Source: Acidobacteriaceae bacterium (GTDB lineage: Bacteria; Acidobacteriota; Terriglobia; Terriglobales; Acidobacteriaceae). From it: 42,670 bases of DNA. Numbering within the stretch: the first letter of the stretch is position 1; every line of letters starts with the position of its first letter. Shown piece by piece: positions 1-42,670 of this stretch. The notes below the pieces were generated by a model. The model had not been told where the DNA came from. It ran no database searches and worked only from the letters and a program-made list of their open reading frames with translations. The position numbers were made by a program, and so were the translations under genes. Location: assembly GCA_025355505.1 (NCBI GenBank), contig JANXZM010000073.1, positions 1 through 42,670 on the forward strand, in the 5' to 3' direction.

Positions 1-376
1 ATTCGCAACAGGCTATGCAAATGTGGAAAGCAAAAAACGCTTTCCACCTTCGCACAGCCTCGGCTGCTGCGAAGTAAATTTGCAGCTAAACTCAAACCCG
101 AGTACTCTCACTTTGCCGGACTAACCGAAGGGGGCAGCTCATGCATCTTCCCAGATGACTAAGAACACCGACTAGCGTGCGCCTTGATTGCGCGGAGAGT
201 CGAGCGAAGTAGTACCACAAAAGTGGCGCTGCTGCGGCGCTCGCAGTTCTACGTGCGGTAGAGCCAAAACGCGGAAGTTGTGGTGTTGGGTTGTTTCCTT
301 TGACGGAAAAACTGCCGATAGGCGCAAATCTCTGGCTAAGTGTATCAACGTAGTTGTAACTCCTAAGGAGGGCACG
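1..376. other. Leader region without a convincing gene
   Basis: No reading frame here has a ribosome site or recognisable product. A hairpin with 9-bp arms GTGGAAAGC/GCTTTCCAC lies at 23-47 with a 7-nt A-rich loop. It has no T-tract on the plus side, so it is only a weak terminator candidate. The rest is presumably the promoter and leader of the exported protein that starts at 377. I see no clear -35/-10 pair. Confidence 0.4.
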
Positions 377-1234
377 GTGCACTACTCCATTCGAACCAAG
401 GTGTTGATGTTTTCTATTCTAGCGACCGGCATGTTCCTCTCACGGAATGCGAACGCTCAGGAGCAAAAGATTTCGGTGGGCGATTTGCTCAAGCGTGCGC
501 AGACTGCTGTTTCCCGTGGGACAACGATCAACGATGTTGTCGTGTCGGGTACCGTGCGCCGCATTGCGGGATCTACAGATGAAACCGGTCAGGGCGAGTT
601 CAAAGCACTTGCCAGTGGAGAGGCCAGCATCGACCTTGTATTTGCGTCGGGGTCAAACCGGGAGGTATACGCTCGCGGCCAGCGCGGGCCAGTAGGCGAG
701 TGGAGCGGGATGGATGGGAAGGTGCACGCGATCGCGTATCACAACTTACTGGTAGATGCGGCATGGTTTTCTCCAGTGCTGTTGCTGGAGAGGGCGAGCG
801 CGGCTGCCGAGGGAAAAATCGTAATGGTGGCTGAAGGCAAGAACTCTAGCGGCCATCCACTGGACCATCTGCGAGTGGCTTCCCCATCGCCAATAGCGGC
901 GAGCCACGCGGCCCCCGGTTTGCCTAAGGCCGTCGTTGAGGCCGTGCAAAAGGCAGGCCAATTTGATTTGTACCTGGACTCAGCCACATCTTTGCCGGTT
1001 GAGATGGATTTCCAAACACATCCGGATATCAACCTGGGACAGGATATTCCAGTCCGCGTTCGGTACTCGGACTACCGGACTGTCAACGGTGCATCCTTTC
1101 CCTTCCATGTGCAGAAGTTCATCAACAACACCCTGTATCTCGACCTGCATTTCGATGCTGTCAGTTTCAATAACGGTCTTGCCGCTAATTCCTTTGTAGT
1201 GACTGCGCAACCCTCAAGGAGCCTGCCCCAATGA
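377..1234 (+). CDS. Exported hypothetical protein, first gene of an RHS cassette
   Basis: A 285-residue protein that I cannot assign to a named family. The GTG start at 377 is preferred because TAAGGAGGG (364-372) sits 5 nt upstream and the product then opens with a signal peptide: basic N-terminus, hydrophobic stretch, and NANAQ cleavage site near residue 28. An in-frame codon at 188 lacks a ribosome site and adds no signal-like sequence. The mature part is rich in alternating beta-type segments, and its C-terminal third (RYSDYR...FPFHVQKF...LYLDLHF) resembles LolA-type or outer-membrane-lipoprotein-sorting folds. That resemblance is an impression, not a domain hit. The stop overlaps the start of the RHS gene by 4 bp (ATGA), so the two are probably translationally coupled. 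A role in exporting or folding the RHS protein is inference. Confidence 0.75.
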   Translation: MHYSIRTKVLMFSILATGMFLSRNANAQEQKISVGDLLKRAQTAVSRGTTINDVVVSGTVRRIAGSTDETGQGEFKALASGEASIDLVFASGSNREVYARGQRGPVGEWSGMDGKVHAIAYHNLLVDAAWFSPVLLLERASAAAEGKIVMVAEGKNSSGHPLDHLRVASPSPIAASHAAPGLPKAVVEAVQKAGQFDLYLDSATSLPVEMDFQTHPDINLGQDIPVRVRYSDYRTVNGASFPFHVQKFINNTLYLDLHFDAVSFNNGLAANSFVVTAQPSRSLPQ

Positions 1235-4200
1235 CGCACACACGATGCCAGTCATCGTTTGTTCTGAGTCTTGTTTTCTTAGTCTCTTCGGCAGTGGCGC
1301 AGGTGACGACCGGAACGCCACCGTTTAGTTCGCTGGAGGGCGGCCCAGACGCAGTGAATCTCGGAAATCTCAATGTGCATATGGCTTATCCGGTGCTCCA
1401 TAAGGCGGGGCGCGGATTGCCGCTGAGTTTCGACCTGACTAGCGATACATCGTTTTGGTATCCGCTGACGCTAAGTGGCGGGTCCGTCGTTTGGAATCCT
1501 GTGACTACCGGCGGTTGGAGTGGCTCCCCACAAGGCGTCGGAAACCTAGGTTACGCTTATACAACGGATGGTGCGACGTTCATCTCTTACAGCTTTTTCA
1601 CATACTACGATAGCGCCGGTACGGCGCATCCCTTCAACGGAACGGCCGCCTGGTACGAATGTGGCGTGTGGGTGCCGTGCGGGGATTTTCCGCTGATAAA
1701 TAGCGTTACCACCGACGGCTCGGGGTACACTATAAATGCTGATGCCTGTTACGTGGTTAATAATGCATGCGACTTATTAGTTAGCATGACCGCAGCGGAC
1801 GGTAGTAGCATCGTTCCTCAAAATGGAATCCCTCTGAATCCAACGGTTACGGCCGGGAGCATTATTGACCGCAATGGAAACGAAATCACCACTGACAGTT
1901 CTGGTAGCGTAACTGATACGTTGGGCTTGCAAAATGGGCTTAAGACACTGCGCGTGACGGGTGGAAACCCGAATCCATACGTGCTGGCTTATACGAGCCC
2001 AGCAGGCTCCGATGCGGATGTGAAGGCAACCTTCAAGTCTTACCAAGTCAGGACGAATTTCGGCTGCCCTAGCATCGGCGAGTACGGGGGGACCGGTGGT
2101 CTGTCTGGTAGCCTGGTAGACAGAATCACGCTACCAGACGGGACGTTCTACCAATTCACCTATGAAACGACGCCTGGCGATACGCATAATCCACACAATG
2201 TCACCGCCCGCCTTGCTTCGGTGACGTTGCCCACTGGCGGCGTCATCTCATACGACTACTCCGCGGGAAGTCACAACGGAATTGAGTGCACGGACGGCAG
2301 TACCTCCGGGCTGAAGCGTACAACTCCAGATTCGGCGACTCCTTGGACCTATACCCGCGCACTGGGTACGGGAGCTGCCTCGACCACCACGGTGGTTGAT
2401 CCTAAGGGCAACAACACAGTAATTCAGTTCCAGGGAATCTACGAAACGCAACGGCAGACCTATCAGGGGGCGATTGCGCCAGCCAACCTGCTCCAAGCTA
2501 CTAACACCTGTTACAACGGAGCAGCTATACCCTGTACGGCGACGGCCATCACTCTGCCGGTTTTGAGTAGAACCGTTCAGACACAGCTGGGACCGACTAC
2601 AGCAGAGGTCTTCAAAAAAAATGTGTTCACTTACAATCCGTACGGGTTGGAAACTGAAGAGGACGACTACGACTGGGGACCAACTACGCCTGGAGCATTG
2701 TTGAAAAAGTCGACTGTCAACTACGCTACGAGTCTGGGTGCCATCCAAAACCTGCCGGCGACTGTGACTGTCACGGATGGCACGACTACTTATGCGCAGG
2801 CGACGATGACCTACGACGAGGCGGGAACCCTGACGACCACCACGGGTACGCCTCAACATGTGACGTTCACTGGCTCCCGCGGCAACCTGACGACGCTCGC
2901 AGTCAGCGCAAATGCCAGTACGACTCTCTATCGAAAATTCACCTACTACGATACAGGGAACCCTAATACTTCAAGCGCTGTTAGCACGGTTGGCACCGTG
3001 GCCGGAGAGGGGGCGACCACGACCTACAATTACGCCGCCGGCACGGCTTCATGTGGCAACTCGTTCGCTACATCGGTGACCGAACCGCTGAGCCTGTCGC
3101 GGTTCATGACATGGAATTGCACTGGCGGCGTACAGCTCACAGCGACCGATGAAAATGGGAATATAACCAGCTCGACGTATACGGATCCGAACTTCTGGCG
3201 GCCGTCAACCACTACGGACGCCGCCCAAGTACCGACATCGCTTACCTACACAGGCGCGAACACGGGCGAGAGTTCGCTAGTGTTCAACAACAACGCTTCC
3301 ACGGTCGATCTGCTCACTACGCTTGACGGATTGGGTCGGTCGCACATTTCACAGATCAAACAGTCGCCTGGCGCAGCGAGCTACGATTCCAGAGAAATAG
3401 ACTACGACGCGGTAGGCTTGCCGGAACGAACCACTTTGCCATACTCGGCAGTAGCGGGCGCGGCCAATCCATCGGCACCGGGGACAACGATCACCTACGA
3501 TGCGCTGAACCGACCCGTGCAAAGCACTGACAGCAATGGGGGCACGGTCAGCTCTTCCTACTCAAAGAACGACGTATTGGTGACCCTCGGACCAGCGCCC
3601 ACTGGGGAGAACACGAAACGCCGTCAAATGGAGTATGACGGACTCGGCCGTCTCGCCTCTGTGTGCGAATTGAGTACAACCACCGGTAGCGGTACTTGCG
3701 GGCAAAGAACAACCCAGACCGGCTTTTGGACTAAGTACACGTACGATCCCAACGGCAACATGATCGGCGTGACGCAGAATGCTCAGGCGACCGCGGGCAA
3801 CCAGCAGGCCAGATCCTACGTGTACGATCGGCTCAGCCGCATGACCTTGGAAACGAACCCGGAAAGCGGCACGAAGACATACGGATACGATTTCGATGCA
3901 ACCTGCGGCAGCACAACAGCGCAGGCGGGGGAACTGGTGACGCGAACAGACGCAATGACCCCGCCCAACGTGACCTGCTACAACCACGATGCTCTGCACC
4001 GCAATACCACGATCACATACCCGAGTGGCCCTTATGCAGCAGCCACGCCCAGCAAGACATTCGTCTACGATGCCACCACATTCAGCTGTCCCGGCGGTGT
4101 GGCGAACGTGAAGACACGTCTGGCGGAAGCCTACACAGGCCCAAGCTCTTCCAAGCTCACTGATGTCGCCTATTGCTATACGGCGCGCGGCGAGATTGCG

Positions 4201-6042
4201 AATGTCTTTGAATCTACCCCGCACTCGGCGGGAACCTACAGTGTTCCGATGACGTACTGGGAAAACGGGTTGATGAAAACTTTCGGACCATTCCTGACCG
4301 AAACCCAGGTTAGCATTACCCCGGACGGTGAGGGACGCTCCTTAACTATCAGCGGCGCTGCGAACAACATCACATACAATCATGCCAGCCAACCTACCCA
4401 ACTCATGACCAGTTGCGCTGGGGCGACTTGCTATCCCATCAACTACACCTACGATTTCAACACACTGCGCATGACTCAATACGCCGCCGCGTTGAGCGGC
4501 GGCACAGTTTCGGGAACTTTGACCTGGAACCCGAATGGAAGCCTGAAAAAGTTGGTCGTTGTCGATCCAACAAATGCCGCCGATGCGCAGACTTGCAACT
4601 ACGCCGCTGATGACTTGGGCCGGATTGCCAGCGCCAACTGCGGATCTGTCTGGTCGCAAACATTCAGCTACGATCCCTTCAGCAACGTCTCCAAGAGCGG
4701 GTCACTGAGTTGGCTACCCGGCTACAGCACGAGCACAAATCAATACACGCTCGCAGGAACGAGCTACGATGCTAATGGAAACCTACTGAAAGACAGTTTC
4801 AACACCTACACTTGGGACGCGGAGGGAAAGCCGGTCTCGACTGTCAACTCAGAGACATTAATCTTCGTCTATGACGCATTTGGTCATAAGGTGGAGTGGT
4901 CGGCCGGTACCGGCACTACCTACGAAAATTCGTTTCTGAATATTGGCAAGTGGAAGCTTTCGGCCATTGGCCATACCCCGTACTACTCGGAAACCCCGCT
5001 TCCCGGCGGATCGGTCGCAAGCCAAAACGCTGGGTACACGGGAGTACAACTAGGGGACTGGCTGGGCACGATCCGCGCGCTTTATTCCTATACCGGTGGC
5101 AATGAAGCCGGGAGCTCCGCTCATGCTCCCTTTGGGGAGACGTACGCCACCGGCGGGTATCCGCTCGCCTTCACCGGGCAACGCCCCGACGGTGTCAACG
5201 GCGATACGACATACTACTTCCCGGAGCGGCAGTACCGGGCGAATCAGGGCCGCTGGCTGTCGCCCGACCCGGCAGGGATGGGGGCGGTCGATCCGAGCGA
5301 TCCGCAGACGTGGAATCGGTATGCTTATGTGCGGAACTCACCGCTCAGCCGAGTTGATCCGCTGGGGCTGGACGATGGCGGTTGCAGTCCCGACGATCCC
5401 AGTTGCGGGGGTGGCGACGGTGGCGGTTGGGGTTGTGACTGGGGTTGCGATAGCGGAGGTGGGGGTGGAACGATTACGATTAACTGGGGTCCGAGAGGGG
5501 TTAACGTTGGATTTGCGGGATTCGGCGGCTGCCAAGGAGAGAGCTTAGGGTTGCCGTGTGGGGCCTCGCTCTCCGATCCGAATGCGAATCTTGCGATAGC
5601 TGCGCTCAGAGCCGCTGTCAAGGGAGACTGGAAGAGTGTGCTCGGGCTTTTCGGGAACGCGGGGTGGCAAGAGGCCATGAATATAGCTAATGATCCGATT
5701 TTGGACGGCGCAGGCGACATAGGCACAAATATCTTTAATTGCCCGGATGGCAAGGGCAATGACCCTTGTGCCCGAAGATGGGCGGGTGCAGCTCAAATTA
5801 CCAATCCCTGCACACCCGCTGCATGGTACGTGGCTTCAACTGGCTTGGGCGGATTGGGTGTGGCTGTGGCAAACCAGTCTGCTATCGCGGCCGCTGCTTC
5901 AGAACAGTACCCGTTGTTGATCCACCGGATCTTGACTTGGCTGACTGGTTGGCGAGGACCGAACCCACGGGGATTCATTGGCGGCGGAATCGCGGCTATC
6001 CAAGCGATCCCCGCCGTTTGCTCCAGTCTGGGAAGTCAATAA
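1231..6042 (+). CDS. Exported RHS-repeat protein with variable C-terminal domain
   Basis: A 1603-residue protein with a Sec signal peptide (cleavage near AVAQ, residue 24). The body carries many YD/RHS-type repeats, for example TYDALNRPVQSTD, EYDGLGRLASV and YTYDPNGNMIGV, which in this superfamily build a large beta-shell. Near residues 1295-1380 is the RHS core-associated region with FTGQRPD, YYFPERQY, GRWLSPDP, NRYAYVRNSPLSRVDPLGLD. After residue 1381 comes a family-unlike tail of about 220 residues: first a Gly/Cys-rich linker (CGGGDGGG, CDWGCD), then a mostly helical-looking domain. In RHS/YD proteins the segment after DPxGL is typically the polymorphic, often toxic, tip, but I recognise no catalytic motif here. 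There is no VgrG/PAAR partner, so a Sec-exported surface protein is likelier than a type VI effector. It overlaps the upstream gene by 4 bp, and a small membrane protein starts 14 nt downstream. Confidence 0.92.
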   Translation: MTHTRCQSSFVLSLVFLVSSAVAQVTTGTPPFSSLEGGPDAVNLGNLNVHMAYPVLHKAGRGLPLSFDLTSDTSFWYPLTLSGGSVVWNPVTTGGWSGSPQGVGNLGYAYTTDGATFISYSFFTYYDSAGTAHPFNGTAAWYECGVWVPCGDFPLINSVTTDGSGYTINADACYVVNNACDLLVSMTAADGSSIVPQNGIPLNPTVTAGSIIDRNGNEITTDSSGSVTDTLGLQNGLKTLRVTGGNPNPYVLAYTSPAGSDADVKATFKSYQVRTNFGCPSIGEYGGTGGLSGSLVDRITLPDGTFYQFTYETTPGDTHNPHNVTARLASVTLPTGGVISYDYSAGSHNGIECTDGSTSGLKRTTPDSATPWTYTRALGTGAASTTTVVDPKGNNTVIQFQGIYETQRQTYQGAIAPANLLQATNTCYNGAAIPCTATAITLPVLSRTVQTQLGPTTAEVFKKNVFTYNPYGLETEEDDYDWGPTTPGALLKKSTVNYATSLGAIQNLPATVTVTDGTTTYAQATMTYDEAGTLTTTTGTPQHVTFTGSRGNLTTLAVSANASTTLYRKFTYYDTGNPNTSSAVSTVGTVAGEGATTTYNYAAGTASCGNSFATSVTEPLSLSRFMTWNCTGGVQLTATDENGNITSSTYTDPNFWRPSTTTDAAQVPTSLTYTGANTGESSLVFNNNASTVDLLTTLDGLGRSHISQIKQSPGAASYDSREIDYDAVGLPERTTLPYSAVAGAANPSAPGTTITYDALNRPVQSTDSNGGTVSSSYSKNDVLVTLGPAPTGENTKRRQMEYDGLGRLASVCELSTTTGSGTCGQRTTQTGFWTKYTYDPNGNMIGVTQNAQATAGNQQARSYVYDRLSRMTLETNPESGTKTYGYDFDATCGSTTAQAGELVTRTDAMTPPNVTCYNHDALHRNTTITYPSGPYAAATPSKTFVYDATTFSCPGGVANVKTRLAEAYTGPSSSKLTDVAYCYTARGEIANVFESTPHSAGTYSVPMTYWENGLMKTFGPFLTETQVSITPDGEGRSLTISGAANNITYNHASQPTQLMTSCAGATCYPINYTYDFNTLRMTQYAAALSGGTVSGTLTWNPNGSLKKLVVVDPTNAADAQTCNYAADDLGRIASANCGSVWSQTFSYDPFSNVSKSGSLSWLPGYSTSTNQYTLAGTSYDANGNLLKDSFNTYTWDAEGKPVSTVNSETLIFVYDAFGHKVEWSAGTGTTYENSFLNIGKWKLSAIGHTPYYSETPLPGGSVASQNAGYTGVQLGDWLGTIRALYSYTGGNEAGSSAHAPFGETYATGGYPLAFTGQRPDGVNGDTTYYFPERQYRANQGRWLSPDPAGMGAVDPSDPQTWNRYAYVRNSPLSRVDPLGLDDGGCSPDDPSCGGGDGGGWGCDWGCDSGGGGGTITINWGPRGVNVGFAGFGGCQGESLGLPCGASLSDPNANLAIAALRAAVKGDWKSVLGLFGNAGWQEAMNIANDPILDGAGDIGTNIFNCPDGKGNDPCARRWAGAAQITNPCTPAAWYVASTGLGGLGVAVANQSAIAAAASEQYPLLIHRILTWLTGWRGPNPRGFIGGGIAAIQAIPAVCSSLGSQ

Positions 6043-6056
6043 CGCGAGAGGCCGTG

Positions 6057-6440
6057 ATGCGGTGTCCGAACTGCGGTTGCGAAGTAGAGTTCGACAAACG
6101 TCTATTCCGCGGGGAGCATTGTAAGAAGTGCGGTTCGACTTTGCTCGTTTCCGAAGCCTACAGCCGTGCTTTAGGGATTTTCAGTTTCCTCGCCGCAGAG
6201 GCGTTATTGTGGTTATTGAACATCCGAAAATTTTTCTACCCGACCTTGGGCGTGCCGTTTGGTTTCCTGGCTTCGCTTTGGCTCGGCTTTCCGATTGCGT
6301 TTCCCATCCTAACGATCTTGGTGCGAACTGTGCCACACCTCGTGGCACCAACGTTGGTTCGCCGCCACTGGGGTTCTATCAACACGCTTGGCCTAGGCAC
6401 CGAGAAGGACACAATCTCAAGTCCGCCAAAGGAGTTGTGA
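6057..6440 (+). CDS. Small zinc-ribbon membrane protein, possible immunity partner
   Basis: A 127-residue protein starting 14 nt after the RHS stop, with GAGAGG (6045-6050) as a weak ribosome site. An adjacent GTG at 6054 is an alternative start. The N-terminus has two Cys pairs, CPNC at residues 3-6 and CKKC near 22-25, a typical zinc-ribbon arrangement. Two hydrophobic stretches follow, roughly residues 38-56 and 66-92, likely transmembrane segments. The C-terminus is short, hydrophilic and basic. I do not recognise the family. The position directly after the variable tip of an RHS protein is where immunity genes of polymorphic toxins are usually found, and membrane immunity proteins exist, but this role is inference only. 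Housekeeping zinc-ribbon membrane proteins of unknown function look similar. Confidence 0.7.
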   Translation: MRCPNCGCEVEFDKRLFRGEHCKKCGSTLLVSEAYSRALGIFSFLAAEALLWLLNIRKFFYPTLGVPFGFLASLWLGFPIAFPILTILVRTVPHLVAPTLVRRHWGSINTLGLGTEKDTISSPPKEL

Positions 6441-6455
6441 TCGATCCTTTGGCGG
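6423..6455. terminator. Hairpin between convergent genes
   Basis: Perfect 11-bp arms, CCGCCAAAGGA (6423-6433) and TCCTTTGGCGG (6445-6455), with an 11-nt loop that contains the stop codon of the zinc-ribbon gene. The converging deacetylase gene ends at 6461. The position suits a bidirectional terminator, but neither side has a T-tract, so it may act only as an mRNA 3'-end stabiliser. Confidence 0.5.
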
Positions 6456-6460
6456 CAAGC

Positions 6461-7546
6461 CTAAGCGCTGAGAGCAGCTTCCCTGCCACCCAGCAATCTC
6501 TCCCGCAGCGTTCTGTAAAAGCCCGAGATGTGTGCCTCGAACTCCGCCAGACTCATCTCGGCGGTGACGTGCACGCGCGGCACGGTGAAGCGATCAACCT
6601 TCGCGCCGAAGCCACCTGCAACATTCATAAACGCACAACGGAAACCAGCTTGCTCCGCAAGTCGCACGTCTCTTCCGGTAACCGTCGCAGCATTTCCGAA
6701 GGGATACCCAAAGGCCCATATCGTCTTCCCCAAAGCGCTCTCAAGAACGCTCCGGCTCTCGGAGATTTCTTGCCATGCAAGGTCGGGCGAAGCTTTCGCT
6801 AGAACTGGGTGGGAAAGAGAATGCGCGCCGACGGTCATTCCCGCTGCGGCAAGTTGGCGCAGCCCGACCAAATCGAGAGTGAAAAATCTGGAGGCAAGCG
6901 CCGGTTGCTCGAAGAATCGCGCCGTCCAGGTCTCGGAGAGCTTGAGTTGCGAGCGGATTTGATCGAGAAGTCCGCGCCTTGAGCGTCGGTCGAACTGCGA
7001 AAGTTTTTCGACGAGATTCCACCATCGCGAGTGCTTCCCGCTGCCCGCAGTTATGCTAACTTCAACGCCCGCCTCGGGGAGGTTCAGCGCAATGGGTTCG
7101 GCTGCGTCCAGCAACATGAGGTAGAGCTCTTCATACCAAAGCATGGACGGCGTCGGCTCGGCCGACACGCCGGTGGCAAAGAAGAGGCAGGAAAGGCCCA
7201 GCTCACGCAAGATCGGAACCATTTCCGACAAAGTGTTTTGCAAGGCGTCGTCACAGGTCAGCAGAATCGAGCGTGGGGGAAGTGAATGACCTCCTTCGAT
7301 CCAGTGAAGAAAGTCGTCGGGCGAAATGACGTGGTAGCGCTTCTTCAGCAATTGGAGTTGTTCACGGAGCGACTCAGCAGACACCAAATTTCCATCCAAA
7401 GCCGGACTCCGAATCTCATAGCCGGGAGGGAACACGCCGTGGTAGGTCACAACCGCTGGTCCGGCACCGACTGTTTGGCGAAGGTACCCGCTCCGGGACA
7501 GGACAGGGAAAACGATATGCTTAAGGGCAGGGCTGACGAGTCTCAT
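6461..7546 (-). CDS. NodB-type polysaccharide deacetylase
   Basis: A 361-residue carbohydrate esterase 4 family protein that hydrolyses N- or O-acetyl groups from a polysaccharide using a bound metal. Motif 1 is TCDD (97-100, a Cys variant of the usual TFDD). Motif 2 is HSLSHP with His242 and His246 as metal ligands. A later GYPFG (near 285) occupies the place of the family's RxPF-type motif. About 130 residues separate motifs 1 and 2, longer than in compact NodB domains and resembling deacetylases linked to exopolysaccharide loci. The ATG at 7546 is chosen because GAGG lies 6 nt upstream. The frame is open upstream to 7765, but the extra sequence looks non-coding and would overlap the next gene. 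No signal peptide is evident, so it may act in the cytoplasm or at the membrane. It pairs with the GNAT-like gene upstream (106-nt gap), suggesting modification of a surface glycan. Confidence 0.88.
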   Translation of the reverse strand: MRLVSPALKHIVFPVLSRSGYLRQTVGAGPAVVTYHGVFPPGYEIRSPALDGNLVSAESLREQLQLLKKRYHVISPDDFLHWIEGGHSLPPRSILLTCDDALQNTLSEMVPILRELGLSCLFFATGVSAEPTPSMLWYEELYLMLLDAAEPIALNLPEAGVEVSITAGSGKHSRWWNLVEKLSQFDRRSRRGLLDQIRSQLKLSETWTARFFEQPALASRFFTLDLVGLRQLAAAGMTVGAHSLSHPVLAKASPDLAWQEISESRSVLESALGKTIWAFGYPFGNAATVTGRDVRLAEQAGFRCAFMNVAGGFGAKVDRFTVPRVHVTAEMSLAEFEAHISGFYRTLRERLLGGREAALSA

Positions 7547-7652
7547 GCATACCTCGCGAACTTGTGACGAGAATTGTACCGCACTCACTCTGATCGGCAC
7601 TCCGGATTCGCACATAGACAAGCTGCGAAGCTGACGCAATGCGATACGGCGA

Positions 7653-8666
7653 TTAGTATCCCGCGTCGCCATCAAAGAGTTGGAAAGCCACAGGGAACGC
7701 TCGTTCCAGCGCTCGGGATGGGTCGTAAATGAATAGGGGTTCCCTGCACTGGCACCAGTACCCATTCGATATCAGCGCTTGCCTGAGAATCGGAAGGGTC
7801 GCTTGTACACGAATACGGCAGACCTCGGGGTCGCGCTGAATCGCTTTCGTGACCGCCCCATATGCACTCTTCCAATCGTTCACATCCTCTGAATCAATAA
7901 ATATGTCGAGGAGCCTTGCTTCCCACTCGGATTTTCCCACGAGGAAATAGCCAGCGATTTCGCTTTGACGTTGAAGCAGGAATCCCATCATTTCCAGATG
8001 TGGACATTTCAACAAGTAGTTCAGGTCCGCCAGAGTTCGTTGGCAAGTGGTCCACGAACGCTTTGCGTGGTTCAAGATCGGCTGGAGCGAATCGTCGAAT
8101 TCCGTTACTCGTGTATAGACCCAAGGCCTGGAGAGTTCTTCGCGAATGCGTACGGGATGTGTCCAACCGTGCAGCAGCCTGGCAAAAGACCTCCCTACCA
8201 GAGGCCGCACGAGAAACTCACGCCATGGGCGTAGCCAAGCCGAATATGTTGCAGCCTCACCTACTTGTCGGAACCCGATGCGAGGAACAATCTGGCGTGT
8301 AACGGGAGCCCCTCCGATAACAAAAGAAGTAGGAGCCATGGCCATCAATTTACGATAAAGCATGACGCCGACTCCCGGAATCGAGGAATCAGCCGCCCAG
8401 TCCGTCATGGTAATACTCTCTAGGGCGTCTCCGCTTGGAAGTTGGAAAGTCACGGGGCAAACTCCACAGTGAGCTACGATTCGCCCATCCTTTTCGAGTA
8501 CATAGCTGCGGCTGCCTTTCCAACTGGGTCTTGGGCAAAGGTATTTCCACTCCAGCAACTTCGTGTCGGCGTGGTGGCCGGTAGAGTCGAACTTGTACAC
8601 GCGAACCAGAAAATTAGCGAGGGCCGGCAGGTCCTTACGTTCTGTGGGTCTGATGGCGGCGATCAT
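7653..8666 (-). CDS. GNAT-like acyltransferase
   Basis: A 337-residue protein opening with IRPTERKDLPALANFLVRVY, the typical first strand and helix of a GNAT domain. A second acetyltransferase-like half runs from roughly residue 170 to 320. Tandem GNAT proteins of this size often act on sugars or peptidoglycan precursors and sit in exopolysaccharide clusters. No canonical Q/RxxGxG/A acetyl-CoA loop is obvious in the first half, where the sequence reads IPGVGVMLYRKL, so the match is partial. The ATG at 8666 has no strong ribosome site. It precedes the deacetylase gene on the same strand, and the two probably form an operon modifying a glycan. The substrate is unknown. Confidence 0.7.
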   Translation of the reverse strand: MIAAIRPTERKDLPALANFLVRVYKFDSTGHHADTKLLEWKYLCPRPSWKGSRSYVLEKDGRIVAHCGVCPVTFQLPSGDALESITMTDWAADSSIPGVGVMLYRKLMAMAPTSFVIGGAPVTRQIVPRIGFRQVGEAATYSAWLRPWREFLVRPLVGRSFARLLHGWTHPVRIREELSRPWVYTRVTEFDDSLQPILNHAKRSWTTCQRTLADLNYLLKCPHLEMMGFLLQRQSEIAGYFLVGKSEWEARLLDIFIDSEDVNDWKSAYGAVTKAIQRDPEVCRIRVQATLPILRQALISNGYWCQCREPLFIYDPSRALERAFPVAFQLFDGDAGY

Positions 8667-9047
8667 TAAGGGTGGATGCGTCCATTCGGATTGTTAAAGC
8701 GGCACCGGCATAGCTTCTCATTTGTGCAACCGGTGGCACGGTCCTCTGGCCCCTGGCCAATCTTTTCTGGCCGCATGCTTAGAGTGTACCGAATACAACT
8801 GAGATTGAACTGGTCGATATTGTTGAATGTTGCATTGAGCTGCTTGCATTTGAGCAAAAATGATATCGCCTTGTTGCCGAATGGAGGTGAGCCGCGATCC
8901 ATTTGCAATCCGTTTGCGGGTTTACCACTGCCTACGACGTACTTTTATGCCATCCGTGGTCCTGCATGTTGTTGAATTTACGTTTTCAGGCGGATTCGAC
9001 TCACACACGCTTCCGCCATATCCAGTCTTGCGGGCGAAACTCATCGT
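8667..9047. other. Intergenic stretch, nothing recognised
   Basis: This 381-bp gap lies between the 3' end of the FG-GAP/UnbV gene and the start of the GNAT-like gene, both on the minus strand. Short open frames occur on both strands but none has a ribosome site or plausible protein composition. I see no clear terminator hairpin for the upstream gene and no convincing promoter for the GNAT-like gene. Confidence 0.4.
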
Positions 9048-11888
9048 CTAGTAAGTACTGGCACCTGCAAGGCCTTCAAATCTCCGTTGGGTATCCGACG
9101 ACCAACCCGGGATGAGTTGCTCGACCCGGCCGTTTTTGTCGATTACCAAGGACAACGGAACAGTCACTTCATCCGTTGCAAACAGATGGCTGATCGCTGA
9201 CACGCCACCAACGTAGATCGGATAATTGACCGGTGTTTTCTTAAGGAACTGCTGGACGCTGCCATCGGGTTCGGCATCGACGTTGAGCCCGATCAGATCG
9301 ACACCGTTTTTCTCCAGAGCGGCGCGAAGTCGGTTCAATTCCGGCATTTCCTTCTGGCAGGGCGCGCACCATGTGGCCCACAAGTTGATTACGGTCCGGC
9401 GACCTGGCCGGAGTATGGATTGCAAGCTGGAGCCTTTTCCTGAAATCGACTGCACCTGGATCGAGGGGAATTTTTCTCCTACTTTGAACTTCAAGCCTCT
9501 TGCCAGAGCCTGTGCCTTCGTAAGCGGGTCGGGCAGCTTCGTCTTTGCCAGCTCTATCGGTTGCGCTTTTCCCGTTCCGTAGCGCAGCAACAGCGTGATG
9601 CCGGTTCGCGCATCGGCGGAGAAGGCCTCGACTCGGCCGTTTGGCCAGGTGACTTCGATGCTCTGCGCTGCGGGGTCCTGACCAAGTCCAAACAGAAGCC
9701 GGGGATCGCTTTGCGAGAGGAAGCCGGAGCCTCCCGCTTTAACTTTGGTCAGCGTGCCGGCGGAGGTCTTCACCCGCACAACGGCACCGTAGGCGTCACG
9801 ACCCGTCTCCTTACCACCTTCCAGAATGATGCGCAGCCAGTGATTGTCCTGGCCGACATTGTTGCGGAACAGGAGGTGCCCCGGACCCTGGATGGTGGTC
9901 AAAAACACATCCTCGTCCCCGTCGTTGTCGAAATCGGCGAACACCGCGGCGCGCCCATCCGTGATCGAATCGATTCCAGAGACGCCGGAAATGTCCGTGA
10001 ATTTCTTGCCTTCACAATTCAGAAACAGAGCGTCGCGCTCATATCCGCTAAAGGAAAAGCCCTGACTGAAGATCAGACGGTTCTGGTCATTGCGAAGCGT
10101 CCCGGTTTCTTTCTGCGTGTTGTTCTGCGTCACGACCTGACGCCAGAACTGGCTTCAAGTATCTTTCATGGACTTGCCAGAGATGAAGCCGTTGGGCGTA
10201 TAGAGGTCGCTCCATCCATCGTTGTCGAAATCGATGAAGCCGCCGCCCCAGGCCCACCCCGCCGAAAGTCCGCCCACATCGGCGGTCACGTCCTTGTACT
10301 GGCCGTTTCCCAGATTCTGGTAAAGGCTGTTGCCGGCTGCCAGTTTCTTCAGCACGTTCTCCTTCACCGAGGACTTCGGGAACAGGCGCGTCAGAATCCG
10401 GTTCCCCGCGGTGGACGACATGTTGGTGACGTGGAGATCGAGCAGCCCATCATTATTGAAGTCGCCGAAGGATACTCCCATGCCATTGCCGGGGTCGAGA
10501 ACTCCGCGCTGGGCCGCTTCATCTTCGAAGTGATCGCCTTTATTGATGAATAGCGCTTTCTCGCCGAAGTCATTTACGACATAGAGATCGAGCTTGCCAT
10601 CGCCGTTGACGTCGACGAACTCCGCCGCGTAACTCCAGCGGCGGTCGTCCACACCCCACTTATGTGCTTCCTCTTTGAAGGTGCCGTCGCCCTGATTGAT
10701 AAAAAGTAGGTTGGCCGTGCCGTTGGTCGCGTTGAACCACGAGTTCGGCACAACCTTCCCGTAGTAGTTGTAACTCGTCACATATACGTCGGGCAGGCCG
10801 TCGCCATTGACATCCCCGACGGCTGCGCTGAAACCGATGGCGTCGCGCGACACATGGGCTTCGTCAGAGACATCTTTAAAGAACACCTTTCCGTCTTCTC
10901 TAAAGCGGTTCTGCAAAAGCATTTGAGGACCGACGCTGGTGAGAAAGACGTCCGCATCGCCGTCGTTGTCATAGTCGAATGCGACCACGCCGACGCACGG
11001 CGGAACGAACTCGAGACCTGCCTCCTTCGACGCGTCGCGAAAGTGGCCGTGGCCATCGTTCAGGTAGAGGTAGTTGTGGTCAATGCCGCAGACAAACAGG
11101 TCGATCCATCCGTCATGATTAAAGTCAGCCGCCGCCGCGCCGCGGTAAGTGAAACTGTCATTTCCCGCCGATCCGAAAGCCGGCACAGCCACCGCCACGC
11201 CCGCCGCCTCCGAGACTTCAGAAAAAATGTCCGTCGTAGCCATGAGCGAATCGAAGCTGGTCAGCTTGAACGACTGAAATTGCCAGTGCTTGTTGCTGGC
11301 GTAAAGGAGATCGGCTTCGACTACGCCGCGAGCCCATTCCCGGCGATTCTCGCGATCGCGTCCAATAACGAAGAAGGCCACACGAGCGTGCCCCGACGCC
11401 CAGAGCACGGCGGTCGGCACTTCGGCCCCGACGATCGCCTGCGCGGAATCGTCAAAGTTGGCCACCTTTACTTTAAAGCGAGCATCTTCCACTTCGCTGA
11501 AGTGATCCAGAAACGCGGACCAGCCGCCGAGAAAATCCGCAGCCTTGATTCTTCCCGTCTTACCCGAGGAGAAGGCGCTGGCCGGTTTTGCTCTCCAACC
11601 GTGCGAGACGATCCATTTGACCTCGGGCTTGGTATCCGTGGGCTCGGATGGAAACATGTCGGCCACCAACTCTTCCGGAAAGAATTGCGCCGTCTTCTCA
11701 AGATCGCGATTTTTAGTGGCTACCGACAGTTCGAGCAGATCGTTGGCGAGTGACTCCGAGAGTTCTTCTGAGATCTCGAGGCGACGAGCATCGACCGCTG
11801 GCGCGCTTGCCTGCGCAACAGCCTTGCCGCCCGCCAGCGCGATACTTAGCAACAATACAAAGAGACAAAGGGAGTGGCTTTTTTTCAT
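9048..11888 (-). CDS. Exported FG-GAP/ASPIC-UnbV/TlpA protein with in-frame UGA (probable selenoprotein)
   Basis: Read as one gene, this encodes 946 residues if the TGA at 10155-10157 is decoded as selenocysteine (residue 578). The chosen ATG at 11888 gives a clear signal peptide (MKKSHS..., cleavage at AVAQA). An upstream frame to 12080 lacks a signal or a good ribosome site. Residues about 140-270 are an alpha+beta region. From about 310 there are at least seven FG-GAP/VCBS calcium-loop motifs such as DFNHDGWID, DYDNDGDAD, DVNGDGKLD and DFDNDGWSD. The frame then reads GKSMKDT-TGA-SQFWRQVV and continues unbroken through another FG-GAP motif (DFDNDGDED), an ASPIC/UnbV domain (NHWLRIIL...GAVVRVK...VTWPNGRVEAF) and a C-terminal TlpA/thioredoxin domain with WCAPC (Cys841, Cys844). 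Both halves lie in the same frame. The domain order is interrupted only at that codon, and a SECIS-like hairpin follows it. The alternative is a nonsense mutation giving a 577-residue product plus an orphan 3' half. Confidence 0.8.
10122..10149 (-). promoter_or_regulatory. Putative bacterial SECIS element
   Basis: The hairpin begins 6 nt after the TGA at 10157-10155 on the minus strand. The upper stem is 6 bp (GCGTCA/TGACGC) closed by the 5-nt loop GGTCG. Below it, after one bulged G, is a 5-bp lower stem (GTTCT/AGAAC). The first loop G lies 18 nt after the TGA. From established knowledge, bacterial SECIS elements lie directly downstream of the UGA inside the coding region, have a short apical loop with G in its first positions, and the E. 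coli fdhF element carries AGGUCU at its tip. The GGTC tip and an unpaired base in the stem match that pattern closely. Assignment is from sequence only. Confidence 0.75.
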
Positions 11889-12164
11889 GCGATTCACTTC
11901 GCCGGCTTGAGTCGATTCTCGGCTCGAAAATACTCGGCTGCCCGGCTCAATCGCCCAAACAATTCTGGAAGCCCCGGCTGGCTCCGGCTCTGTTGACTCT
12001 AACACGCCCAGCCTGTGCTTCCGCCTGAGGAACTGCACTCGCCGTTCCACTTCTGCCAGAGCGCATCTGCACCGGTCCAATCCTTGCGGGTCATTTCCTT
12101 AATGGCCCGGAACCGCCTGGTTAGAGCTCGTTTTCAGTTCCCGTCGCTCCATTAACTTCGGCAG
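11889..12164. other. Upstream region of the FG-GAP/UnbV gene
   Basis: Together with the terminator at 12165-12204 this forms a gap of about 370 bp between two minus-strand genes. It must hold the promoter of the FG-GAP/UnbV gene, but I find no -35/-10 pair good enough to name. The frame of that gene stays open up to 12080, yet the extra sequence is Arg/Glu-rich without a signal peptide and is read as untranslated. Confidence 0.35.
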
Positions 12165-12204
12165 AAAAAAAGCAGTGGGACGCGTGGTTGGCGCGTCTCA
12201 CTGC
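12165..12204 (-). terminator. Rho-independent terminator of the FecR gene
   Basis: On the minus strand, a 13-bp stem (12204-12192 with 12184-12172, one G-U pair, outer arm GCAGTG/CACTGC) and a 7-nt loop are followed directly by seven T residues (12171-12165). It lies 57 nt after the stop codon of the FecR-domain gene. This is the clearest intrinsic terminator in the window. Confidence 0.88.
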
Positions 12205-12260
12205 TGGGGTAGAGTGCTGCTGTGCTGCGTTGCTACGCCGGGAAAGAGTCCAGCGCAGTG

Positions 12261-14609
12261 TTACCGCCCATGTCTGCCATCACCGCCGCCACCGTGCGAC
12301 GATCCACCGCCGTGCGGAGCTCCGCCGCTCGGCGCCGAATGGCCACCGCTGTTGCTGGGGGCAGAACGTCCGCCACCGTTATAACTTGGGGCTGGGCGTC
12401 CGCCGCCACCGTTATAACTCGGGGCTGGGCGTCCGCCGCCACCGTTGTAACTTGGGGCTGGGCGTCCGCCGCCATCGTTGTAACTGCCGCGATTGCCACC
12501 ATAAGAGCCGCCGTTGTAAGAACCTCCGCCGGACGAGCGTGGAGTGACAATGGGCTGCCTCATGTTGAGTGGCGGACGGGAAGATCCGCTATAGCCACGA
12601 CTCTCTGAACTGTATCCGCGGCTCACGGGACCCGAGTTACGGGAAGGGGAGCCATACGAACTGCGGTCTTCGCTGCGCCCCATCCGCTCAGGCATGGCTG
12701 GCCCGGAAGATGGGCGCGCGGGCATCGGCGTAAATTGCTGCCAACCACCACGGTTGTTATTGCCACTCTCGCGAACGGGCGTCGAGCCAACCGAGTTGCC
12801 GGCTCTGGACGCCGAACCCCAATTCGAATTGCCTCGCGTTTCCGGACGTGACTGAGCATGGTTCGCTGCAACAGCGGAGCGTGATTGTCCGACGTTGTTC
12901 GTCCCCGATTGGCCGAACCGCCGGAACCCGTTGTTTGAGCCGTTGTTCGAGTTAGTATTCGAACTCCGATTTCCGGGCCTCGAAACTTCGCGGCCGTTTC
13001 CCGCCGACCTGCCATTCTGCCGGTTGAGGTTCGAGATCTGCGATTGTCCTCGCTCCATCGAGCGCGGCGTCGCGTTCGTGCCTCGGGCCGAAAAGAAGTG
13101 CTGGTTCTGTGGCACGTTCCGAGTCGTTGAAGGAGCCGCCGGGCGTCCGCTGGCCGAGAAGCTCTCGCGGCTCGGATTCACGGGCAATCTGCCGGTCGTG
13201 AAATGCGCATTCTTGAACTGCGCGTGACTCATCGGCTGTGCACGCATACGGCCCCTGCCGAACTCACTCCCCGAGACGGTCGTCCCACCGCGGAAATGCC
13301 GATCATGCAGCGCCAGGTTCACGTTCGAAAATCGCGTGCCGCCATGCAGCGGAGAAAAACCGCCACGGCTCCACGCATGGATGTCGGAACGTTCGAAGCG
13401 CTCGCCATTCCGGCCCCACCAGGGATGGAAACGGTCGCACGGTCCCAGGGGAAGCCAGCCGATCGAGCCCCAGCCATCGCCGAATCCAAACCCGAACCCG
13501 AATCCACCGCCGAATCCGAAGAACGAAACATAAGCCGGCGCCCAGATCGGACGATAGTAGGGGTATCCATAGACCGGTCCGGGCCACCAAGCCCACGCAT
13601 TGTCATACTGCATCCAGCGGCCGTAGTGATACGGCGCCCAGCCCCACGAGTCATACGAAACCCAGGTCCAGCCCCAATAAGGCTCATTCACCCAGCGTCC
13701 GTCGCGATACGGCGCCCAGTCGGCTCCCACAGTTGGCCGCCACACTTGACCGTAATCCGGAACTTCCGTCCAGGTGCCGTGCGAGTCGAGATCTTCGGCT
13801 CCCACGTAATAGTCGTTGGTGTGCCGCCGCGATGTCGCGTTGAGAATCACATTGTCGCGATCGGTGTTCCACTGGTCCCAGTCATCGCGGGCCGGTGCTT
13901 CGCCGATCTTGTATTGCGCCTGATCGCCGGCACCCTGCACGGTAATGAACTGGCCCTGCGTCACTCGTGTGCCACCTTGCGGAGTCGTAACTTCTACTTC
14001 GCCTCTACGGACCAGCACTTCGGTGTGATCGTCGGCAGTAACCAGAATTCGAAAGCTGGATTCGCGGCGGCCGGTGCGAATGGCAACGTTGGGCGTATCG
14101 ATTTCGGCGTCCGCATCGCTGTTCTTCAGCACCGTGTAGTTTGCCATGCCGCGTCCAAGTTGAATCTGGATTTGCGAGCGCGTAAGGGTGGTGACGTTGG
14201 CCTGCGAATGCTCAGCCAGGCGCAGCATGTTGGCATAGTCGAGTTGAAGTTCAGTGCGCGCTTTGTCGCCGGTCGAAACCTGGTCACCCGCAAGCACGGG
14301 AGCATTGAGCGCAGCCGCCGACCAACCACCGGAATCGCCACGCTGCGTGGAAACGTCGCCATGAATCAAGCTGACACGCGCGACGCCGTTGGTTTCCGCC
14401 GGCGCGCTCGAAGTCTGGTTCGCTTGGTCGTTGGAGCCTGGTTGCGCCGAGCCCTGGTTCATCGAACCCTGGTCGCTGGGGGCCGGGGCGAGTTGCAAAT
14501 CTTGATCCGGCACCTGGTCGTTCGCGCTCTGCGCGAAGACAGCGCCTGGAATCGCGATCATCAATCCTAGAAGTGCTGCTATTAATTTGAATTTCAATTT
14601 CACGTTCAT
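12261..14609 (-). CDS. FecR-domain, Trp/Tyr-rich exported protein
   Basis: A 782-residue exported protein. The ATG at 14609 has GGAGG about 5 nt upstream and starts a signal peptide (MNVKLKFKL..., cleavage at VFAQ, residue 27). Residues about 76-200 form a FecR-type domain (VSLIHGDVSTQRG...VLAGDQVSTGDKARTELQL). Here it is not next to a sigma factor, so a structural or regulatory role in the envelope is more likely than iron signalling. Residues about 230-370 are a Trp/Tyr-rich segment (WAPYRDGRWV, WGWAPYHYGRW), the pattern of the DUF6600-type region. Then comes a Phe/Gly-rich stretch (FGFGFGFGDGWG) and a long low-complexity Ser/Asn/Gly/Arg tail ending in tandem GGGGRPAPSYN repeats and a His/Gly-rich terminus. 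No enzyme motif is visible. It is probably an envelope or extracellular protein of unknown role, monocistronic, with a strong terminator behind it. Confidence 0.85.
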   Translation of the reverse strand: MNVKLKFKLIAALLGLMIAIPGAVFAQSANDQVPDQDLQLAPAPSDQGSMNQGSAQPGSNDQANQTSSAPAETNGVARVSLIHGDVSTQRGDSGGWSAAALNAPVLAGDQVSTGDKARTELQLDYANMLRLAEHSQANVTTLTRSQIQIQLGRGMANYTVLKNSDADAEIDTPNVAIRTGRRESSFRILVTADDHTEVLVRRGEVEVTTPQGGTRVTQGQFITVQGAGDQAQYKIGEAPARDDWDQWNTDRDNVILNATSRRHTNDYYVGAEDLDSHGTWTEVPDYGQVWRPTVGADWAPYRDGRWVNEPYWGWTWVSYDSWGWAPYHYGRWMQYDNAWAWWPGPVYGYPYYRPIWAPAYVSFFGFGGGFGFGFGFGDGWGSIGWLPLGPCDRFHPWWGRNGERFERSDIHAWSRGGFSPLHGGTRFSNVNLALHDRHFRGGTTVSGSEFGRGRMRAQPMSHAQFKNAHFTTGRLPVNPSRESFSASGRPAAPSTTRNVPQNQHFFSARGTNATPRSMERGQSQISNLNRQNGRSAGNGREVSRPGNRSSNTNSNNGSNNGFRRFGQSGTNNVGQSRSAVAANHAQSRPETRGNSNWGSASRAGNSVGSTPVRESGNNNRGGWQQFTPMPARPSSGPAMPERMGRSEDRSSYGSPSRNSGPVSRGYSSESRGYSGSSRPPLNMRQPIVTPRSSGGGSYNGGSYGGNRGSYNDGGGRPAPSYNGGGGRPAPSYNGGGGRPAPSYNGGGRSAPSNSGGHSAPSGGAPHGGGSSHGGGGDGRHGR
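12367..12480 (-). repeat. 33-bp tandem coding repeat
   Basis: Three near-identical consecutive 33-nt units encode GGGGRPAPSYN in the C-terminal tail of the FecR-domain protein, with degenerate units on either side. They differ at a few third positions (TTATAACTT/TTATAACTC/TTGTAACTT), so they are old enough to have drifted but remain in frame. Copy number could vary by slippage without breaking the frame. Confidence 0.85.
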
Positions 14610-15019
14610 AGATACCTCCACCTTGCTCGGGACAAATCTCTGCCTGAAAGAGTGCAGGCTGAGTGCCAATGCCGGGCGACTTGCGGTAATCGCAATAAAG
14701 TCATTATTTTTAGCAAGTTAACAATGACGTGGCAGGTTGGGAAGGCGGCGATTTGCGAGGCTGCGGTGGCCCAGTTCAACCAGAGTGGTGGTTTTCGGCC
14801 AGAGATCCGATCGCGCCTAGACCACTTATGCAGAAAACTGCCTTTGCCCCCGATGTGGGGCCTGCAATTCAACACCAGCACTTCGCATTCAGGATTTCCA
14901 CGGTGTTCCTCTGTGCCCCCTGTGGTTCCGCCTTTTCTAGTTGACCGAACCGGCACTCTGGAAAACGAGGAGGGCGCCGTAGTTTGCCAGGCGCCCTGAT
15001 TTAAGACCCTTGGCCCTAT
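14610..15019. other. Intergenic region with partial dispersed repeat
   Basis: This holds the upstream region of the minus-strand FecR gene and non-coding sequence before the vapC remnant. An AT-rich patch at about 14692-14722 is the likeliest promoter zone, though no consensus pair is clear. At 14902-14926 is a 25-bp sequence (inverse ACCACAGGGG, then CACAGAGG) that recurs in inverted orientation at 18705-18730, marking it as part of a dispersed repeat family. No intact gene is present, and no antitoxin for the adjacent vapC remnant was found. Confidence 0.5.
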
Positions 15020-15340
15020 GTGATACGTCATGGTATATATCAGCCGCAGGAGGGAGAGTTGCGTTTTGGAGCCGCGCGCCTTCCTCATGCCACCCGCTTG
15101 CACAACATGATCGAGGATTTCTTTCTGCGCGTGGCCGTCCTGCCTTGGGATTCCGATGCAGCCCAACAATACGGCAGGCTTCGGGCCACGCTGGAACGCG
15201 AGGGCCAGCCAATGGGGAACCTCGACGCCATGATCGGCGCTCACGCTCTTGCGTTGGGCGCGGTCCTCGTCAGCAACGATCATGCGTTCGCACGTATCAA
15301 GAAGCTGAAGGTCGTCGATTGGACGAAACCGCGCCACTGA
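15020..15340 (+). pseudogene. VapC-type PIN-domain toxin remnant
   Basis: About 100 codons match the C-terminal two thirds of a VapC PIN-domain ribonuclease. They include EGELRFGAARLP (the second-acid region), a middle helix, GNLDAMIGAHAL with the third Asp, and LVSNDHAFARIKKLKVVDW with the fourth acid and usual ending. The N-terminal strand with the first catalytic Asp (normally a DTN/DTS motif) is absent. Just upstream, ATATCAGCC reads ISA as expected before the xxEGELRF region but in another frame, indicating a small deletion near 15045. No antitoxin lies upstream. The in-frame GTG at 15020 has no ribosome site. This is read as a decayed toxin-antitoxin module, with repeat sequence on both sides. 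Confidence 0.75.
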
Positions 15341-15391
15341 GCAAGATCGAACACACCAAGAATAGGCCACCCCAGGGAAACTCTGATCAAG

Positions 15392-15524
15392 TTGGTTCCC
15401 GGACAGTTTTGAAGGGGCATGGCTTTAGCTTGGCCGTTAGAACCCGCCACACAAGCGGCTTTAGCCGCCGAGGGTCGTCCCTTCCCAGCATCCAGTCTTG
15501 CCCACCTGGCTGAATCGGATAATC
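15392..15524 (+). repeat. Dispersed repeat R1, copy 1
   Basis: This 133-bp non-coding sequence is nearly identical by eye to the reverse complement of 18523-18655. Conserved landmarks are GGTTCCCGGACAG at the left, GTTAGAACCCGCCACACAAG and the palindrome GCGGCTTTAGCCGC in the middle, and ATCCAGTCTTGCC then ATCGGATAAT at the right. It has no open frame of its own. The remaining sequence of the 15341-15603 gap holds nothing I recognise. Confidence 0.85.
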
Positions 15525-15603
15525 CCTAGTAACTAGGCGAAAGAACCGGAGAGTCCCAGAAGAAATGAAGAGTGGTTTGTCGATCACCCGATGACCTGAT
15601 CTT

Positions 15604-16974
15604 TCACTCCCCATCGTTGTCGTCAATTCCAATCTTCGACAGCCGATACCGCAGCGCATTCCGCGAGAGCCCGAGCAGCCGCGCAGCCTGCGACTTGTTT
15701 CCGCCAGCGCGCTTCAGGGCTTCGCGGATCATTTCGTCTTCCCACTGGTCAAGCGTCATGCCGTCGGGAAGAAAGCGATCGGACACAGTGCCGCTGCGAT
15801 TGCGTCGCGAGTCGAGTTGTATGTCGCTGGCCTCCAGCTGGCCGCCTTGCGCGAGCGCGCAGGCGCGTTCGATCACGTTCTGCAGTTCGCGCACATTGCC
15901 CGGCCAATAATGGCCGGCGAGAAGCTGCATGGCGGCGGGCGAAATGCCGGTGATGTTTTCCGACCTTCCGGAATTCTTGGCGAAGCGCGCGAGAAATAGG
16001 TTCGCTAATCCAGAAATGTCTTCTTTGTGTTCGCGCAAGGGCGGGATATCGATGGGGACCACGTTGAGACGGTAGTAGAGGTCTTCGCGAAACGTTCCGT
16101 CTTCGAGCGCGGCGCGCAGGTCGCGGTTGGTGGCCGCGATCAGGCGAACATCGACTTTAATGGTGCGGGTGCCGCCCAGGCGCTCGAACTCGCGCTCCTG
16201 CAGCACGCGGAGAAGTTTCACTTGGATCGCGGGCGGCACGTCTCCGATTTCATCTAAGAAGAGCGTGCCTTTGTCGGCAAGTTCGAATTTGCCGGGCTTG
16301 CTGGTGGTGGCTCCGGTGAAGGCTCCTTTTTCGTAGCCGAAAAGTTCGCTCTCCAAAAGATTTTCGGGGATGGCGGTGCTGTTGATCTTGACGAAGGGAC
16401 CGGAAGCGCGGCGCGACTTTTCGTGGATGGCGCGGGCGATGAGATCTTTGCCCACTCCGCTTTCGCCCCCCAGCAGCACGGTGGAGTTAGTGGTCGCGAC
16501 ACGTTCAACGGTGGCTAGCACTTCCTGCATCTTGGGACTGAGCGCGACGATGTTGGGGTGACTGTACTTGTGTCCGAGGGCTTCGCGAAGCGAGCGATTC
16601 TCTTCGCGCAGGCGGGAGTTGTCGAGTTCCTTGTGGACCACCATCCGCATTTCGGCTAGCGAAAACGGCTTGAGGACGTAGTCGCTGGCGCCCGCTTTCA
16701 TGGCCTCTACCGCGGTTTCGACGGAGCCGAATGCGGTCATGACTACGATGGGCAGCGCGAAATTTTGCCGCTTGGCGGTTTGCAGAAATTCGAGCCCGCT
16801 GATGCCGGGGAGTTTTAGGTCGGTGAGGACAAGGTGAACCGGTTCGGAGGCGAGCAGCTTCAAACCAGTTTCGGCGTCGCCGGCGGAAAGCGTCTTGAAG
16901 CCGTCGTCGCCGAGGTTGAGCTCGAGCAGACGGCGCATCTTGGCTTCGTCTTCGATGATAAGGATAGTTGGCAT
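15604..16974 (-). CDS. NtrC-family sigma-54-dependent response regulator
   Basis: A 456-residue activator of sigma-54 promoters. The receiver domain (1-115) has the phosphoacceptor Asp52 in VLTDLKLPG, the Thr of VVMTAFGS and Lys102 in LKPF. The AAA+ domain (about 140-370) has Walker A GESGVGKD (170-177), the sigma-54 contact loop GAFTGA (217-222), Walker B GTLFLDEIGD and an arginine-rich YYRLNVVPIDIPPLR region. The C-terminus is a Fis-type helix-turn-helix (GNKSQAARLLGLSRNALRYRL). The ATG at 16974 starts exactly at the receiver domain, 4 nt after the kinase stop. An in-frame GTG at 17001 is an alternative, and neither has a strong ribosome site. Cotranscription and partnership with the upstream kinase are inferred from position. 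I could not find a convincing -24/-12 promoter in the window, so its targets are unknown. Confidence 0.94.
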   Translation of the reverse strand: MPTILIIEDEAKMRRLLELNLGDDGFKTLSAGDAETGLKLLASEPVHLVLTDLKLPGISGLEFLQTAKRQNFALPIVVMTAFGSVETAVEAMKAGASDYVLKPFSLAEMRMVVHKELDNSRLREENRSLREALGHKYSHPNIVALSPKMQEVLATVERVATTNSTVLLGGESGVGKDLIARAIHEKSRRASGPFVKINSTAIPENLLESELFGYEKGAFTGATTSKPGKFELADKGTLFLDEIGDVPPAIQVKLLRVLQEREFERLGGTRTIKVDVRLIAATNRDLRAALEDGTFREDLYYRLNVVPIDIPPLREHKEDISGLANLFLARFAKNSGRSENITGISPAAMQLLAGHYWPGNVRELQNVIERACALAQGGQLEASDIQLDSRRNRSGTVSDRFLPDGMTLDQWEDEMIREALKRAGGNKSQAARLLGLSRNALRYRLSKIGIDDNDGE

Positions 16975-16978
16975 TTGG

Positions 16979-18418
16979 TTAGCTCGTGTGGGGACGGGCA
17001 CCCTCGCCCGTCCAAGCCGAGCGCAGCTCGGCAGTTGCCTGCGGCTCGACGGTTTCTTCCAGCGGAAAGAATAGCGCGAACACAGCGCCGCCTTCTGGTG
17101 CGTTCTCGACGTGGATCGACCCGTGATGACCGTCTACGATCTTCGAAACGATGGAGAGGCCAAGTCCCACACCGGTTTTCTTCGTGGTCACAAACGGGTT
17201 GAAAATCTCTTCGCGCAGTTCGTCGGAAACTCCGGGGCCGGTGTCAGCCAAGCGGAGTTCCACTCCTTCCCGACCGTTCTGCGTGGTGGGTTGAACTTCA
17301 ACGCGCAAAACGCCGCCGTGGTCTTGCTCCAGCATGGCTTCGTAGGCGTTCTGCACGAGATTGAGGAAGGCTTGCTCGCAGAGGCTTTCGTCCAGCGGAA
17401 CGGGCGGCAGTCCGCTCGCGTAGTGGCGCTCGACGCGCACCGATTTTCCCATATCTTGTTTGCCCTCTTGTGTGCCGGCAAATTGTTTACCGTTAAAGCG
17501 ATCCGCGACAATTTGCAGGACGCGATCGAGTAAGGCGATAAGGTTCGCGGGATGCGGCTGCGCGTGAAGCGGACGAGCGAAGTCCAGAAACTCGGTGACC
17601 AGGGCGCTGAGGCGGTCGACCTCGGTCGAAATGTAGCCGGCTAATTCGCGGGCAAGCTCGTCGGAAGCCTGCAATTTCTGGGTCAACATTTCGGCCGAGC
17701 CCTTGATGACTCCGAGGGGGTTGCGAATTTCATGCGCTAATCCGGCGGAGAGCTGACCGAGCGCGGCCAGCCGTTCAGAGCGCCGCGCTTCGGCTTGAGC
17801 CTGTTCAAGGCGGCGATTGCTTTCGGCAAGGCGTTCGGCGAGTTCACGGTACAACTGGGTTTGATGCTGGCGCTGTTGCGAAAAGCGGTTGACCACCATG
17901 GCAGCGAGAAAGAAAAACATGATGCGCAGCGCGAGGTGGCCGAAAGCCTCGGGAGTCAATTCATAATCCTGCATCGCGGGATAGAGATACGAGCAGTAGG
18001 CGGCGGATGCAAGCAGGGTCCAGAACAGCGTCAGCCACGGGCCACAGTAGAGTGCCGCGGTGACGACGGGAAGATAATAAATAGGATAGTAACTGCTGTT
18101 GATGCCGACTTCGCCGGTGTGGTCGATGAGGACAGTTGCCAGCAAAATCTTAAGGAGGACGACGTAGGAAACTCCTTTTTCGGGGAAACGCAAGATCAAC
18201 CGTGTCTCCAGAAGCTGCACAATGCCGATGGCAAGAATGATTAACTGCTTATGCCATTCGAACTGTGGAGGAAGCACGGCCAGGCCGGCAAGGAAGAGGA
18301 GCCAGATGGTGAGCCATACCGCATCGAGACGGTTAAACCGCCGGGATTCGGCATCGAGACTTGGAGGGGCAAGTGCCACGCAGCTTCCATCCAACCGCAG
18401 AAAGCCCTCCGGCGTCAA
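16979..18418 (-). CDS. Membrane-bound sensor histidine kinase (NtrB-type)
   Basis: About 479 residues. The N-terminal half (about 33-178) contains several hydrophobic helices, making a membrane-embedded sensor with no large periplasmic domain. A coiled-coil-like linker (about 182-215) leads to the dimerisation/phosphoacceptor region with AGLAHEIRNPLG, His229. The ATPase domain shows the N box (NLVQNAYEAM), G1 (DTGPGV), F (NPFVTTK) and G2 (GVGLGLSI), ending near residue 455. The signal sensed cannot be told from the sequence. The start is uncertain: the frame opens with TTG at 18418, and a GTG a little downstream (VALAPPS) is possible. The gene lies directly upstream of the NtrC-type regulator, which is surely its partner. 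The pair is bracketed by inverted copies of repeat R1. Confidence 0.92.
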   Translation of the reverse strand: MTPEGFLRLDGSCVALAPPSLDAESRRFNRLDAVWLTIWLLFLAGLAVLPPQFEWHKQLIILAIGIVQLLETRLILRFPEKGVSYVVLLKILLATVLIDHTGEVGINSSYYPIYYLPVVTAALYCGPWLTLFWTLLASAAYCSYLYPAMQDYELTPEAFGHLALRIMFFFLAAMVVNRFSQQRQHQTQLYRELAERLAESNRRLEQAQAEARRSERLAALGQLSAGLAHEIRNPLGVIKGSAEMLTQKLQASDELARELAGYISTEVDRLSALVTEFLDFARPLHAQPHPANLIALLDRVLQIVADRFNGKQFAGTQEGKQDMGKSVRVERHYASGLPPVPLDESLCEQAFLNLVQNAYEAMLEQDHGGVLRVEVQPTTQNGREGVELRLADTGPGVSDELREEIFNPFVTTKKTGVGLGLSIVSKIVDGHHGSIHVENAPEGGAVFALFFPLEETVEPQATAELRSAWTGEGARPHTS

Positions 18419-18522
18419 TTGGACGGGCGGCTTGCTCCGGTGCAGGAACAGTAACCGGAGACAAAGCTGGGCAGATTTTGTGGAGGGCGCACACGAGGCG
18501 TTTGGCGATGCTGGAGTTAACG

Positions 18523-18655
18523 ATTATCCGATTAAGTCCAGGCTGGCAAGACTGGATACTCGGAAGGGACGATCGTCGGCGGCTAAAGCCGCTTGTGTGG
18601 CGGGTTCTAACGGCAGGGCTGAAGCCATGCCTTTTCAAAGCTGTCCGGGAACCAA
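18523..18655 (-). repeat. Dispersed repeat R1, copy 2 (inverted)
   Basis: Read on the minus strand, this repeats 15392-15524 along its full 133 bp with scattered substitutions, including the central AAGCGGCTTTAGCCGC palindrome. It lies in the gap between argJ and the histidine kinase gene, and partly where the kinase promoter should be. Confidence 0.85.
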
Positions 18656-18672
18656 TCGGTTTTTCCTCTGAT

Positions 18673-18723
18673 CCTCTGTGCTTTCTGTGGTTGCAAAAAG
18701 TTTTACCACAGGGGACACAGAGG
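18673..18723. repeat. Imperfect palindrome of the CACAGAGG repeat family
   Basis: Arms CCTCTGTG (18673-18680) and CACAGAGG (18716-18723), plus inner CTGTGGT/ACCACAG, form a long interrupted hairpin around a central AAAAAG. One arm, 18705-18730, recurs inverted at 14902-14926. It abuts repeat R1 copy 2 and lies downstream of argJ, where it could also act as a transcript end. Confidence 0.65.
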
Positions 18724-18760
18724 TACACGGGGTAGAATAAGCGCACTGCATATCCCTTTT

Positions 18761-19978
18761 CTAAGTGGAATAGTCGGCGTTGATCCGCACATACTCAGCA
18801 GTCAGATCGGTGGTGAGAAATCTTACCGAGTGCTGGCCGCGCCGAAGCTGCACACGAATATCGCAGACAGGCTGCGCGAGAGTGCGGTGGGCTTGCTGCT
18901 GATTGAACGCGCAGGCAACTCCGTTGCGGCATACCTTCTGACTACCAATGACAATCTGTACTCGCGATGGATCGATGGGCACGCCGCACCTTCCCACTGC
19001 GGCCAGAATGCGGCCCCAATTGGGATCGGCACCCGCCCATGCGGTTTTAACAAGCAGGGAGTGAGCAATCGTCCGCGCCACCAATAGCGCCTCTTCCCTG
19101 CTGGTCGCTTGTTCGACGAACAAACGGATCACGTGCTGAACGCCTTCACCGTCACTGACGATCTGCTCGGCTAGCGATTGGCAGACTGCGGTCAGAGCGG
19201 CGGAGAACTTGTTGCGGGTGCGAACATCTTTCACCCGCGCACCGCTGGCTCCGCTCGCAAGCAGCAGCACGGTGTCGTTGGTGGAGGTGTCGCCGTCAAT
19301 GGACATGCAATTCAATGAATCGTCACAGGCCTCGCGCAAAACAGGATGCAGCTCACGCGGGCTCGCATCCACGTCGGTGAACAAGTACACCAGCATGGTC
19401 GCAAGCTGCGGATGAATCATGCCGGCGCCCTTTGCGATTCCCAGCACCGTGACTGCTTGCGAGGCTGCTTGGAAGCGAACGGACGCGATCTTCGGCCGGG
19501 TGTCGGTGGTCATGATGGCGTGGGCAAAGGCGAGGACGCCACGCTTGCTGGCGGATAGCGCTGCCATGAGATCCGGCAACTTTACGCGGATTTTCTCTGA
19601 AGGCAGTCGCACTCCGATGATGCCGGTCGAGGAGGGAAAGACTTCGGCAGCGGGCACGCCGAACAGGTTTCCGGCTTCGCGACAAACCCGTTCGCAGTCT
19701 TGAATGCCGGCGCGTCCGGTGGCACAGTTGGCGTTTCCGGAGTTTACGATCACGGCGCGAACGCGGCCGCCGGTCAAAAGCAACGACGCGCGGCCGACTT
19801 GCACGGGAGCGGCGACTACACGGTTCTTTGTGAACAACGCGGCAGCGGTCGCGCCAGTGGCGGATTCCACCAGCGCGAGATCCGGCCGGCCGCTGACTTT
19901 AATCCCGGCGGCGACAGCGGAGAAAGAAAATCCCAGGGGCAAGCGAATTTTCTCGGGAGAACGGCGGAGTGAAGTCAT
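18761..19978 (-). CDS. argJ: Bifunctional ornithine acetyltransferase/N-acetylglutamate synthase
   Basis: A 405-residue ArgJ. The enzyme transfers the acetyl group from N-acetylornithine to glutamate, closing the cyclic arginine pathway; many members also use acetyl-CoA. The family cleaves itself at a conserved Thr, seen here as Thr194 in KGAGMIHPQLATML. Other family landmarks are TKNRVVAAPV, VNSGNANCATG, SSTGIIG and DGDTSTNDT. The length is as expected. The ATG at 19978 overlaps the stop of the argA-like gene by 4 bp, and this is the last gene of the arg operon. The final residues (YVRINADYST) match the usual ArgJ C-terminus (YxxINxxYxT). Confidence 0.96.
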   Translation of the reverse strand: MTSLRRSPEKIRLPLGFSFSAVAAGIKVSGRPDLALVESATGATAAALFTKNRVVAAPVQVGRASLLLTGGRVRAVIVNSGNANCATGRAGIQDCERVCREAGNLFGVPAAEVFPSSTGIIGVRLPSEKIRVKLPDLMAALSASKRGVLAFAHAIMTTDTRPKIASVRFQAASQAVTVLGIAKGAGMIHPQLATMLVYLFTDVDASPRELHPVLREACDDSLNCMSIDGDTSTNDTVLLLASGASGARVKDVRTRNKFSAALTAVCQSLAEQIVSDGEGVQHVIRLFVEQATSREEALLVARTIAHSLLVKTAWAGADPNWGRILAAVGRCGVPIDPSRVQIVIGSQKVCRNGVACAFNQQQAHRTLAQPVCDIRVQLRRGQHSVRFLTTDLTAEYVRINADYST

Positions 19979-20481
19979 GCTTGAATCTTCAACCAGTTCT
20001 TGGGCGGCGGCAAAATTGCAAATGTGGGTAGATTGCCACGGATCATCGGAACTTCGTCGCAGCGATAGAGTCTGGGGCACTGATAACAGTCTTTGTGGAT
20101 CTTATCGGGAAGATCCTGATGCTCGGCGGTAGTGAATCCCATGCGTGAAAAAAAATCCGGAATGCGAGTGAACAGGCAGACGCAGGTGACTTTGTGCTTG
20201 TCCGCTTGCGCAAGAAGAGCCTTTACCAGGCGTCTGCCGCCACCGCTGCTTTGGCTCGCGGGATCGACGGTAATCGAACGAATCTCGGCCAGGTGCACGC
20301 CATAGAGGTGGAGAGCGCCGCATCCGATGATGCGTTCGTCATGCTCAAGCACGACAAAGTCGCGGACGTTCTCGCAGATTTCCGCGAGTGTACGGGGCAG
20401 GAGAGTGCCGTCGCCGGAGTAGGCCGCGATGAGAGCGTGAATCTGCTCGGCATCGGGCAGGACCGCTTCACGCGTGCGCAT
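19975..20481 (-). CDS. argA: GNAT N-acetylglutamate synthase-like protein
   Basis: A 168-residue single-domain GNAT. The acetyl-CoA loop is QSSGGGRRLVKAL, following the beta-4 strand IRSITVDP, with IPDFFSRMGF in the C-terminal part. Short GNAT proteins of this kind inside arg operons make N-acetylglutamate, the first intermediate, without the kinase-like domain of enterobacterial ArgA. The ATG at 20481 is chosen for a strong ribosome site (AAGGAGG) and because it starts at the GNAT fold; an open frame up to 20562 lies inside argD. It overlaps the argD end by 14 bp and the argJ start by 4 bp. A CxxC (YQCPRLYRC) near residue 140 is typical of this subgroup. The symbol is given by function and context, and homology to classical ArgA covers only the acetyltransferase part. 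Confidence 0.82.
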   Translation of the reverse strand: MRTREAVLPDAEQIHALIAAYSGDGTLLPRTLAEICENVRDFVVLEHDERIIGCGALHLYGVHLAEIRSITVDPASQSSGGGRRLVKALLAQADKHKVTCVCLFTRIPDFFSRMGFTTAEHQDLPDKIHKDCYQCPRLYRCDEVPMIRGNLPTFAILPPPKNWLKIQA

Positions 20482-21763
20482 AGACCTCCTTGCGCGGTGG
20501 CGAAGCGGATTTCTTTTCTTTTTTCCTGTCGTCTTTCCTGTTTTCGTGCGTGGATTCCGCATGCTTGCGCAACGCCGTGTCCAGGGCTTTTACCACCTGA
20601 TCCACGTGCTTTTTCTGAATCACGTAAGGCGGCAAAAAGCGCAGCACGGTTTCGTGCGTGCGATTGATAATGATCCCTTCCTGCAGCAGTTGCTTCGCTA
20701 CGGCCTTCGCCAGTTCGGGCGAGTCCAATTCCACGGCCTGCATCAGGCCTACCCCGCGGACTTCCTGAATCGATTTGTGCTTCTTGTCCAGTGTTTCAAG
20801 CGCCACATGAAAATATTCGCCGAGTTCGCGCACGTGCTTCAGCAATAGCCGTTCGGCGCGCAGGAACTCGATGGCAACGGCGCAGGCCAGCGGGCCTCCG
20901 CCGAAAGTGGTGCCGTGCATACCGGGATGCATACAACTCGCAACCCGTTCGGTGGTAAGGATGGCGCCGAGTGGCAAGCCGCAAGCCAGTGGTTTGGCGA
21001 CGGTGACCACGTCCGGCGGCACATTGTAGTGTTGGTAGGCAAAATGGCGCCCGGTGCGACCGAGGCCGCACTGAATCTCGTCGAGCAGGAGCAACGCGCC
21101 GCTCTGCTTGGTCAAGCGCGAGGCGAGTTCGAGAAATTCCCGATTGACCGGACGAATCCCGCCCTCTCCCTGAATGGTCTCGATGCACACGGCGCAGACG
21201 CTGGAATCGAATTTTCGTTGCAGATCGTCCAGGTCATTGAACTTGACGAAACTCACGCCGGGTACAAGAGGAACGAAGGGCGCGCGATATTTCGGCTGGC
21301 CGGTGGTGGCTAGAGCGCCAAAGGTGCGTTCATGAAAAGAGTTCTCCATGGCAAGAATGCGCGTCTTCGGAGTAGGCTTGCCGCCGTTCTTGTTGTTCGT
21401 TTGCGCAAAGGCGCGGGCAAGTTTGAGCGCACCTTCCCAGGCCTCGGTGCCGCTGTTGCAGAAAAACACGCGGTCCAGTCCGGAGATTTTCGTCAACAGC
21501 CGCGCAAGCTCCGCTTGATACTCGTGGAAGAAGAGATTGGAGACATGAATCAAGCGGCCAGCCTGACGCTTGATCACCGTTTGAATGGCAGGGTGGTTAT
21601 GGCCGAGCGCATTGACCCCGATTCCACTCAGGAAATCCAAATACCGCTGGCCGCGAGAATCCCAGAGATACACGCCGCGCCCTCGCACAAAAAGGATGGG
21701 CTGGCGCTCGTAGGTGGAAAGCAAGAGCTTCGCTTCCATGCGGGAGACAGAAGCGAGGCTCAT
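20468..21763 (-). CDS. argD: Acetylornithine aminotransferase
   Basis: A 431-residue class III PLP-dependent aminotransferase converting N-acetylglutamate semialdehyde to N-acetylornithine. Landmarks are YLDFLSGIGVNALGHNHP, FFCNSGTEAWEGALKLAR, NSFHERTFGAL, LLLDEIQCGLGRTG (Asp228) and VVTVAKPLACGLPLGA with the PLP-binding Lys257. The C-terminal extension after residue 400 is Lys/Glu/Arg-rich. The ATG at 21763 overlaps the argB stop by 4 bp. The frame runs open to 22486, but the extra part is a shadow of argB. The arg-operon context separates it from the related ornithine and GABA aminotransferases. Confidence 0.95.
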   Translation of the reverse strand: MSLASVSRMEAKLLLSTYERQPILFVRGRGVYLWDSRGQRYLDFLSGIGVNALGHNHPAIQTVIKRQAGRLIHVSNLFFHEYQAELARLLTKISGLDRVFFCNSGTEAWEGALKLARAFAQTNNKNGGKPTPKTRILAMENSFHERTFGALATTGQPKYRAPFVPLVPGVSFVKFNDLDDLQRKFDSSVCAVCIETIQGEGGIRPVNREFLELASRLTKQSGALLLLDEIQCGLGRTGRHFAYQHYNVPPDVVTVAKPLACGLPLGAILTTERVASCMHPGMHGTTFGGGPLACAVAIEFLRAERLLLKHVRELGEYFHVALETLDKKHKSIQEVRGVGLMQAVELDSPELAKAVAKQLLQEGIIINRTHETVLRFLPPYVIQKKHVDQVVKALDTALRKHAESTHENRKDDRKKEKKSASPPRKEVYAHA

Positions 21764-22545
21764 GCTCTCAGCACCTCGGTGCCGCACTCCAGCTTGGTAA
21801 AATAAAACAGCGGCAGCATTTCGACCTGCGTAGCGGGCAGGATGCGCACGCGTCCCACGCCTGATTTGAGCGCCTGAGTACAGGCTTCGAGCTTGGGCAT
21901 CATGCCGCCGCTGACTACAGATTCCTCGATAAGTCCGGCAACTTGTTTGGTATCCAACCTGGGCATCACCGAGCCGTCGGCTTGTTTTACACCGGGCACA
22001 TCGGTGAGAAAAATCAGCGCGTCGGCCTCGCAAGCTATGGCGCACGCAGCGGCCATCTGGTCCGCATTCACGTTGTAATACTGCCCGTCGCCTCCGAGCG
22101 CAAGAGGGGAAAGCACAGGAATGCCGCCTTCGGCCCAGATGGCTTTGAGCCAGCGCGGCTCGGAAAAGCAGATTTCGCCAACAAATCCTAAGTCGTATTC
22201 CGCGTCTTGCTTTTTTCGGGCACGAAAGACGCCGCCGTCTCCGCCACAAAGACCGATGGCCGGCTGGCCGGCAGCAGCGATCGCCGCCACCAGGCTTTTG
22301 TTCACGATGCCGGCGAGCACCATCAGGGCAACATCGCGCGTCTCGGCGTCGGTAATGCGCAGTCCGTGTACAAAATCGCTTTTTTTCCCGAGGAGCTCCA
22401 GAGTGCGCGTCAGCGCGCTGCCACCGCCGTGTACGACGGCGACCTGCTGTCCGTCGTGAGCCATCTGCACCACCGCTTGCGCACATTTCCGAAGAGTCGG
22501 CTTATCCTCCAACGCCGCGCCGCCGATCTTGACGACAATTTTCAC
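21760..22545 (-). CDS. argB: Acetylglutamate kinase
   Basis: A 261-residue amino-acid kinase that phosphorylates N-acetylglutamate. It shows the N-terminal KIGGAAL, the VVHGGGSAL nucleotide/substrate loop, a GLRITD segment, YNVNADQMAAACA and FLTDVPGV, all typical of ArgB. At 261 residues it is a short, E. coli-like form without the N-terminal helix found in arginine-inhibited hexameric ArgB. Feedback inhibition by arginine is therefore less likely, which is an inference from length. It overlaps argC and argD by 4 bp each. Confidence 0.95.
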   Translation of the reverse strand: MKIVVKIGGAALEDKPTLRKCAQAVVQMAHDGQQVAVVHGGGSALTRTLELLGKKSDFVHGLRITDAETRDVALMVLAGIVNKSLVAAIAAAGQPAIGLCGGDGGVFRARKKQDAEYDLGFVGEICFSEPRWLKAIWAEGGIPVLSPLALGGDGQYYNVNADQMAAACAIACEADALIFLTDVPGVKQADGSVMPRLDTKQVAGLIEESVVSGGMMPKLEACTQALKSGVGRVRILPATQVEMLPLFYFTKLECGTEVLRA

Positions 22546-23594
22546 TGCAGACCCTCCGCTTCATCCCAGCCGTACATGAGGTTCATATTCTGCACGGCTT
22601 GACCGGCCGCGCCTTTGAGCAGGTTGTCCAGACAGGAGACCAGGACGAGCCGCCGTCCATCGTGCGCAAGGCAGAAGCCAATGTCACAGTAGTTGGTATG
22701 CACGGAAAATTGAATTTCCGGCAAACCGGACGCCGGGAAAATGCGCACCCAGCGCTTGCCTTTGTAACAATCCTGAAAGCAACTCTGGATCTCGTCCGTC
22801 GTCATTTTGCGCTTCAGGTGCACATAAATGGTGGACAGAATTCCGCGAGGAATTGGCAAAAGATGAGGAGTGAAGATCAACTGGCAGGAATTGAGCGCCA
22901 ATTGTTCTAGGATTTCACCGGTGTGACGGTGTCCGAAGACCGAGTAGGCAAAAAAGTTGTCGGCCACCGACACGAAGTGTGTACGCGCCGTGGGTTCCTT
23001 GCCGGCGCCGGATACGCCGGACTTCGAATCGGAAATGATGCCGCGATCGCAATCCACCAAACTGGCCAACAGCAAGGGCGCCAGCGCAAGAATGACTGAA
23101 GTCGCATAGCAGCCGGGATTCGCAACCAGAGCGGCGGACGGTATCTGGTCGGCATTCAACTCCGGCAGACCGTACACGGCGCGCTCGGTCAGTTCCGCCG
23201 CAGTCTGCGGGTTGGCATCTTTGAAGCCATAGACGGCTCGATGCTGTTCCTGCTTCAGCCGCCACGCCCCGCTAAGATCGACGACCCGCAGGCCGCTCGC
23301 AATTGCCTCGGGAACAAGTTCGCGAGAAACGGCGTGTGGAGTAGCCAGAAACAGCAGTTCTGCGCCATGCTGCTTCAACGCGGACCACGAAAACGGCTGG
23401 ACCGGCGCATTGCCATTGCCGGAAATGTGGGGCAATCCAGCGCTGGGCCCGTCGGACTTGCCGGACTCTGTCTCTGCACTGCGCCGCAAAAACAAGGGCG
23501 CGCCGGTCCGCGGATGCCGGACGAGAAGGCGGGCGAGTTCGAGGCCGGAATAGCCGGTCGCGCCGAGAACCGCGGTTTTTAGTTTGGCCGCCAT
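22542..23594 (-). CDS. argC: N-acetyl-gamma-glutamyl-phosphate reductase
   Basis: A 350-residue NADPH-dependent reductase making N-acetylglutamate semialdehyde. The N-terminal GATGYSG (11-17) is the dinucleotide-binding loop, the catalytic Cys162 lies in VANPGCYAT, and HRHTGEI carries the active-site His region. It is the first gene of the operon; the ATG at 23594 has only a weak AAAG-type ribosome site. Promoter and operator candidates lie at 23667-23712. A long leader of about 85 nt separates them from the start codon. Confidence 0.95.
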   Translation of the reverse strand: MAAKLKTAVLGATGYSGLELARLLVRHPRTGAPLFLRRSAETESGKSDGPSAGLPHISGNGNAPVQPFSWSALKQHGAELLFLATPHAVSRELVPEAIASGLRVVDLSGAWRLKQEQHRAVYGFKDANPQTAAELTERAVYGLPELNADQIPSAALVANPGCYATSVILALAPLLLASLVDCDRGIISDSKSGVSGAGKEPTARTHFVSVADNFFAYSVFGHRHTGEILEQLALNSCQLIFTPHLLPIPRGILSTIYVHLKRKMTTDEIQSCFQDCYKGKRWVRIFPASGLPEIQFSVHTNYCDIGFCLAHDGRRLVLVSCLDNLLKGAAGQAVQNMNLMYGWDEAEGLQ

Positions 23595-23666
23595 CCCATT
23601 TTCTTTCAGTCTCTCCGCTCGATCCGTTTCGTCATTTTTCGCGTTGAGGAATATTTATCCATCAAT

Positions 23667-23682
23667 ATGCATAAATATGCAT
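23667..23682 (-). promoter_or_regulatory. ARG-box-like operator of the arg operon
   Basis: This is a perfect inverted repeat, ATGCATA-AA-TATGCAT. It keeps the TGnATA...TATnCA layout of ArgR/AhrC operators, differing from the common TGAATA half-site at one symmetric base. A second AT-rich imperfect palindrome (GGAATATTTATCC, 23648-23660) lies about one helical turn further downstream, as expected for paired ARG boxes. It directly follows the -10 element. Assignment to ArgR is by position and pattern only. Confidence 0.6.
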
Positions 23683-23684
23683 CT

Positions 23685-23712
23685 ATATTAAACGGTCTTG
23701 CTGAACTGTCAA
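23685..23712 (-). promoter_or_regulatory. Sigma-70-type promoter of argC
   Basis: On the minus strand, -35 TTGACA (23712-23707, perfect consensus), a 16-nt spacer and -10 TAATAT (23690-23685) lead into the operator palindrome. The predicted start of transcription, near 23678, falls inside the palindrome, which suits repression by steric block. Confidence 0.7.
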
Positions 23713-23755
23713 GTCGAAACCTGAACCCCGGCAAACCTGGAGTTTTTGAGCGGTG

Positions 23756-23832
23756 GGAGACAGGGCAAGTCCCGTCTCCAGGGAACAGCGGGCTGGGCGG
23801 CGGCCCACGTCTCGAAAACCGCGAGACGTGGG
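23756..23832. repeat. Paired hairpins between argC and the glucan phosphorylase gene
   Basis: Hairpin one (23756-23779) pairs GGAGAC with GTCTCC and inner GGG with CCC around a 5-nt loop. Hairpin two (23804-23832) has perfect 11-bp arms CCCACGTCTCG/CGAGACGTGGG and a 7-nt loop. Both lie upstream of the arg promoter, beyond the end of the phosphorylase gene. They resemble mobile REP-like hairpins and could also block read-through into the arg operon. Confidence 0.6.
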
Positions 23833-23880
23833 GCACCCTGGTTTTGCGATAGTGCTTTTTGAAAGAGCGGCAAGAAGAAA

Positions 23881-23900
23881 GCGGCGGATTCGTAAGCCGC
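23881..23900 (-). terminator. Weak terminator after the phosphorylase gene
   Basis: On the minus strand, immediately after the stop codon, GCGGC pairs with GCCGC across a 10-nt loop and is followed by TTTCTTCTT. The short stem and broken T-tract make it a weak candidate. Confidence 0.4.
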
Positions 23901-23904
23901 GCTC

Positions 23905-26592
23905 TTACATGCTGAGCCGGGAGTCGCTCGAGGTGCCACCGGCTGCGGGAACGTAGCACTTGAGCGTGTAATCCATCACCATGCGATCGGCGTTGAAGCG
24001 CCAGCCCAGGGTGCGGATGGTACGCTTCATGCGTTGGATCCAGCCGCGTGGAAGGCCGTCGCGATCGCGCTGGTAGTAGAGCGGGATCACTTCTTCGCGA
24101 AGAACTCGCATCAGGTCGTCACCGTCGCGAGTGTCGTGAACATTCATGTCGGAGTGAGTTCTTCCGTTCCCGATGGCGAAGCCGTTGAGGCCGTCGTACG
24201 CTTCCGCCCACCATCCGTCCAAAACCGAGAGGTTCAAGCCGCCGTTCAAAACGACTTTTTGGCCGCTGGTTCCGGAGGCTTCGAGCGGTCGCCGCGGATT
24301 GTTAAGCCAGACGTCGACACCCTGCGTCAAATGGCGCCCAACGTTGATGTCGTAGTCTTCGACAAAAACGAATTTATCGGCAAACTGCGGGTCGCGCATG
24401 AGCTGGGCAATTTGCTGCAGGACGCGCTTGCCGGGTTCGTCGAGAGGATGCGCCTTTCCGGCAAACACGAACTGCACCGGGCGTTTCGGGTCGTTGACCA
24501 TGCTGGCTATTTTTTCGATGTCGGCCAAAATCAGATTCGCGCGCTTGTAGGTGGCAAAGCGGCGCGCAAATCCGATGGTCAGAGCATCGGGACTGAGCAC
24601 GCGTTCCAGTTGCTGGAGAACGTCTCGCGGCTCGTCGCGGCGCGCGGCCTGCTTGACGGCGCGGCGGCGCACAAATTCGATCATTTGCGACTTCAGATTG
24701 AAATGAGTCTCCCAAAGCTCGCCGTCGTCGACGTTGTCAATGCCATCCCAGATTTTGGCCTCGCTGCTGCGCAGATGCCATCCCGTACCGAGATGGCGAT
24801 CGTAGAGACGAAACATCTGCGGAGCCAACCAGGATGGGACATGGACGCCGTTGGTAACGTGTCCGATGGGAACCGCGTCTTCCAGTTTGCCCGGGGACAA
24901 TCCGGTCCACATGGCGCGGGAGACTTCCCCGTGCAGGGAGGAAACTGCATTGGCGCGCCGCGAAAGTTTCAGTCCGAGCACGGTCATGCAGAAACGTTCA
25001 TCGCTCTCGGGATTCTCGCGTCCCAGGGCCATGAAGCTTTCCCTGGAAAGACCGAGGGCCTCGCGGAGAGGTCCGAGATGCTCTTCGATCAGGTCGGCAT
25101 CGAAGCGATCATGGCCGGCGGGCACGGGAGTGTGGGTGGTGAAGACCACTTCACGGGCCACACGCGGCACGGCCTTCTCGAAGCTGATGCCCTCTTCTTC
25201 CATGCGTTGGCGAATCGCTTCCAGAACCGCAAATCCGCTATGCCCTTCATTCAGGTGAAGAACCCCGGGTGTGATGCCGAGGGCTTTCAGAGCGCGCAGG
25301 CCGCCGACGCCGAGAAGCAGTTCCTGATGCACGCGAACGCGGCCATCGCCTCCGTACAAACGCGAGGTCATCTCGCGGTCCTCGGGGGTGTTGCCTTCCA
25401 CGTCCGAGTCGAGGAGAAACAAATCGCAACGACCAACTTTCACGCGCCATACTTTTGCGTAGATGGCACCGTGGCGGGTATCGACCTGAACCAAGACAGG
25501 TCTGCCGTTTTTCCCAATGGCTGCTTCCATGGCAAGTTGGCTGACATCGGTCTCGAGGTATTCCTCGTGCTGCCAGCCGTCGCGATCGAGGCGCTGGCGG
25601 AAATATCCCTGGCCATAAAACAGGCCCACGCCTACGAGGGGGATGCCGAGATCGGAAGCGCTCTTGATGTGATCGCCGGCCAGAACTCCAAGGCCGCCGG
25701 AATAGACGGGGAGAGACTCGTGCACGCCAAATTCGGCGGAGAAATAGGCCACGGGACGGGGGCGCAGCACACCGGCGTGACGTGCACCCCAGGTTCGCTC
25801 CGCATCCTGGTACTCGCGCAGGCGTCGATAGGCGTAGTTGATCCGGCTGTGCAGGACCAGTTCGGTGGCGCGCGCTTCGAGTTTGTCGAGAGGATACTCG
25901 TTCAGCAGCGACACCGGACTGTGATTGAGCTGACTCCAGCGCAGAGGATCGAGATCGCGGAACAAGCTGGCAGAATCGTGATCCCAGCTCCACCACATGT
26001 TGCGGGCCAGCGCCCATAGCCGTTCCTGAACAGGCGCGATGAAACGGTCGAGCGTACGGGCTTCGCTCACCACGGGCGCGACCTGCTTTGCCGCCTCGGT
26101 GAGCAGGCGAATCTCATTGTCCGGATAGACTCGCGACTCCAGCGTTTGAAGCACCAGCACGCCTTGCAGCACACCACGATCAATAAGGGGAACTCCCAGA
26201 AACGATTGGTAAGCATCCTCGCCGGCTTCGCTGAAGTACTTGAAGCGAGGATGATTCCTGACCTGTTCCACGGCCACCGGGCGGACCTGTTCGGCGACCA
26301 AGCCGACGAGTCCTTCATTGACTGCCATGCGCAGCTTGCCGAGGCATTCCCGGCGCAGCCCGAGCGTTGCGGCGAGAACGAGATTGGCGCGGTCGGGCTC
26401 CAGCAGGTAGGCGGAGCAAACATCGGCGCCAAACCGCCTGGCAATCAAGGCGACAACGTTCATCAGGGTATCGGCTGGTTTGCCGGGCTCCGCCGCCAAG
26501 TTCGCGATTTCCTCCCACGTCAGCACATAGCTGGCATCGAGAGAGCAGGCAGCGTGGTCTTGATCCTCAACTAGCTCATTCGGTCGGTCCAA
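23905..26592 (-). CDS. Alpha-glucan phosphorylase with N-terminal GAF domain
   Basis: About 895 residues. The N-terminal 180 or so form a GAF-type sensor domain (ADTLMNVVALIARRFGADVCSAYLLEPD...FLGVPLIDRGVLQGVLVLQT), closest in feel to the GAF domain of PtsP-type phosphotransferases. From about residue 200 it is a GT35 alpha-glucan phosphorylase of the short bacterial type: VAYFSAEFGVHESLPVYSGGLGVLAGDH, HLNEGHSGFAVLE, TTHTPVPAGHDRF, IGFARRFATYKRANL, and EASGTSGQKVVLNG with the PLP Lys. The reaction releases glucose-1-phosphate from glycogen or maltodextrin. The start is uncertain. TTG at 26592, with GGAG 7-8 nt upstream, is preferred; a further TTG at 26688 has no ribosome site. The GAF domain suggests control of glycogen breakdown by a small ligand, which is inference. 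The aldo/keto reductase gene is divergent. Confidence 0.92.
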   Translation of the reverse strand: MDRPNELVEDQDHAACSLDASYVLTWEEIANLAAEPGKPADTLMNVVALIARRFGADVCSAYLLEPDRANLVLAATLGLRRECLGKLRMAVNEGLVGLVAEQVRPVAVEQVRNHPRFKYFSEAGEDAYQSFLGVPLIDRGVLQGVLVLQTLESRVYPDNEIRLLTEAAKQVAPVVSEARTLDRFIAPVQERLWALARNMWWSWDHDSASLFRDLDPLRWSQLNHSPVSLLNEYPLDKLEARATELVLHSRINYAYRRLREYQDAERTWGARHAGVLRPRPVAYFSAEFGVHESLPVYSGGLGVLAGDHIKSASDLGIPLVGVGLFYGQGYFRQRLDRDGWQHEEYLETDVSQLAMEAAIGKNGRPVLVQVDTRHGAIYAKVWRVKVGRCDLFLLDSDVEGNTPEDREMTSRLYGGDGRVRVHQELLLGVGGLRALKALGITPGVLHLNEGHSGFAVLEAIRQRMEEEGISFEKAVPRVAREVVFTTHTPVPAGHDRFDADLIEEHLGPLREALGLSRESFMALGRENPESDERFCMTVLGLKLSRRANAVSSLHGEVSRAMWTGLSPGKLEDAVPIGHVTNGVHVPSWLAPQMFRLYDRHLGTGWHLRSSEAKIWDGIDNVDDGELWETHFNLKSQMIEFVRRRAVKQAARRDEPRDVLQQLERVLSPDALTIGFARRFATYKRANLILADIEKIASMVNDPKRPVQFVFAGKAHPLDEPGKRVLQQIAQLMRDPQFADKFVFVEDYDINVGRHLTQGVDVWLNNPRRPLEASGTSGQKVVLNGGLNLSVLDGWWAEAYDGLNGFAIGNGRTHSDMNVHDTRDGDDLMRVLREEVIPLYYQRDRDGLPRGWIQRMKRTIRTLGWRFNADRMVMDYTLKCYVPAAGGTSSDSRLSM

Positions 26593-27016
26593 ATCTTGTC
26601 TCCATTTGCTTAAATTGCTTACGGCCTGCCACCGGTCACCCAGTAACCAGCCCGGCGCGAAGACGGTTAGAACCAACCATCCCCCCAAGTCATTCTATCG
26701 GGTGAAAACAGCACTGCTCCACATGGGACATGGCATTGTTGATTACCACGGTGCGCAACGGATGGCCGTGTTGCTGCTTTGCGTTTGCGCTATTGACGGC
26801 ATGGCACCGGGCCAAAGACTTTAGAATCCGGTTCGCACTGAGTCCAATTGAAATTGTTTATGGAGCGCATTATCGTACGACGACTGCTGGCTCAGATCGG
26901 CACCTTATTATTATCGAGTTATACTTTAGGCGCCCTGCTTCGGCGTAGCACTTCAGTATCGCACTGCGGCGTCGAGAGCAGAAGCCGGCCGGGTCTTCAG
27001 AGGAGAAAAGAAAACG
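26593..27016. other. Divergent intergenic region
   Basis: This 424-bp region must hold the promoters of the phosphorylase gene (minus) and the aldo/keto reductase gene (plus). The plus-side promoter candidate is listed separately. On the minus side I see no convincing -35/-10 pair. No gene is recognised here. Confidence 0.4.
26897..26925 (+). promoter_or_regulatory. Candidate promoter of the aldo/keto reductase gene
   Basis: -35 TCGGCA (26897-26902), a 17-nt spacer and -10 TATACT (26920-26925). The leader to the ATG at 27017 would be about 85 nt. The match is decent but untested. Confidence 0.45.
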
Positions 27017-28000
27017 ATGCAATACCGTCAACTTGGACGCACCCCTTGGAAGGTTTCGGACGTCAGCTTTGGCGCTTGGGCCATCGGCGGCGCGTGGGGC
27101 AGCGTTTCGGACGACGAATCTCTCACGGCGCTGCACCAGGCCGTCGATTGCGGAGTGAATTTTATCGATACCGCCGACGTGTATGGCGATGGCCGCAGTG
27201 AACGCCTCATTGCCCAGCTGAAGAAGAGCGCAAAGGGCGAGATCGTGGTTGCCACGAAAGCTGGCCGCCGTCTGCCGCGACAGACAGTCGAAGGATACAG
27301 CCGCCAGAACCTGACCATGTGGGTCGAAGACAGTTTGCGGAATCTTTCCTGCGACAGCCTTGACCTGCTGCAACTGCATTGCCCGCCGAGCGCGCTGTAT
27401 GATCGGGCGGAAACCTTCGGGATACTGGATGACCTGGTGCGAGCGGGCAAGATTCGCTATTACGGTGTGAGCGTCGAGAAAATCGAAGAAGGGCTCAAGG
27501 CTATCGAGTTCCCCAACGTGCAGACGGTGCAAATCATTTTCAACTGTTTCCGCCAGCGTCCGGCGGACCAGTTCTTCGCGCGAGCCAAACAAAAGCGGGT
27601 AGGCATCCTCGCTCGTGTGCCGCTCGCCAGTGGCCTGCTGACCGGCAAATTCCGTGAAGATTCCACCTTCGCCGCAGACGACCACCGGAATTTCAATCGC
27701 CAGGGGCAAGCCTTCGATATGGGGGAGACATTTTCCGGCGTGGACTACAAGGTCGGGCTGGAAGCGGTGGAAGAGATGCGAGCGCTTTTGCCGGCCGGCG
27801 TCTCGATGAGTCAGTTCGCCCTGCGCTGGATCCTAATGTTCGACGCAGTCACCTGCGCGATTCCCGGCGGCAAGCGGGCGGAGCAGGTTGCGGACAACAG
27901 CCGGGCCTCGGACCTCCCACCGCTTACCGACGATGTCATGACAGGGGTACGGCGCATCTACGACGAAAAAATTCGTCCGCTGGTGCAAAATCGCTGGTAG
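27017..28000 (+). CDS. Aldo/keto reductase
   Basis: A 327-residue NAD(P)H-dependent oxidoreductase with a TIM-barrel fold. The catalytic tetrad is complete: Asp51 and Tyr56 in FIDTADVYGDGRSE, Lys81 in VVATKAGR, and His121 in DLLQLHCPP. The C-terminal cofactor region includes AIPGGKRAEQVADN. The form resembles the YajO/YhdN-type bacterial reductases (AKR families 11-13), which act on varied aldehydes and sugars; the substrate cannot be told. The ATG at 27017 follows AGGAG (27001-27005) at a longish spacing of 11 nt. It stands alone on the plus strand, divergent from the phosphorylase gene and convergent with htrA. Confidence 0.94.
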   Translation: MQYRQLGRTPWKVSDVSFGAWAIGGAWGSVSDDESLTALHQAVDCGVNFIDTADVYGDGRSERLIAQLKKSAKGEIVVATKAGRRLPRQTVEGYSRQNLTMWVEDSLRNLSCDSLDLLQLHCPPSALYDRAETFGILDDLVRAGKIRYYGVSVEKIEEGLKAIEFPNVQTVQIIFNCFRQRPADQFFARAKQKRVGILARVPLASGLLTGKFREDSTFAADDHRNFNRQGQAFDMGETFSGVDYKVGLEAVEEMRALLPAGVSMSQFALRWILMFDAVTCAIPGGKRAEQVADNSRASDLPPLTDDVMTGVRRIYDEKIRPLVQNRW

Positions 28001-28009
28001 CCGAAAGCC

Positions 28010-28045
28010 GGGCGTCCCCGCCCGGCTGGACCCGCGGGGACGCCC
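28010..28045. terminator. Strong hairpin between convergent genes
   Basis: Perfect 12-bp GC-rich arms GGGCGTCCCCGC (28010-28021) and GCGGGGACGCCC (28034-28045) with a 12-nt loop lie 10 nt after the reductase stop and 38 nt before the end of convergent htrA. There is no T-tract on either side, so it is either a bidirectional transcript-end structure or a REP-like hairpin. Confidence 0.55.
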
Positions 28046-28083
28046 ATCCCTCCATCGTAACCACTCACCACGCGGCGATGGCG

Positions 28084-29619
28084 CTAACCCTGCGATGGAT
28101 GCAACACGCGGAAGGTGCTGCCTCCGTTCGACCACACCAGCACGAGCGCATCCTCGCCGTTCGGCACGTTGGATAACATCTGTGCCACTTCGGCCGCAGA
28201 TTTCATCGGGTGCCGGTTCACTTCCAGGATCACGTCGCCCCGCTGCAAGCCCGCATTATCGGCCGGGCTGCCGGGTTGAACTTCTTCGACAATCGCGCCT
28301 TGAACCGATCGTTCTGCCTGCGCCCTCTCTTGCAATTCGTTCCGGACGTCCGGAGTCAAGTCACCCAGCCTCAGCCCCCAGCGCCCCTTCCCGTGCTCGC
28401 CGGCGGCGGTCTCGGCGCCTTTGCCCCCGCCGAGCGCTTCCAGCGTCACCGGAATGTTCGTCGATTTGCTGTCACGCATTACGCCCAGATGGATGGTGTC
28501 ACCCGGCCGCTTCTGTCCGACCACCATTTGCAATTGACCAGCGTCGGTCACGGGCTTTCCGTCGAGTTCGGTAATCACGTCTCCCGTGCGCAAGCCCGCT
28601 TTCGCTCCGGGCGCGTCCGGCTCAACCTCGCTGACTAGCGCTCCCTCGGCTTTGTTCATCTGGAAAAACTTCGCGTTGTCGGGAGTAACGTCAGCGATCT
28701 GAATTCCTATAAACGCGTGAGTTACTTTGCCGTCGCGAATCAATGTTTCCACCGTAGGCTGGACAATCTGGGAAGGAATCGCGAAGCCCATCCCTGAGAA
28801 TGATCCCGACGATGAAATCAGAAAGGTATTGATTCCGATAAGTTCACCGCGAGCATTGACCAGGGCTCCGCCGGAATTTCCGGGATTGATGGCAGCGTCG
28901 GTCTGGATGAACTCGCCCGGCTTGCGCCGGTCACTTGCGTCAGGATTGGGGCGGTTTAGAGCGCTGACGATGCCGCGCGTCACCGTGAAGCGGTATCCGT
29001 ATGGATTCCCGAAAGCGAGCACCGTCTGTCCCGGATGCAATCCGGCCGAGTTACCCCAGGGCACGCTCGGCAAGTTCGTTCCATTGACCTTGATGACTGC
29101 GAGGTCGGTCAGCGGGTCGGCGCCCACCAACTTAGCCGCCAAAACCTCCCGGTTACTCATGGTCACGCGAATATCGACAGCTCCGTCGATAACATGGTTG
29201 TTAGTAACGATATATCCGTCGGGAGAAATGATCACGCCGCTTCCTAATCCGTGTTCCATTCTGTTCTGCGGCTGCGCAGGAGAATTGAATTGACGCCCGA
29301 ATGGATTGCCCGGGCCAAAGAATTGCTGCATGTCAGGCATACCTTCGGAACCACCCTGCTGCGGGTTGGACTTGGACACCACGGTGACATTCACGACTGC
29401 CGGGGTAACTCGTGCGGCCAGGGTTTCCATGGCGCGGTCGAGCGTGAGCAACGCGCCCACGCTGTTGTCATCAAGCGGAGCCGCGGCCGGAGCCGCCACC
29501 CCTGCCTTTGCCGACTTCGCATAGTTGAACGTCGCCACGGACCCAACTGCCACCACGGCAATCAGAGCCACTACCAGGCGTCTGGCCACCACTGCCTTAC
29601 AACGTTTGATCCACGTCAT
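28084..29619 (-). CDS. HtrA/DegP-type periplasmic serine protease
   Basis: A 511-residue DegP/DegQ-like protease-chaperone. The N-terminal hydrophobic segment (about 12-32) is a signal peptide or anchor. The trypsin-like domain has the catalytic triad His142 (TNNHVIDG), Asp172 (TDLAVIKV) and Ser249 (NPGNSGGALV). A Gly/Gln/Pro-rich stretch (about 85-120) precedes it, as in Do-type proteases. Two PDZ domains follow, about 300-390 (FIGIQIADVTPDNA...GLRTGDVITELDGKPV) and 420-505 (GLRLGDLTPDVRNEL...GLQRGDVILEVNRHP). It degrades or refolds damaged envelope proteins. The ATG at 29619 has AAGGAG about 9 nt upstream. A BlaI-box-like inverted repeat lies 32 nt upstream of the start, and the gene follows the M56/BlaI pair on the same strand, suggesting shared control. 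Confidence 0.95.
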   Translation of the reverse strand: MTWIKRCKAVVARRLVVALIAVVAVGSVATFNYAKSAKAGVAAPAAAPLDDNSVGALLTLDRAMETLAARVTPAVVNVTVVSKSNPQQGGSEGMPDMQQFFGPGNPFGRQFNSPAQPQNRMEHGLGSGVIISPDGYIVTNNHVIDGAVDIRVTMSNREVLAAKLVGADPLTDLAVIKVNGTNLPSVPWGNSAGLHPGQTVLAFGNPYGYRFTVTRGIVSALNRPNPDASDRRKPGEFIQTDAAINPGNSGGALVNARGELIGINTFLISSSGSFSGMGFAIPSQIVQPTVETLIRDGKVTHAFIGIQIADVTPDNAKFFQMNKAEGALVSEVEPDAPGAKAGLRTGDVITELDGKPVTDAGQLQMVVGQKRPGDTIHLGVMRDSKSTNIPVTLEALGGGKGAETAAGEHGKGRWGLRLGDLTPDVRNELQERAQAERSVQGAIVEEVQPGSPADNAGLQRGDVILEVNRHPMKSAAEVAQMLSNVPNGEDALVLVWSNGGSTFRVLHPSQG

Positions 29620-29650
29620 TTTCTTTTCTCCTTGTTACCACTAATCTGTG

Positions 29651-29668
29651 CAACTAATTATGCAGTTG
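29651..29668. promoter_or_regulatory. BlaI-box-like inverted repeat upstream of htrA
   Basis: CAACT and AGTTG arms around an 8-nt centre (CAACTAATTATGCAGTTG). Twelve of sixteen aligned positions, AACTAATTnnnnAGTT, are shared with the inverted repeat upstream of the blaI-like gene at 31581-31596. The distance to the start codon is similar in the two cases. BlaI-family operators are short dyads, often with ACTA/TAGT or TACA/TGTA half-sites, so BlaI control of htrA is plausible but inferred. Confidence 0.5.
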
Positions 29669-29690
29669 TTACTTGCAAAAATTTTTCCGT

Positions 29691-31142
29691 CTAAATCGAG
29701 TTAGCCGCGGGCACGCCCAGCAACCGGTCGCGGGCTGGGTTTACGAATGTAACTTGCCACACATAAACACTCCACACCGACGAATCGGGAGTTACATATT
29801 GCGTAGCTTCAATAAAGACCAGCGTTCGAAATTGAGGGACGATTTCCTGGTTCGCTCTGGCGCTGGTCGCAACTAGCCGGGCGGGCGGAGGTGCGGCGTT
29901 CCATCGGGCAATCACTGCCGGGGCCTGAGCAAGCTGGCGTCCGGCAACCGCATGTGGACGTGGAATGGAGCGACGGGCGGGGACGCGCGGCTCTCCACTA
30001 GCGGACGGAAACGATTGGGACGCGGGCTGGCGGACCGCAGCCGTGTATTTACGAGCGGAAACACTTGCCTCCGCGCCACGATCAAACGCAACAAGCTGGG
30101 GCGCGCGCGGCAGCAGCGCGAGGCAGACCACGGAAAAAACGCCGACCATCGCCAGCGCCGGTTTCCAGACGCGCGTAGCCACTGGCCGCGTGGTGTCGAG
30201 AATCTGCGCGAGCCGCAGCGAAGCCTCGCGGGCTCGGTGCACCGCTGCCTGAGCCATCGACCATGGTTTGTCCGCCAGCAGTTTGTGCGCCAGACGATGC
30301 GCCAGGCTTTTTTCCAGCAGCGAAACCAGGCAACTGGCGTATCCGTGCGGGTTGGCAGTTTCGGCCAGCACGGCGTCGTCACAAGCCATCTCGCGTTCCA
30401 CGGAAAGCCGGCTCTCAATCCACCACACCGCGGGATGAAAGAAGAACAGAGCGCGCACGATTTTCTGAATCAGATTTGTCCAGTCATCCCAGCGCCGCAG
30501 GTGCGCGAATTCGTGCAGCAGGATGACGTTGAGATCTTCGGGTGGCAGTTCTTGCAGCGCCCAGGCTGGCAGGACGATTGTCCGGTTGAAGAAGCCGAGG
30601 GCGGCAGGCACGCGCACGGAATCTGACGTGGCGATCATTACTGAGCCTGAGGCGACTGAGCCTGAGGCGAGCGAACCTGACGCGCGAATTGCATCTACCG
30701 TTTTTCGTACCGCCGGGTCGAGTTCTGCGACGACAATTGCAGTGCAACTCCGGCGAAGCTGTCGCAGGCGCCAAAGCCCCGCCGCCAGACGAGCCATCGC
30801 CGCGCACGCTCCCAAAGCCCATGCAAGAAAGACGAAAAGCGCCCAGCGGCTGGGTATCGTAATCGCAGGCTGCGCGCTTCCCCATGACATCGGCGCTGAC
30901 ATAAACGACGACATCCCAACCGCCATCAGCCCCCGCCCTTCGCCGAAACCGCTGAACACAGGAAGCGCAGCGACGGTCAGCAATGCCAGGAACCAGACGG
31001 CAAATCGGGTTCCCGAATTTTGCCTGCGCAAAACACGCAGCAACACCCACGCAAAAAGAGCGACCAGGAATCCTGCGGGTAGCGCGTTGAGCATGCGCTC
31101 GATCGAAATCTGCGCGACTGTCTGCATGGCAAGCCAGCTCAT
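29691..31142 (-). CDS. BlaR1/MecR1-like M56 membrane metallopeptidase
   Basis: A 483-residue integral membrane protein with helices near residues 20-38, 48-63, 100-122 and about 315-335. The zinc-peptidase motif is HEFAH (His210, Glu211, His214), and a downstream ESRLSVEREMACDDAVL segment supplies the usual third ligand. In BlaR1/MecR1 this domain activates cleavage of the partner repressor. Unlike those proteins it has no C-terminal penicillin-binding sensor. The tail of about 150 residues is Ala/Pro/Arg-rich and ends in a short beta-looking segment (FIEATQYVTPDSSVWSVYVWQVTFV). The signal is therefore probably not a beta-lactam. A small in-frame Ser/Gly repeat (GSLASGSVASGSVM) lies near residue 160. 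The ATG overlaps the blaI stop by 4 bp. Confidence 0.92.
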   Translation of the reverse strand: MSWLAMQTVAQISIERMLNALPAGFLVALFAWVLLRVLRRQNSGTRFAVWFLALLTVAALPVFSGFGEGRGLMAVGMSSFMSAPMSWGSAQPAITIPSRWALFVFLAWALGACAAMARLAAGLWRLRQLRRSCTAIVVAELDPAVRKTVDAIRASGSLASGSVASGSVMIATSDSVRVPAALGFFNRTIVLPAWALQELPPEDLNVILLHEFAHLRRWDDWTNLIQKIVRALFFFHPAVWWIESRLSVEREMACDDAVLAETANPHGYASCLVSLLEKSLAHRLAHKLLADKPWSMAQAAVHRAREASLRLAQILDTTRPVATRVWKPALAMVGVFSVVCLALLPRAPQLVAFDRGAEASVSARKYTAAVRQPASQSFPSASGEPRVPARRSIPRPHAVAGRQLAQAPAVIARWNAAPPPARLVATSARANQEIVPQFRTLVFIEATQYVTPDSSVWSVYVWQVTFVNPARDRLLGVPAANSI

Positions 31143-31537
31143 TTCACGTCCTTCCCAATCGTGTCTTTTTGAACCAGCATCTCGCGCAGGCGTGCAATTT
31201 CTTCCGGCTCGATGCCTTGGTCCTCGAGGAGGTTCAAAACGAGCTGCTCGTGAGAGTTCTTGAAAAAGCGGCTTACCAGGTGCCGGATCTCCGACCGCGT
31301 TGCCTCTTTTTTCTCGACCAGTGGCGTGTACACATGCGCCCGTCCATCCTTCAGATGTTTCAGATAGCCCTTTCTCTCCAGTACACGGATGGTGGTGAGG
31401 ATGGAGTTATAGGCTAGCGCTGGCTTCTCGGTAATAGAATCAAGCACTTGCTGAACCGTGCCCGATCCCTTTCCCCACAGGACGTTCATGATCCGCAGCT
31501 CGGCTTCGGTCAAAGTTCCCGATTGTCTTGGCGGCAC
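31139..31537 (-). CDS. BlaI/MecI-family repressor
   Basis: A 132-residue winged-helix repressor. The N-terminal DNA-binding part reads LTEAELRIMNVLWGKGSGTVQQVLDSI...AYNSILTTIRVLERKGYLKHLKDGRAHVYTPL, the standard BlaI/MecI pattern. The C-terminal helices dimerise and hold the region cleaved when the partner M56 peptidase is activated. The GTG start at 31537 has GAGGAGG about 8 nt upstream. It is translationally coupled to the M56 gene by a 4-bp overlap. An inverted repeat 43 nt upstream is its probable own operator. Confidence 0.96.
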   Translation of the reverse strand: MPPRQSGTLTEAELRIMNVLWGKGSGTVQQVLDSITEKPALAYNSILTTIRVLERKGYLKHLKDGRAHVYTPLVEKKEATRSEIRHLVSRFFKNSHEQLVLNLLEDQGIEPEEIARLREMLVQKDTIGKDVK

Positions 31538-31580
31538 CGAACGCCCTCCTCACCCTTTGACGCGCCACGCGGCGAAAGGT

Positions 31581-31596
31581 AACTAATTCTTTAGTT
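31581..31596. promoter_or_regulatory. Probable BlaI operator
   Basis: Perfect 6-bp inverted repeat AACTAA-TTCT-TTAGTT, 44-59 nt upstream of the blaI-like start codon. Position and symmetry suit autoregulation by the BlaI-type repressor. A related site lies upstream of htrA at 29651-29668. Confidence 0.65.
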
Positions 31597-31682
31597 GCAC
31601 GAAGGAAGCTGAGGGTTGCTTCCCCGGGTGAGGACCGCTCGCGCTGCGGCTGGGCAGTGCGAACGGGATATCCCACTTTCGA

Positions 31683-32408
31683 TCAGTGCGCCTTTTCCAT
31701 CGCCACCGCGCGCGGAAACAAAATGTTATTTTCGAGATGAATGTGCTGATGCAAGTCCGCCTCAAATTCCGCCAGGGCTTTATAGAGAGTCTGGTAGCTG
31801 ACGCAGGCGTCGACTGGAGCGGAATAGCCGTGACTCGCCTCGCGCATGGCACGTAACGCATTTCCGGCGGAATCATGCTCATGCTCCATCATGGAAACCG
31901 GGTTCTGCACCGTGCCAAACGGCGCTGGCACCATCGGTTCCTTCTCGATCACAGCCTCTTCCATTCTTTTCACGTACGGAAACAGCACCATCTCTTCCTT
32001 CATCAGGTGAGTGGTCAATTCCTGGGCAAGGCCCTGGAACACCCCGCGAATCCGCAGAAGCTCGGGGTGATTTTTCCCGTGCACGGAGCAAACTTTGTCG
32101 AAGAGGGGAGCGAGACGGGCGAGTTCCTCACGTGTGTAAACGTGGTGAGTATTCTTGATGTGCGCGATCAGATCGCCTAGAGCTTTTGTCCGCCAGTTGT
32201 GATTTTCTTCCACGGCATGCGCCGACTGATCGGCCTTCTCCAGTGCATCCAGCACCTGATCCGTGTTCAGCTTCGCAGCGCGGCAAGCTTCATCCAGCGA
32301 CTTGTTGCCGCCACAACAATAGTCGATCCCCAGTTTTTCAAACACTCTTGTGGCGGCTAGGTTTTCCAGAGCCAACTCTCTTACGGTTTTTTCAGTGGTA
32401 ACGCTCAT
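31683..32408 (-). CDS. ric: Iron-sulfur cluster repair di-iron protein (Ric/ScdA/YtfE)
   Basis: A 241-residue protein repairing iron-sulfur clusters damaged by nitric oxide or oxidants in the cytoplasm. The N-terminal ScdA domain has the conserved DYCCGG (residues about 29-34) preceded by VRELALENLAATRVFEKLGI. The hemerythrin-like C-terminal domain supplies His/Glu ligands in HIKNTHHVYTREEL, CSVHGKNHPEL, THLMKEEMVLFPYV, MEHEHDSAG and LHQHIHLENNILFPRA. The length matches YtfE/ScdA. The ATG at 32408 has a strong AGGAGG ribosome site 6 nt upstream. The Crp/Fnr-type regulator gene lies 149 nt upstream on the same strand, a common pairing for nitrosative-stress genes. Confidence 0.95.
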   Translation of the reverse strand: MSVTTEKTVRELALENLAATRVFEKLGIDYCCGGNKSLDEACRAAKLNTDQVLDALEKADQSAHAVEENHNWRTKALGDLIAHIKNTHHVYTREELARLAPLFDKVCSVHGKNHPELLRIRGVFQGLAQELTTHLMKEEMVLFPYVKRMEEAVIEKEPMVPAPFGTVQNPVSMMEHEHDSAGNALRAMREASHGYSAPVDACVSYQTLYKALAEFEADLHQHIHLENNILFPRAVAMEKAH

Positions 32409-32557
32409 TGCATCCTCCTGCGAGCCGGCTACGGGCCCCGGCCACGCTTTGATCTTTTGACGTTAGCGGAGCGAGGCGAGGCTGGCGATGACTTTTGTCA
32501 CACTCGTCACGGGACGAAAGACAAGACGAGAAATGGTCTTGCTGGAAGCGAGCGCAA

Positions 32558-33262
32558 TTACTCTGCGGAGTGCAGTTCAGCTTCGAGAGCTTTCAGGTCG
32601 TAGATGGTCAAGCTGCGTCCTTCTATTTTCAGCATCCCTTCCGCCTGCAGGCGGGAAAGATTACGGGAAACCAGTTCGCGCACCGTGCCAATCTGTGACG
32701 CGAGTTCCTGGTTGCTAACCGGGAGATTGATTTCCACCCCCTCTCTCGTACGCTTGCCTTCCTTCTCAGCCAGACGCAGCAAGAAGGACGCAAGACGATG
32801 TCGCACCGTGGTAAATGAAAGTTCTTCGATGATTCCAACCAGGCGCCGGAGCCGCGATCCAACCACCCGCAAGACCTTGAGTGCCACCTGGGGATGCGCC
32901 AGACACAGGGCTTGAAAATCCTGCTTGCTGATGAACAGCAGAGTCGCATCGTCAATCGCGGCGGCCGACGCCGGATAGCTCCCGCCATCAAACACCGGCA
33001 GTTCCGCGATCGAACTGCCCGGCCCATCGATACTCAACACCTGCTCCCGGCCGTTGGCGGAGCTTTTGAAGATGCGGACATGCCCAGTCTCCACCACATA
33101 CAGCCCGGAGCACGGCGCGCCTTCGCCAAAAACGATTTCGCCCGCCGTGTAGCGCCGCGGAACGGCACGCTCCGTCAGGAAGGTCAGTTCGGCTTCCGTC
33201 AGCCCCGAGAAAATCGGCACTTTCGCGAGCGTAGGTCCCGATGTGAACTTGGCTTGCGGCAC
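32558..33262 (-). CDS. Crp/Fnr-family transcription regulator
   Basis: A 234-residue regulator. Residues about 18-135 are a cyclic-nucleotide-binding-like beta-roll (GEIVFGEGAPCSGLYVVETGHVRIFK...IAELPVFDGGSYPASAAAID). A long dimer helix (about 137-160) follows, then a winged helix-turn-helix (SNQELASQIGTVRELVSRNLSRLQAEGML) with the E-VSR recognition-helix pattern of the FNR/DNR/CRP superfamily. There is no N-terminal Cys cluster, so it is not an oxygen-sensing FNR. A DNR-like or NO-responsive role is suggested by the adjacent ric gene. The GTG at 33262 has no ribosome site, and a TACAAT hexamer ends 7 nt before it, so the mRNA may be leaderless. Confidence 0.92.
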   Translation of the reverse strand: MPQAKFTSGPTLAKVPIFSGLTEAELTFLTERAVPRRYTAGEIVFGEGAPCSGLYVVETGHVRIFKSSANGREQVLSIDGPGSSIAELPVFDGGSYPASAAAIDDATLLFISKQDFQALCLAHPQVALKVLRVVGSRLRRLVGIIEELSFTTVRHRLASFLLRLAEKEGKRTREGVEINLPVSNQELASQIGTVRELVSRNLSRLQAEGMLKIEGRSLTIYDLKALEAELHSAE

Positions 33263-33497
33263 GGTGGCTATTGTACCGGCCCTGGCACACGATTTTCGAA
33301 CTTTGCTCAGTTCGACCTAATGTTGATCCACGGGCCGACGGAGCGAGCGCGAGACCTCCACCAACAGCGGGGTGCCGGCGTCAGTTCCATGCTGACGAGT
33401 TTTGGGTTGCGCATTGCTTGTTTTCGTTCCTGGCGGGCGGTAATATCTGCAACTACTTCATGGAGTATCTTCAAGAACCGAACGTGTGTTGCCACTT
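33263..33497. other. Upstream region of the Crp/Fnr regulator gene
   Basis: Together with the adjacent repeat this is a 388-bp gene-free stretch. TACAAT (33275-33270, minus) is a good -10 hexamer placed so that transcription would begin within one or two bases of the GTG start codon. I see no good -35. The rest holds no recognised gene. Confidence 0.4.
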
Positions 33498-33626
33498 AGC
33501 AGCCCGTGGTACAAGTATGTTTTGTATCAGGGTATGCCTTCAGGGCATGCCGTATGTGCCGTGTTATGAGGGCGCATTTAGGCGCTGGTTTTGGGCCTGG
33601 AGTTTCACCACGGGCTGTTAGGCGTC
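33498..33626 (+). repeat. Dispersed repeat R2, copy A
   Basis: The core at 33534-33626 matches 41681-41772 in the same orientation, with landmarks TGCCGTGTTATGAGGGCGC, TTTAGGCGCTGGTTTTGGGC and CTGGAGTTT. This copy is also bounded by inverted ends, AGCAGCCCGTGGT (33498-33510) and ACCACGGGCTGTT (33607-33619), and holds a small hairpin ATGCC/GGCAT. There is no coding capacity. It looks like a small non-autonomous element, but target duplications were not identified. Confidence 0.8.
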
Positions 33627-33650
33627 GCATCGCCGTGGTAACCTCGTCGC

Positions 33651-34967
33651 TTACTTCAGCCCTACGGCGGCGAACGCGTTCTGAGCTTCGGGGTTGCTCA
33701 TGAACGTGTTCCAGACGAAGTTACTGCGCTGGTTTTCCGCCATCAACATGGTGATTCCCGAGTCGATTCCGATAACATCGGGATCGTACCACCCGCTCAG
33801 TGGATCAAAAGCGTCGACAAACCCGTAGCGTTGCCAGGCTTGCGGAAACTGCGAGCGAATGTTCCGCAACGCACCCAGGCAATCGCTCGAAGCGAAAGGC
33901 AGCGAGCCGCCCGCGGCGCAGGGCACTACGCTGCCGTCAATCGGACCCATCGCAGGCGGCCCGCCCCACACGACATATCCACTGGCCGAGTCCGATGCGG
34001 TGATGCCCCACAGCTTCGACTGGTAGTCCGCGAACTGGCTCTGCAAGGAAAGGCAAAACAGCTTGTGCGCCTTGGTCGCGGTCACGGAATTGTTGAAGTA
34101 GTTCGTGTACTTGTCACTCTTGTTCCGGAAGTCGAACCAGGCATGAGAATACTGGTGAATGAACAAGGGGGCGTTCAGGTTGGTGATATAGGTAAGCCCC
34201 TGATAGGCGAGGGTCGGGCGCGCAAAGGCATCCCACGAGGAGGCCGGAACCGGGCTGGCCGTGGAGCCGATCGCCAGCAGGTACAGCATCATCAGCTCGC
34301 TATAGGTGTCCCAGCGGCTGGTGATAAATCCGCTCTCCGGGGTCCACCCTACCGAAAAAGTCGCGCCGCCGTTGAGCATCCAGGGCCAGTTCACACGGTT
34401 ATAGATTTGGTTTGCCAGGCTTTGGATCTGCGCGTCCTGGAAGTACTGGCGGCAGGCCAGCACTCCGCAGAGCAGGATCGAGGTGTCAATCGACGAGAGC
34501 TCGCTGCTCTGAACGCGAGCGCCTGTGTTCATATCGATGAAGTGATAGAAGAATCCGTTAACGTTGGTCTGGTGATTGGCCAGGAAATCGAGCGTGGCGG
34601 TGACGCGGGATTGGATCTGCGCGGCATCTCCGTAGCCACGCTTATGTCCGATGCACAGCGCAGTCAGGGCAAATCCGGTGGAGGCGATGCTCGATACGGT
34701 GCGGCTGTCGTTCCCGGCCGCCAGCGCGCGGTCTTTCACCTGCCCGGTCGCAGCACTGGCCTGTTCCCAGAAAAACTGAAAGATGGCGCGCTCGATTTGA
34801 TCCAGAAATTCATCATCGGACACCGCCGGCGGCGGGGATGACGAACCTCCACCGCAGGAAACCATCGCCACCGCAAAGTTCAACGCCGGATACGCCAGTG
34901 CGACCTTGGCGGAGTGCTGCAGCAGTTCGCGGCGGGTGAGCCCACGAGCCAACCCTTGTGGTGTCAT
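33651..34967 (-). CDS. GH144-like ("putative glucoamylase" family) secreted lipoprotein
   Basis: A 438-residue exported enzyme. The N-terminus reads TRRELLQHS, a twin-arginine-like motif, then a hydrophobic stretch and the likely lipobox AMVSC-GGG near residue 38, so it is probably a lipoprotein. From residue about 50 the sequence matches the Pfam glycoamylase family, now linked to GH144/GH162 beta-1,2-glucanases: FFWEQASAATGQVKDRA, SIASTGFALTALCIG, GFFYHFIDMNTG, SSIDTSILLCGVL, GFITSRWDTYSELMMLYLLAIG, FIHQYSHAWFDFRN, and a late YDPDVIGIDSGITMLMAENQRS. The substrate (beta-1,2-glucan or another oligoglucan) is inferred from the family only. GAGG lies 7 nt before the ATG at 34967. It starts 22 bp after the GH39 gene and is the last gene of the locus. 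Confidence 0.88.
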   Translation of the reverse strand: MTPQGLARGLTRRELLQHSAKVALAYPALNFAVAMVSCGGGSSSPPPAVSDDEFLDQIERAIFQFFWEQASAATGQVKDRALAAGNDSRTVSSIASTGFALTALCIGHKRGYGDAAQIQSRVTATLDFLANHQTNVNGFFYHFIDMNTGARVQSSELSSIDTSILLCGVLACRQYFQDAQIQSLANQIYNRVNWPWMLNGGATFSVGWTPESGFITSRWDTYSELMMLYLLAIGSTASPVPASSWDAFARPTLAYQGLTYITNLNAPLFIHQYSHAWFDFRNKSDKYTNYFNNSVTATKAHKLFCLSLQSQFADYQSKLWGITASDSASGYVVWGGPPAMGPIDGSVVPCAAGGSLPFASSDCLGALRNIRSQFPQAWQRYGFVDAFDPLSGWYDPDVIGIDSGITMLMAENQRSNFVWNTFMSNPEAQNAFAAVGLK

Positions 34968-34989
34968 AAGTGCCTCACCCCCGGCCCGT

Positions 34990-36510
34990 CTACTGAGCGC
35001 CTTTCAGCTCCAGCAGCACAAGTCCGTGCGCCGGGATCTTGATGGTGACCGATCCGTTCTTCAGTTTGTACACCTCGGGCGCTGAGAGTTGGGCTGCGCT
35101 GCGGAGTTCCCGGATCTGTGCCTGGGTTGGATAAGGCGGGGAGCCCATAATCCGATATGCCTTATGCACGTCGCCGTGTTCGCGATCGACACGCGATACC
35201 TTCACCCGGGACGCATTCGTCTCCCGGAAGTTTAATTTTATATCCTTGTCGCTGCCCGCGCCTCCCGGAGGAGCCAGGTTCCAAGCCGCGACCACCAGGG
35301 TGCCGTCCTGGCGGCGGGTGGCCAAAATGGAGTCTGAGGCAACGGCCAGGCGCTCGTCGCCGAGAAGATGGAGAAGCCGGAAGGCGTTAAAGGCGGGCTT
35401 CGGGATTCCTCCCGCTGCGATCAGGCCAAAGCCGCCGTAAAACGGCTGCTTCACCACGCCCTGCTCCTCAAACACATCGGAGAAGGTCCAGTAGGACATC
35501 TCGTTCACCAGTCCGTCGCACTGGCGGATCGTATCGGCCATCCACGGCCCCATGTATGCCGTGTCGGTCACCTCTGGCTCATTCATATAGCTCGCGTTGA
35601 ACTCACTCCAGAACAAGGGCAGGTTCGGCATGGGCGAAGCCTTGATCTGTTCATGAACCTTCTTCACGGCGCGGCACACCATGCGGTCGCGCGGGATCGC
35701 CTCATGCGTGCCAAACACGTCTTCGGACTTGTCGTTTCCGTACACGTGCGATGAGATGAAGTCCACGGGAACTTTGTTCTCCGCGCAGTGCCGGATAAAC
35801 GCATCCGCCCATGCCGCCTGGGCAGTGGCGGGTCCGCCGACGCGCAACCGCGCGCTTACCGCCTTGAGGGCTCGCGCGGTGCCATCGTACAACTCAAAAT
35901 AGGTGGCCTGCTTTGGATCGCCTCTCCAGAAGTCCAAGTTGGGCTCGTTCCAGACTTCGAAGTACCACTGCGCTACCTCGTCGATCCCATAGCGATCCAC
36001 CAGATGTTGGGCGAAGAGGGTGATCAGGCGCTCCCAATTCTCCCAGTTCTTGGGTGGCGAGACATTCTCCTTGTACCAGAAGGGATGGATCGCGTTCTTG
36101 TCCGCGGCCAGCTTGTTGGGCATGAAGCTCAGTTCGACGAAGGGACGAACGCCGTTGGCCAGCAAGCCGTCATAAACCTGGTCCACATACGAGAAATTAC
36201 AGATCGGGCGCCCCTGCTCATCCTCATCGTAAACGCCCATCTCGTCATGGAAGATGGCGTGGAAACGAACGTACTGGAAGTCCGTGATCTGCTTGACCTC
36301 GCGCAGATCCTGACGATAGCTCTCGCGCAGTGTAACCATGGCGCGCTCAGAGCCGAACATGTGTTCCCAGAAATGGGGGAAGGCATGGGCGGGAGCGTTC
36401 GCGTCAATGACCACCGTCTCGGTTATGGTTTGTGCGATCGCAGGGCGATTCCCAACCATCGCGCTAACCGTGCATAGAAAAAGCGCTAAGAAGCCCTGTC
36501 GCGTAATCAT
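34990..36510 (-). CDS. GH39-family glycosidase, probable beta-xylosidase
   Basis: A 506-residue secreted retaining glycoside hydrolase with signal peptide (cleavage at AIAQ, residue 27). The TIM barrel shows the general acid/base Glu189 in YFEVWNEPNLDFW and the probable nucleophile Glu303 in LFWSEFNASY, both typical of GH39 and clan GH-A. A C-terminal beta-sandwich (about 390-505) is present. GH39 enzymes are beta-xylosidases or alpha-L-iduronidases; xylosidase is more likely in this context. AAGGA lies 6 nt upstream of the ATG at 36510. The 72-bp gap to the TonB receptor gene contains an imperfect hairpin (CCGAGCG/CGCTCGG) that could lower expression of this gene relative to the receptor. 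Confidence 0.93.
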   Translation of the reverse strand: MITRQGFLALFLCTVSAMVGNRPAIAQTITETVVIDANAPAHAFPHFWEHMFGSERAMVTLRESYRQDLREVKQITDFQYVRFHAIFHDEMGVYDEDEQGRPICNFSYVDQVYDGLLANGVRPFVELSFMPNKLAADKNAIHPFWYKENVSPPKNWENWERLITLFAQHLVDRYGIDEVAQWYFEVWNEPNLDFWRGDPKQATYFELYDGTARALKAVSARLRVGGPATAQAAWADAFIRHCAENKVPVDFISSHVYGNDKSEDVFGTHEAIPRDRMVCRAVKKVHEQIKASPMPNLPLFWSEFNASYMNEPEVTDTAYMGPWMADTIRQCDGLVNEMSYWTFSDVFEEQGVVKQPFYGGFGLIAAGGIPKPAFNAFRLLHLLGDERLAVASDSILATRRQDGTLVVAAWNLAPPGGAGSDKDIKLNFRETNASRVKVSRVDREHGDVHKAYRIMGSPPYPTQAQIRELRSAAQLSAPEVYKLKNGSVTIKIPAHGLVLLELKGAQ

Positions 36511-36582
36511 GAAAGTCCTTGCAGAAGCGGGGCCGAGCGACAGCCTCGCTTCAGGTCTGCCGCTCGGGGAACTCCCCTAAAG

Positions 36583-39500
36583 TTAGAAACTCAGCCTTAT
36601 CTGAACTTCCATCACTCGGCCTGCGAGGCCCTGGGTGGCTCGACTGAAGTCACCGCCATTGGTGAAATCGGTATTGCTCTGGCCGCCCGTCTGAAATGGA
36701 GGCAGGTTGAGTATATTAAAGATGTTGAAAAAGTTTGCCCGGAGGTCGAGGGCAGCGGCTTCTCCCAGGTGCATGAATCCGGGAAGCATGGTGTGTTTTC
36801 CCAGCGTCATGTCAATCTGACGGTAGATAGGCCCGCGAAACCGGTTGCGCCCAATGCCATTGTTTCCACGCTTTCGGGCGGTAATGCAATTCGCCGGAAA
36901 GTCTGGGCAGGCACCCCCAGGGGCTATGTTGAAGTAGTCGAATCCGCCAAGCGGGTGAGCGGCATTCTTGGGAAATACCCCATTAATAAAATCCTGGTTG
37001 GAAGAAGCAGTCCCGCCTTGCCCGTCCCATTGCGTAGGAAAGTCGTTACCGATTCCGTCGCCATTGATGTCATTGGCAACACCTCCCGGAGTCCCAAAGA
37101 AGCAGCAGCCCTGTTGTGGCGTCCAAGGGAAGCCCGAGTGAACGGTCAGGACACCATTGATCTGCCAGCCACCGAGAGCTTTCCCAACAAAGCCATGCTG
37201 GCCCCTGAAGATTGGCAGATCCCACAAACCAAACAAGACGAACTGATGGCGGACATCGAAGTCCGACGGGCCATAGTCAAGACTCTGTTGGCTGGGATCC
37301 GCTTGCTGTGTCCCACGACCAAACGAGGCAGTATCCAGACTCTTGCTCCAGCGGTAGCTGCCGTCCACCTGAAAGCCGTTGCCGTACGCCTTGTTGACAT
37401 GCAGAACCATGGAGTTGTAGTTCGCACTCACGTCGGGCAAGGGGAAAAATATGCGGTCGAAGTTGGGATTTCCTGTCAGCCGTGGCGTGATTGGATTACC
37501 GTTGACATCGGCTTCCTGGACCATGTCCTTGTTATTCGCGCACCCTTTGCAGTTGAACGAGTCCCCCGGCGTGAAGCGATTCATGTCGATGGTACGAACC
37601 AGCTTGTGGCCGGCACTGCCCTGGTAAGCAAGGGAAAAAAACATCCTTCTGAGTAACTGATACTGCATCTCCAACGAGTAGTTATAAACATAGGTCACGG
37701 GCATGTGTTTTGGAGACCCGTCAACCTCGATGTATTGGTCGCGGCGAACAAAACCGCCGGGCAAAGTAACCGGCGAGGGTGCTAGCAGGCCGCCGGTCAC
37801 AGGATCAATCCCGCTTTGCAGAGCCGGATTGACCGGATACGAAAGCGGATCACCCGGATTGGAAAAAGAATAGAGAATGCCTCCGCCGGCGTCGCAACAC
37901 AGGCCGATGCCGCCGGCCGCGAACGGCGGGTTGAAACGGGCATTGTTGAAGAGATTGAAGAACTGGCGGTCGTAGCCCATGCCAACACCGCCACGGAAGA
38001 CCAGTTTGCCGTCGTACTGGGTCGGAGCATAGGAGAACCCGATCCGCGGTGCAATGTTGTGGCGGTTCGGCTCGTAGAGCTGGCTGACCGGCGCAACGTG
38101 CCCATCAATGATGCCGTTCGGCCCCGGGATGTAGTTGCTCAGGCGACCGTTTTTCTCGCTGAAGGGTGTCGTGTACTCGTAGCGCACACCGAGGTTCACG
38201 GTAAGGTTCTGGCGCACTTTCCAGTCGTTCTGCACGAAAAAATTATAGGAACTGTCGCGGAAGTAGAATCGGCTGTTCGGCGTACCACCGGTGAGCGGGT
38301 TAATGTCGGCAGAGTTCTCAAAGAACGGTGCATCGTTTGCCAGGGATAGAAAGTTGTCGAAGAAAAACTGGGGGCGAGCGTGTTGTCGCCTGAGACTGTT
38401 GTCCTGCTCGCGAATTATCTGGGCTCCAACTCTCCAGGTCTTATTGCCGATTTGTTTGCTGAGGATGTCGCGGAACTCGAAGGTGTTCTGAACCAGAATC
38501 TTCGGCAGGTTAAAATCGGCTCCATACTGCAAGCCTCCACCGCCGGGCAGGCCGAGTCCGTCTCCGCCGGCGAAATTGAACCCGTTGGTATCCAGTTGCG
38601 GAATGTGCAGGTTCTTGCTGATGTTGCTGAGCTCGTCATCATGAAATCGCGTGAAACTCAGTCGAGCCTCATTGAGGACGGTTGGGCTGAAGGTATGAAT
38701 CCAGGTCACCATGGCAGCGTTGTTGTCCGGCTTGAGGGGATGATCCTGAAAACGCCGGCCCGAGCCAAACGTACCAACATTGCTCAGCCGTGTGAGATAG
38801 CCACTCACTCCGAATTGGTCCTTGGACCGGTTATAGTCCACGCGGAGGTGGTACTGGTTCGCGTCAGTGGTGCTAGGTAAAGCCACATTGGCGTAGGTCA
38901 CATCGGGAATGCCGTCAAAAAAGGGCGGCCCCAGCACCAGGCAGGGCGACGGACATCCAGGAACCTTCTGCCCGATCGCTACGCCGTTGAGCGACCCAAT
39001 GTCGTAGCTCAATCCCAGTTGACCTTGGATAGCGTTGCCAAAGGGTGGGCTGGGTGGTGTCAATCCAGCCGAAATGATGCGGGGCACGACTCCAGGAAAG
39101 CTAAAAAGTTCGTCTGCCAAGCTGCCTGGGCGCACATTGTGGACGTAAGTTTGGAATTCCGGGGTCTCAATCCACTCGTTGGCAAAGGTGCTGTTGTTCT
39201 GGCGCTGCCCTTCATAAGAGAAAAAGAAGAACAGCTTGTCCTTGAAAATTGGACCGCCGAGGCTACCGCCAAAAAGACGCTGTTTTGTGTCTACTCTTTG
39301 AGGACATTGGCTGGCAAAGATCTTAGTGTGGTCCTGGCAGTTCAGGAGACTGGGCGTTATGCTCTGGGGACCGTAGTACTTGTTGAAGGCGTTCAGACCC
39401 TTGTCATCAAAGACGAGGACGCCGCTGCCATGAAGCTTGTTTGTCCCGTTCTGCGAGATGACTTTGATTTGCGCGCCAATGTTTCTGCCGTCCTCAGCCG

Positions 39501-40254
39501 AGTAGCTGCTAGTTACGACTTTAACCTCCTGGATCGATTCCTCGCTCGGGGTCACCACGGCGGCGCCGCCTAATCCGAGGCTGTTCACGCTTACACCGTC
39601 GATCTCGTAATTGTTGCTGGAAACGCGCTGACCGTTGGCGCTAATTTGCGGCTGATTCTCAGTCTGGAAGATACCCGAGTTCGACGCGCCGCCTAGTGCC
39701 TCGGTCCCGGGCATGAAGGTAGCAGCGTTACCTGTTCCCTGACGCGCATTATCTCCGACCACACCGGGTGCCAGGCGCAGCAATGAATAGGGGTCGCGAC
39801 CGACCTGTGGTAGGCGCTGGATATCCCGCGCCGTAATTGATCCAGAGACATCGCCGTTTTCAGTTTGTAGCGCGACCGCATCCGCGGTCACAGTCACGGA
39901 TTCGCTCACTGCACCCAACTCGAGGGTCACGTCCTGGTTCTTGCTGTCCTCAGCTGCCACAACAATGTTCGTCACACTCTTGGTCTTAAAATTGGCAACC
40001 TCCACTCTTACGGCGTATCGGCCCGGTACCAAGGCCGCCACCCGATAGAAACCGGTGTCACCGGTAACGGCACGGTGCGCGACGCCAGTCTCCTGGTTGG
40101 TGACCGTGACGGCGGCCCCGGCGACGACGGCGCCGCTCTTATCGCTTACAGTTCCTTGCAGACTCGCGCCATACTGCGCCAGCGCGGGCGCAGTCATTAG
40201 GAACACTAACGACAGCATCAGTTCTACATGGAACAGAATGCGGGTACGGCTCAT
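36583..40254 (-). CDS. TonB-dependent receptor with carboxypeptidase-regulatory-like domain
   Basis: A 1223-residue outer-membrane protein. A signal peptide (cleavage at ALAQ, residue 27) is followed by a CarboxypepD_reg-like domain (about 28-110, LQGTVSDKSGAVVAGAAVTVTNQETG...GFYRVAALVPGRYAVRVE). A plug domain follows (about 135-290, including IQRLPQVGRDPYSLLRLAPGV, SANGQRVSSNNYEIDGV and IQEVKVVTSSYSAEDGRNIG). The barrel ends in the outer-membrane-type terminus VMEVQIRLSF. This Oar-like form is greatly expanded in Acidobacteriota and imports large substrates, here probably a glycan fragment. No SusD-like partner is present. GGAGG lies 5 nt before the ATG at 40254. It is the first gene of the GH39/GH144 operon, with a LacI regulator gene divergent. 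Confidence 0.95.
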   Translation of the reverse strand: MSRTRILFHVELMLSLVFLMTAPALAQYGASLQGTVSDKSGAVVAGAAVTVTNQETGVAHRAVTGDTGFYRVAALVPGRYAVRVEVANFKTKSVTNIVVAAEDSKNQDVTLELGAVSESVTVTADAVALQTENGDVSGSITARDIQRLPQVGRDPYSLLRLAPGVVGDNARQGTGNAATFMPGTEALGGASNSGIFQTENQPQISANGQRVSSNNYEIDGVSVNSLGLGGAAVVTPSEESIQEVKVVTSSYSAEDGRNIGAQIKVISQNGTNKLHGSGVLVFDDKGLNAFNKYYGPQSITPSLLNCQDHTKIFASQCPQRVDTKQRLFGGSLGGPIFKDKLFFFFSYEGQRQNNSTFANEWIETPEFQTYVHNVRPGSLADELFSFPGVVPRIISAGLTPPSPPFGNAIQGQLGLSYDIGSLNGVAIGQKVPGCPSPCLVLGPPFFDGIPDVTYANVALPSTTDANQYHLRVDYNRSKDQFGVSGYLTRLSNVGTFGSGRRFQDHPLKPDNNAAMVTWIHTFSPTVLNEARLSFTRFHDDELSNISKNLHIPQLDTNGFNFAGGDGLGLPGGGGLQYGADFNLPKILVQNTFEFRDILSKQIGNKTWRVGAQIIREQDNSLRRQHARPQFFFDNFLSLANDAPFFENSADINPLTGGTPNSRFYFRDSSYNFFVQNDWKVRQNLTVNLGVRYEYTTPFSEKNGRLSNYIPGPNGIIDGHVAPVSQLYEPNRHNIAPRIGFSYAPTQYDGKLVFRGGVGMGYDRQFFNLFNNARFNPPFAAGGIGLCCDAGGGILYSFSNPGDPLSYPVNPALQSGIDPVTGGLLAPSPVTLPGGFVRRDQYIEVDGSPKHMPVTYVYNYSLEMQYQLLRRMFFSLAYQGSAGHKLVRTIDMNRFTPGDSFNCKGCANNKDMVQEADVNGNPITPRLTGNPNFDRIFFPLPDVSANYNSMVLHVNKAYGNGFQVDGSYRWSKSLDTASFGRGTQQADPSQQSLDYGPSDFDVRHQFVLFGLWDLPIFRGQHGFVGKALGGWQINGVLTVHSGFPWTPQQGCCFFGTPGGVANDINGDGIGNDFPTQWDGQGGTASSNQDFINGVFPKNAAHPLGGFDYFNIAPGGACPDFPANCITARKRGNNGIGRNRFRGPIYRQIDMTLGKHTMLPGFMHLGEAAALDLRANFFNIFNILNLPPFQTGGQSNTDFTNGGDFSRATQGLAGRVMEVQIRLSF

Positions 40255-40302
40255 GGCAGCCTCCGAGGCAGCTCTGCGAAGTTTGGTGGAATCGAAAAGG
40301 CA

Positions 40303-40321
40303 GTATGATGAAAAATCATAC
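40303..40321. promoter_or_regulatory. Candidate operator O1 for the TonB/GH operon
   Basis: Perfect 7-bp inverted repeat GTATGAT-GAAAA-ATCATAC, 49-67 nt upstream of the receptor start and just downstream of the likely -10 hexamer. The place suits a repressor block. The divergent LacI-family protein is the natural candidate, by context only. Confidence 0.45.
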
Positions 40322-40335
40322 TTGGTTAATGAAAA

Positions 40336-40372
40336 ATTGTAGCCAACTAAATCGCTAGTAAAGTGATTTAGT
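40336..40372 (-). promoter_or_regulatory. Candidate promoter and operator O2 for the TonB/GH operon
   Basis: On the minus strand, TACAAT (40341-40336) is a good -10 element, but the -35 is poor. Covering the spacer and -35 zone is an 8-bp inverted repeat ACTAAATC/GATTTAGT (40346-40353 and 40365-40372) with an 11-nt centre. A weak -35 under a dyad suggests regulated expression, possibly by the LacI-family protein. Confidence 0.4.
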
Positions 40373-40460
40373 AATCCAACTGGCCTTATAGCACCGTTGT
40401 CAAAACCGTGTCAAGAATATAAATCAAACCGGAAAAACATCCCTTGCTCCAAGGGGCTGG

Positions 40461-41543
40461 GTGTGCGAGACTGCGCCCGTGCCCGCGAGCAAGAAGTCGG
40501 GCCGACTCCTCTCCGGGAGCGACGGCCGTCCCAAGCGAGTAACCCTCAAGGTCTTGGCCGACCATCTTGGCTTGTCCCCGGCTACGGTTTCGCTGGTCAT
40601 CAACCGCGCCTCGGTGGCCGATTCCATCCCGCAGGCGACCCAGGAACGCATTTTTGCCGCAGCCCACGAGTTGAACTATCGTCCCAGTTTTGCCGCTCGC
40701 TGGGCGCGCACGGCGCGCAGCTTCACCATCGGCGTCCTCGTCCCCGAAGTAAGCGAAGGCTATGCCTCCCTGGTCATGAGCGGAATCGAGGGGTATCTCC
40801 TGCGGGAAGGTTATTTTTATCTGGTGGCCAGCCATCGCCACCGCGACGATCTCATTGACGAGTATCCGCGCATGCTGGTGGCGCGTTCGGTGGATGGGCT
40901 GATTGCGCTCGACACGCCCTGGCGCCACCAACTGCCAGTCCCCGTGGTGACGGTTTCCGGCCACAACCAATCGAATGGTGTCACCAACATCCTGCTCGAT
41001 CACGACCGGGCGGCGCAGCTCGCGCTAGGTCACCTGCAGCAACTTGGGCACGAACGCATCGCCTTCATCAAGGGGCAGGAATTCAGTTCGGATACGGCAG
41101 CCCGATGGGAATCGATCGTTAATGTGGCGGCCCGTCTTGGCCTCCGGGTTTCGCCGAAGCTCACCGTCCAACTGGAAGGCGACCTGGCTTCGCCCGAACT
41201 CGGCTACCGGGTTACCAACCGCCTGCTGGAGCGTAATGCGCGTTTTACCGCCCTGTTCGCCTTCAACGACACCTCGGCCATTGGCGCGATCGGGGCGCTC
41301 CGCCATCACAAGCTTCAAGTACCCCAGGACGTCTCCGTGGTCGGCTTTGACGACATCCAGAGCGCGGCCTTCCACAGCCCCCAACTAACCACCGTCCGCC
41401 AGCCCCTGAAAAAGATGGGCATGATGGCCGCCGAGGCTCTGCTGCGGCGGATTGCTCGTCCCGATGACAACTCCTATCCGCGGGCGATTGTCATCGAACC
41501 CGAACTCGTCGTGCGAAAGTCTACTGCCCGCGCAGCGGGCTAG
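40461..41543 (+). CDS. LacI-family transcriptional regulator
   Basis: A 360-residue regulator. The N-terminal helix-turn-helix and hinge helix read VTLKVLADHLGLSPATVSLVINRA...ERIFAAAHELNYRPSFAARWART. The rest is a periplasmic-binding-protein-like ligand domain (TIGVLVPEVSEGYASLVMSGIEGYL...DGLIALDTP...VTNILLDHDRAAQLALGHL...FAFNDTSAIGAIGAL...VSVVGFDDIQSAAFHSPQLTTV). About 26 basic/Ser-rich residues precede the HTH, a little longer than usual, so a start downstream of the GTG at 40461 (with AAGGGG 4 nt before it) is possible. It is divergent from the TonB/GH39/GH144 operon and is probably its sugar-responsive regulator. Confidence 0.94.
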   Translation: MCETAPVPASKKSGRLLSGSDGRPKRVTLKVLADHLGLSPATVSLVINRASVADSIPQATQERIFAAAHELNYRPSFAARWARTARSFTIGVLVPEVSEGYASLVMSGIEGYLLREGYFYLVASHRHRDDLIDEYPRMLVARSVDGLIALDTPWRHQLPVPVVTVSGHNQSNGVTNILLDHDRAAQLALGHLQQLGHERIAFIKGQEFSSDTAARWESIVNVAARLGLRVSPKLTVQLEGDLASPELGYRVTNRLLERNARFTALFAFNDTSAIGAIGALRHHKLQVPQDVSVVGFDDIQSAAFHSPQLTTVRQPLKKMGMMAAEALLRRIARPDDNSYPRAIVIEPELVVRKSTARAAG

Positions 41544-41680
41544 CTTGAACAGCATGGGATTTGTGGCCGGCGACTGCCGGACACTTCCACAAAACGCTTG
41601 CACTCTTTCTGATTGTGATAATGACCACGCCGCTCACAATTGCTACCGTAGCCTTTGCCGACAGTGGGTCTGGGGCATGG

Positions 41681-41772
41681 CTGCCTTCAGGCATACCGTA
41701 AGTGCCGTGTTATGAGGGCGCTTTTAGGCGCTGGTTTTGGGCGCTGGAGTTTCTCCACAGGCTGCTAACGCC
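41681..41772 (+). repeat. Dispersed repeat R2, copy B
   Basis: Direct copy of the core of the element at 33534-33626, with a TGCC/GGCA mini-hairpin at its left. The inverted left end seen in copy A is absent here. It lies 137 bp after the LacI gene stop. The rest of the 41544-42003 gap holds the terminator-like hairpin listed next and no recognised gene. Confidence 0.8.
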
Positions 41773-41866
41773 AAAGTTGTCAAACGCCATCCATGCGACC
41801 CTCTTGAGTTCGAGAGTGCCCGTCCATGCACAGCGTCGCTGGAATCACCTCGGGTTGCCATTACTG

Positions 41867-41910
41867 GCGATTACACCAACTACCGGCTTGTTGGTGTAAT
41901 CGCGATTTTT
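41867..41910 (+). terminator. Terminator-like hairpin
   Basis: Perfect 14-bp arms GCGATTACACCAAC (41867-41880) and GTTGGTGTAATCGC (41890-41903), a 9-nt loop, then GATTTTT on the plus strand. It is 324 nt downstream of the LacI gene, so it would end a long 3' untranslated region that also includes repeat R2. On the other strand it lies downstream of the small exported protein gene, without a T-tract. Confidence 0.7.
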
Positions 41911-42003
41911 CAAACAGCTCTGCCTCAGAGGCTCCAACCAACCTCCGCTGCAACAGCGCTTTTGTACTTCGCCGAAAATCTGCTGGGCTGAGCCGCTTGG
42001 GCT

Positions 42004-42390
42004 TTAGCGAACCACTATCCCGCCGTGAAGCTCTATGATTGGGCGCCGAACAATGATCCACCCTCTCTCGTCCTGGTAATAGTAGTGGGGTCGCCCCTGA
42101 TACATGTAGGTCCGGCAGTCGTACTTCTTGGCTTGGCCGGGAGGTAGCCCGCAATTTCCCCATCCGGTTTTCTTGCCGTGACTCCATCCCGGAGGGCGCT
42201 CGTCGCGGTCACCATAGTTGCGGTATTCGTAACCGTCGCGGTGCTCCCAGCCCTGATCGTTGTCATTGTCAAAGTGCTTGTTTCCGTGCTGGTGTTTGCG
42301 TCCCTTGTCCCCGTGATCAGCCATCAGCGCCGGCGTGCCCAAGCCTAGTACAGCAACCACTGCGAGTATTGCCAACAGGCGTTTGCCCAT
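42004..42390 (-). CDS. Small exported His/charge-rich protein
   Basis: A 128-residue protein of no recognised family. The ATG at 42390 has GGAGG about 5 nt upstream and opens a clear signal peptide (GKRLLAILAVVAVLGLG..., cleavage near LMA-DHG, residue 24). An in-frame start at 42447 lacks these features. The mature N-terminal half is extremely His/Asp/Asn/Lys-rich (DHGDKGRKHQHGNKHFDNDND), suggesting metal or polyanion binding. The second half has two Cys residues (GNCGLPPGQAKKYDCRTY) that could form a disulfide. It ends in a compact Tyr-rich beta-like segment (YYYQDERGWIIVRRP). The composition recalls RcnB-like periplasmic proteins, but I cannot confirm this. Confidence 0.75.
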   Translation of the reverse strand: MGKRLLAILAVVAVLGLGTPALMADHGDKGRKHQHGNKHFDNDNDQGWEHRDGYEYRNYGDRDERPPGWSHGKKTGWGNCGLPPGQAKKYDCRTYMYQGRPHYYYQDERGWIIVRRPIIELHGGIVVR

Positions 42391-42670
42391 CCGTCCTCCA
42401 CCCTTTCTGGTGCAAGCGTGCTGCGTAGAGTCTAGCTTACTTCTCAACCGCTCGCATTCGCAGGATTACGAAGGTCTCGGGTCGTAGGTGGACGGTGACT
42501 GGGGCCGGTATTCTGGAGATTGCTGTTGCAAACAGGCGTCTCTGACAATGCCGGCGCTGTCAAACACTTTTTGAGCGTGCTGCTCCGTGCACTCCGAAGA
42601 GCGCGCCATTTCGCTCTCGTTGAAGGTTCTGCCCTACCAACCAAGGCCCGCTCGTAATCCGTTTCAGGTC
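42391..42670. other. Window end, nothing recognised
   Basis: This 280-bp stretch holds the upstream region of the small exported protein gene. One open frame of about 66 codons on the minus strand has no ribosome site, and its composition looks non-coding. No promoter pair stands out. Confidence 0.35.

Follow-up and report, generated by a model that had tools for sequence, protein, structure and literature searches.

The described proteins closest to the one reported here are CRTAC1, which combines a propeller with a UnbV_ASPIC-like part, and the TlpA/ResA oxidoreductases. To our knowledge, no selenocysteine (Sec) is known in CRTAC1.

Prokaryotic selenoproteins are distributed over 119 families and subfamilies in Table 1 of a 2026 paper, by its own count, and a thioredoxin-like fold is found in most of the characterised ones (PMC13188914). 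The whole of that table has no entry for FG-GAP, VCBS, UnbV, ASPIC or CRTAC1. ASPIC and VCBS are not mentioned in PMC12013277, PMC9312934 and PMC5029168 (word search), and no paper in the open-licence part of PubMed Central, taken without its supplement, combined selenocysteine with UnbV or VCBS. There, the combinations of selenoprotein with FG-GAP and of selenocysteine with CRTAC1 led to other subjects only, by title and abstract. In NCBIfam (June 2026) no model of the whole architecture matched the protein; the matches were to the TlpA domain, to other thioredoxin-type models and, over a short stretch, to one FG-GAP-like model.

We describe here a gene located in a 42,670-nucleotide stretch of DNA from an Acidobacteriaceae bacterium (the window), in which Sec would be carried by an FG-GAP propeller with a thioredoxin domain fused to it. 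The first-pass annotation of the window did not know this family as an established selenoprotein family. Table 1 of PMC13188914 contains no such architecture.

Gene Structure and Domain Organization

Translation of the minus strand from 11888 to 9048, with TGA read as Sec, gave 946 residues with a single U at position 578 and a terminal stop. The whole gene (9048-11888, minus strand) is made of 946 codons plus TAG, and its TGA column is invariant in the alignment A1 (25 aligned sequences). Without read-through, two ORFs are present in one frame, at 12080-10155 and 10133-9048 (minus strand). Re-translation confirmed the first-pass observation that the two open stretches are split only by the TGA at 10157-10155, and the chance of a random open stretch of 361 codons after this TGA is about 3e-6 at the G+C content of the window.

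The first 26 residues (11811-11888, minus strand, as are all features of the gene) form a hydrophobic, signal-peptide-like N-terminus, read by eye, with a modelled helix at residues 4-18 of low confidence. From its sequence, the 946-residue protein is apparently exported. An NTF2-like or ketosteroid-isomerase-like domain follows at residues about 34-224 (11217-11789), recognised with an AlphaFold model and Foldseek; Pfam gave no match for the N-terminal domain (window 11208-11786). The FG-GAP propeller region, with repeated DxDxDG-type motifs, extends over residues about 240-690 (9819-11171; Pfam FG-GAP_3 6.7e-45, and Foldseek). It contains the Sec codon TGA (10155-10157, residue 578) in the motif SGKSMKDT-U-SQFWRQVV, and TGA is also found in the closest homologs. 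Next come the UnbV_ASPIC domain (residues 699-757, 9618-9794; Pfam 2e-16) and a TlpA/ResA-like thioredoxin domain at residues about 800-931 (9096-9491; Redoxin 4.9e-19; ResA 4nmu). The latter carries the redox motif CAPC at residues 841-844 (9357-9368), both Cys being invariant in A1.

Pfam confirmed that the FG-GAP, ASPIC/UnbV and CxxC thioredoxin domains are in frame, as first annotated. The FG-GAP repeats and the UnbV_ASPIC domain scored above the curated cut-offs, which assigns the protein to the CRTAC1-like FG-GAP/UnbV family. The C-terminal domain, with AhpC-TSA/Redoxin matches and the motif WATWCAPC, shows the CxxC and the cis-Pro position of TlpA/ResA: C841, C844 and P911 are invariant in A1, and we infer that P911 is the cis-Pro of the thioredoxin domain. 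Elsewhere in the window, a gene for an 802-residue FecR/DUF6600 protein (12261-14669, minus strand) lies directly upstream of the selenoprotein gene, and a 1603-residue ORF (1231-6042, plus strand) showed a weak RHS_repeat match.

The AlphaFold2 model of the full protein, made from A1, had a mean pLDDT of 83 and a pTM of 0.83. Sec 578 opens a predicted helix (578-587) that lies within and next to stretches of lower certainty. Murine CRTAC1 was ranked first by Foldseek and ResA/TlpA next; the top match of the propeller region was 9etn, murine CRTAC1, with an E-value of 1.1e-29 and a TM-score of 0.74 by target length. The N-terminal domain, modelled separately (pLDDT 89), had as its best match 3hx8, a putative ketosteroid isomerase (E 2.3e-4), and shows, by predicted structure only, the cone-shaped alpha+beta fold of the NTF2-like superfamily.

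The Selenocysteine Column in Homologs

A scan of genome contigs provided 507 relatives, and the best 80 made up the homolog set. TGA was present at column 578 in all 28 closest homologs among these best 80 of 507 (L025-L052, with L038, L046, L047 and L052 running off contig ends), at 46-80% identity. The first-pass annotation had named TAA, TAG or a frameshift at this site as signs of a simple nonsense mutation, and none was found at the Sec column of the 28 closest of the best 80 relatives. The 52 more distant homologs of the same best 80 of 507 included three with TGA in a similar motif (L067, L076 and L085) and three with Cys at the Sec column (L080, L093 and L101). L053 had Ala and L100 had Ser at this position, both within an FFWRQ motif, and in most other distant homologs of the set the segment was missing or aligned without the motif. 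The alignment across the TGA suggested by the first-pass annotation, which looked for Cys or UGA, thus returned TGA in 28/28 of the closest homologs (best 80 of 507) and Cys in a distant clade; the UGA column is kept as UGA or Cys across homologs, as in a selenoprotein.

In the 25 sequences of A1, D576, T577, U578, S579, F581, W582 and R583 are invariant, and U578, C841 and C844 are the only invariant Cys or Sec positions. An assembly error was rejected, as independent genomes agree on the TGA. In a separate clade of homologs without Sec, drift has left N, A, G, S, D, E or Q at this column, on sequence comparison a point against a universal need for Sec.

Several particular forms were observed. 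The Cys forms (motif DYCTTFWRHDIYT and similar) are encoded by tandem, partly overlapping genes, three each at L080 and L093 and two at L101; no thioredoxin domain was present in the two L080 genes scanned. A paralog in the window's own genome (G000:C106:46007-48067) and the homologs L106-L120 have Asn, Ala, Gly or Ser in place of Sec, together with a degenerate CxxC, and are apparently derived forms without selenium; L106 has C-terminal TPRs besides the degenerate CxxC in its thioredoxin-like domain. A second recoded stop in L134-L137 was considered and rejected, the extra TAG being the terminal stop in 4/4.

A Covarying Hairpin Downstream of the TGA

The SECIS hairpin is located at 10122-10149 (minus strand), with a stem of 11 base pairs (10149-10138 / 10132-10122), one bulged G (10143) and a GGUCG loop (GGTCG, 10137-10133). 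Pairing starts with the sixth base after the TGA, which matches the SECIS-like hairpin placed 6 nt past the TGA by the first-pass annotation. The fold has an energy of -15.3 kcal/mol over 48 nt (z -2.1), and 5/200 shuffles were as stable. Folding energy by itself is modest evidence; covariation is strong evidence.

In the following, hairpin bases are numbered with the T of the TGA as base 0. Pair and rule counts refer to distinct 33-base stretches; rows that contained N or gaps, or that covered too little of the sequence, were left out, as was L196, where TGA is aligned and the motif is absent. The six pairs from 14-30 to 19-25 were all formed in 36/48 distinct UGA rows, in 1/38 non-UGA rows and in 0/8 Cys homologs. 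The mean folding energy over 36 nt was -12.0 in UGA rows (68 rows), -8.4 in non-UGA rows (38) and -5.0 in Cys rows (8).

Pair 17-27 joins the third base of an Arg codon to the opening base of the codon four places downstream. It was formed in 46 of the 48 distinct UGA rows, compared with a mean of 24.9 and a maximum of 34 in 5000 runs in which synonymous codons were permuted between rows, every protein remaining unchanged. The combinations observed were CGT with Thr ACG, CGC with Ala GCN, CGG or CGA with Ser TCG, and CGG with Pro CCG. Non-UGA homologs formed this pair in 11/38 rows, equal to their own shuffles (mean 10.6). The closing pair of the apical GU alternates between G-C, C-G and A-U, and was paired in 40/48 UGA rows versus 10/38 non-UGA rows. 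The pattern was replicated in Planctomycetota, where 49/53 UGA rows formed pair 17-27 (shuffle mean 25.8, maximum 37) and non-UGA rows showed no excess (9/14, own-shuffle mean 7.6). These shuffle counts are not to be read as probabilities because related rows share ancestry. The Planctomycetota covariation and contrasts were made without L291, L295, L300-L303 and L306, whose motif was unrecognisable (L301, L302, L303 and L306 carry TGA), and without the gap rows L293, L294, L296 and L297.

A figure legend of PMC13188914 gives a rule for bacterial SECIS elements: a loop of 3-9 nt, an upper stem of 4-16 bp, a G in the first two loop positions, a spacing of 16-37 nt and an MFE of -7.5 or lower. 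As scripted here, the rule carried one further condition, a local stem-loop MFE not above -5, and the -7.5 limit was applied over 39 nt. With the rule in this form, 47/48 distinct UGA rows passed, compared with 10/38 non-UGA rows and 0/8 Cys homologs; the spacing was 16-17 in the UGA rows listed. In Planctomycetota 50/53 UGA rows passed, and the rule alone discriminates less there because 7/14 non-UGA rows also pass. The bacterial SECIS search proposed in the first-pass annotation is thereby answered by a hairpin of the described form, which covaries through synonymous changes. A chance hairpin arising from coding constraint was rejected by the synonymous shuffles in both phyla.

Selenocysteine Machinery

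The first-pass annotation proposed a search for selA, selB, selD and the selC tRNA, and all four are present in the window's own genome. The tRNA-Sec (selC) scored 69.7 bits and was confirmed by ARAGORN with anticodon TCA; selB scored 387 bits, selA 540 bits, and selD, matched in two pieces, 360 bits. A single TGA interrupts the selD frame. The SelD selenoprotein motif is UxxK (PMC13188914). In the own-genome SelD (G000:C57:28311-29327, L211) the in-frame TGA lies in the context AGUASK, which fits this motif, and the protein is for this reason probably itself a selenoprotein.

At E 1e-60, selB was found in 256/396 Acidobacteriota genomes: 41 of the 44 UGA carriers versus 215 of the 352 other genomes (Fisher p 7e-6). 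The UGA genomes below the cut-off were G103 (75% complete), G133 (95%) and G289 (72%, with selB in pieces). The genomes of the UGA loci L044, L025 and L085 were above the cut-off, and that of L048 had pieces only. In the own genus, 21/24 genomes were above the cut-off.

Distribution in Acidobacteriota and Planctomycetota

Matches to A1 at E 1e-90 or better were found in 66/396 sampled Acidobacteriota genomes, and a TGA member, by reading of the codon, in 44/396; 27 of these 44 had the window architecture and 17 had another type alone. One such type ends in C-terminal TPRs (L085 and the second gene of L149). Because scoring was limited to the two best candidates of each genome, this survey undercounts gene copies. 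At L149 (G366:C280), TlpA-ending and TPR-ending UGA members are adjacent. A full-length UGA member was found in 1/24 genomes of the own genus among the matches listed, and the distribution of the gene is patchy.

Homologs were found in 86/392 sampled Planctomycetota genomes (E 1e-70). Among the matches listed there, 95 were read, 15 fetched automatically and 80 chosen, including most of those listed without a stop. TGA was present at the Sec column in 74/95; the other 21 had R (5), E (5), N (3), H, D, L or A (1 each) or gaps (4). L301, L302, L303 and L306 have a TGA at or near the Sec column in an unrecognisable surrounding motif; these codons may mark different Sec sites or truly end the proteins.

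Plasmid and viral collections held distant FG-GAP relatives only: one search gave no record covering 80%, and the other gave 14 loci, the best 29% identical. Nothing conserved that points to a substrate was found among the neighbouring genes at 19 loci or in the window. The sole recurring neighbour type at these loci was another FG-GAP protein, and at L040 and L044 a TPR-FG-GAP-UnbV gene (Pfam) adjoins the Sec gene.

Selenocysteine and CxxC Tend to Be Kept or Lost Together

Among the rows of the first set whose thioredoxin domain was aligned, taken without deduplication, both Cys were present in 84/84 UGA rows and in 1/36 others, an association that represents few events because one clade holds nearly all the non-UGA rows. 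A larger tree, to which Planctomycetota had been added, had 199 rows, of which 193 were scored: 132 had Sec or Cys together with CxxC, 48 had neither and 13 were discordant. Twelve discordant rows had Sec or Cys without CxxC (eight Cys rows and the UGA rows L067, L282, L299 and L304), and the remaining one, L159, had CxxC with Asn at the Sec column; it is a possible intermediate of Sec loss. Independent contrasts on well-supported branches agreed in 5/5 cases (sign test p 0.0625). The fused reductase is not universal, as the same four UGA rows and the eight Cys rows are without the CxxC domain.

The CxxC was set by hand to absent in L067, L080, L093, L101, L153, L180, L187 and L193, and in rows whose tail was read. 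The trees left out second copies of the window gene or its paralog (L006, L007, L105, L127 and L184) as well as L054, L195 and L196. For gene ends, only the CxxC motif read-out and tail lengths were used because a TlpA-remnant profile search of these ends gave no match, even where a degenerate thioredoxin-like stretch was visible; L286 was unplaced and unscored in this reading.

The tendency of Sec and CxxC to be kept or lost together suggests that a selenol on the propeller is served by the protein's own thioredoxin domain. The redox pairing of Sec 578 with CAPC, conceivable to the first-pass annotation, is supported, not proven, by this co-retention and co-loss.

Proposed Mechanism and Alternative Explanations

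We propose that the gene encodes one exported selenoprotein with a hairpin-directed Sec at position 578, a redox-active selenol and its own fused CxxC reductase, a reading to which we give a probability of about 85% from comparative data. In this model, SelB and tRNA-Sec would decode UGA 578 as selenocysteine, steered by the downstream hairpin. Sec 578, predicted to begin a helix within an insertion of the CRTAC1-like FG-GAP propeller, would most likely be a redox-active selenol. Candidate substrates are peroxides, disulfides or other oxidised compounds, periplasmic or extracellular. The CxxC in the fused TlpA-like domain may then return the oxidised selenium to its reduced state, and a redox relay from Sec to CxxC is likely on the sequence patterns. 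The net result would be a selenoenzyme with a built-in reductase.

Two alternatives concern the role of Sec. It could be redox active with an external thiol as its resolving partner, which would leave a separate task to the fused TlpA domain; this would suit the UGA members L067, L282, L299 and L304 without the CxxC domain. We consider this unlikely, given that CxxC is present in 132/144 Sec/Cys rows versus 1/49 rows without Sec or Cys. Sec could also be a metal ligand in the propeller, with the TlpA-like domain as its maturation or reductase module and no free catalytic selenol. This proposal finds some analogy in the mixed-disulfide structures of TlpA with the copper chaperone ScoI and cytochrome oxidase subunit II (4txo and 4txv, by title), and in the calcium bound by FG-GAP-type propellers through Dx[DN]xDG motifs, as mentioned in a passage of PMC3123361. 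It is nevertheless doubtful, no conserved His/Cys set being apparent beside Sec, whose invariant neighbours in A1 are D576, T577, S579, F581, W582 and R583.

The other two alternatives concern the TGA itself. A nonsense mutation or real stop, which would make the gene a pseudogene or yield two proteins if translation re-initiated at the GTG at 10133, is highly improbable: the downstream ORF does have a GTG start, but termination would split the propeller region, the protein sequence is conserved straight across the TGA, the hairpin covaries, and the codon is TGA in 28/28 of the closest homologs (best 80 of 507), never TAA or TAG, down to 46% identity. Insertion of a different amino acid, through an altered genetic code or leaky suppression, found no specific support and is hardly credible in view of normal TGA terminal stops in several homologs (e.g., L027, L029, L030 and L035), the covarying SECIS-type hairpin, Cys in a distant clade and the full Sec machinery.

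The selenoprotein reading of the in-frame TGA, already made in the first-pass annotation, is strongly supported by the homologs, the Sec machinery and the covarying hairpin. The comparative case for a genuine selenoprotein is very strong, and we class the protein as a new family built on an unusual fold.

Significance and Comparison with Known Systems

The family is apparently a large, undescribed selenoprotein family present in two common phyla. It is fairly likely that it forms a large, undescribed superfamily of exported propeller selenoenzymes with a fused thioredoxin reductant, and that the selenium-dependent redox activity of these enzymes is widespread in Acidobacteriota and Planctomycetota. 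If this is true, genes of the family, which may be mis-annotated as truncated, are probably recorded as truncated fragments in many genomes, and selenium use in the habitats of both phyla would for that reason be underestimated. The family would also offer a handle on the role of the very numerous FG-GAP/UnbV proteins in both phyla, and the covariation of the Arg codon is a clean natural test of the SECIS constraint on synonymous codons.

The protein shares with bacterial selenoproteins generally the UGA, the SECIS immediately downstream and SelA, SelB, SelC and SelD. The WAxxUGC ResA-like proteins (NF041054) and the UGC-containing TlpA selenoproteins (PMC13188914) are likewise thioredoxin-type proteins with Sec, but their Sec is in the thioredoxin motif, judging by the motif names, whereas that of the window protein is in the propeller region. 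With 35.5 bits against NF041054 (cut-off 300) and the motif CAPC, the window TlpA domain falls outside the WAxxUGC family. The C-terminal domain, with its WATWCAPC, resembles the TlpA/ResA oxidoreductases; in the window protein, however, it is fused to a propeller and the Sec is outside the CxxC motif. The best match in both sequence and fold is murine CRTAC1 (9etn), with its propeller and UnbV_ASPIC-like part, from which the window protein differs by the Sec segment (profile positions about 495-650) and the thioredoxin domain, both of which remained unaligned in the HMMER alignment.
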